From assembly GCA_026388255.1 (NCBI GenBank), contig JAPLKC010000104.1, positions 1 through 35,126 on the forward strand: 35,126 nt of DNA, read 5' to 3'. The position numbers were made by a program, and so were the translations under genes. Of the stretch, positions 1 through 35,126 are shown in pieces (position 1 is the first letter of the stretch; each line of letters starts with the position of its first letter). The notes below the pieces were generated by a model that was not told where the DNA came from, did not search any database, and worked only from the letters and a program-made list of their open reading frames with translations. This DNA is from Pseudomonadota bacterium (GTDB lineage: Bacteria > Desulfobacterota > Syntrophorhabdia > Syntrophorhabdales > Syntrophorhabdaceae).

Positions 1-2
1 AA

Positions 3-122
3 TACAGGCTTTGGTTTGAACAATTAAGTAATATATTTATTCACTGTGAATACAATCTTGGAAACCTTTTGAATAATGTCTTTATTGGAGTACAGGAAAG
101 CAAAATAAAAGAAGGTTCTTGA
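3..122 (+). CDS. C-terminal end of an upstream gene (partial)
   Basis: A reading frame is open from the first bases of the window and stops with TGA at 120-122, giving a 39-residue tail (begins YRLWFEQLSN, ends SKIKEGS). Its mixed polar and hydrophobic composition looks like real protein, and no competing frame in this stretch looks better. The start lies outside the window, so the family cannot be judged. About 125 bases without a convincing gene separate it from the next start at 247. This is a weak call made from an open frame alone. Confidence 0.4.
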   Translation, partial: YRLWFEQLSNIFIHCEYNLGNLLNNVFIGVQESKIKEGS

Positions 123-246
123 AAATGGTGGGTTCTCCTCTTATTGAAAGTTAAGATATGAATAAAGGCAAAAAATAGTTCCAACGAGTGCGTGCAGCGC
201 ATCCAAAACCTCTGGCTGATGCCCGTGTTCTGCATAAAGGAGAAAA

Positions 247-567
247 ATGAAGAAATGCCCATTCTGTGCTGAAGAGATTCAAGACGAAGCCAATAAATGT
301 AAGCATTGTGGCGAGTTTCTGGATGAGGCCGACCGGTCATCCTTGTCGGGAAAGAAGATTCAATGGTATTTCCGCACATCCTTTATTGTTTTTGCAGTTT
401 GTTGTGTCGGACCCCTCGCGTTGCCGTTGATTTGGTGGCGTCCGCAAACAACGAGGGCCTGGAAAATCGGACTTACAATAGTAATTCTTGTTCTTAGCTG
501 GCTCTTATTCCAAGCAACCCTGAAATCCCTTGATACGCTCAAAGAGTATTACAGGTTAGTTCATTGA
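247..567 (+). CDS. Small zinc-ribbon membrane protein
   Basis: The protein has 106 residues. It opens with a zinc-ribbon: CPFC at residues 4-7 and CKHC at 18-21, the CxxC...CxxC arrangement common to zinc_ribbon_2-type proteins. Two hydrophobic stretches follow, about residues 45-64 and 74-92, separated by a charged turn, so it should be an inner-membrane protein with the zinc finger outside the bilayer. The start is supported by AAAGGAG just upstream of ATG 247. The specific function is unknown; proteins of this layout are common small accessory genes. It sits alone between the tail of the previous gene and an attC-like dyad at about 591-654, so it could itself be a cassette gene. Confidence 0.75.
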
Positions 568-590
568 AAAATCATAGAATGATTTATAGC

Positions 591-654
591 CATAACAAGT
601 GAATCCAGGATATTTGTCGCTAACGCGCCAAAATCCTGATTCAGGACGTTACGC
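591..654 (+). repeat. attC-like imperfect inverted repeat, site A
   Basis: TAAC at 593-596 and GTTACGC at 648-654 bound a long dyad. Inside, bases 600-611 pair with 633-643 over 11 base pairs with one unpaired C at about 606, leaving unpaired spacers next to the TAAC and GTTA ends and a variable loop of about 21 bases. R-box, spacer, L-box with an extrahelical base, and loop is the architecture known for integron attC sites. The GTTRRRY box is only partly matched and no integrase gene is in view, so this is a structural resemblance. Confidence 0.4.
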
Positions 655-677
655 TTATTAACGACAGAGCAAAATAA

Positions 678-706
678 TTGCCCGCTCTGCTTAAGTATGA
701 TATAAT
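678..706 (+). promoter_or_regulatory. Sigma-70 promoter for the RHH/MazF pair
   Basis: TTGCCC at 678-683, a 17-base spacer and a perfect TATAAT at 701-706 sit 19 bases before the antitoxin start codon. The inverted GTAT...ATAC around the -10 could hold an autoregulatory operator, which is usual for such antitoxins, but that is inference. Confidence 0.55.
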
Positions 707-724
707 GTAATACTACAGGAGGAA

Positions 725-970
725 ATGATGGGCAAAGGAAAGATAGCGATCACACTGGATGAGGAATTTGTTGGCGAACTGGACAGGCTTGTCAATGAAC
801 ATGTTTTTCAAAACCGGAGTCAGGCGATTCAAGAAGCTGTGAGTGAAAAACTGCTGCGTATGAAACACAGCCGACTGACAATGGAGTGTGCCAAACTCGA
901 TCCTGCCTTTGAAAAGGCAATGGCTGAGGAAGGTCTGGCTGAGGATGTGAATCAATGGCCGCAATACTGA
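725..970 (+). CDS. Ribbon-helix-helix (CopG-type) antitoxin
   Basis: The protein has 81 residues. The N-terminal part (KIAITLDEEFVGELDRLV, about residues 5-22, then NRSQAIQEAV at about 31-40) matches a ribbon-helix-helix DNA-binding fold, as in CopG/MazE-like antitoxins. The acidic C-terminal tail would be the toxin-binding segment. Two ATG codons stand in tandem at 725 and 728, preceded by AGGAGG; either could start. The gene overlaps the toxin start by 16 bases, which implies translational coupling, and a good promoter lies directly upstream. The expected role is to neutralise the partner MazF-like RNase and repress the operon. The pair is bracketed by the attC-like sites at 591-654 and 1286-1347. 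Confidence 0.85.
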   Translation: MMGKGKIAITLDEEFVGELDRLVNEHVFQNRSQAIQEAVSEKLLRMKHSRLTMECAKLDPAFEKAMAEEGLAEDVNQWPQY

Positions 971-1290
971 GGGGAGAGATTCGGTGGGCAGACCTTAACC
1001 CCACAAGAGGTCGTGAGCAGTCAGGATTGCGTCCTGTCCTGATCTTGAGTCATGACGTTTTTAACGACCGCTCAGGTACAGTCATAGCTGTGGCAATTAC
1101 GAGCCAACCTCAAAAGGCCGGGTTTCCGTTAACGCTTGAACTTAAAACCATAGGCTTGCCGAAGCGGTCATGGGCTAAGATCAGTCAAATCCGGACACTC
1201 TCTGTTGAAAGGATTGGAAAACTGATCGGTAAAATATCCCGGGAGGAGTTGACCCAAATCATTGAGGGACTGAATGAAATCATTGCGTAA
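955..1290 (+). CDS. MazF/PemK-family endoribonuclease toxin
   Basis: The protein has 111 residues, the usual length of MazF/PemK toxins. The family signature is visible at the N-terminus: RGEIRWADLNPTRGREQSG (about residues 6-24), the GxxxWxxLxP...G-x-EQSGxRPV pattern, followed by RPVLILS. The middle carries the AITSQ and WAKISQIRTLS segments of the SH3-like barrel. Such toxins cleave mRNA at short sequence motifs and are held in check by the cognate antitoxin. The start ATG lies inside the end of the antitoxin gene. The stop TAA at 1288-1290 is also part of the TAAC box of the attC-like site B. Family assignment is firm; cleavage specificity cannot be read from the sequence. Confidence 0.9.
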   Translation: MAAILRGEIRWADLNPTRGREQSGLRPVLILSHDVFNDRSGTVIAVAITSQPQKAGFPLTLELKTIGLPKRSWAKISQIRTLSVERIGKLIGKISREELTQIIEGLNEIIA

Positions 1291-1347
1291 CAAGGCATTT
1301 CAGCTAATCAGCCTGAATCAGGCCTCTCGCTGAATTTTGTGTTATGT
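1286..1347 (+). repeat. attC-like imperfect inverted repeat, site B
   Basis: TAAC at 1288-1291 (overlapping the toxin stop) and GTTA at 1341-1344 bound the element. TTCAGC at 1299-1304 pairs with GCTGAA at 1329-1334, and the interior holds a perfect hairpin GCCTGA-A-TCAGGC at 1311-1323. The left end TAACAAGG and right end CCTCTCGCTGA plus TGTTR are repeated in site C after the VapBC pair. No perfect GTTRRRY box is present, so the attC reading is tentative. Confidence 0.35.
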
Positions 1348-1381
1348 GATCAGAGACGTAATAATATAAAAGGGGGGAAAG

Positions 1382-1411
1382 ATGATGCAATTGAGGAACG
1401 TCATATTATGA
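1382..1411 (+). CDS. Possible nine-codon leader ORF coupled to the methyltransferase
   Basis: A strong purine-rich ribosome site (AGGGGGGAAAG) precedes ATG ATG at 1382-1387. The frame encodes MMQLRNVIL and ends with TGA at 1409-1411, overlapping the methyltransferase ATG at 1408 as ATGA. Ribosomes loaded at the strong site could reinitiate on the methyltransferase. It may equally be chance; no attenuator hairpin is evident. Confidence 0.2.
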   Translation: MMQLRNVIL

Positions 1412-2064
1412 ACATTGCAAAACGGGATTTTGATAAAGAGGCTGCCTCCTGGGATGAGAATCCTGCAAGGGTCAAGTTGACGAAAGATATTGCCAATGCC
1501 ATATCAAAGCAGATTGTATTGACGCCCGATATGGATGTTATGGACTTTGGTTGTGGCACAGGATTATTGACCATCCAACTACAGCCCCTTGTCCGTTCTA
1601 TCACCGGTGTCGACAGTTCGCAGGGGATGCTCGATATATTGAATATGAAGATCGCTAAACTGAAGCTGAACAAGGTTGGCGCTGTACTTATCGATCTTGA
1701 CAAGGGCGATGTTCTGACAGGGAATTATGACCTTGTTTTAAGCAATATGACCCTTCACCATATAAAGGAAATAGAACCTCTTTTCGCTCAATTTTATAAA
1801 GTCACGGCCCCTGGTGGTTATCTGTGTATTGCTGATTTGGACTTGGATGATGGTCAATTTCATGAAGACAAAACCGGCGTATTTCATTTCGGATTTGATC
1901 GGGCAACTCTGCATAAGGTTTTCACGAAAGCGGGGTTTGATGGTGTTCGGAATGTGAGTGCCGCAGAAGTGGTGAAACCGAATATCAATGGAGAAATGAG
2001 GCGGTTTTCAGTATTCATCATGATGGGTCGGAAGCGATCAGGGGAACCTTGGGGACACTCTTAA
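1408..2064 (+). CDS. Class I SAM-dependent methyltransferase
   Basis: The protein has 218 residues when started at ATG 1408, where homologues of this type usually begin (MNIAKRDFDKEAASWDE). Motif I is VMDFGCGTG at residues 44-52, the glycine-rich S-adenosylmethionine loop; GVDSSQGML holds the acidic motif II, and DLVLSNMTLHHI is the post-motif typical of the UbiE/BioC-like Methyltransf_11/25 group. The substrate cannot be inferred. An upstream in-frame start at 1339 falls inside the attC-like element and lacks a ribosome site. GAGGAA at about 1393-1398 and the coupled leader ORF give the initiation signal. The gene stands apart from the following acyltransferase by 33 bases, so co-transcription is possible. 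Confidence 0.85.
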   Translation: MNIAKRDFDKEAASWDENPARVKLTKDIANAISKQIVLTPDMDVMDFGCGTGLLTIQLQPLVRSITGVDSSQGMLDILNMKIAKLKLNKVGAVLIDLDKGDVLTGNYDLVLSNMTLHHIKEIEPLFAQFYKVTAPGGYLCIADLDLDDGQFHEDKTGVFHFGFDRATLHKVFTKAGFDGVRNVSAAEVVKPNINGEMRRFSVFIMMGRKRSGEPWGHS

Positions 2065-2097
2065 AATGTTAAAATGTGATTTTCAAAAAAATTACAA

Positions 2098-3234
2098 ATG
2101 ATTAATAAAGAACGACTTTACTATCTCGACAATCTCAAGGTTTTCCTGATAATTCTGGTTATCATGCATCACGTCGGACAGGCATATGGGTCGACGGGTG
2201 GAATCTGGTTTTATTCATACCCGGGTGAACGAGCAAAACCCTTGGGGCTTCTCTTTCTATTCAATGCGTCATTTTTCATGGGGCTTTTCTTCTTTATTTC
2301 AGGGTATTTCTACCCGGTATCATTCGACCGCCATGGAGCCCGTAAATTTATTATTGACAAACTTATGCGCTTCGGGATTCCGCTGATCTTTGCAGCTCTT
2401 TTCATGATCCCCGTTATGGAATTTGTGAAATATCTTAAATACACAAACTGCATCAGTTTCCAGGATTTCTACATCCAACACTGGTTAAACTTCGCCCCGA
2501 CTACAGCAGTCATTCAAAGTACTCGCAACTTTGGGCATTTGTGGTTTGTAGAACATCTGCTTGTCTACTCAATCCTCTATGCCGCTATTAGAACAGTGTT
2601 GCAAAAACTTGCACCATCCCTATCGATTTCCGCTACCCGTCACGTGCGACTATACGCGATCATTCTCTATATTTTAGCCCTGGGGGTTGTCACGCATCTC
2701 ATGCGGACAACGTGGGGTTTTCCCATAAATAGATGGATCGGATTTCTCGGATTCATACAGATGGAGCCGGCACACATTCCACAGTATCTGTCACTTTTCA
2801 TTTTGGGTATTCTTGTCTACAGATGGTCTTTTTTAGATTCCATCACCACGCCACGCAATATGTTCTGGCTTTTGCCCGGCGTAGGTATCTACGTTATCAC
2901 TATAGTACAACTATATACCACAGGTCGCCAAACTGCTTTCTTCCTGTGGGAATACAGGGAAGCACTTCTCTGCGTAGGGGTCTGCATCGGACTTCTTGCT
3001 CTTTTCAAGACTTTATTTAATCGGACAGGACGTTTTATGCAAATTCTCGCGGATAACGCATTCGGGGCGTACATCTTCCATGTACCGGTAGTGGTCGCGC
3101 TCCAGTTTGCATTTGATCCTGTAAAGGCAGGAGCTTTCACTCTTTTTATGATTGTATCGGTTCTGTCCATACCAGGATCTTTCCTTGTATCGCTCCTTGT
3201 ACGGCTCATCCCTGGAATAAAAAAAATTTTATAA
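2098..3234 (+). CDS. Integral membrane acyltransferase (Acyltransferase_3/OafA-MdoC type)
   Basis: The protein has 378 residues and about ten hydrophobic segments spread along its length. The N-terminus YYLDNLKVFLIILVIMHHVG carries the L-D-x-L-K...hH motif near residue 25 that defines the acyltransferase-3 family, whose members move acetyl, succinyl or other acyl groups across or onto envelope glycans. The conserved FISGYFYP region follows at about residues 67-74. The layout is closest to MdoC/OpgC-like proteins, but the acceptor is unknown. No good ribosome site precedes ATG 2098 (the upstream bases are A-rich), so it may be read through from the methyltransferase. It converges with the sugar kinase gene, leaving only 22 bases between the stops. 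Confidence 0.8.
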   Translation: MINKERLYYLDNLKVFLIILVIMHHVGQAYGSTGGIWFYSYPGERAKPLGLLFLFNASFFMGLFFFISGYFYPVSFDRHGARKFIIDKLMRFGIPLIFAALFMIPVMEFVKYLKYTNCISFQDFYIQHWLNFAPTTAVIQSTRNFGHLWFVEHLLVYSILYAAIRTVLQKLAPSLSISATRHVRLYAIILYILALGVVTHLMRTTWGFPINRWIGFLGFIQMEPAHIPQYLSLFILGILVYRWSFLDSITTPRNMFWLLPGVGIYVITIVQLYTTGRQTAFFLWEYREALLCVGVCIGLLALFKTLFNRTGRFMQILADNAFGAYIFHVPVVVALQFAFDPVKAGAFTLFMIVSVLSIPGSFLVSLLVRLIPGIKKIL

Positions 3235-3256
3235 TTGGTGATAGATTTATTTATTT

Positions 3257-4135
3257 TTAGGATCTGTCCATTTTCTCAATAACATCATCCAGTGAACCAA
3301 TGAATGGACCGGCGGACTCCATCTTGATTGATGCGAGCGCTGCGGCGAACTGAAGCGAGTCTTCAACAGAATGGTCCAGCCGGCGCGCCAGGTACGATCC
3401 CATAACAGTGTCACCGCGACCCATCCTGCCCAGGGTACTCCTGTTGGTAAACTTAGCGAATGTGTTTTCCCCCTTGCTCCGAGCCAGCACCCCCTCTGAA
3501 GAAGTTATTATAGTCTCGGAACTTCCCCAGTCTTCCAGTATATCCGCCTGATCCTGCAGAACATCGGTACCCGTCAGAATTTGCGCCTCCACAGCATCAA
3601 GTTTTACGAAATGTGCCATACTCAGGATTTCTTTTTTCTCCGGCACATCTTTAAGGTAGACGGCTCCTGTCTTATTGTCAGCCTGGAGCACGAAGCCCTG
3701 CATATCCACTGACAAAAGGAATCCGTTTGCTTTCAGTAGCCGCATCAAGTCCATTTGAAACTCGTGGGGACCCATACAGCAAAGGTGCATCAGGCACGGT
3801 TCAAAAGGAGGTATGTCGTTAATAACAAAATTTCCTCCGCCCTTTATAATAAAGGCCTGCCTTTCATCGACATTTGCGGTCTGGAAAACGATACGGTATT
3901 TAGCAACCTCTCCGGGCTGTACGAACAGATCAATACCGGCAGTTTTCAGCGGTTCCAGGAGGTATTTTTCGCTCTCGGAGATTTGTGTCACGGCGGCAAT
4001 CTTTTTTCCCAGACAGGAAGATGCTATTGCAGCAAAGAGTACCGGACTGCCCGGTACGACAAAAGGGGGCCCTTCGAAAGGAACAATTGTACCCGTAGCC
4101 ATGTGACCAATAAATACAATATCGTAATGATTCAT
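3257..4135 (-). CDS. PfkB-family carbohydrate kinase
   Basis: The protein has 292 residues with ATG at 4135, supported by AAAGG upstream; a longer in-frame start at 4180 lacks such a site. The N-terminal half shows the PfkB pattern of a beta-clasp with a substrate-binding PGSPVLFAA segment at about residues 28-36. The C-terminal ATP and anion-hole motif is GRMGRGDTVMGSYLARR, with the catalytic base Asp expected at residue 242 in GRGD (family consensus D-T-x-G-A-G-D). It should phosphorylate a sugar or nucleoside; the specific substrate is not readable. The second motif is slightly atypical because GRGDT replaces GAGD. The gene stands alone with no sugar transporter or isomerase beside it. Confidence 0.8.
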   Translation of the reverse strand: MNHYDIVFIGHMATGTIVPFEGPPFVVPGSPVLFAAIASSCLGKKIAAVTQISESEKYLLEPLKTAGIDLFVQPGEVAKYRIVFQTANVDERQAFIIKGGGNFVINDIPPFEPCLMHLCCMGPHEFQMDLMRLLKANGFLLSVDMQGFVLQADNKTGAVYLKDVPEKKEILSMAHFVKLDAVEAQILTGTDVLQDQADILEDWGSSETIITSSEGVLARSKGENTFAKFTNRSTLGRMGRGDTVMGSYLARRLDHSVEDSLQFAAALASIKMESAGPFIGSLDDVIEKMDRS

Positions 4136-4262
4136 CTTTAACCTTTCAGATTGTAGTTGCCGGCGGACTGGCTGATACACTGACCAATGTATACCACTTT
4201 TTTCGTATACAGTAAAGAGAATAGACGGTGCTCTCGGCCATCAGTTATGCGGTAATGAGGGG

Positions 4263-4340
4263 GAAGAAGATAACGGAAGAAGATAGCGGAAGAAGATAGA
4301 GGAAAAAGATAGCGGAAGAAGATAGAGGAAAAAGATAGCG
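4263..4340. repeat. Six tandem copies of a 13-base purine-rich repeat
   Basis: The unit is GAAGAAGATAGCG with variants (AAC, GAG and AAA changes). Six contiguous units fill 4263-4340 and a partial seventh follows. One strand is nearly all purine. It is non-coding, lying upstream of the kinase gene and downstream of the TetR gene. Confidence 0.85.
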
Positions 4341-4652
4341 GAAAAAAAGGAGTTGCAGTTATAGGTAATGGAAGAGTTATTGAAATTTTTAGGAAGTCCC
4401 CCTTCTCTTCCAGATATATCTACCGTTCTCTACGTACTCTGCGAGAGATAATGCATTTGAATTTTCTTCCGGACATTGCCCGGGTGTCATTCTAATTGTT
4501 TATGAATTCCTCAATGTCAAGAATAAAGATTTGACCCCATTCGTTTTCTCTCAAGAAGCTGAATTGTGTAGAACAGCCTCCATATTGCCTTTACGTGAAT
4601 ATTAATGGTTGCAGCAACTGTTGCTGCAAATATTTGTTGGGAAGGCAGGATA
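4341..4652. other. Intergenic stretch without a recognisable gene
   Basis: Between the 13-base repeat array and the end of the TetR gene I see no reading frame with a ribosome site, no tRNA-like fold and no strong dyad. It may contain the kinase gene promoter region or decayed sequence. Confidence 0.5.
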
Positions 4653-5282
4653 TCAGGCTGTGTGTTTGCGCAGACCTGAGTAGATTAGGGCTGTCACCTT
4701 CTGGGCATGCTCCATAATATTCTCACCCAGCCCTTTGCCTTCGATCTGCCCATTCATGTGTAAGGTTGCGAGACCGTGCACCGTGGACCAGGCAAAAAGA
4801 CCCAACTCCCGAGCGTCTCCTGCAACGATCAGGTCCATATCCTGACATTCTCTCACAAGGTCAGTCAACAGGTCGAGCGCTTTAAGGCTCACCTGTTTGA
4901 GCCCGGGATAGGCGCTCTTCATAGCGAGCATAGGGTGGTACATGACCCTGAAAAATGCAGGGTGCCGAAGCGCAAACTCGACATAGGCCAGTCCGACAGC
5001 CTTCAGCCTCTCCAGGGGGTGATTGGACGAGCTTCCGATGGCTTCTTCCATCTGCACAACCATCAGCCGAAATCCCTCTTCTGCCACCGCTGCCAATAGT
5101 CCTCTCAGATCTCCGAAATGATGGGCAGGCGCCGTATGGCTTACGCCGGCACTACGAGCCGCCTTTCTTAGTGTCAATCCTTCGATTCCTTCTGCTTCCA
5201 TGATTGAAAGCGTGTGTCTTATCAGGGCGTTTCTCAGGTCGCCGTGGTGATAGGGAGTGCTTTTCCTGATTTTTCCTTCCAT
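4653..5282 (-). CDS. TetR/AcrR-family repressor
   Basis: The protein has 209 residues. The N-terminal helix-turn-helix spans about residues 36-58 (GLTLRKAARSAGVSHTAPAHHF), matching the TetR signature, and the preceding helix starts after a basic YHHGDLR segment. The C-terminal part (ALRHPAFFRVMYHP and the later VHGLATLHMNG) resembles the WHG-type ligand-binding domain of TetR proteins. It is transcribed divergently from the aldehyde dehydrogenase at 5412. Two 15-base palindromes between the genes are the likely operators and one overlaps its own -35, so it probably represses both itself and the dehydrogenase until an aldehyde or related ligand binds. Start ATG 5282 has GGAG about 14 bases upstream, which is rather far. 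Confidence 0.9.
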   Translation of the reverse strand: MEGKIRKSTPYHHGDLRNALIRHTLSIMEAEGIEGLTLRKAARSAGVSHTAPAHHFGDLRGLLAAVAEEGFRLMVVQMEEAIGSSSNHPLERLKAVGLAYVEFALRHPAFFRVMYHPMLAMKSAYPGLKQVSLKALDLLTDLVRECQDMDLIVAGDARELGLFAWSTVHGLATLHMNGQIEGKGLGENIMEHAQKVTALIYSGLRKHTA

Positions 5283-5310
5283 AGGTATCTTTTCTCCATT
5301 TTTTTATATT

Positions 5311-5339
5311 ATTATACAAAATGAACTTGACAATGGCAA
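5311..5339 (-). promoter_or_regulatory. Promoter of the TetR gene
   Basis: On the minus strand TTGCCA (5339 to 5334), a 17-base spacer and a perfect TATAAT (5316 to 5311) form a strong sigma-70 promoter. The -35 lies inside operator 1, so bound repressor would block it. Confidence 0.65.
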
Positions 5340-5340
5340 G
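5326..5340. promoter_or_regulatory. TetR operator 1 (imperfect palindrome)
   Basis: CTTGACAATGGCAAG is a dyad with one mismatch per arm. It contains a TTGACA at 5327-5332 on the plus strand and a TTGCCA -35 on the minus strand, so it covers promoters in both directions. Its centre is 40 bases from that of operator 2. Confidence 0.55.
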
Positions 5341-5365
5341 ATAAGTATATATCTTTATATTTAAT

Positions 5366-5380
5366 GTTGACAGTGTCAAG
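5366..5380. promoter_or_regulatory. TetR operator 2 (perfect palindrome)
   Basis: GTTGACAGTGTCAAG contains the perfect 13-base palindrome TTGACA-G-TGTCAA at 5367-5379. The left arm is also a consensus -35 for the dehydrogenase gene, with weak -10 candidates at 5387-5395. The match to operator 1 supports a single regulator binding both. Confidence 0.6.
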
Positions 5381-5411
5381 ATTAAATAATAAAACAAAAA
5401 AAGGAGGCGCC

Positions 5412-6794
5412 ATGAATAAGCCCGAATTAGGCATAGCAGATAGACAACGAGAGTTCTTTTACTCCCGATCCGTAAGGAACGTCGAATTCCGTCTTGAACA
5501 ACTTCATGTTCTCAAGAGGATCATCATAGATCACGAAGCGAGGATTCTGGAGGCACTAAATAAGGACCTGCAGAAACCGGAGGCGGAGGCGTATACGAGC
5601 GAAATAGCCCCGGTACTTCATGAGATCGATCTTGCGTTAAAACATCTGAGGTCGTGGAGCAAGCCTGAGAGGGTCCGGACGCCCCGTATTCTGTACCCCG
5701 GCTCGAGCGCCATTTACCGCGAGCCCTACGGCAGCGTTCTTATCATAGCCCCCTGGAATTATCCTTTTCAGCTTGCAATGATCCCCCTGGTTGGCGCCAT
5801 GGCGGCCGGCAATTGTGCGGTGCTCAAGCCGTCGGAGATATCGTCTTTTACTTCAAGAGCCATGGCAGAGATGATAGGCGCCTCTTTTGATCCATCTTAC
5901 GTTACCGTTATCGAAGGAGGGGTTGACCTGACACATCAGCTTCTCTCTCAGCACTTCGATTGTATCTTCTTCACCGGCAGTTCTCGCATTGGAAAAATCG
6001 TCATGGAAGCTGCGGCTAAATATCTGACACCTGTTGTACTTGAGCTTGGCGGAAAAAATCCCTGCATCGTCGATAAAGATGTGGACGTGGAAAAGACGGC
6101 CCGCAGAATCGTATGGGGAAAGTACTTTAATGCCGGACAAACATGTCTGGCCCCTGACTATCTTCTGGTGCATAAGGCAGTCAAGGAAAAACTGATAGAT
6201 GCCATAAGACTGACGATCGAGAGATTCTACGGCAACGAGCCTTTTCAAAGCCCCGATTATGCGCGGATTATCAACCAACAACATTTTGTACGCCTGTCGG
6301 CGCTATTGAAGGAAGGGGAGATTGTTGTAGGAGGTGCTACAGATTCGACAGCCCGCTATATCGCGCCAACGGTTATTGAGAAAGTTTCCTGGAACAACAA
6401 CATCATGTCGGAGGAAATATTCGGTCCCCTCCTGCCGGTCCTCGATTACGAGGACATCACAGAGGTCATTGAATTGCTTCAAAGAAAATCCAAGCCATTA
6501 GCTTTGTATTTTTTCTCGCGGAACAAGCAATATCAAAAAAGAATTCTTAGCGAACTTTCAAGTGGAGGCGTGAGCATCAATGACACCATGGCTCATATTC
6601 AGAATGTATGTCTGCCCTTCGGCGGTGTAGGTGAAAGCGGCATGGGTGAGTACCACGGAAAAGCAAGTTTCGATGTCTTATCACACAAGAAGGCCGTGCT
6701 CAAGCGATCCTTCTTCGCTGATCCTCAAATGAAATACCCGCCCTACAGAACCCCGCTCAAGTATCTAAAGAAAGTGCTAAAATTCCTTTATTAA
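5412..6794 (+). CDS. Aldehyde dehydrogenase, class 3 (ALDH3/fatty or aryl aldehyde type)
   Basis: The protein has 460 residues, short like ALDH3 enzymes (classical ALDHs have about 490-500). ATG 5412 has a strong AAAGGAGG. Catalytic residues are all visible: APWNYP with Asn115, the general-base Glu211 in VLELGGKNP, and the nucleophile Cys245 in GQTCLAPDY; FTGS at 187-190 belongs to the NAD(P)-binding region. The Cys-Leu-Ala-Pro-Asp-Tyr context is typical of ALDH3/coniferyl aldehyde dehydrogenase relatives. It oxidises an aldehyde to the acid with NAD(P). The C-terminus is a basic-hydrophobic tail (KYLKKVLKFLY) that might touch the membrane as in fatty ALDHs. It is divergent from its probable repressor. 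Substrate is not determinable. Confidence 0.9.
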   Translation: MNKPELGIADRQREFFYSRSVRNVEFRLEQLHVLKRIIIDHEARILEALNKDLQKPEAEAYTSEIAPVLHEIDLALKHLRSWSKPERVRTPRILYPGSSAIYREPYGSVLIIAPWNYPFQLAMIPLVGAMAAGNCAVLKPSEISSFTSRAMAEMIGASFDPSYVTVIEGGVDLTHQLLSQHFDCIFFTGSSRIGKIVMEAAAKYLTPVVLELGGKNPCIVDKDVDVEKTARRIVWGKYFNAGQTCLAPDYLLVHKAVKEKLIDAIRLTIERFYGNEPFQSPDYARIINQQHFVRLSALLKEGEIVVGGATDSTARYIAPTVIEKVSWNNNIMSEEIFGPLLPVLDYEDITEVIELLQRKSKPLALYFFSRNKQYQKRILSELSSGGVSINDTMAHIQNVCLPFGGVGESGMGEYHGKASFDVLSHKKAVLKRSFFADPQMKYPPYRTPLKYLKKVLKFLY

Positions 6795-7132
6795 AAAATA
6801 GAAACCATTGCTAAAAATATACTGAAACCTCCCCAAAGCCTATATAGGCAGGGAAATGAAGGGGCCAGGATAGAAAGCTCTTCAACCCTTGTAAACCGAA
6901 GCCGGTCCTTGTTTTGCTGATTCTCCGCAACAGTTTCGGAGAATTTGGAAATGCCCGAAAAAGACTGCCTCTTAGATAGGACCAAGGGGATTTTTTTAAG
7001 AGAATAAATAGCTTTGAAAAATAGAGAGATCATAGACGCGGAACAAACAACAAAGAAGAAATTGCCCAACTCAAGCTGATGCAGCCAACCTGCGACGCAG
7101 GTGGTTGATGGCCATGTTACCTCAAAATATTA
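6795..7132. other. Intergenic region with two dyads
   Basis: No convincing gene is present. ATTCTCCG at 6920-6927 pairs perfectly with CGGAGAAT at 6937-6944 over a nine-base loop; it lacks a T-run, so terminator function for the dehydrogenase is doubtful. A perfect 15-base palindrome, ACCTGCG-A-CGCAGGT, lies at 7088-7102, within GCCCAAC (7058 onward) ... GTTACCT, a faint attC-like frame upstream of VapBC. Confidence 0.4.
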
Positions 7133-7170
7133 TTGACAGGATGCATATGAAGGATGCATACTAATGCATA
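7133..7170 (+). promoter_or_regulatory. VapBC promoter with repeated ATGCAT motifs
   Basis: TTGACA at 7133-7138 is followed 18 bases later by CATACT (7157-7162) as a possible -10. Across it the palindromic hexamer ATGCAT occurs three times, at 7141, 7154 and 7164, twice as AGGATGCATA. These are good candidates for VapB/VapBC autoregulatory operator sites. Confidence 0.45.
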
Positions 7171-7191
7171 TTACTTTTGAGGTGATCGTAT

Positions 7192-7389
7192 ATGAGAACA
7201 ACATTAAATATCGAAGACGCATTGATAGACAGCGCATCAAGGCTGACCGGTATAAAGGAGAAAACCACCCTGGTGAAGCTTGGACTGGAGGCTTTGATTG
7301 CGAGGGAAAGCAGTAAGAGACTTGCAAAGCTTGGCGGCACAGAGAGACAGTTGAAAAACATACCGCGCAGAAGACCCGCAGAGGAATAA
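7192..7389 (+). CDS. VapB-type antitoxin
   Basis: The protein has 65 residues. MRTTLNIEDALIDSASRLTG at the start followed by KTTLVKLGLEALIARE is the hallmark of the VapB family 2 (ribbon-helix-helix) antitoxins: a beta strand for DNA contact, two helices, then a basic toxin-binding tail (KNIPRRRPAEE). GAGGTGA upstream supports ATG 7192. Its stop is one base before the VapC start, and the toxin ribosome site lies in its last codons, so synthesis is coupled. It should bind and inhibit the PIN-domain toxin and repress the operon at the ATGCAT repeats upstream. Confidence 0.9.
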   Translation: MRTTLNIEDALIDSASRLTGIKEKTTLVKLGLEALIARESSKRLAKLGGTERQLKNIPRRRPAEE

Positions 7390-7390
7390 T

Positions 7391-7756
7391 ATGGTTCTCG
7401 TGGACACTTCAGTATGGGTCTCGCACCTACGGGCAGGGAATAAGGAGCTCATAGCATTGCTGAACAACGGAGACGTGATGTGTCATCCTTTTATTGTGGG
7501 CGAACTTGCCTGTGGAAATATCAAAAATAGAACATCAATACTCTCTCTTCTTCAGTTGCTCCCTATGGCAGTCCAAGTAGAGAACGAAGAAGCCTTGCAT
7601 TTCATAGAGACCAATAGCCTTATGGGAAAGGGGTTAGGCTATGCGGATATACACTTGTCTGCCTCGGCAGTGTTGTCGGGGGTCCCAATATGGACTCTGG
7701 ACAAGAGTCTTGCTAAGATCAGTGAAAAGCTGAATATAGGTTATTCGGCCGCTTGA
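7391..7756 (+). CDS. VapC-type PIN-domain ribonuclease toxin
   Basis: The protein has 121 residues. The PIN-domain acidic centre is visible: Asp5 in MVLVDTSVWV, Glu38 in VGELACG, Asp86 in GYADIHL and Asp104 in WTLDKSL. These bind Mg2+ or Mn2+ for RNA cleavage; known VapC enzymes cut initiator tRNA or rRNA, but the target here is unknown. Length and order fit standard VapC. The ribosome site GAGGAATAAT overlaps the end of vapB. Only 5 bases after the stop, the attC-like site C begins, the same arrangement as for the MazF pair at 955-1290. Confidence 0.92.
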   Translation: MVLVDTSVWVSHLRAGNKELIALLNNGDVMCHPFIVGELACGNIKNRTSILSLLQLLPMAVQVENEEALHFIETNSLMGKGLGYADIHLSASAVLSGVPIWTLDKSLAKISEKLNIGYSAA

Positions 7757-7761
7757 AGAGA

Positions 7762-7825
7762 TAACAAGGGAGACCAAGGGGACATCTCAAGATAAAGCGA
7801 CCTCTCGCTGAGTTGTATGTTGGGC
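7762..7825 (+). repeat. attC-like element, site C
   Basis: TAAC at 7762-7765 and GTTGGGC at 7819-7825, a perfect match to the attC GTTRRRY box, bound the element. A hairpin AGCGA-CCTC-TCGCT lies at 7796-7809. TAACAAGG at the left and CCTCTCGCTGA at 7801-7811 plus TGTTR are shared with site B. The outer arms pair poorly, so folding support is weaker than for site A. Confidence 0.3.
7772..7797 (+). repeat. Direct repeat copy 1 flanking the amidohydrolase
   Basis: GACCAAGGGGACATCTCAAG at 7772-7791 recurs with three changes at 9651, after the amidohydrolase gene. This copy lies inside the attC-like site C. Confidence 0.5.
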
Positions 7826-7881
7826 GACAAGAGCTCAATAGAATAAAGGTAGGACTTATAACCGGAAAAAGGAGGAAAAAA

Positions 7882-9627
7882 ATGAAGAAGATGCAATACA
7901 GAATTGTTTTAGTAGCAATGTGGGCGTTGATACTGTTGAATGCTGCATGGGCGCAGAGTGCGGACAATTCCCTTCCAGTTGGACCCAAGAAGACTACAGA
8001 GAGCGGGCTTAAAATCTTCTTTAACGGAACCATTCTTACCGTCGATGAAAATATGTCCGAAGCACAGGCAATAGCGATAAAAGACGGAAAAATCATTGCC
8101 GTTGGAACAAATAAAGAAGTTTTGAAACATAGAACCCGGAACACAAAATTTATTAATCTGAAAAGTAAAACCCTGATGCCGGGGTTTGTGGAAACCCATT
8201 CACATCCAGTCCTTAAAATGATAGTTGAAAACTACACAGTTGATATCCGACCTGCGACTGGTCATACCGATGGCGTAGAGATCATGGATACGGTCAGAAA
8301 GACCATTGCCAAAGCCAAGCCTGATGAATATCTGGTCTTTTTTGGCTGGGATCCTCTTTTACAGAAGGGGCTGAAGAATCCAACCAGAAAGGAACTTGAT
8401 GTGTTATCACCTAACAATCCTATTTTCATATGGGGCAATAGTGTTCATGTTGCTTTTGCCAATACCAGGGCACTTGAGCTGGCCGGAATCAACAAAAACA
8501 CTCCTGACCCGGGCGGCTCGATGGGTGGATCTTTTGGACATGATAAGGATGGTGAATTAGACGGCAGAATTGATCAGGGTGGACCGGTTGGAATAGTGAT
8601 TGCCCCCTTTTTAAAAAGTAAGATCGACAATCCGCAGAAAGCAGCAGAAGCTATATATAATGGTTGGCTGGTAAACGCCAGTGACGGAGTTACAACCATT
8701 AGCGACGATGTATTATTAGAAGAAGCGATGGCAATTTACCAGTTAACAGCCGAAAAATTTAAAACAATACGTGTCCGTGGATATGCCGTTGATTATCAAA
8801 AGTGGAAACCTTTTGAAGGTGACGCAATGATAAAGGTCAATGGTGGAAAATTGTTTGTTGACGGAAGCCCCTGGACCGGAACAATAACCATGACACAGCC
8901 GTATCTCGTCAACAATACAACCGTTAAGATTATGGATACCCCTGCCGGATATATGCAAAAACCATATGTAAGCCAGGAAGAACTGCAAACATTCATCGAC
9001 GACATTCTCAAAAGCAAGCGCTCGGCCGAAATTCATGTTGAGGGCGATCAAGCTATCCAGATGGCGCTGGATGCAATTGAGAAAGGACTCATACAATATC
9101 CATGGGACAATCACCGAATCCGGTTGGCACATGTTCCGATGATCCGTGACGATCAAATCGAGCGGGCCAAAAAACTGGGTGCTCAACTGACATTCCTCAT
9201 GGCTCATGTAAAATATTGGGGAGACGTCATTCCAACCCTTGTCGGCGACAAGAGGGGACAACGCTGGTGCCCCGTTGCTTCAGCAAAAAAATATGGGGCC
9301 AATTTTGCCTTTCATTTTGACGGTCCGACATCGCCCAACAAGCCATTGGAAACGCTACAGACAGTAACAACCCGAAAAACAGTCAGCGGAAAAGTTTTAG
9401 GGCCTGAAGAACGTATATCCATTGACGATGCAATCCGAGGTTATACTATTAACGCCGCTTATCAATTGTTCATGGAAAAAGAAGTTGGAAGCATTGAACC
9501 GGGTAAATATGCGGATATGATTATTTTGAGCGATAACCCGAGAAAAGTGGATCTTGAAAAATTGTCAAAGATCAAGGTTCTGGCAACATATGTAAACGGA
9601 GAAGAGATCTGGAGAGCTAAAAAATAA
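7882..9627 (+). CDS. Exported amidohydrolase, YtcJ-like (Amidohydro_3)
   Basis: The protein has 581 residues from ATG 7882, supported by AAAGGAGG; longer in-frame starts have no such site. Residues 1-24 form a signal peptide (MKKMQYRIVLVAMWALILLN, then AWA before cleavage). The mature part opens with the composite domain (FFNGTILTVDENMSEAQAIAI...GKIIAVG) and GFVETHSHP, the HxH metal motif of the amidohydrolase TIM barrel. Further expected metal or catalytic positions lie in EIHVEGDQA and RLAHVP, FHFDGP (Asp) and the C-terminal GSIEPGKYADMIILSDNP. YtcJ relatives hydrolyse amides or N-acyl groups; the substrate is unknown. A periplasmic location is unusual enough to note. It is flanked by short direct repeats, suggesting insertion as a unit. 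Confidence 0.88.
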   Translation: MKKMQYRIVLVAMWALILLNAAWAQSADNSLPVGPKKTTESGLKIFFNGTILTVDENMSEAQAIAIKDGKIIAVGTNKEVLKHRTRNTKFINLKSKTLMPGFVETHSHPVLKMIVENYTVDIRPATGHTDGVEIMDTVRKTIAKAKPDEYLVFFGWDPLLQKGLKNPTRKELDVLSPNNPIFIWGNSVHVAFANTRALELAGINKNTPDPGGSMGGSFGHDKDGELDGRIDQGGPVGIVIAPFLKSKIDNPQKAAEAIYNGWLVNASDGVTTISDDVLLEEAMAIYQLTAEKFKTIRVRGYAVDYQKWKPFEGDAMIKVNGGKLFVDGSPWTGTITMTQPYLVNNTTVKIMDTPAGYMQKPYVSQEELQTFIDDILKSKRSAEIHVEGDQAIQMALDAIEKGLIQYPWDNHRIRLAHVPMIRDDQIERAKKLGAQLTFLMAHVKYWGDVIPTLVGDKRGQRWCPVASAKKYGANFAFHFDGPTSPNKPLETLQTVTTRKTVSGKVLGPEERISIDDAIRGYTINAAYQLFMEKEVGSIEPGKYADMIILSDNPRKVDLEKLSKIKVLATYVNGEEIWRAKK

Positions 9628-9650
9628 AGGACAGACCCTGAGGGAGGGGG

Positions 9651-9680
9651 GATCAAAGGGACATCTTAAGAAAATAAAAG
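9651..9680 (+). repeat. Direct repeat copy 2 flanking the amidohydrolase
   Basis: GATCAAAGGGACATCTTAAG at 9651-9670 matches copy 1 at 7772 in all but three positions, and both run into an A-rich tail ending AAAG. The preceding GGACAGACCCTGAGG resembles sequence often found next to REP/RAYT-like elements, but no transposase is present. Confidence 0.5.
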
Positions 9681-9861
9681 TAGCAATAGAAGGGTCAGCC
9701 ATGCGGCGTTGCTGATAGCCGGAGGTAGTGATGGCATCTTCCGGATATTTGCAAAATTGGGTATCCGTAATCCCGAAGAGGTAAAGAAAAAAGCAGATGA
9801 TATAAGGCAAATAATGCAGAAACAGAAATATGAGAACCAGGCAAATGCTGCCGGTGGGTAA
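9670..9861 (+). pseudogene. Protein-like fragment without a start codon
   Basis: A frame open from 9670 to the TAA at 9859-9861 encodes a tail rich in charged helix (GGSDGIFRIFAKLGIRNPEE, then a Lys/Gln-rich segment ending ANAAGG). It has no ATG or GTG; TTG 9709 is the only weak start. The sequence looks like the genuine C-terminus of a coiled-coil or small helical protein, so I read it as a truncated gene left beside the amidohydrolase insertion. The family is not recognised. Confidence 0.35.
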
Positions 9862-10061
9862 ATAAGTCTTTTTATAGAGCTATAAAAGATTCATATTAAT
9901 TCTGATTCATAGATAGCACCCAGAGGGTACCAGGGCAACGAGGAACTCCCGCGGGTACCCGCACTCCGGGGCAGGCTTAATACGGAATTTTTAGAGTTTC
10001 GCAAAGGTCTCGGAGTGTAAGGAGGAGTTAACAAAGATGTGCAAATTAGGTCAATATGGCA
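9862..10061. other. Structured intergenic region with an orphan ribosome site
   Basis: Dyads: GCGGGTACCCGC at 9951-9962, an earlier GGGTACC at 9925-9931, and CACTCCG (9962-9968) complementary to CGGAGTG (10011-10017). AAGGAGG at 10018-10024 is followed by ATG 10037, which opens only a 21-codon frame running antisense into the end of the helicase gene. It may be a decayed gene start or a small structured RNA. Confidence 0.35.
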
Positions 10062-11624
10062 TCAGATACAAAGTGTTATTTCCAGAATGCGGTCAATCCT
10101 GAAAGCGCGTTCTTTTTTGCGGAGATGGCAGTAAGCCCTGAGACCCTCAAAGTTCTTTCCTTTAAATTCCATATTATCAATCGATATGGGACGTATTGTA
10201 CGGAGAGACTTTGTGTCATCGGGCTTCAAATAAAGGATCTCAAGGCCCATCCCCCGTTTTATGGCGTCATCTATTATCCTGCGCCTCTCGTTATAGCTCA
10301 CTTTTTCGTCAGCCTTTCTGTACTGGAATCGTGTGAGAAACTGAACTATGCGCCAATCCATGCGGATATGAGCTTTTGTGATCTTTTTAGTGAGAACAAT
10401 ACCGGCAAAGCTTGTACATCGGCTTAATGCCACATAGACCTGGCCGTGTGCGAATGTGCCGCGGCCGATGTCTATGACGACTTTGTCAAAGGTTTTCCCC
10501 TGGCTTTTGTGGATGGTAACGGCCCAGGCAAGACGGATGGGATACTGGGTAAAGGCAGCCGTTTTTCTGGTTGAAATCCGTTTCGTTGCTCTATCGTACT
10601 GATATTCGAAGAGCTCCCATGTATGCGGGGAGACTTCAACAGTTCCGCCACTCTGGAGCTTTACAAGGACGCAGTTGCCTTCGCTGCCCTCTCTTTCTAT
10701 GTCTGACACCCTGCCCAAAGTCCCGTTTACCCAACGTCCATATTTGTCATTGTTGACCAGCATAACTTGTGCCCCCGGCTTCAGTTTCAAGGTCTCTTCG
10801 GCAGGAAGCGAAGAGCGTTCGAAGGCCCCGTTGAGAAGACCATCATAGTGCACCGCAGACCCTGAGAGTGCTTCAAGTTTTTCCAGGTTTCGCACCGTTG
10901 CAAGTTCATTGGTGCTTGTCAGCGTGATGTAAAACCCGTCATCAGGCGGTACAAAATCAGGTCGATGATTCTGGTTCAACCTTTCCATGTCCTCATCGGT
11001 GCAGGATCTGTTGCGGATGGAATTAAGGAGCGCTATAAAATCAGCTTCAGTCTGACGGTAAACCTTCTCCAGTTCGATAAACTCCATGTCGAAGGTCTGT
11101 TCTTTAAATACCTGCGCCGAGAAGAAATACGGCGTCTCGTACCTATGGGTGAATATCTCTTTTTCGGCCGTGGTTACAACGGGTGGAAGCTGGTAAAGGT
11201 CGCCGATAAAGATCATCTGAATGCCGCCGAACCATTGCTTCCGGTACGGTCCGTTGAGGCGCAGAAATTTTTCGATACAATCGAGAATATCGGCCCGAAC
11301 CATTGAGACCTCGTCAATGATGATCGTATCAAATGCTTTGTAAACACCTCCCTCCTGACCCCCGACCTTTTTTATCTTTTCAGGTGTTATGCCTGGCTTG
11401 AAACCGAAAAAGGAGTGGATAGTCTGCCCCTGTATGTTCAGTGCAGCAACACCGGTAGGTGCAAGTACAGCGACTTCTTTATCGGTGGTTTGCCGGAAAT
11501 AGTCAAGAAGTGTTGATTTTCCTGTGCCAGCTTTTCCAGTGATGAACAAATGACGACTCGAATTCTCCATAATATCAAGGGCTTTACGGAACTCGGGATT
11601 GATGTCTATAGGCTGTTTTTTCAT
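10062..11624 (-). CDS. Pif1-like superfamily 1B helicase with C-terminal WYL domain
   Basis: The protein has 520 residues. Walker A is GKAGTGKS at residues 30-37, Walker B IIIDEVSM near 101-108, motif III GDLYQLPPV near 145-155; VYRQ and the late IHKSQGKTFDKV and YVALSRC segments are SF1B motifs of the RecD/Pif1/Dda group. These enzymes unwind DNA 5' to 3'. Residues about 443-520 form a separate domain with IKRGMGLEILYLKPD and the ending RIDRILEI, the pattern of WYL nucleic-acid/ligand-sensing domains (here LYL instead of WYL). Pif1-WYL fusions are known in bacteria such as Thermotoga. No Shine-Dalgarno sequence is evident before ATG 11624. The gene stands alone, facing debris downstream; it could serve repair, replication or defence. 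Confidence 0.9.
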   Translation of the reverse strand: MKKQPIDINPEFRKALDIMENSSRHLFITGKAGTGKSTLLDYFRQTTDKEVAVLAPTGVAALNIQGQTIHSFFGFKPGITPEKIKKVGGQEGGVYKAFDTIIIDEVSMVRADILDCIEKFLRLNGPYRKQWFGGIQMIFIGDLYQLPPVVTTAEKEIFTHRYETPYFFSAQVFKEQTFDMEFIELEKVYRQTEADFIALLNSIRNRSCTDEDMERLNQNHRPDFVPPDDGFYITLTSTNELATVRNLEKLEALSGSAVHYDGLLNGAFERSSLPAEETLKLKPGAQVMLVNNDKYGRWVNGTLGRVSDIEREGSEGNCVLVKLQSGGTVEVSPHTWELFEYQYDRATKRISTRKTAAFTQYPIRLAWAVTIHKSQGKTFDKVVIDIGRGTFAHGQVYVALSRCTSFAGIVLTKKITKAHIRMDWRIVQFLTRFQYRKADEKVSYNERRRIIDDAIKRGMGLEILYLKPDDTKSLRTIRPISIDNMEFKGKNFEGLRAYCHLRKKERAFRIDRILEITLCI

Positions 11625-11852
11625 TTAATTGATTTATTACGCTAAAAAAGCATAGTACAACCTATGCCTGGCCGCAAGTCTTTTATTGATAGCATGTTGC
11701 ATTCAAAAACAGCACCAGTAATGCGGGCACCCTGTGGCGATAATGCTGCGGGGTGCTATAACCCACCTTTTTTATAAGAGGGATTATATGTATAAAGAAT
11801 GGTGTTTTTTCCACTGGTCTGGAGATACCCAGCAAATGGTTTTTGGAACATT

Positions 11853-12161
11853 TTATTTCTTTCGGGTAAAATCATCGGGAGATGAAGGCATCTTATTAAT
11901 GACGAGCCCCTTTAACTTTTTGATGATCTCATGATCCTCGCCGAAATAAGGTAAAAGCGATTGTATCGCACGGCCAACCGTACCGTCGCATAGATCCTGA
12001 AATTCCTGTTTTACTTCAGGCGGCAGGGCATTATAATCTCTTACAGCATGATCCACCCAGGGAGTTAAAGGTCCGATGCCGTCCTTATCACTGGCATAAA
12101 CATAACCTTCCAGCGACCCGACTTTTGCCGCAAAATCATACACCTTTCTATATAATCCCAT
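11853..12161 (-). CDS. Conserved-looking small protein of unknown function
   Basis: The protein has 102 residues and is soluble, with no signal peptide or membrane segment. A textbook AAGGAGG precedes ATG 12161, which makes it a real gene. The sequence has a helical N-terminus (MGLYRKVYDFAAKVGSLEGY), a central WVDHAVRDYNALPPEVKQEF stretch and a C-terminal basic tail. I do not recognise the family. It lies between the helicase (same strand, 228 bases downstream) and the divergent CheV gene; the distance argues against an operon with the helicase. Confidence 0.75.
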   Translation of the reverse strand: MGLYRKVYDFAAKVGSLEGYVYASDKDGIGPLTPWVDHAVRDYNALPPEVKQEFQDLCDGTVGRAIQSLLPYFGEDHEIIKKLKGLVINKMPSSPDDFTRKK

Positions 12162-12466
12162 AAAGCCTCCTTATAATGATAAATAAACCTTATTAGTATA
12201 TTTGACAAATTAATGAAAAGTCAAATAACTATGCTATTACAAGCAACCTGCATTACTGATGATGATTTTTATTCATGCGATCTTTCAGATTAGGATTCAG
12301 TGTTTTTCGAGATCATCTATCGGATGCAATGAGTTGATAGTTTATAGATACTTTTTTGGCAGCAGATATGTAAATATTTTACGAATATTTTTTATTATTT
12401 TCATAATGCTTTAAGTTTCAGCAATATATTGACGATAATCACATTAATAAATACACAGGGGGCACC
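12162..12466. other. AT-rich intergenic region between divergent genes
   Basis: The stretch carries the promoters of the small unknown gene and of CheV. TTTGAC at 12201-12206 and GTCAAA at 12220-12225 form an inverted repeat, and TTGACA at 12202-12207 could be a -35 with a weak TAACTA at 12226-12231. No gene or RNA is recognised. Confidence 0.4.
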
Positions 12467-13429
12467 ATGGGAACAAATATGTCCAACATACTGCTTGAAT
12501 CAGGTACAAACGAAGTAGAAGTTCTGGAGTTGTATATTGATGAAGAGAGCGGTTACCGCGGTTTTTACGGAGTAAATGTAGCAAAAGTTCTTGAAATCAT
12601 ACCAATACCAAAAAATATCATAAAGCCGCCGAATATTGCAAATACATGTGCTGTTGGCATGTTTAATCACCGTGATAAAATTATTATTCTTGTTGATCTT
12701 GCAATATGGCTGGGAAGACAGAGAACAGAAAATAAACCGGCCAATATACTCATTACAGAATTTAATAATGTTGTTACGGCTTTTCTTGTCTCAGGAGTTA
12801 CAAGAATTCATCGTTTAACCTGGGCTGATATAAAACCATTAGACTCATATCTTGAGGGATTGAGCGATTCCATTACCGGAGTGATCCATCTGGAAGACAG
12901 GATTGTCTTTCTTCTTGACCTTGAAAAAACTATTGCTGATTTAAACCCTGAACTGGCTATATCGGCTTCGTCACCGGAATCGCAGGAAGCGCTCCTTGAT
13001 GTTCCGGATCAGCCGATAAAAATATTACATGCTGATGATTCCAGTGTTATTCGCAATACTGTTAAAAAGCGTCTGGAAGAGGTCGGACAGTTCACTGTTC
13101 AGTCTGCAATAAACGGTGATGAAGCATGGGCATACCTTGCAGATGCAAAAAAACTTTCTCATGAAAAGGGTTGCAGTCTCACTGATATTGTTGAAGCGGT
13201 GCTGTCGGATATTGAGATGCCCGGTATGGATGGATATCATCTTTGTAAGAAAATCAAGGAAGACCCTGAGCTGAAATCGCTGCCCGTTGTGCTTTTTTCT
13301 TCATTGATAACTGAAAAGCTTATACATAAAGGGGAGGCTGTAGGCGCGGATGGGCAATTTGCGAAGCCGGACCTTAAACTGATAGGGCACATAAAAAAAC
13401 TTGTTGAGGAAAGAAAGAGGGCGATCTGA
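12467..13429 (+). CDS. cheV: CheV-type chemotaxis coupling protein (CheW plus receiver)
   Basis: The protein has 320 residues. Residues about 15-155 form a CheW-like SH3 domain (FYGVNVAKVLEII, VGMFNHRDKIIILVDLAIWL, GVIHLEDRIVFLLDLEK). Residues about 183-318 form a receiver domain with acidic Asp190-Asp191, the phosphoacceptor Asp248 in LSDIEMPGMDG, and Lys300 in FAKPD. This is the CheV architecture, which links chemoreceptors to the CheA kinase and is tuned by phosphorylation. ATG 12467 has AGGGGG close upstream; ATG 12479 is an alternative. No cheA, receptor or flagellar gene is nearby, so it acts with components elsewhere. The histidine kinase downstream is convergent, not in an operon. Confidence 0.92.
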   Translation: MGTNMSNILLESGTNEVEVLELYIDEESGYRGFYGVNVAKVLEIIPIPKNIIKPPNIANTCAVGMFNHRDKIIILVDLAIWLGRQRTENKPANILITEFNNVVTAFLVSGVTRIHRLTWADIKPLDSYLEGLSDSITGVIHLEDRIVFLLDLEKTIADLNPELAISASSPESQEALLDVPDQPIKILHADDSSVIRNTVKKRLEEVGQFTVQSAINGDEAWAYLADAKKLSHEKGCSLTDIVEAVLSDIEMPGMDGYHLCKKIKEDPELKSLPVVLFSSLITEKLIHKGEAVGADGQFAKPDLKLIGHIKKLVEERKRAI

Positions 13430-13440
13430 AGAGATTGCCC
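13419..13440 (+). terminator. Hairpin overlapping the CheV stop codon
   Basis: GGGCGATCT pairs with AGATTGCCC (one G-U pair) over a GAAG loop. There is no T-run afterwards, so it may be a weak or Rho-assisted terminator or an mRNA-stabilising end. Confidence 0.3.
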
Positions 13441-13611
13441 CGTCCTGCTTGAATTGTGTGCAAACCTGTGGCAATCCACTGTTTTTATGATAATACTAAA
13501 TTAATTATACAACACTAAACCACATTGATTCGAAACATTTTTTACAAATTTAACTAAATGAAAAATGGGAGAGGTTTTATGTATATATAAACTGATGTCC
13601 CAAATAATTGA

Positions 13612-14706
13612 TTATTGGAGAAGCCTTGTTCTTACAGCCCTTCTGCGCTCTTGTGGCAATATGATGCGAACTTCAGTTCCATTATCCGGCAAAATGTCAA
13701 CCTCAAGACGGCCTTTATGCTCCTGAATGATTCTTTTGGCCAGGGTAAGTCCCAGACCCAGGCAGTTAAATTTTGTAGTAAAAAAAGGATCAAAGATGAA
13801 GGGAAGATTTTCAGGCAGGATTCCATCTCCGTTATCTTTAACTCTTATCAACGACTGATCCCCGGTAACACTACCGGTTATTGTCAGCCTGCCGTTGTTA
13901 GAGATGGTCTCCAGACCGTTCTGCACTATGCACTGAACAGCCCGGACTATAAGAAGGAGATCACCGAACAGAGGTTTTACAGATAAAGTATTCGGGTCAG
14001 GAAAACTGATTTTCAACGGATTTTCTTCAATTTCAAGTTTAAAAACATGTTTGATTCCATCAAAGATTTCGGAGAGTGTAATGGTAGAATAATGGATTTG
14101 ATGTACCTGAGAAAATTCCACCAATCGGTCGATTATATATTCAAGGCGTTTTGCTTCATTGTGAATGATTTCAGTATAATGGGCAAATTCCTCATGAGAT
14201 ATCTGATCTTTGGCCAAACGTAAGGCAAACCCTCCAATAGAAACTATGGGGTTTCTAATCTGATGTGAAATTTGATCGGTCATCAATCCGAGTCCGGCAA
14301 ATCTTTCAGAGCTGAGGGATTCTTTTTCCATACTTTTTAGATGGGTAATATCCTGAAAGGTAAAGACCATGAACTCATATCCCGGGGAATCTTCTCTATA
14401 TAATGCTGTAGAAAGGTTAACAAAAAAGGTGCCATTGTCATTCCTGCGTAGAAGAGCCTCTCCTTCAAAGTTTTTGCCTTCCCGGATCAATTTTATAATA
14501 TTCGGGAGGTAAAACTGGGTATCGTCAGGAAGAAATAATATATCTATCAACTGACCATTCAAAGAATCTTTCGGATAGCCGAGTAGTTCTACTGCCAAAT
14601 TATTGGTAAAGCGAATACGTCCCTGATTGTCGGTCAGGATAATCCCCGTCTTGACAATCTCAAACAGTGTACTGCTCAGACTTTGTGACCACAACAAGGG
14701 GTCCAT
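13612..14706 (-). CDS. Soluble PAS-domain sensor histidine kinase
   Basis: The protein has 364 residues with no membrane segment. A PAS domain covers about residues 10-125 (GIILTDNQGRIRFTNNLAVELLGY is its diagnostic start). The dimerisation helix carries the phosphoacceptor His148 in QISHQIRNP. The ATPase domain shows an N-box-like VQNGLETI, the G1 box DNGDGILPENL, the F box FDPFFTTK, and G2 GLGLTLAKRII. This is an NtrB-like cytoplasmic kinase. No response regulator gene is adjacent; the receiver of CheV is the nearest, and convergent, so any pairing is speculation. AAGGA precedes ATG 14706. It senses an internal signal, possibly redox or a small ligand through PAS. Confidence 0.9.
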   Translation of the reverse strand: MDPLLWSQSLSSTLFEIVKTGIILTDNQGRIRFTNNLAVELLGYPKDSLNGQLIDILFLPDDTQFYLPNIIKLIREGKNFEGEALLRRNDNGTFFVNLSTALYREDSPGYEFMVFTFQDITHLKSMEKESLSSERFAGLGLMTDQISHQIRNPIVSIGGFALRLAKDQISHEEFAHYTEIIHNEAKRLEYIIDRLVEFSQVHQIHYSTITLSEIFDGIKHVFKLEIEENPLKISFPDPNTLSVKPLFGDLLLIVRAVQCIVQNGLETISNNGRLTITGSVTGDQSLIRVKDNGDGILPENLPFIFDPFFTTKFNCLGLGLTLAKRIIQEHKGRLEVDILPDNGTEVRIILPQERRRAVRTRLLQ

Positions 14707-14983
14707 TTTTTTAATTCCTTCTTTTTTTAAGACCGGTACTATGATGACCCTGTTTTTTAACAGAAGTTTATCTTAAGGACCTTATATATATTTTAATACA
14801 AATTATTAATATGGCAACAATTGTTTTTTTGAGGGATGAAATTAGATTTCATATCTTGCTTGCAAAATCGGGAGGAATATGAAAGGATAGAAGCGGTGAA
14901 ATATCGGATTTGCTGAATAAAAACAGGAAACTTGTGTCATCGTTTGTCTTCACAAGTCAGATAATGAAAGAAGGAGGAAAAGA

Positions 14984-16285
14984 ATGTACAGCAGCTTATA
15001 TAAGAAAAAGCTTACTACCCCTGAAAAAGCTGTAAGGCTAATAAAAGACGAGGATATGCTTGTTCACGGGCTTACTATGGCTGAACCGCCTGCCCTGCTT
15101 AGAGCAACGGCTTCCCGCATAAGGGCGGGAGACCTCAAGCGGATCAGGATATTTTCCGTACTGCCCTTAGCTCATGCCTGTACGACGCTTCTTGTGCCTG
15201 ATCTTGTTGACTGTGTCGAGGCATACAGCGGTTTTGTGAGCGCAGGCGCAAGGGGAATGGTAAGGACCGGACTCAGCTATTATATACCGAATCATCTCCA
15301 TCAGATTCCAAGGCTTTTAAAAGAGTTTATAGGGGTTGATGTATGTGTGACCATGGTGTCGCCCATGGATAAGGCAGGGTATTTTTCATTTGGAACAGCC
15401 AACGATTTTACGTCTACGGCTGCAAGGGCAGCAAGGGCATTGATTGTTGAGGTAAATCGCCATATGCCGAGAGTCTTTGGGGATTCCCTTCTGCACATTT
15501 CTGAAGTGGATGCAGTCATAGAAAACGACGAGCCCATCCCTGATTTTCCACGTGCTGAAGCAAGGCCTGAAGACGAGATCATTGGTCGGATGATAGCAGA
15601 AATAGTTCCTGAAGGTGCTGCCCTGCAGTTAGGCATAGGCAGCCTGCCAAACGCTGTGGCAAGGCACCTCGAACATCACAGTAAACTCGGTATCCATACC
15701 GAGGTCTTTGGCCCCGGCATGGTTTTTCTTATTAAGAAAGGAGTTATCACCGGTGAAAAGAAAACCTTACATCCCAGGAAGCATGTCTATACTGTGGCGC
15801 AGGGTGACCAGGGGATGCTCGAGTTTATGAACGATAATCCCGCAATGGTCAGCTATCCCTGTTCTTATACCAACCATCCCTCAGTGATAGCGCAAAATGA
15901 CCGTATGATTTCAATTAACTCTGTTCTTCAGGTTGATCTTTTGGGACAGTGCAACGCAGAATTTTTATCCGGCTATCAATATAGTGGTACAGGCGGGCAA
16001 CTGGATTTTGTAAGGGGCGCCTTTGATTCGAAGGAAGGAAAATCAATTCTTGCTTTTTACTCTACCGCAAGCAATGGTGAAATATCACGGGTTGTCGACC
16101 GTTTCGATTCAGGTGCTATGGTTACTACCCCTCGTATGGATACCCATTATCTGGTAACGGAATTCGGTGTTGCCAATCTAAAAGGTAAATCCACAAGGGA
16201 TAGGGCACTGGCAATCATCGGTTTGGCGCATCCTAAATACCGTGAACAACTCCTGCGCCGTGCAGAGGATATGTATCTTTTGTGA
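14984..16285 (+). CDS. Acetyl-CoA hydrolase/transferase family protein (4-hydroxybutyrate CoA-transferase-like)
   Basis: The protein has 433 residues, matching the 4-hydroxybutyrate and butyrate CoA-transferase group. AAGGAGG precedes ATG 14984. The C-terminal half shows LGIGSLPNAV at about residues 216-225, then GIHTEVFGPGM with candidate catalytic Glu240 that would form the glutamyl-CoA thioester. GTGGQLDFVRGA near the middle of the second domain is the conserved CoA-binding glycine loop of this family. It would exchange CoA between acetate or a short acid and an acyl-CoA, which fits the CoA-thioester metabolism of the 20-25 kb genes. It stands alone with its own ribosome site and ends at a clear hairpin. 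Exact acid substrate is uncertain. Confidence 0.88.
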   Translation: MYSSLYKKKLTTPEKAVRLIKDEDMLVHGLTMAEPPALLRATASRIRAGDLKRIRIFSVLPLAHACTTLLVPDLVDCVEAYSGFVSAGARGMVRTGLSYYIPNHLHQIPRLLKEFIGVDVCVTMVSPMDKAGYFSFGTANDFTSTAARAARALIVEVNRHMPRVFGDSLLHISEVDAVIENDEPIPDFPRAEARPEDEIIGRMIAEIVPEGAALQLGIGSLPNAVARHLEHHSKLGIHTEVFGPGMVFLIKKGVITGEKKTLHPRKHVYTVAQGDQGMLEFMNDNPAMVSYPCSYTNHPSVIAQNDRMISINSVLQVDLLGQCNAEFLSGYQYSGTGGQLDFVRGAFDSKEGKSILAFYSTASNGEISRVVDRFDSGAMVTTPRMDTHYLVTEFGVANLKGKSTRDRALAIIGLAHPKYREQLLRRAEDMYLL

Positions 16286-16295
16286 GAATGAATTA

Positions 16296-16324
16296 TCTTG
16301 CCATATTTATGTTATATGGCAAGA
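16296..16324. terminator. Hairpin between convergent genes
   Basis: An 11-base-pair perfect stem (TCTTGCCATAT with ATATGGCAAGA) with a 7-base loop sits between the CoA-transferase stop and the convergent metallophosphoesterase stop. It lacks a T-run on either strand, so it is a probable but not canonical bidirectional terminator. Confidence 0.5.
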
Positions 16325-16346
16325 CCTACAAGTCGGGGATATTTTA

Positions 16347-17354
16347 TTATGCTTGCTGTCTATGTAAATGATAAATCAGCGCTTCACCTTGGGTATTGAA
16401 TCGGACCGGAATACCTGAAGTTCCAACCCCGGCATGAGTTATACCCTGCATATCAAGGTATTTCCAATGTCCTCGGTAATACCTCCGACCTCGGTTCAGG
16501 TGGGTAATAAGCGGCTTCCCGCCAGGTAAACATACCTGACCGGCATGGGTATGACCGCACAGGTATAAACATACACCCATTTCAGCAGCAACATCATAGA
16601 GTTCAGGGGAATGGACCAGGGCGATGGAAAACTCGTTATCTGCGTGTTCCAGCGCATGTAATGCCTGATCAGTGTAATAATAGTGAACATCGTCGGTGCC
16701 GATTATTCTGATTTTATCATTACCCTGATGAATAAAACAGGCTGAATTGACCAGCATGGTAATGCCGATTTGTTCCATAGGATTGAGCATATGGCACCCG
16801 TCATGATTACCGAGAATCCCAATGAATCCATGTTTGCTATTGATGTGTCCGACCAGATATTCGAGGCTTTTGATAATATGTTTGTGGAGTCCATGTAATT
16901 TTGTTCGGTAATCTCCTGTCAATACGCATAAATCTACGGTTCTATTTTCCAGAACATTAATAATTCGATCTTCTATACCGTTTGTTCCATCCAAATGAAG
17001 GTCAGAGAGATGAAGAATCGTGAATCCTTCAAATGCTTGCGGTAAATTTGTGAAGTACAGGGGCATCTCCCTTAGTATAATATTTTCCGCATTACGTACC
17101 CCTTTTTGATACAGGTTTACAAGACGCAATACGAATCCGAGGGTTTTCATCATAATGAGTAACTGATACCAGTGATGGCGTCCCCTGTTTCCATACCGTC
17201 TGGTTTTCAAATTATCCATTTCCATTCGAAAACGATTGTTGGCCCATATTTGTCTCCGGTTAATAAACCTTTGTTCGGGAAATAGGGGTTCAGGTTTTGG
17301 AAAATCGTCCAAGACTATTGTAGGGGAAGGTGAATTTGATGATGGGGTATCCAT
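16347..17354 (-). CDS. Calcineurin-like metallophosphoesterase (YkuE type)
   Basis: The protein has 335 residues from ATG 17354, which has GAGGAGG; a TTG 15 bases upstream lies inside that ribosome site. The metal motifs are all present: SDLHLD with Asp118 and His120, LTGD at 145-148, GNHD at 182-185, ALVHSPE at 245-251, and CGHTHAGQ at 266-273. A hydrophobic patch (QLLIMMKTLGFVLRLVNLY, about residues 64-82) could anchor it to the membrane. YkuE-like enzymes act on phosphoesters in lipid or nucleotide substrates; the substrate here is unknown. The N-terminal 55 residues are Pro/Ser-rich and then basic, longer than the minimal fold. Confidence 0.9.
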   Translation of the reverse strand: MDTPSSNSPSPTIVLDDFPKPEPLFPEQRFINRRQIWANNRFRMEMDNLKTRRYGNRGRHHWYQLLIMMKTLGFVLRLVNLYQKGVRNAENIILREMPLYFTNLPQAFEGFTILHLSDLHLDGTNGIEDRIINVLENRTVDLCVLTGDYRTKLHGLHKHIIKSLEYLVGHINSKHGFIGILGNHDGCHMLNPMEQIGITMLVNSACFIHQGNDKIRIIGTDDVHYYYTDQALHALEHADNEFSIALVHSPELYDVAAEMGVCLYLCGHTHAGQVCLPGGKPLITHLNRGRRYYRGHWKYLDMQGITHAGVGTSGIPVRFNTQGEALIYHLHRQQA

Positions 17355-17520
17355 TTCTATCCTCCTCAAATTTGTTACTCTATTAGAATTATAAAAGGCC
17401 GGGTAATTGTCAAGAATAAAACGTCCTGGAGTTTCCTGAGTGCTGTTTTCGAATATGCCCGAATTTTAATACAACATGTGTTATACTATATGTCGAAATA
17501 TTATTCTGGAAGGGAGTGCA

Positions 17521-17859
17521 ATGATGAGAAATAAGGGATACACAATCAGGAAAAAATCAGGGTTCAAAAAAGTAGAGAACAGCAAGACTGCTGACGAGAT
17601 TCTGAATGAAATAAAACAAAGCATTACCCCGCGAAACGACTATAGAGAACAGTCACTGAGAATTCATGGTCTTATCTGCGCAAAGTGCGCAAGAGAGTTT
17701 GGCGATAAAGACAGACATCTCCTGACCGTACATCATAGGGATGGCAATTCCAGGAATAACCCTCCGGACGGCTCAAACTGGGAAAATCTCTGTGTTTATT
17801 GCCATGACGATGAACACAGCAGGGGTCTACTCGCTGATTATCTCAGTGAGAATAAATAG
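17521..17859 (+). CDS. HNH-nuclease-fold protein, YajD-like
   Basis: The protein has 112 residues from the tandem ATG ATG at 17521, with GGGAG upstream; YajD proteins are of similar size. The fold is visible as a zinc-binding CAKC at residues 53-56, HHRDGN at 71-76 carrying the catalytic His pair, SNWENLCVYCHDDEH with the conserved Asn and the second CxxC at 91-94, and His99. HNH proteins of this group are predicted nucleases; the biological role of YajD is not established. It converges with tex, whose stop lies 8 bases away, with no terminator between. Confidence 0.9.
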   Translation: MMRNKGYTIRKKSGFKKVENSKTADEILNEIKQSITPRNDYREQSLRIHGLICAKCAREFGDKDRHLLTVHHRDGNSRNNPPDGSNWENLCVYCHDDEHSRGLLADYLSENK

Positions 17860-17867
17860 CAATAAAT

Positions 17868-20045
17868 TTATCTTTTATGTTTTTGTGGGGTCTGCAAGGG
17901 ATTATCTTTCATAGAGAGAGAAATACGTTTTCGTCCGATATCCACATCAAGAACTGTGACTATCACCTGCTGGTGGACCTTTACTGCCTCGTTAGGGTTT
18001 TTAACAAAGCGATTTGAAAGCTGGCTGATATGTACCAGACCTTCCTGATGCACGCCTATATCTACAAAGGCGCCGAAGGCAGTGATGTTGGTAACAATCC
18101 CGGGGAGCCTCATGCCCGGTTTAACATCTTCAATCTTTTCAATTCCCTCTGTAAAGGCAAATGCCTCAAACTGATCACGCGGGTCCCGTCCGGGTTTGGC
18201 AAGCTCATTCAGAATGTCGTTGAGTGTGGGGAGCCCCACTGTATCGGTAAGATATCGATTTACATCTATCTGTTTTCTCAGCGTTTCGTTCCGTATCAGG
18301 TCCTTGACAGAACTTTTTATGTCCTGTGCCATTGCTTCGACAATCGGGTAGCTTTCCGGATGGACAGCACTTTCGTCCAAGGGGTTTTTTGCCCCGTTTA
18401 TTCTTAAGAATCCTGCGGCCTGCTCAAATGCTTTTGGGCCCAGGCGCGGCACCTTTTTCAACTCTTTTCTTGATCCAAAGGGTCCATGTTCATCCCGGTA
18501 TCCCACAATGGCCTTTGCAAGTCCCGGCCCCAAGCCGGAGACGTACGTAAGAAGCTGTTTGCTTGATGTGTTAACCTCAACCCCCACAGCATTCACGCAA
18601 CTTGTGACCACGTCATCGAGACCTCTTTTCAGGGCGCGCTGATCTACGTCATGCTGATATTGTCCGACCCCGATTGACTTGGGATCGATCTTCACCAGTT
18701 CCGCAAGTGGGTCCATGAGTCGTCTGCCGATTGAAGCAGCGCCTCTCACCGTGATATCATAATCGGGAAATTCCTCCCGTGCTGTTTCAGATGCAGAATA
18801 GACGGAGGCGCCGCTCTCGTTTACTATTATCACAGGAATTTCCCCTGGCAGTTTGAGCCTTTTCAAGAAGGTCTCTGTTTCTCTTCCTGCTGTTCCATTT
18901 CCTATGGCAATTGCTTCTACACTAAAATTTCTGCAGAGTTCAATCACCGTCTCACCTGCCCTGGTAGCCTCTTTCTCTGATTGATGAGGGAAGATCGTAT
19001 TGGTTTGAAGCAGCTTTCCCTGGCTATCGAGGCATACCACTTTGCAGCCTGTTCGGAAGCCTGGGTCTATAGCAAGGACATTCTTCCTTCCCAGCGGTGG
19101 AGCAAGAAGAAGCTGTCGAAGGTTTTCCGCAAAGACCCGGATTGCATCTTCATCTGCCCGGTCTTTTGTGATAACACGGACCTCCGTCTCTATAGAGGGA
19201 AAGAGGAGCCGCCTGCAACTGTCTTCAAGAGACTGTTTTACCTGGTTTGATCCCGGGTCGTTTCTTTTGATGAATAAGGTTTCAATAATGGCAATAGCCT
19301 CTTGCTCGGGTGGAACAACGCGGAGCGTCAGAGCACCTTCCTTTTCTCCCCGTCTCATTGCGAGGATCCGATGAGAAGGGGCGGTATTGACAGGTTCTTC
19401 CCAGTCGTAATAATCCCTGTACTTGGCTCCTTCCTCCTCTTTATCAGGTAAGACTTTTGATTTGAATACAGACTTCTGAAGGAAAAACCCTCTTATTCCG
19501 GCGCGTGCCTCAGCGTCTTCGCTGATCCACTCCGCCATGATATCCCGCGCCCCCGAAAGGGCATCGTCTGATGAATGTACTTCTTTTTCAGGATTTATAA
19601 ATGCTTTTGCCTCTTCGAATGGGTCTGAGTTTACCGGGTCGATACCATCCTGTGCAAAAAGACGCTGTGCTAATGGTTCAAGCCCCTTTTCCCTTGCAAT
19701 GGCAGCACGTGTTCTACGTTTTGGACGGAAGGGGAGATAGATATCCTCCAGAATGGTCATAGTTTCGGCTTTATTGAGCTTTTCTTTCAATTCATCATTT
19801 AAAAGCCCTCTCTCTTCGAGAGAACGAAAAATGGCGTCTCTTCGGTTGTCCAGTTCAGCCAGTTGTTCAAGACGATCCCGGATTGCTGTAATCGCCACTT
19901 CATCAAGTGAATTTGTAGCTTCTTTTCGATAACGGGCAATAAAGGGAATTGTTGCTCCCTCTTTAAGAAGCAGGGATACCGACTTTACTTGCCCTGGTAT
20001 CAGATGGAGTTCAAGGGCAATTCGCTCAATATGGGTTTCATTCAT
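17868..20045 (-). CDS. tex: Tex, S1-domain transcription accessory protein
   Basis: The protein has 725 residues from ATG 20045, which has GAGGAAAT just upstream; an in-frame ATG at 20078 falls inside the terminator hairpin of the previous operon and is rejected. Domains in order: N-terminal helical Tex_N, the YqgF-like RNase H fold (NVLAIDPGFRTGCKVV and IAIGNGTAGRETE), helix-hairpin-helix repeats (LTYVSGLGPGLAKAIVGYRD and LKKVPRLGPKAFEQAAGFLR) and a C-terminal S1 RNA-binding domain (PGIVTNITAFGAFVDIGVHQEGLVH). Tex binds nucleic acids and supports transcription and RNA turnover in many bacteria. Length and completeness are normal. Confidence 0.97.
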   Translation of the reverse strand: MNETHIERIALELHLIPGQVKSVSLLLKEGATIPFIARYRKEATNSLDEVAITAIRDRLEQLAELDNRRDAIFRSLEERGLLNDELKEKLNKAETMTILEDIYLPFRPKRRTRAAIAREKGLEPLAQRLFAQDGIDPVNSDPFEEAKAFINPEKEVHSSDDALSGARDIMAEWISEDAEARAGIRGFFLQKSVFKSKVLPDKEEEGAKYRDYYDWEEPVNTAPSHRILAMRRGEKEGALTLRVVPPEQEAIAIIETLFIKRNDPGSNQVKQSLEDSCRRLLFPSIETEVRVITKDRADEDAIRVFAENLRQLLLAPPLGRKNVLAIDPGFRTGCKVVCLDSQGKLLQTNTIFPHQSEKEATRAGETVIELCRNFSVEAIAIGNGTAGRETETFLKRLKLPGEIPVIIVNESGASVYSASETAREEFPDYDITVRGAASIGRRLMDPLAELVKIDPKSIGVGQYQHDVDQRALKRGLDDVVTSCVNAVGVEVNTSSKQLLTYVSGLGPGLAKAIVGYRDEHGPFGSRKELKKVPRLGPKAFEQAAGFLRINGAKNPLDESAVHPESYPIVEAMAQDIKSSVKDLIRNETLRKQIDVNRYLTDTVGLPTLNDILNELAKPGRDPRDQFEAFAFTEGIEKIEDVKPGMRLPGIVTNITAFGAFVDIGVHQEGLVHISQLSNRFVKNPNEAVKVHQQVIVTVLDVDIGRKRISLSMKDNPLQTPQKHKR

Positions 20046-20061
20046 TATTTCCTCGTCCGAC

Positions 20062-20094
20062 AAAAAAAGAGCCGGCACATGTGCCGGCTCTTTT
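20062..20094 (-). terminator. Rho-independent terminator of the acyl-CoA operon
   Basis: A perfect 30-base palindrome (20065-20094) with a GC-rich core GAGCCGGCAC runs into seven T on the minus strand (20068-20062), directly after the activator gene. On the plus strand it is followed by only four T. It separates this operon from tex. Confidence 0.9.
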
Positions 20095-20112
20095 GGTTTC
20101 AGGAATTATTTT

Positions 20113-20889
20113 CTATACTTTTTCAGATGCCAGTATGGCAGCACCAAGAGCGCCGACTATTTGAGGCTCTGAATGAATTCTCAAACTTGTGCCTAAAGCA
20201 TTTTCAAGAGCCTTAACAACGCCGATGTTTTTTGCAACACCTCCTGTCATTATTACCTCTTCTTTAGCACCGCCCAATCTGTTGATCAAGCCTATTGTCC
20301 TGTCGGCTATTGCCCTGTGAATCCCGTACAATATGTCTTCTATTTCTTCCCCTTCACTTACAAGAGAAATAACCTCTGATTCTGCGAAAACAGTGCATAT
20401 ACTGCTGATTGCCAATTCCTTTTTGTGTTGCAGTGATATATCACCTATTTTATTAAGATCAACATCTAATGCCTTTGCCATTACCTCGACGAACCTGCCT
20501 GTACCTGCCGCACATTTATCATTCATCTCGAATTCTACAACACGTCCCTTTTGGTCAATCCTTATCACCTTTGTATCCTGCCCGCCAATGTCTATGATTG
20601 TCCTTGCGTCCGGGAAAAGGTAATTTACGCCTTTTGCAATACAAGTTATCTCTGTGATAGACTGTTGTGCAAACATGGCCCTTTTTCTACCGCAGCCCGT
20701 AGCAACAACATATGATATGTCAGAAGACTGTTTCGACTGATAGGCAAGCACTTTCTCAAGGGCATTTTCTGCAGACTTTTTAGAATCAGCACCAGTCTGT
20801 GCTATCTCATAGTAAAGAATACCTTTGTCCTTATCAAAAAGGAGTGCTTCTGTTGTGATAGAGCCTATATCAATTCCAGCAACTAACAT
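20113..20889 (-). CDS. BcrAD/BadFG/HgdC-type activator ATPase with [4Fe-4S] cluster
   Basis: The protein has 258 residues, the length of single-subunit activators such as HgdC. It has an ASKHA ATPase fold: GIDIGSITTEALL at residues 5-17, IIDIGGQDTKVI at 98-109, and MTGGVAKN near the C-terminus. Cys126 in NDKCAAGTGRF and Cys165 in SSICTVFAES are the two ligands that let the homodimer hold one [4Fe-4S] cluster at the interface. These proteins use ATP to drive one electron into 2-hydroxyacyl-CoA dehydratases or benzoyl-CoA reductases. No dehydratase or reductase subunit is in the window, so the partner is elsewhere or novel. It is last in a tight operon after the biotin carrier (16-base gap). 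Confidence 0.93.
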   Translation of the reverse strand: MLVAGIDIGSITTEALLFDKDKGILYYEIAQTGADSKKSAENALEKVLAYQSKQSSDISYVVATGCGRKRAMFAQQSITEITCIAKGVNYLFPDARTIIDIGGQDTKVIRIDQKGRVVEFEMNDKCAAGTGRFVEVMAKALDVDLNKIGDISLQHKKELAISSICTVFAESEVISLVSEGEEIEDILYGIHRAIADRTIGLINRLGGAKEEVIMTGGVAKNIGVVKALENALGTSLRIHSEPQIVGALGAAILASEKV

Positions 20890-20905
20890 GTATTATTACC
20901 TTTCC

Positions 20906-21121
20906 TTACTCAATAATGGCAAGAATGGCGTCTGCTTCTACGTCTTGGCCTGCGGATACCATTATTTCTTTTATAACGCCTCCTACCGGCGCTACGATAG
21001 GCATTTCCATCTTCATTGCTTCAAGAGTTGCAATCTGGTCATCTTCGGCAACCTTATCTCCAACATTTACAATAACATTTACGATTTTTCCAACCATTGG
21101 AACAGTTACTTCTGTAGCCAT
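20906..21121 (-). CDS. Small biotin carboxyl carrier protein
   Basis: The protein has 71 residues, only the biotinyl/lipoyl beta-barrel. The biotinylation site EAMKMEMPI places the modified Lys at residue 37, and the mirror half VGGVIKEIMVSAGQDVEAD completes the fold. AAGGAGG precedes ATG 21121. It lacks the Ala/Pro linker and N-terminal domain of AccB or of decarboxylase gamma subunits. It lies 23 bases after the acyl-CoA dehydrogenase and 16 before the activator, so it must be co-expressed with both. Such orphan carriers serve acyl-CoA carboxylases or Na+-pumping decarboxylases, but no carboxyltransferase or biotin carboxylase gene is nearby. Confidence 0.92.
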   Translation of the reverse strand: MATEVTVPMVGKIVNVIVNVGDKVAEDDQIATLEAMKMEMPIVAPVGGVIKEIMVSAGQDVEADAILAIIE

Positions 21122-21144
21122 TTTAGCCTCCTTAAATTTTGTTG

Positions 21145-22302
21145 TTAACTCTTTCTGTAACCCAAAGCAAACTGAGCGATTATCATTTTCTGAACATTTG
21201 ATGTGCCTTCAACTATCTGATAAGACTTTGCATCTCTTAAGTATCTCTCGACAGGATATTCTGAAGAGAAACCGTAGGAACCGAATATTTTTACTGCTTC
21301 TGAGGCGCAGAAATTTGCAGACTCAGCAGCATAATATTTTGCCATGGAGGTTTCAAGGGTGTTGTTCATTCCCTGGTCCTTCTGCCATGCTGCTCTGTAG
21401 ACAAGCAATTTTGCAGCGTCGTGTTCGACAGACATCCTGCCAATCTGCTCCTGAATCATCTGGAACTGGCCTATCGCCTGACCAAACTGCTCTCTCTCAT
21501 TGGAGTATTTGCAGGCTTCATCGATACATGCCTGTGATACGCCGACTGCCCTGGCTGCTGAACTTAAACGTGTGAAGTTAAGCATGGTCATACAAATATT
21601 AAATCCCTGACCAAGTTTTCCTACAAGGGCGCTTTTCGGTATCTTTGCTTCTTCAAAGAAAATCTCACCGGTAGGTGCACAGTGAAGGCCGAGTTTTGTT
21701 GTAATAGCCCTCTGGGTGACGCCGGGGGTATTGAAATCAACAAAGAATGCGGACATACCTTTGTGTTTTGCTGCTGTGTCGGTCATAGCATAGACAATAC
21801 CGGAACCACAATAGGGTACTCCGGATATCCATGTTTTTGTACCATTGAGAATAAAACCATCATCAACTTCTTTTGCAGTTGTTTTCATGCTGGCCACGTC
21901 AGATCCGGAGTTCGGCTCTGTAATAGCAAAGCAGCTACCGTTTGTCCCTGCAATCAGTCCCGGCAAGTACTGCTCTTTTAATTCATCGCTTGCAAATTTT
22001 ATTAGTGCATTCTGAGGACCATTCATCTGAAGGTTGAAGGGAAGTCCCCAAGAAGGACTTACTCTTGCAAATTCCATTGCCATGAGGGTTGCTGCCATAT
22101 GGCCTTCCTCAAGTCCGAGTCCGCCGTACTGTTCAGGGGCAATACAGGCAAACATGCCCTGGTCGCCCATTTTTTTCAGCATTTCAGGACGATATTTATG
22201 CTCCTTTTCATCTTCTTCCATAGTAGGTTTAATATTTTTTACAGCGAAATCATAAGCCATTTTACGCATTGATTCGAGCTCATCAGAAAACTTAAATTCC
22301 AT
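21145..22302 (-). CDS. Acyl-CoA dehydrogenase (short/medium-chain type)
   Basis: The protein has 385 residues, normal for the family, with AAGGAG before ATG 22302. FAD-binding and family patterns are present: CFAITEPNSGSDVASMKTTA in the middle domain, NGTKTWISG, and the C-terminal YLRDAKSYQIVEGTSNVQK. Glu365 in that last motif is in the place of the catalytic base of butyryl- and medium-chain acyl-CoA dehydrogenases. It oxidises an acyl-CoA to the enoyl-CoA and passes electrons to ETF. It heads the operon with the biotin carrier and the activator, under the promoter at 22347-22375. Chain length or a decarboxylating (glutaryl-CoA) reaction cannot be settled by eye. Confidence 0.95.
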   Translation of the reverse strand: MEFKFSDELESMRKMAYDFAVKNIKPTMEEDEKEHKYRPEMLKKMGDQGMFACIAPEQYGGLGLEEGHMAATLMAMEFARVSPSWGLPFNLQMNGPQNALIKFASDELKEQYLPGLIAGTNGSCFAITEPNSGSDVASMKTTAKEVDDGFILNGTKTWISGVPYCGSGIVYAMTDTAAKHKGMSAFFVDFNTPGVTQRAITTKLGLHCAPTGEIFFEEAKIPKSALVGKLGQGFNICMTMLNFTRLSSAARAVGVSQACIDEACKYSNEREQFGQAIGQFQMIQEQIGRMSVEHDAAKLLVYRAAWQKDQGMNNTLETSMAKYYAAESANFCASEAVKIFGSYGFSSEYPVERYLRDAKSYQIVEGTSNVQKMIIAQFALGYRKS

Positions 22303-22346
22303 ATTTTTCTCTCCTTTCGATAAGAATGTGAAACAATTAACAAACT

Positions 22347-22375
22347 ATATTAGCAAAGCGCATTTTTCATGTCAA
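22347..22375 (-). promoter_or_regulatory. Promoter of the acyl-CoA dehydrogenase operon
   Basis: On the minus strand TTGACA (22375 to 22370), a 17-base spacer and TAATAT (22352 to 22347) form a good sigma-70 promoter about 45 bases before the start codon. Confidence 0.6.
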
Positions 22376-22627
22376 GCTTATTTTTTCAAAATAGGTGGGT
22401 GTTTACGGTTAATTATAAAAGGTTAACTGTTCAGTGCCTGTTGCCTGACTCCTCTGGCTGAGCAAGAGCAACAAACGGAATGTTTCAATCAATAGATTCC
22501 TCGAAGCTCTGCTACGGGGTAGTTCATTAAAGTATTTTTCCTTGTCGACATTCAGATTATTTGAAAAATATTGCAGAGGCCGGCAGGCTTATATATAATT
22601 AACGATTAAACAATTCAGAGGGAAGCT
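22376..22627. other. Intergenic region between divergent operons
   Basis: This completes the 325-base gap between the acyl-CoA dehydrogenase and the MBL-fold gene. I see no gene, RNA or strong dyad; it should carry the MBL gene promoter. Confidence 0.4.
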
Positions 22628-23563
22628 TTGATTTTTAATAAAACGGGTTTGGTTAAGGATAATTTATATGTTACAGGTTTTCCCTGGTCACCGGTTTACC
22701 TCTTAGTTTCTGAACACCCGGTTATTTTTGAAGCCGGTTTTTGCTGTATGGGTAGGCACTATGAAAAAGATATAATAGAAATATTGCACGAAAGAAAACC
22801 AGAAATGCTTTTTATAACACATGTTCATTATGATCATTGCGGAGCAGCATCGTATCTGAAAAAGGTATTTGAGGGCTTGAAAATAGGTGCTTCCGGAAGA
22901 GCCTCAGAGATAATTCAAAGACCTAATGCACAGGCATTAATGGTTAACTTAAGCGAAAATGTAATTAAATTAATTGAAAATATGGATGATGTAAATAATG
23001 ATATACTTGTTAGAGATCAATTTGAGCCTTTTCATGTGGATACGTTGCTTGAAGACGGACAGATCATTGATTTTAAAAACGGTTTATCTGTCCATGTTTT
23101 TGCAAGTCCCGGGCATACAAGAGATATGTTAAGCTATTATATACCTGAGAAAAAATTTCTTATAGCAACAGAAACTGCCGGCTGTATGAGCCATACCGGC
23201 GCTATAGTTACCGAATTTCTGGTTGATTACGATGCTTACATCACATCTCTAAGGCGGCTTGCCGAGTTGGAAGTAGATGTATTATGTCAGGGACACCATT
23301 TTGTTTTTACCGGCAGCGATGTAAAGAAACATTTTGAAAAGTCTATTATTTCAGCAGAAAAATTCAGAGAGACTGTGGAAGATTTTCTACGATTGGAAGA
23401 TGGTTCAGTTGAACGGGTAGTCTCCTTGATTAAAGCTCAGGAGTATGACCTGAATCCCGGACCCAAGCAACCGGAGGGGGCATATATGCTTAATCTCAGG
23501 AAAAGGGTGGCCCATTTGGCTGAACGGCTTGAGGCAAAAAGACACGGCGACAATTTATCGTGA
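22628..23563 (+). CDS. MBL-fold metallo-hydrolase
   Basis: The protein has 311 residues and uses a TTG start at 22628, with GAGGGAAG 4 bases upstream; no ATG fits better. The metal motif HVHYDH is at residues 65-70, SPGHTRDM supplies a further His, ETAGCMSH and CQGHH follow in the expected order. The fold hydrolyses thioesters, lactones or phosphodiesters among others; the glyoxalase II-like spacing and the setting suggest a thioesterase, possibly on CoA esters, but this is inference. The C-terminal 60 residues (EKFRETVEDFLRLEDGSVER) resemble the winged helix-like extension of many MBL enzymes. The gene precedes hbd on the same strand with its own spacing of 223 bases. Confidence 0.88.
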   Translation: MIFNKTGLVKDNLYVTGFPWSPVYLLVSEHPVIFEAGFCCMGRHYEKDIIEILHERKPEMLFITHVHYDHCGAASYLKKVFEGLKIGASGRASEIIQRPNAQALMVNLSENVIKLIENMDDVNNDILVRDQFEPFHVDTLLEDGQIIDFKNGLSVHVFASPGHTRDMLSYYIPEKKFLIATETAGCMSHTGAIVTEFLVDYDAYITSLRRLAELEVDVLCQGHHFVFTGSDVKKHFEKSIISAEKFRETVEDFLRLEDGSVERVVSLIKAQEYDLNPGPKQPEGAYMLNLRKRVAHLAERLEAKRHGDNLS

Positions 23564-23647
23564 ACGGGTATCTTTATATTGTAAAGCTGAGCTATCTATA
23601 ATTACAAATAGAATTGTCGAAATCCATCTTCTTGTACATGATCATAA

Positions 23648-23740
23648 ATCAATTGAATATAAATTATTTGATTATTAATCAATTGAATTTATTTGCAAAA
23701 ACTACAAAACAGTTGACTATTCCCTGTAATAACAGTTAAT
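23648..23740 (+). promoter_or_regulatory. Upstream region of hbd: repeated TCAATTGA and a promoter
   Basis: ATCAATTGAAT occurs at 23648-23658 and again at 23678-23688, exactly 30 bases (about three helical turns) apart; each contains the palindrome TCAATTGA. Downstream, TTGACT at 23713-23718 and GTTAAT at 23735-23740, 16 bases apart, form a possible promoter 46 bases before the start codon. A paired activator or repressor site is plausible. Confidence 0.4.
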
Positions 23741-23786
23741 ATTCAAAATGTGAATTTTTTAATTTATTAACAAATCGGAGGAATCT

Positions 23787-24647
23787 ATGGAAATCAAAAC
23801 TATTGGAGTATTGGGCGCAGGCGTTATGGGAAACGGCATTGCCCAGGTAGCCGCTCAGGCAGGCTATAATGTTATTTTGAGAGATATTGAAGACAGGTTT
23901 GTCGAAGGTGGCATCAAGAATATTGATAAGTTTCTCTCAAAGAGCGTTGAAAAAGGTAAAATGACTGCAGACGCTAAGAATGAGCTCATGGGAAGAATCA
24001 AAGGTACAACCAAGATGGAAGACCTCAAAGACGTGGACTTTGTTGTTGAGGTTATTATCGAAGTAATGGATGTAAAGAAAAAGGTATTTGCAGAGCTGGA
24101 TGAACTTACCAGAAAGGATGTAATACTTTCCACAAACACATCATCAATGTCAATTACCGAGATTGCAACGGCAACGAAGAGACAGGATAAGATTGTGGGT
24201 ATGCACTTTTTTAACCCGGTGCCACTTATGAAGCTGGTAGAAATCGTAAGAGGACATAGGACCAGCGATGAAACATATGCAATAACTGCTGATTTGACAA
24301 AGAAGCTTGGCAAAGAGGGTGTTGAGGTAAAAGTTGATGTGCCGGCTTTTCTTGTTAACAGACTTATGATACCGCACTTTATTGAGGCAATGAAGCTTTA
24401 CGAACAGGGTGTAGCATCGAAGGAAGATATAGATAAAGCAGCAAAGCTTGGTCTTAATTACCCTATGGGGCCCTTTGAACTGATGGATCTTACAGGTCTT
24501 GATATCAACCTGAATGTGAATGAGTATCTGAGAAAAGAGTTGCCTGCTGAGTTGAAATGGCAGTCTTCTCTGGAGTTGAAGAACTTAGTAAAGGTCGGCA
24601 GACTGGGAAGGAAGACCGGCGCAGGATGGTACGATTACAACAAGTAG
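23787..24647 (+). CDS. hbd: 3-hydroxybutyryl-CoA dehydrogenase
   Basis: The protein has 286 residues, normal for short-chain 3-hydroxyacyl-CoA dehydrogenases. The NAD-binding loop is GVLGAGVMGNGIA with Gly10, Gly12 and Gly15. The catalytic pair is His140 in GMHFFNPVP and Glu152 in KLVEIVRG, with the conserved STNTSS at 115-120. It interconverts 3-hydroxyacyl-CoA and 3-oxoacyl-CoA with NAD(H), the third step of beta-oxidation, and fits the acyl-CoA dehydrogenase and CoA-transferase in this window. GGAGGAAT upstream supports ATG 23787. A bidirectional terminator follows. No thiolase or crotonase is present in the window. Confidence 0.95.
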   Translation: MEIKTIGVLGAGVMGNGIAQVAAQAGYNVILRDIEDRFVEGGIKNIDKFLSKSVEKGKMTADAKNELMGRIKGTTKMEDLKDVDFVVEVIIEVMDVKKKVFAELDELTRKDVILSTNTSSMSITEIATATKRQDKIVGMHFFNPVPLMKLVEIVRGHRTSDETYAITADLTKKLGKEGVEVKVDVPAFLVNRLMIPHFIEAMKLYEQGVASKEDIDKAAKLGLNYPMGPFELMDLTGLDINLNVNEYLRKELPAELKWQSSLELKNLVKVGRLGRKTGAGWYDYNK

Positions 24648-24663
24648 AAATATAGACTAACAA

Positions 24664-24700
24664 TAAAAAAAAGGGGCGGACAAAATCCGCTCCTTTTTTT
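24664..24700. terminator. Bidirectional Rho-independent terminator
   Basis: An A-rich run, a 9-base-pair stem (AGGGGCGGA with TCCGCTCCT, one G-U pair), a CAAAA loop and a T7 run lie between hbd and the convergent Tim44-domain gene. It works in both directions by sequence. Confidence 0.88.
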
Positions 24701-24716
24701 GTTCCTTTCAAGTTAA

Positions 24717-24740
24717 CACCCTGCTCCAAGCAGCAGGGTG
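24717..24740. terminator. Second hairpin downstream of the Tim44-domain gene
   Basis: CACCCTGCT pairs perfectly with AGCAGGGTG over a six-base loop, just past the stop of the minus-strand gene. It has no T-run; it may protect the mRNA 3' end or be part of a double terminator with 24664-24700. Confidence 0.45.
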
Positions 24741-24749
24741 ATTTATTAA

Positions 24750-25769
24750 TTAATAATCTCTTTCCTGAGTAATACCGGCAAGAACCCAATTTCTATTGCC
24801 GATCTTTCTGGTAAAGGTCCAGTACTCGAGGAATTTTACAGGGTCAGTAGAATTGCCCGATATCACCTGGTTGTTTGTTTCATCTGTTGTATAATCAAGC
24901 AGGCTGGCAAGGAATTTTACCGTAATATATTCTTCACCCTGATCCTGTGCGGCGTCAACAATTTCTACCTGACGGACTGCGATATTTTCAAGACGGTTAA
25001 ACTGCTTGTTTGCAATATAGGCGTTTACATCGTTTTGGAATGTATTGAGCATTTGTGGGGCAAGGAGATCACGAACCACGCTCATATCGCGTTTAGTCCA
25101 TGCACCTTGAATTTTAAAAAATATGTCTTCCACAAGCTCTTTGAACATGTTTTCATCAAATGACGGGTCCATATCTTTTATATAACGAAGACCCTGTGAT
25201 ATAAGATCTCCCTGCATTGCCGGTTCATATGTTTGTTCAGGTGCAGGTTCGTTGTAGCTATATGACGGCGAAGAGGCATATCCGGCGCCTGCCGTACTCA
25301 TCAGCATTTCTTGCTTCCGTGCCCGGTAGCGTTTAACTACAAAATAGATTATGCCAACGATAATCAAAAGAATAATAATATCGCCGAAGCCGAATCCGCC
25401 ACCACCTCCGCCACCCCATCCGCCTGCTCCACCGGCAGAGGCGCGGCCGCCGAATAACATACTCCCTACCATACCTCCAAGAAGACCGCCGCCGATACCA
25501 TAGAGCAGGCTTCTTCCAAAAGAAGGAGCGGGTTGCTGCACCGGCGGTCTTTGAGGCATAGCTTGCTGCTGGCGCTGCTGATATGTCCCGCCCGACTGGG
25601 AAGGTGTACTTCTTTGATAAGATCCGCCTGAGCTGAATCCCCTGCTGCCCGATGATCTTCCTCCGCCTGCCCTGGCAAAGGCAAATGATTCCATGCCTAT
25701 AAAAAACAGAAAGCATAGCGTTGTACATATTACGAGAAGCTTAAATCTGTTCTTTCCTGTTTTTTTCAT
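24750..25769 (-). CDS. Tim44-domain membrane protein
   Basis: The protein has 339 residues. An N-terminal signal sequence (residues about 8-32) is followed by a long Gly/Ser/Gln-rich low-complexity stretch, a glycine loop (GGWGGGGGGGFGFGD), a membrane helix IIILLIIVGIIYFVV, and a basic KRYRARKQEM. The soluble C-terminal part (KDMDPSFDENMFKELVEDIFFKIQGAW ... VEIVDAAQDQGEEYITVKFLASLLDY ... WTFTRK) is a Tim44-like fold, related to the mitochondrial import motor domain and to MlaC-like barrels. The bacterial role is not established. GGAGGACT precedes ATG 25769. Many genomes carry it as a single gene like this. Confidence 0.85.
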   Translation of the reverse strand: MKKTGKNRFKLLVICTTLCFLFFIGMESFAFARAGGGRSSGSRGFSSGGSYQRSTPSQSGGTYQQRQQQAMPQRPPVQQPAPSFGRSLLYGIGGGLLGGMVGSMLFGGRASAGGAGGWGGGGGGGFGFGDIIILLIIVGIIYFVVKRYRARKQEMLMSTAGAGYASSPSYSYNEPAPEQTYEPAMQGDLISQGLRYIKDMDPSFDENMFKELVEDIFFKIQGAWTKRDMSVVRDLLAPQMLNTFQNDVNAYIANKQFNRLENIAVRQVEIVDAAQDQGEEYITVKFLASLLDYTTDETNNQVISGNSTDPVKFLEYWTFTRKIGNRNWVLAGITQERDY

Positions 25770-25899
25770 AATCAGTCCTCCTGATGAATAGTGTAAACAC
25801 CTATAGCATTAAGCAGCTACAAGGAGTTTATAATATCATATCATGTTAAGGGATGTCAAAGACAGCATCAGGACAAGAGAATATTGTGCTTGATTTTAA

Positions 25900-27261
<1,362 letters not shown>

Positions 27262-27300
27262 TATGCATATCTTTCTGGGTATATGTACCTCGTTTTGAAT

Positions 27301-27337
27301 AGTCCTTGCGTGGTTTCTGAAAGTCCTTGTGTAGTTT
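27301..27337 (+). repeat. Short direct repeats upstream of the tRNA
   Basis: AGTCCTTGCGTGGTTT at 27301-27316 and AGTCCTTGTGTAGTTT at 27322-27337 are near-identical with a 21-base period. The second copy overlaps a likely tRNA promoter: TTGTGT at 27328-27333 with TATAAA at 27351-27356, an 18-base spacer. Confidence 0.5.
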
Positions 27338-27365
27338 TTAATAAGTATGGTATAAAAATTTACCC

Positions 27366-27459
27366 GGAGAGATGTCCGAGAGGCTGAAGGAGCACGACTG
27401 GAAATCGTGTGTACGTGCTAAAACGCGTGCCCAGGGTTCAAATCCCTGTCTCTCCGCCA
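27366..27459 (+). tRNA. tRNA-Ser (anticodon GGA)
   Basis: A class II tRNA: acceptor arms GGAGAGA (27366-27372) and TCTCTCC (27449-27455) pair perfectly; the anticodon stem CACGA/TCGTG encloses the loop CTGGAAA with GGA at 27400-27402, which reads UCC (and UCU). A long variable arm (GTACGTGCTAAAACGCGTGC) and GGTTCAAATCC T-loop fit tRNA-Ser. The CCA end (27457-27459) is encoded. Confidence 0.98.
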
Positions 27460-27510
27460 TTAAATAAGCATAGTGACAGTTTTCGATGTAGAAAGAGCAG
27501 TAGAAAAATT

Positions 27511-27609
27511 CGCCAGGCCCTGCGCAACGTGGAGGTTATTAACCCCGTCAGATTCGGAAGAAAGCAGCGGCAGTAACTAATCCGTGTGCCGCAGGTAGCC
27601 TGGTTTTTT
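27511..27609 (+). ncRNA. ffs: Bacterial small signal recognition particle RNA (4.5S)
   Basis: CCAGGC at 27513-27518 pairs with GCCTGG at 27598-27603, closing a roughly 95-base hairpin. The conserved SRP domain IV core is present: GTCAGATTCGGAAGAAAGC near 27547-27565 (GTCAG..CGGAA..AGCAG). A T6 run follows at 27604-27609 as terminator. It forms SRP with Ffh for membrane-protein targeting. Exact ends are uncertain by a few bases. Confidence 0.93.
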
Positions 27610-27712
27610 AAATGCAGAATTAAGAATGAAATACCTGAAATTCAAAATGGAAATCATAATGCTCTTATTGAATACGTATCTTAAGCCTTTATCTCAAGTT
27701 CCCCATTCCACT

Positions 27713-27835
27713 TTCTACATTCTACATTCTACATTCTACATTCTACATTCTAAATTCTCCTTTCTCCTTTCCCTATTCTCTATTCTAAATTCTACATTCT
27801 ACGTTCTAAATTCTAAATTCCCCTTTCTCCTTTTT
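27713..27835. repeat. Heptanucleotide minisatellite upstream of dnaX
   Basis: Five perfect TTCTACA units at 27713-27747 are followed by variants (TTCTAAA, TTCTCC, TTCTACG) that keep close to a 7-base period to about 27835. Apparent open frames across it are products of the repeat. A related TTCAACA-type array (reverse strand) lies at 30539-30573. Confidence 0.85.
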
Positions 27836-27861
27836 CCTTATTCCTACCGGGGTGCATTCTG

Positions 27862-29451
27862 ATGGACTACACTGTTATTGCGCGAAGGTGGAGACCCAAG
27901 AGACTTGAAGATGTAATAGGTCAGCCCCACATTGTTACAACCATAAAGAATTCGATAAAGTTCAACAGGATTGCTCATGCTTATCTTTTTACCGGACCGA
28001 GAGGTGTAGGCAAGACTTCGATGGCCAGAATTATCGCAAAAGCTGTTAATTGTATTGATGGGCCCAAAGAAGAGCCGTGCGGTGTTTGCGAGAACTGCCT
28101 CTCGATTGATAATGGAAGTTTTGTAGATGTAATAGAGATAGATGCCGCATCAACAAGGGGCATAGACGATATAAGGGAATTGACTGAGACTGTCAGATAT
28201 ATGCCTATGAAGGGTAAGTACAAACTGTATATCCTTGATGAAGCTCATATGTTGACGCCGCAAGCAAGAGATGCCTTTTTAAAGACCCTTGAAGAGCCTC
28301 CTGGCAACAATATTTTTATCCTTGCTACGACAGAACCCCAGAAGATCCCTTATACCATCATGTCGAGATGCCAGAGGTTTGACTTTAGAAGGATTTCCGA
28401 GAAGGATATCATAGAACAGATGAAGAAGGTATGCCAGGCAGAAGGTGTAGAATATGATGAAGGCGCATTCCGGTACATAGCGACAGAGGCTGATGGAAGC
28501 ATGAGGGATGCCGAATCTATTCTGGACCAGATTATTGCATACAGCGGAAAGCGTATAACCGAAAGGGATGTGATAAATATTATCGGTGTAATAGAAAAGG
28601 ATACGCTGTACGATATTGTAAAATCTATTATAGACCAGGATATGAAGCTCGGACTGGAAACAATTGAGAGGGTTCTGGATGAAGGCTATGATGTCTATCA
28701 TCTGTACGGAGGGCTTATTTCATTTTTCAGAAACATTATGATAATGAAAGTATATGATGCTATGCCGCCCTTTATTCATATGGGCGAGGATGAATATGAT
28801 AAAATCACCCTTATGCTCAAAGATATTGAATACTATGAGATACAGAATATGCTGAGTTACCTGCTAAAGTCAGAAGATTTAATAAAGGGCTTTTTCCCCA
28901 GGATTTCGCTCGAAGTGCTTTATATCAATCTTTATAATCTTTCAAAACTGAGAGACGTTGAGAAGATTCTGGACAATCTGGGCAGCTACGAACAACACGA
29001 ACATACAGAACAGACAAAAGAGCATAAAACAGAACATAAAATAGAGCATAAGAAAGAGCATAAAACAGACCAAACAGGCCATACAGAACAACTAACAGAT
29101 TATAAAACAGAGCATGAATTTGAAGAACACGGGTATAAAGAAGAACCTGCCTATGAAACTCAACCACAGGGAGATATGCAGAGTTTTGTTGAATACCTGA
29201 GGAAGAAAAAACCCTTTATCGGCAGTATCCTTGAAAATCTTGACCTCAAAATAGAAGATGGAAGCATTATAATATCACTTGATAAAAAATATGCTTTTGT
29301 AAAAAATGACATGAATTTGAAAGAAGAAATAAAACAACACTTAAAGATATTTTTCGGCAAAGATATGGGTCTTGTTTTCAGAGTTTCAGGAGAGAAAAAG
29401 CATTCGCTTGAAGATTATGTAAAAGAAGCAGAATCATTATTTAAGACCTGA
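27862..29451 (+). CDS. dnaX: DNA polymerase III subunit gamma/tau
   Basis: The protein has 529 residues. Walker A is GPRGVGKTS at residues 45-53; the zinc module is Cys64, Cys73, Cys76 and Cys79 (CGVCENC); DEAHML and the SRC arginine-finger motif (MSRCQRFDF) follow in the clamp-loader AAA+ fold. After about residue 375 comes a His/Lys/Glu/Thr-rich linker with four 4-residue repeats (EHKT-like, residues 387-402), then a C-terminal tau-type domain. It loads the sliding clamp and bridges the polymerase. No in-frame A-AAA-AAG slip site was seen, so ribosomal frameshifting to gamma is not indicated. GGGGTG about 8 bases upstream is a modest ribosome site. Confidence 0.97.
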   Translation: MDYTVIARRWRPKRLEDVIGQPHIVTTIKNSIKFNRIAHAYLFTGPRGVGKTSMARIIAKAVNCIDGPKEEPCGVCENCLSIDNGSFVDVIEIDAASTRGIDDIRELTETVRYMPMKGKYKLYILDEAHMLTPQARDAFLKTLEEPPGNNIFILATTEPQKIPYTIMSRCQRFDFRRISEKDIIEQMKKVCQAEGVEYDEGAFRYIATEADGSMRDAESILDQIIAYSGKRITERDVINIIGVIEKDTLYDIVKSIIDQDMKLGLETIERVLDEGYDVYHLYGGLISFFRNIMIMKVYDAMPPFIHMGEDEYDKITLMLKDIEYYEIQNMLSYLLKSEDLIKGFFPRISLEVLYINLYNLSKLRDVEKILDNLGSYEQHEHTEQTKEHKTEHKIEHKKEHKTDQTGHTEQLTDYKTEHEFEEHGYKEEPAYETQPQGDMQSFVEYLRKKKPFIGSILENLDLKIEDGSIIISLDKKYAFVKNDMNLKEEIKQHLKIFFGKDMGLVFRVSGEKKHSLEDYVKEAESLFKT

Positions 29452-29500
29452 AGGAGGCTAATAAACTACACCGCCGCAAGCGGACGGGGTGATTTTTGTA

Positions 29501-29521
29501 ATGCCGGACTTGATCCGGCAT
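29501..29521. repeat. REP-like hairpin between dnaX and ybaB
   Basis: ATGCCGGA pairs perfectly with TCCGGCAT over a CTTGA loop. It is followed by GGATTCAGTGTCATGCACGG and AATGACA, a pattern commonly seen in dispersed palindromic repeats. A second small dyad, CCGC-AA-GCGG, lies near 29473. It lies between co-directional genes. Confidence 0.45.
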
Positions 29522-29615
29522 CCGGTTTAGCTTTCTGGATTCAGTGTCATGCACGGAATGACAACGCGCAGTAAGCTGCAGGGAGTTTACCCGCTGAAAT
29601 TAAAGAGGAGGATAT

Positions 29616-29936
29616 ATGTCGAAAAACTTTGGACAATTGTTAAGTCAGGCAAAAAAGATTCAGGATAAGCTCCAGAAAGTCCAGGCGGAGATGGGGAGCA
29701 GAACTGTTGAAGCCCAATCCGGTGGCGGGATGGTCTCATGTGTGGTTAACGGGAAGCAGGAGATAATTTCCTTGAAGATTTCAGATGAGATTTGGGAAGA
29801 GAAGGACAAGGAACTCCTTGAAGATCTTGTTGTTGCTTCCTTGAATGAGGGTTTAAACAAATCAAGAGAAATGATGCAGGAAGAAATGGAAAAGGTCACC
29901 GGTTTTGGCGGCGGCCAGATGCCTTTTGGGATGTAA
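29616..29936 (+). CDS. ybaB: YbaB/EbfC-family nucleoid-associated protein
   Basis: The protein has 106 residues, the usual size. The pattern LLSQAKKIQDKLQKVQAEMGSRTVEAQSGGG followed by VVNGKQEIISLKIS and the C-terminal GFGGGQMPFGM is diagnostic. The homodimer binds DNA in the nucleoid. GAGGAGGAT precedes ATG 29616. Its stop codon abuts the recR start with no spacer, the classic dnaX-ybaB-recR order. Confidence 0.96.
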   Translation: MSKNFGQLLSQAKKIQDKLQKVQAEMGSRTVEAQSGGGMVSCVVNGKQEIISLKISDEIWEEKDKELLEDLVVASLNEGLNKSREMMQEEMEKVTGFGGGQMPFGM

Positions 29937-30533
29937 ATGTTTTATCCCGAACCTATTGAGAGGCTTATAGAAAATCTTTCCAGGCTGCCCGGGATCGGCA
30001 AAAAGACGGCAACGAGGCTATCTTTTTTTCTGTTAAACTCAAAGGAAAGTTATATATCCGAACTCTCTAAAAGCCTTCTGGATGTAAAGAGCAAGATAAA
30101 ATTATGTAGTGTATGCTTCAATATTACGGATGTTGACCCATGTCCTATATGCTGCGACGAAAGAAGGGACAGATGTACCGTATGTGTAGTGGAAGAGGCA
30201 TCCCACATGATGGTTATAGAGTCGTCAAACCCCGGTCATTACCGGTATCATATCCTTCACGGCGTAATTAATCCGATTGAAGGGATAGGCCCCGATGAGG
30301 TGAGGATCAAGGAACTGAAAGAAAGGATTATCAGGGAAGGAATTACGGAAGTAATCATAGCAACAAACCCGAACATGGAAGGGAATACGACAGCCCATTA
30401 TATCGGTGAGATTCTGAAATCACTGGATATAAAAATTACAAGGATAGCATCAGGCATACCCATAGGCGGCGATATAGTATACATTGACCCGCTTACCATC
30501 AAAAGTTCGATAGATAATAGAAAGAACCTGTAG
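29937..30533 (+). CDS. recR: Recombination mediator RecR
   Basis: The protein has 198 residues, full length. The helix-hairpin-helix LSRLPGIGKKTATRLSF is at residues 14-30; the zinc finger is Cys57, Cys60, Cys69, Cys72; the Toprim domain follows with MMVIESSNPGHYRYHILHGV. RecR works with RecF/RecO to load RecA at gapped DNA. ATG 29937 immediately follows the ybaB TAA, so translation is coupled. It converges on the transaldolase gene across a heptad repeat. Confidence 0.97.
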   Translation: MFYPEPIERLIENLSRLPGIGKKTATRLSFFLLNSKESYISELSKSLLDVKSKIKLCSVCFNITDVDPCPICCDERRDRCTVCVVEEASHMMVIESSNPGHYRYHILHGVINPIEGIGPDEVRIKELKERIIREGITEVIIATNPNMEGNTTAHYIGEILKSLDIKITRIASGIPIGGDIVYIDPLTIKSSIDNRKNL

Positions 30534-30538
30534 AAAAA

Positions 30539-30573
30539 TGTTGAATGTTGAATTATGGATGTTGAATTATAAG
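30539..30573. repeat. Second heptanucleotide array
   Basis: Five heptads, TGTTGAA (three times) with TTATGGA and TTATAAG, keep exact 7-base phasing between recR and the convergent gene. Read on the reverse strand they are TTCAACA-like, close to the TTCTACA units at 27713. Confidence 0.65.
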
Positions 30574-30617
30574 TGACTGTATCCTTAGACCCAACACCCA
30601 AAATTCATCACTTCTAA

Positions 30618-31262
30618 TCACTTTTTAATGCTTTCCCAGTCTTTTAAGAATTTTTCAAGTCCGATATCCGTCAAGGGATGACTGATTAGCTGTTTCATAA
30701 CATTAAAGGGAATTGTTGCGATATCTGCGCCGATAAGCGCTGCATCGAGTACGTGAACAGGATTTCTAATGCTTGCAACAATAATCTCTGTCTCGAATCC
30801 GTAATTTGAAAATATTGCCGCTGTCTCTTCGATTATGCCCATACCCCTTGAAGATATATCATCAAGTCTCCCGATGAAGGGACTTACGTAGCTTGCCCCG
30901 GCTTTTGCTGCGATAAGTGCCTGAAGAGGCTGAAATATCAGTGTTACATTAGTTTTAATACCTTCCTGTGAAAGCATTCTCACTGCTTTAATGCCTTCTT
31001 CTGTCATTGGTATCTTAATGACGGCATTTGACCCTAATGAAGCTAATTTCCTTGCCTCCTCACACATGCCCCTTGAATCAGTTGCTATTACTTCGAGGCT
31101 CACAGGCCCGTCAACAAGAGATAGAATTTCCTTGATGACAGCTTCCGGCGCCTTTTTCTCTTTTGACAGGAGTGATGGATTGGTGGTAACCCCGTCAACA
31201 AGACCCATTTCAATGCCTTTTTTAATCTCCTCAATATTTGCGGTGTCAATAAAGAACTTCAT
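30618..31262 (-). CDS. Transaldolase / fructose-6-phosphate aldolase-like protein
   Basis: The protein has 214 residues, the short TalC/FSA class. [16 protein letters not shown] at the start and [10 protein letters not shown] at 23-32 are family signatures; the Schiff-base Lys is expected at residue 83 in [38 protein letters not shown] matches the barrel's later strands (usual family text has SANQA instead of QPLQA). It either transfers dihydroxyacetone units in the pentose phosphate pathway or cleaves fructose 6-phosphate; the sequence alone does not decide. GGAGGTAAT precedes ATG 31262. Confidence 0.93.
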
Positions 31263-31390
31263 CCCATTACCTCCATTATTTTCAAATCCTTTTTCAATTT
31301 TACCCGTGAAATATATACAATTTTATCAATAAATATGAAAGATTATTTAATTTTAATGGACATGTCATATTAGTTATCTTATTAAATTTA

Positions 31391-31419
31391 TTTACATAAA
31401 TATGATTTATTCGTATAAT
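31391..31419 (+). promoter_or_regulatory. Sigma-70 promoter of the sigma/anti-sigma operon
   Basis: TTTACA at 31391-31396, a 17-base spacer and a perfect TATAAT at 31414-31419 lie 45 bases before the sigma factor start. The surrounding sequence is very AT-rich. No ECF-type AAC...CGT promoter was noticed in addition, so autoregulation is not visible. Confidence 0.6.
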
Positions 31420-31464
31420 GGGATTACTCAATCAATTTTTTTAAAGGGGCGGAATTAACAGTTG

Positions 31465-32211
31465 ATGTTGTCCTCCATGTTCCAAATTATAATAGAACAT
31501 GTCGCATACTTTCTATCCTCCAGCCTTTCAGGTGAAACTTTTTTCATATTTATCAGTCTCATCATTGGTGCTATTGCATATCTGCGAACAGATAAAAAAG
31601 TTGGTGCCGAGCAGGATGCAGAATATGTGAGGCAGGTAAAACATGGAGACAAAGACGCTTATGTTTATTTGTTTAATAAGTACAGTGATGACGTTTACCG
31701 TTACTGCTACTATTTCTTATCGATGCGGAAAGAGCCTGAAGAAGATGCGAAGGATGCGATGAGGGAGGCATTCATGAAATGTCTTGAACATATAAACAAT
31801 TTAAGAGAAGACGGCTTATTCTTCTCATATCTTAAAAGGACTGCCTACACAACATGTATGGATATGTTGGGAGATAAACAGGCCTTTGATGAACAGTTTA
31901 CCGGAGCAGATGCTTCAAGAGAGATTGAAATGCCCGACGATGCCTTTCAGGAAGGCATAAAAACTATTGAGAGGGACACCCCGGAGAAAAAGGCGATGAC
32001 CAATGAAATTCAAAACGATGTGAAAAAGGCAGTCAATTTACTGCCGGAGAATTATAGACAGGCAGTTATCCTTGTTCATCTAATGGAATACAGTTATGAC
32101 GAGGCGGCTGCAATGATGGGCACTAAGAAAAGTAATATCAAGACCTGGGTGCACAGGGGGATAGGAAAACTTGCCGATATCTTAAAAGACTACAGGGAGT
32201 CTGTCTCATGA
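31465..32211 (+). CDS. ECF-type RNA polymerase sigma factor with N-terminal membrane segment
   Basis: The protein has 248 residues from ATG 31465 (an in-frame TTG precedes it by three bases). Residues about 24-41 (ETFFIFISLIIGAIAYL) form a membrane helix followed by basic RTDKK, which would anchor the rest in the cytoplasm. Sigma-2 covers about residues 52-125 (VRQVKHGDKDAYVYLFNKYSDDVYRYCYYFL), sigma-4 about 185-240 (AVNLLPENYRQAVILVHLMEYSYDEAAAMMGTKKSNIKTWVHRGIGKL) with its helix-turn-helix. It directs polymerase to envelope-response promoters. The stop overlaps the anti-sigma start by four bases (ATGA), so the two are translationally coupled. The membrane tether on the sigma factor itself is unusual. 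Confidence 0.88.
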   Translation: MLSSMFQIIIEHVAYFLSSSLSGETFFIFISLIIGAIAYLRTDKKVGAEQDAEYVRQVKHGDKDAYVYLFNKYSDDVYRYCYYFLSMRKEPEEDAKDAMREAFMKCLEHINNLREDGLFFSYLKRTAYTTCMDMLGDKQAFDEQFTGADASREIEMPDDAFQEGIKTIERDTPEKKAMTNEIQNDVKKAVNLLPENYRQAVILVHLMEYSYDEAAAMMGTKKSNIKTWVHRGIGKLADILKDYRESVS

Positions 32212-32879
32212 AGGATAAACATCTTGAGGACAACCTTTACGATTATATAACCGGGCGTATGTCCCAAAAGGATACTGTTATGGCCGGGGAGCACCTCAAG
32301 GGGTGTGAAAAATGTCGTAAAGAACTGCAAACAATGCAAGAGACCGTTGCACTCCTTGATAAATATGAACCGCCACCCCTTTCTATGGAATTTAAGAAAA
32401 AGGTAATACAGGAAATCCACGCATCCCCTTTCCCTCGAAAACCCTTTTTCCAGAGGATAAAAGAATGGTTTCAAATCCCCTATTTCAGGTGGTCTATCGA
32501 AGGTCTCGCAGTAGCGGCAGCAGTTGTATTGACCCTTACTGTTTACAGGGGACTAACCCCTCCGGTCACATTGGAAGGAAAGCCGGAAATTAGAGGTGCT
32601 TTCGAAGTTGAACTGGAGGAAGTGAAAACCCCTATAATTGTCGGGACAAAAGACATGGATAAAGCCCTTTCAGAGCTTAAAGAACTGATTCAAGCAAACA
32701 ACGGCAAGCTCATACGAAAAAGAAAGATCAATCAGGACATGGAAATAACAACAAATATTCCTAAAGAAAGCGAGGAGAAATTCATACAGGGCCTTTCGCA
32801 ATCAGGGAAGGTAGAGATAAAAGGCAAGGAATATAAAGATAGCCAAGGTAATATTGTCGTACGTCTGAAACTTTTTTGA
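32208..32879 (+). CDS. Zinc-type transmembrane anti-sigma factor
   Basis: The protein has 223 residues. The N-terminal anti-sigma domain has the zinc motif HLKGCEKC, i.e. His29-x3-Cys33-x2-Cys36 (zf-HC2). A membrane helix lies at about residues 95-114 (WSIEGLAVAAAVVLTLTVY). The remaining 110 residues face the periplasm and contain a two-helix/strand unit (DMDKALSELKELIQANNGKLIRKRK and ESEEKFIQGLSQSGKVEIKGKEY) that resembles DUF2275/DUF4349-type sensor domains. It should hold the ECF sigma factor inactive until a periplasmic cue triggers release. It begins inside the sigma gene, overlapping by four bases. Confidence 0.88.
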   Translation: MKDKHLEDNLYDYITGRMSQKDTVMAGEHLKGCEKCRKELQTMQETVALLDKYEPPPLSMEFKKKVIQEIHASPFPRKPFFQRIKEWFQIPYFRWSIEGLAVAAAVVLTLTVYRGLTPPVTLEGKPEIRGAFEVELEEVKTPIIVGTKDMDKALSELKELIQANNGKLIRKRKINQDMEITTNIPKESEEKFIQGLSQSGKVEIKGKEYKDSQGNIVVRLKLF

Positions 32880-32924
32880 AATAAAACAGTCCTTATTATT
32901 ATGTTCCGAATATGGAGGGGTTAT

Positions 32925-33102
32925 ATGAAACTCAAATTATTCGCTGCAATGTCTTTCAGTAAAAAAATGGCTTGCCAGGCATGGGTATCCCTCTGCAAAG
33001 CTTACGATTACCGGATACGGGAAAAAGAAGCCTTTAGCAGACAACGGTACTGAAGAAGGGAAAAGGCTCAACAGGAGGGTGGAGATAAGGACAACAGAAT
33101 AG
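32925..33102 (+). pseudogene. Remnant of an OmpA-family gene
   Basis: Bases 32968-33102, in one frame, encode WLARHGYPSAKLTITGYGKK and on to NRRVEIRTTE: the last strand-helix-strand of an OmpA peptidoglycan-binding domain, with the conserved GYG...NGT.EG...NRRVEI pattern. A start with GGAGGGG ribosome site, ATG 32925, opens MKLKLFAAM in another frame. The simplest reading is that an OmpA gene lost its middle, fusing the signal-peptide start to the C-terminus out of frame. Any ribosome from 32925 stops at about 33054. The gene sat between the anti-sigma gene and the secreted-protein gene. Confidence 0.65.
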
Positions 33103-33148
33103 ATCCACAGATTACACAGATTAGCACAGCAAGCCCAGGGAGGCGGAT

Positions 33149-33616
33149 ATGAATAAGGTGCTGAATTCATTTATTGGTTTTATAGTATTGGCGGGTTTCC
33201 TATGTATTGCTAATGTCTGTCTTGGCGTAACCCTCATTACGCCTGAAGAAGCTGCACGGCCAGACAAACCTGTTGTAACTTCAAGAGGAATAGACATACT
33301 GCAATCCGGGGATGACGGACCAGTGGTCAGGATACTTGCCCCCAAACAGTATGAGACCCTCCAAACCCCTGTTGGCATGGAAGTTGTTTTTGAGGCGACT
33401 CCTGATAAGACCATAGATTACGAAACCTTGACGATTAAGTACCTTAAGCTTATATCAATTGATATCACTGACAGACTTAAACCTTTTTTAAAAAATAACA
33501 GGCTCCTTGCCACCGGTGTCTGTGTACCGCAAGGCAAACACCGCCTCCAATTATCAATAGCCTATGTCTCAGGAGAAAAAACAACAATGGACATCGTTCT
33601 AAAGGTGGACAGGTAA
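33149..33616 (+). CDS. Secreted protein of unknown family
   Basis: The protein has 155 residues. Residues 1-25 are a Sec signal peptide (MNKVLNSFIGFIVLAGFLCI, with ANVCLG before cleavage). The mature part starts with TLITPEEAARPDKP and continues as mostly beta-strand sequence (GPVVRILAPKQYETLQTPVGMEVVFEATPDKTIDYETLTIKYLKLISIDITDR), like an Ig-like or carboxypeptidase-regulatory beta-sandwich. I do not recognise the family. AGGGAGGCGGAT gives ATG 33149. It lies between the OmpA remnant and the CHAT lipoprotein on the same strand, so it likely belongs to that envelope cluster. Confidence 0.8.
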   Translation: MNKVLNSFIGFIVLAGFLCIANVCLGVTLITPEEAARPDKPVVTSRGIDILQSGDDGPVVRILAPKQYETLQTPVGMEVVFEATPDKTIDYETLTIKYLKLISIDITDRLKPFLKNNRLLATGVCVPQGKHRLQLSIAYVSGEKTTMDIVLKVDR

Positions 33617-33736
33617 TGCATATACATAGCTTATGGGCAACAAGAGAGCAGATAAGATGTGATAGTTTGATTGTACCAACTAATGGAAGCTGCAGTAATG
33701 ATCGTTCATTGGAGAACTTGCGGAGAAGGGGGCATC

Positions 33737-35126
33737 GTGAAAGATAATACCAATGAATTTGTGTCAAAAATCCTTGCTATTGCTCTTGTAACAGGCGCTT
33801 TGGCCGGATGTGCAGATGGGGTAATAAGAGTGTCTTATAAAGCTGTCACTCTGTCCGCGCAAGGCTATTATGATAAGGCGCTGCCCCTTGCACAAGAATC
33901 TCTTGCAATTCGCGAGCAAACCCTCGGCCCTGATCATCCCGATACCGCAAAATCCCTCAACAACCTGGCAGAAATCTACCGATCAATCGGCCGCTATACG
34001 GAAGCAGAACCCCTCTATAAGCGGTCACTGGCAATCAGCGAGAAAGCCCTTGGTCCCTATCATCCTGATACTGCCGGTTCCCTCAACAACCTGGCATTCA
34101 TCTACAACTCGACCGGCCGCTACGCAGAAGCAGAAACCTTCTATAAGCGCGCGCTTGCTATCTGCGAGAAAATTCTCGGCCCCGATCATCCCGATACCGC
34201 CCGATCCCTCACCAATCTGGCCGGGCTTTACCTCGATTCAGGAAGGTTCGACGAGGGATATGTAATATTCAAGAAACAGAATAGTCCATATGGCCTCGGC
34301 AAATACTATCTCCTCAAAAAGGACTACTCCAGTGCGCAAAGGGAATTTGCCCGCTCTCTTTCCTATACAAGGAAGATGGGGCAGCCCCATTTCCTCATCG
34401 CTGACCACACCGGCCTTGGCCTTTCCTATGAAGGCATGGGCGATTATGTCAAGGCAAAGGAACGCTTCCGTGAAGCCATAAACCTCACCGAATCCCAATG
34501 GAAGACCCTTGCCCCCGAGGTAAAGAAAGACTTCCTCACTGCACAGACAGGTGCAGGATTTACCCGTATGGACGCCTACGAAGGTCTTATCCGTGTCCTT
34601 GTCAAAGAAAAAAGTCAGGGCTATGGCAAGGAATCTTTCGTTGTCGCAGAGAAGGTGAAAGGAAGGCTCTTCTTAGAGATGCTTGCTACCCGCGAGGCAA
34701 AAGGAAAGACCAGGGAGGATGAGACGGTTCTTAAGAAAGACATGGAATATCAATGGGAGTTGATGAGGCTGCACAAACAGCTTGAAGCGGAGACAGAAGC
34801 AGATCAGATTTCCGAGGAAACAAGAAATGCTCTCTCCGCAAAAGAAAAAGAATACTCCACCTTCATCGAAGAAGTGAAACTGAAAGGTGGAGAACTTGCC
34901 TCCCTCATCACCGCTGACCCCATAGGTATTCCGGCTCTCCAGTCCCTCCTTGACCCCTCAACGACTCTTCTCGAATACTTTACGGGTAAAGAGGCTACCT
35001 ATGCCTGGCTTGTCACGAAGAATGATATTAAAGTCTACGAGATACCAATAACAGAGAAAGACCTGAAAGAGAAGGTGGATACCCTCCTTTTACCCAACAT
35101 ATCCAACAAATCCCGGCGACCCATGC
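33737..35126 (+). CDS. TPR-CHAT lipoprotein (3' end beyond the window)
   Basis: A GTG start at 33737 (preceded by GGAGAAGGGGG) opens a frame that is still open at the last base (463 codons). Residues 1-25 are a lipoprotein signal peptide ending in the lipobox LAGC with Cys25. Three 42-residue tetratricopeptide repeats follow at 46-87, 88-129 and 130-171, with the pattern LGPxHPDTAxSLNNLAxIY; a fourth and fifth degenerate unit continue to about 240. From about residue 400, TTLLEYFTGKEATYAWLVTKNDIKVYEIPI is the start of a CHAT (caspase HetF-associated with TPR) domain. The catalytic His and Cys should lie past the window. CHAT proteins are caspase-like proteases; a lipoprotein version would act in the periplasm or at the outer membrane. 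Confidence 0.9.
   Translation, partial: MKDNTNEFVSKILAIALVTGALAGCADGVIRVSYKAVTLSAQGYYDKALPLAQESLAIREQTLGPDHPDTAKSLNNLAEIYRSIGRYTEAEPLYKRSLAISEKALGPYHPDTAGSLNNLAFIYNSTGRYAEAETFYKRALAICEKILGPDHPDTARSLTNLAGLYLDSGRFDEGYVIFKKQNSPYGLGKYYLLKKDYSSAQREFARSLSYTRKMGQPHFLIADHTGLGLSYEGMGDYVKAKERFREAINLTESQWKTLAPEVKKDFLTAQTGAGFTRMDAYEGLIRVLVKEKSQGYGKESFVVAEKVKGRLFLEMLATREAKGKTREDETVLKKDMEYQWELMRLHKQLEAETEADQISEETRNALSAKEKEYSTFIEEVKLKGGELASLITADPIGIPALQSLLDPSTTLLEYFTGKEATYAWLVTKNDIKVYEIPITEKDLKEKVDTLLLPNISNKSRRPM

What the first reader, a model, noticed from the sequence alone, without database searches (positions are those of the whole stretch)
20113..22302. Acyl-CoA dehydrogenase, lone biotin carrier and radical-enzyme activator in one operon
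The three genes are 16-23 bases apart between one promoter and one terminator. The biotin carrier has no carboxyltransferase or decarboxylase beside it, and the activator has no dehydratase or reductase partner. Either the partners are encoded elsewhere or the three form an unusual unit, for example a dehydrogenation step linked to a Na+-pumping decarboxylase such as glutaconyl-CoA decarboxylase.
Basis: partly seen in the sequence, partly recalled or inferred. Interest (0 to 1): 0.5.

Follow-up and report, generated by a model that had tools for sequence, protein, structure and literature searches.

The report
Conserved operon with lone biotin carrier
In a group of bacteria that break down aromatic compounds without oxygen, one conserved three-gene operon appears to hold one piece each of three different enzymes whose other pieces lie elsewhere in the genome, and its tiny biotin protein seems to be the only free-standing one the cell has, so it is probably shared between an energy-conserving sodium pump and fat synthesis.

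Summary
Three minus-strand genes (acyl-CoA dehydrogenase, 71-aa biotin carrier, activase; gaps of 23 and 16 bases) form an operon conserved in close relatives: activase present in 25 of 26 loci, the exception being a contig end. The "missing" partners exist on other contigs: GcdA (C49), GcdB with a GcdD-like ORF (C96), and a dehydratase-type [4Fe-4S] pair without its own activase (C61, HgdXY). In more distant relatives the dehydrogenase+carrier pair persists without the activase, beside the benzoyl-CoA ring-cleavage genes had and bamA. Best reading: glutaryl-CoA -> glutaconyl-CoA (dehydrogenase), then Na+-pumping decarboxylation to crotonyl-CoA with this carrier as gamma subunit; the activase serves HgdXY. 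Unexpected: (1) carrier and GcdD-like ORF lack the tethering parts of clostridial Gcd; (2) the carrier is the only free-standing biotin domain found in the 19 of 21 genomes that have it, and accB was not found although accA and accD are present, so acetyl-CoA carboxylase probably shares it; (3) the dehydrogenase clade lost the usual pocket Arg but gained one on another helix. Against: three small genomes keep the trio without GcdA.

The parts
21145..22302 (-). [quoted passage not shown]
   Evidence: best PDB match 3mpi (glutaryl-CoA dehydrogenase, 345 bits)
20906..21121 (-). 71-aa biotin carrier, proposed gamma subunit (GcdC-like) of glutaconyl-CoA decarboxylase and probable shared carrier of acetyl-CoA carboxylase
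20113..20889 (-). ATP-dependent activase of the 2-hydroxyacyl-CoA dehydratase / benzoyl-CoA reductase type, with Cys126 and Cys165
20065..20094 (-). terminator-like hairpin running into a U tract after the activase
   Evidence: z -4.5
22347..22375 (-). sigma-70-like promoter site upstream of the dehydrogenase
   Evidence: consensus match only
23787..24647 (+). divergent 3-hydroxybutyryl-CoA dehydrogenase, a downstream step from crotonyl-CoA; neighbour of the trio in 9 of 26 close relatives
22628..23563 (+). divergent metallo-beta-lactamase-fold protein, frequent neighbour of the trio; role unknown

Best explanation
The operon gathers one subunit each of three enzymes whose remaining subunits are scattered in the genome. 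(1) The dehydrogenase oxidises glutaryl-CoA, from benzoyl-CoA ring cleavage, to glutaconyl-CoA and does not decarboxylate it (inferred from homology, context and the Val before the catalytic Glu). (2) GcdA (C49) transfers the carboxyl group of glutaconyl-CoA to the biotin on the 71-aa carrier, releasing crotonyl-CoA; the carrier reaches the membrane subunits GcdB/GcdD (C96), where decarboxylation exports Na+ (inferred; candidate partners identified). Because both the carrier and the GcdD-like ORF lack the anchor and Ala/Pro-rich linker parts, the carrier probably diffuses rather than swings on a tether. Since no AccB was found while AccA and AccD are present, the same carrier probably also serves acetyl-CoA carboxylase. 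(3) The activase injects electrons, driven by ATP, into the activase-less [4Fe-4S] dehydratase-type pair HgdXY on C61; its substrate is unknown, and 2-hydroxyglutaryl-CoA (giving glutaconyl-CoA) is an attractive guess. Crotonyl-CoA is then oxidised to acetyl-CoA by enoyl-CoA hydratase, 3-hydroxybutyryl-CoA dehydrogenase and thiolase, some or all of which several relatives encode divergently next to the trio.
For: Closest solved structure of the dehydrogenase is the glutaryl-CoA dehydrogenase 3mpi (345 bits; next 281), and the two share a fully supported clade (100/100; the tree tool warns that long branches, 3mpi among them, meet). It has Val before the catalytic Glu, as 3mpi does, while none of 13 other acyl-CoA dehydrogenases compared does. 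Among the 24 more distant loci (65% identity or less) the dehydrogenase is followed by the carrier in 15, with had in 17 and bamA in 15 within 7.5 kb; Had and BamA of one locus, L050, pass their curated cut-offs. Among the 26 close loci, 3-hydroxybutyryl-CoA dehydrogenase lies divergently in 9 and enoyl-CoA hydratase in 6; thiolase in 4 of 20 stretches plus one fragment. Own genome: one GcdA (1pix 735 bits, C. symbiosum GcdA 724, best non-Gcd protein 154), one Na+-pump beta subunit (TIGR01109 398 > 190.6; the model covers all such decarboxylases) with a 44-aa GcdD-like ORF upstream; L063 has these two on the same contig as the dehydrogenase. The carrier and a fused PycB-like domain are the only two biotin domains found in the own genome, and accA and accD pass their models. 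HgdXY has no activase within its contig or in 20 order stretches and 15 outside loci and keeps at least three Cys per subunit; the reductase-like genes on C139 have their own two activase subunits. A distant HgdY relative (41% identity, L242) does have an activase beside it (255 bits to the window's).
Against: The dehydrogenase misses the curated cut-off of NF045552 (420.5 against 470) and has Gly86 where 3mpi has Arg. By sequence alone the carrier cannot be assigned: no NCBIfam carrier model is over its cut-off, and its best PDB match is a pyruvate dehydrogenase E2. Three small genomes (G001-G003, 96-98% complete) keep the trio and HgdXY but have no GcdA at E <= 1e-100, and only G003 has a GcdB-like protein at E <= 1e-60 (50% identity); seven further genomes of the 46 also gave no GcdA. 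Presence of HgdY and of the trio activase is not associated across the 46 genomes (36 both, 3 activase only, 6 HgdY only, 1 neither; Fisher p 0.5); G004 has the activase but no hit at all in the HgdY search. Six of the 24 distant loci have no carrier beside the dehydrogenase. The carrier lacks the thumb of AccB. Nothing was measured.
Confidence: 0.6

Rival explanations
1. The carrier's conserved job is acetyl-CoA carboxylase (it replaced AccB), and its use in glutaconyl-CoA decarboxylation is secondary or absent; its place beside the dehydrogenase is historical.
For: It is the only free-standing biotin domain found in the 19 of 21 genomes that have it; an AccB was found only in G044, where the trio carrier was not found; accA and accD are present in the own genome; G001-G003 keep it without GcdA.
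Against: No thumb loop; TIGR00531 33.7 bits against a cut-off of 115.2; in 15 of 24 more distant loci the same carrier stays beside the dehydrogenase, mostly with benzoyl-CoA genes; in most genomes GcdA and GcdB have no other candidate carrier.
Confidence: 0.2
2. Dehydrogenase, activase and HgdXY form a reductive 2-hydroxyacyl-CoA pathway like Had/AcdB of C. difficile or the acrylate pathway (both recalled): HgdXY makes an enoyl-CoA and the dehydrogenase reduces it; the carrier is incidental.
For: Activase and dehydrogenase share the operon; HgdY is closest to HadB (286 bits; benzoyl-CoA reductase B 190); second NCBIfam hit of the dehydrogenase is acryloyl-CoA reductase (338 bits); G001-G003 keep trio and HgdXY without GcdA.
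Against: In more distant loci the dehydrogenase travels with the carrier and had/bamA without the activase; its best matches are glutaryl-CoA dehydrogenases; HgdXY was not next to it in any stretch examined.
Confidence: 0.15
3. The operon is built around glutaconyl-CoA: HgdXY + activase make it from 2-hydroxyglutaryl-CoA, the dehydrogenase makes it from glutaryl-CoA, the carrier's decarboxylase consumes it (a stronger form of the best explanation).
For: All three genes can be placed at that node; the glutamate fermentation route runs 2-hydroxyglutaryl-CoA, glutaconyl-CoA, crotonyl-CoA (PMC5861303, passages).
Against: HgdXY's substrate is untested; no 2-hydroxyglutaryl-specific evidence was found; no co-occurrence signal.
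Confidence: 0.25
4. The three proteins form one new enzyme complex.
For: Conservation of order and spacing in close relatives.
Against: Each protein belongs to a different well-known complex with candidate partners elsewhere; the activase is absent from the operon in more distant loci.
Confidence: 0.04

Closest known systems
Non-decarboxylating glutaryl-CoA dehydrogenase of Desulfococcus multivorans (3mpi/3mpj; organism and activity recalled; NF045552)
   Same: Best sequence relative in the PDB, 44% identity; Val before the catalytic Glu
   Different: Gly or Ala at 86 in place of the pocket Arg, Arg251 on another helix in 47 of 47 clade members; below the NF045552 cut-off
Glutaconyl-CoA decarboxylase GcdABCD of Acidaminococcus / Clostridium symbiosum (PMC7145394, abstract and passages)
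   Same: GcdA orthologue at 735 bits, GcdB family, a small GcdD-like ORF, separate biotin subunit with MKM motif
   Different: Genes at three loci; carrier only 71 aa, without N-terminal anchor and Ala/Pro linker (C. symbiosum: 30-aa N-terminal region + 48/39-aa AP region); GcdD-like ORF 43-49 aa in 9 of 10 loci and 75 aa as called in the tenth against 10 kDa
Geobacter bemidjiensis glutaryl-CoA dehydrogenase Gbem_1452 next to gcdA Gbem_1453 (PMC2996986, passages)
   Same: Dehydrogenase 44% identical to the D. multivorans enzyme, linked to a Gcd subunit in a benzoate pathway
   Different: There the neighbours are GcdA and a two-biotin-domain OadA; here a lone carrier and an activase
2-hydroxyacyl-CoA dehydratases HadI/HadBC and HgdC/HgdAB
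   Same: Activase above the TIGR00241 cut-off with two candidate cluster Cys; HgdXY pair with at least three conserved Cys per subunit
   Different: Activase gene unlinked from HgdXY in the own genome and in 35 other stretches

Membership tests
Non-decarboxylating glutaryl-CoA dehydrogenase (NF045552) | Curated model score >= 470 bits | tested here: not met
   420.5 bits; best of the five own-genome matches, none over cut-off
Non-decarboxylating glutaryl-CoA dehydrogenase (NF045552) | Val instead of Tyr before the catalytic Glu (key exchange; recalled from the abstract of Schaarschmidt et al., paper not held) | tested here: met
   V364-E365, as in 3mpi
Non-decarboxylating glutaryl-CoA dehydrogenase (NF045552) | Arg that binds the distal carboxylate (human R94 position; role recalled) | tested here: not met
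   G86; Arg251 in helix 233-269 may substitute
Non-decarboxylating glutaryl-CoA dehydrogenase (NF045552) | Forms glutaconyl-CoA, not crotonyl-CoA | not testable with these tools
   needs an assay
Glutaconyl-CoA decarboxylase gamma subunit (GcdC) | Separate biotin carrier with MKM biotinylation motif | tested here: met
   EAMKMEMP in 41 of 41 carriers
Glutaconyl-CoA decarboxylase gamma subunit (GcdC) | N-terminal anchor and Ala/Pro-rich linker | tested here: not met
   69-71 aa in 36 of 41 carriers as called (five longer calls of 75-93 aa begin upstream); known GcdC from PMC7145394
Glutaconyl-CoA decarboxylase gamma subunit (GcdC) | GcdA and GcdB encoded in the same genome | tested here: met
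   own genome; order: GcdA in 36 of 46 genomes, 0 of 3 in family f2
BCCP of acetyl-CoA carboxylase (AccB, TIGR00531) | Curated model score and thumb loop | tested here: not met
   33.7 against 115.2 bits; no thumb, unlike AccB of G044
Acyl-CoA dehydratase activase (TIGR00241) | Curated model score | tested here: met
   256.1 against 125.4 bits
Acyl-CoA dehydratase activase (TIGR00241) | Two cluster-binding Cys per monomer (recalled from HgdC) | tested here: inconclusive
   Cys126 (KCAAGTG) and Cys165 (ICTVFA) are present; their match to the HgdC ligands is recalled, not aligned here
Acyl-CoA dehydratase activase (TIGR00241) | Gene next to its dehydratase/reductase genes | tested here: not met

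The most novel reading that the evidence does not exclude
Syntrophorhabdales run a single, untethered, freely diffusing biotin carrier that is shared by a catabolic Na+-pumping glutaconyl-CoA decarboxylase and the anabolic acetyl-CoA carboxylase, so carboxybiotin made from glutaconyl-CoA could be spent either on pumping Na+ or directly on making malonyl-CoA. Its gene is controlled together with a glutaryl-CoA dehydrogenase whose carboxylate-binding arginine has moved to another helix.
Probability: 0.3. Interest if true: 0.7.

Novelty: new variant of a known kind. Interest (0 to 1): 0.5.

Why it matters
Energy conservation in syntrophic aromatic degraders is marginal, and the glutaconyl-CoA Na+ pump is one of their few coupling sites. 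The work finds candidates for all of its parts in this genome, explains why annotators would see orphans, and points to a carrier without tether that may be the cell's only separate BCCP. If shared, it would link catabolic decarboxylation to fatty acid synthesis, which is testable with a handful of purified proteins. The arginine swap is a clear structural prediction about how glutaryl-CoA specificity can be rebuilt.

Tried and rejected
One fused complex of the three proteins: rejected, because each belongs to a different complex and the activase is absent from the operon in more distant loci.

Activase as a spare for the class I benzoyl-CoA reductase-like genes on C139: unlikely, because that cluster has its own two activase subunits. 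Activase for the single HGD-D protein on C88: not excluded; that protein has no NCBIfam match at 1e-15.

Co-occurrence of HgdY and trio activase as proof of partnership: tried, not informative (36/3/6/1 of 46, Fisher p 0.5). Presence was set by me: activase orthologue = best E <= 1e-100; HgdY orthologue = 79% identity or more, two short fragments (G024, G043) counted as present.

I first took a Cys (ELC, HgdY C69) as a dehydratase-specific ligand from the HadB alignment (note); the alignment of 36 rows shows it is not conserved (20 of 36), so I dropped that argument. For the other subunit, HgdX, the PDB scores do not separate dehydratase from reductase (HadC 131.1, BzdN 130.6 bits).

In one search two rows (L179, L181) were the wrong ORFs (longest, not dehydrogenase); corrected. 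One search left out four short or split loci (L063, L064, L065, L068).

The neighbourhood clustering used a 45% identity threshold and could miss activases; repeated with phmmer (none in 20 stretches and C61).

In-frame stops reported for the second OAD-beta paralogue: in L217 and L219 the paralogue is an intact 372-aa ORF, so there these are most likely the ends of the genes; the other cases were not looked at.

Structure: the model (pLDDT 84.1) is an ordinary acyl-CoA dehydrogenase fold; 3mpi/3mpj and butyryl-CoA dehydrogenases tie at Z about 50, so the fold does not tell the substrate. No coordinates were available to measure Arg251.

Papers: Wischgoll 2009 and Schaarschmidt 2010 were not held; what I say of them is recalled. 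The listings showed no paper that I recognised as describing this operon; I saw passages of seven papers (PMC13101534, PMC7145394, PMC4992975, PMC8805022, PMC2996986, PMC5861303, PMC7274780) and listings only for the rest. Nobu et al. 2015 on the S. aromaticivorans genome was seen only as a reference.
Full report
WHAT IS THERE. Three minus-strand genes, 22302-21145, 21121-20906 and 20889-20113, with gaps of 23 and 16 bases, lie between a promoter-like site and a strong hairpin that runs into a U tract. They encode an acyl-CoA dehydrogenase, a 71-aa biotin domain with the motif EAMKMEMP, and a BcrAD/BadFG-type activase.

CONSERVATION. A scan of named genomes with the dehydrogenase gave 51 loci. 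In the 26 loci with a dehydrogenase at 79-92% identity over its length (L018-L042, L062) the carrier follows in 26 of 26 and the activase in 25 of 26; in L038 the contig ends 58 bases after the carrier, and L026 and L039 hold a cut activase. L063 is also close (88%) but its contig ends inside the dehydrogenase. Of the other 24 loci (65% identity or less), 15 have dehydrogenase + carrier without activase, six have no carrier beside it (L054-L058, L061) and three are too short to tell (L044, L065, L068). I treat the 26 as Syntrophorhabdales: 13 of them share their contig length with a contig of a genome of the window's order and several titles say so; that the 24 lie outside the order follows from identity and titles only.

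THE DEHYDROGENASE. The best solved relative is the glutaryl-CoA dehydrogenase 3mpi (345 bits, next 281), at 44% identity. It scores 420.5 bits on the curated non-decarboxylating model, below the cut-off of 470, and is the best of five own-genome matches. Context speaks for glutaryl-CoA: among the 24 more distant loci, 6-hydroxycyclohexenecarbonyl-CoA dehydrogenase (had) lies within 7.5 kb in 17 and the ring-opening hydrolase BamA in 15; the L050 copies pass their models (493.2 > 338.65 and 549.5 > 464.45 bits). Among the 26 close loci, 3-hydroxybutyryl-CoA dehydrogenase (9) and enoyl-CoA hydratase (6) lie divergently, and thiolase in four of 20 stretches, plus a fragment in a fifth. These are steps before glutaryl-CoA and after crotonyl-CoA.

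AN ARGININE SWAP. Glutaryl-CoA dehydrogenases hold the distal carboxylate with an Arg (human R94; recalled). 3mpi has an Arg there; the window protein has Gly86. In a tree of 62 rows, 47 of 47 members of the window's clade (the window and 46 of the 51 loci) have Gly (44) or Ala (3) at 86 together with Arg at 251 and Val before the catalytic Glu; the two nearest outgroup rows (3mpi and L061 of Desulfoferrobacter) have Arg86, Gly251 and Val; none of 13 other acyl-CoA dehydrogenases has Arg251 or that Val. Arg251 lies in the long helix 233-269 of the model and residue 86 in helix 83-103 (pLDDT 84.1). Arg251 is seven residues after T244, which I place at the MCAD Thr255 / isovaleryl-CoA dehydrogenase Glu254 position (recalled), so it is well placed to face the acyl pocket. 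This looks like one exchange at the base of the clade, so the correlation is a single event and the compensation is an inference. The tree tool warns of meeting long branches, 3mpi among them.

THE CARRIER. The own genome has one GcdA (L070:8298-10016; 735 bits to A. fermentans 1pix, 724 to C. symbiosum 3gf3, then 154 for the best other carboxylase) and one Na+-pump beta subunit (L069:7027-8166, 398 bits against 190.6 on a model that covers all such decarboxylases) with a 44-aa GcdD-like ORF directly upstream (not tested against a family model), on contigs C49 and C96, inside the contigs and without a carrier beside them. In L063 gcdB and its small ORF lie about 7.5 kb from the dehydrogenase. 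GcdA is found in 36 of 46 genomes of the order at E <= 1e-100 (30 of 37 good ones), a GcdB-family protein in 37 of 46 at E <= 1e-60. Known GcdC has an N-terminal anchor and a long Ala/Pro linker, and GcdD is 10 kDa (PMC7145394, abstract and passages). Here 36 of 41 carriers are 69-71 aa (the other five calls begin upstream), and the GcdD-like ORF is 43-49 aa in nine of ten loci (75 aa as called in the tenth). The tethering parts are thus missing on both sides. By sequence alone the carrier is not assignable: no NCBIfam carrier model is over its cut-off, and its best PDB match is a pyruvate dehydrogenase E2. The assignment rests on context and on the lack of any other candidate.

THE ONLY FREE-STANDING CARRIER. 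A search for biotin/lipoyl domains in 21 genomes (E <= 0.001) found the trio carrier in 19; in 11 of these it is the only match, in four more the others are weak (25.1 bits or less, in frames of 277-528 aa), and in four there is a fused domain in a large protein (PycB-like in G000 and G023; a 686-688-aa frame in G021 and G022). A separate AccB next to an AccC-like frame was found only in G044, where the trio carrier was not found; G012 gave none. All 14 control genomes rang. The own genome has AccA (429.8 > 319.3), AccD (387.7 > 317.45) and a biotin carboxylase beside the PycB-like protein (678.2 > 626.5 on accC). I did not test accA, accC or accD in the other 20 genomes. The simplest reading is that the carrier also serves acetyl-CoA carboxylase. 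Against it: it lacks the thumb loop that the G044 AccB has and fails the AccB model (33.7 against 115.2 bits).

THE ACTIVASE. It passes TIGR00241 and is nearest to MbdQ (247 bits), HadI (232) and HgdC (207). In the own genome the five activase domains over the cut-off are this one, the two on C139 next to their reductase-like subunits, and two in a 1382-aa fusion on C93. The five HGD-D proteins are the C139 pair, the C61 pair (HgdXY) and a single one on C88. HgdXY is the only pair without an activase. It keeps at least three Cys per subunit in 34-36 of 36 aligned rows. In the NCBIfam models it is nearer to HadBC than to benzoyl-CoA reductase (286 against 190 and 186 against 137 bits), while in the PDB search HgdX scores alike for HadC and BzdN (131 each). 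HgdY is 79-97% identical in full-length matches across the order, and the pair has no activase gene near it in C61, in 20 order stretches or in 15 loci outside the order at 58-71% identity. One more distant relative (L242, 41%) does have an activase next to it (255 bits to the window's). So partnership by elimination is reasonable but not proven; co-occurrence shows nothing (36/3/6/1 of 46).

WHAT DOES NOT FIT. The three genomes of family f2 (1.5-2.1 Mb, 96-98% complete) keep the trio and HgdXY, but have no GcdA at E <= 1e-100, and only G003 has a GcdB-like protein at E <= 1e-60 (50% identity). There the carrier may serve acetyl-CoA carboxylase only, and the role of the dehydrogenase is open. 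Seven further genomes gave no GcdA, which may be gaps. G004 has the trio but no hit for HgdY.

COMPARED WITH WHAT IS KNOWN. Non-decarboxylating glutaryl-CoA dehydrogenase plus Na+-pumping Gcd is known from D. multivorans and Syntrophus (recalled; Gcd in S. aciditrophicus is named in PMC7145394). G. bemidjiensis pairs such a dehydrogenase with GcdA (PMC2996986, passages), and the benzene degrader ORM2a has the dehydrogenase with EtfAB and a Gcd alpha subunit elsewhere (PMC13101534, passages). New here, as far as the listings of the open library show, are the order-wide operon with the activase, the reduced and unlinked carrier that is the only free-standing biotin domain, and the arginine swap. 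It works like these systems; by the membership rules I do not file the dehydrogenase under NF045552 nor the carrier under AccB or classical GcdC.

Noticed in passing
L070:5504-8087 (own genome C49): gcdA is followed on the same strand by bioF-like and bioA genes (bioA over cut-off; bioF 417 against 426.45 bits), placing the decarboxylase next to biotin synthesis.
   Followed up: partly
L072:41-3759 (own genome C61): A thiolase gene lies directly upstream of HgdXY; its relatives lie next to the trio in several genomes. Not seen upstream of HgdXY in the same-genus genome G023 (L137).
   Followed up: partly
L217 and L219: A second OAD-beta paralogue (372 aa) sits next to gcdB in two relatives; about 48% identical to GcdB. 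Its partner is unknown.
   Followed up: no
window 27511-27608 +: Bacterial small SRP RNA (RF00169, 73.4 bits) upstream of dnaX.
   Followed up: no
window 14984-16285 +: Acetyl-CoA hydrolase/transferase family protein about 4 kb from the trio, possibly an acyl-CoA transferase.
   Followed up: no
window 955-1290 +: PemK/MazF-like toxin-antitoxin toxin gene (104 bits), with an 81-aa ORF just upstream (725-970) that was not tested.
   Followed up: no
L073:3684-4679 - (own genome C88): Single 331-aa HGD-D protein (131 bits to PF06050) with no NCBIfam match at 1e-15; possible alternative partner of the activase.
   Followed up: partly
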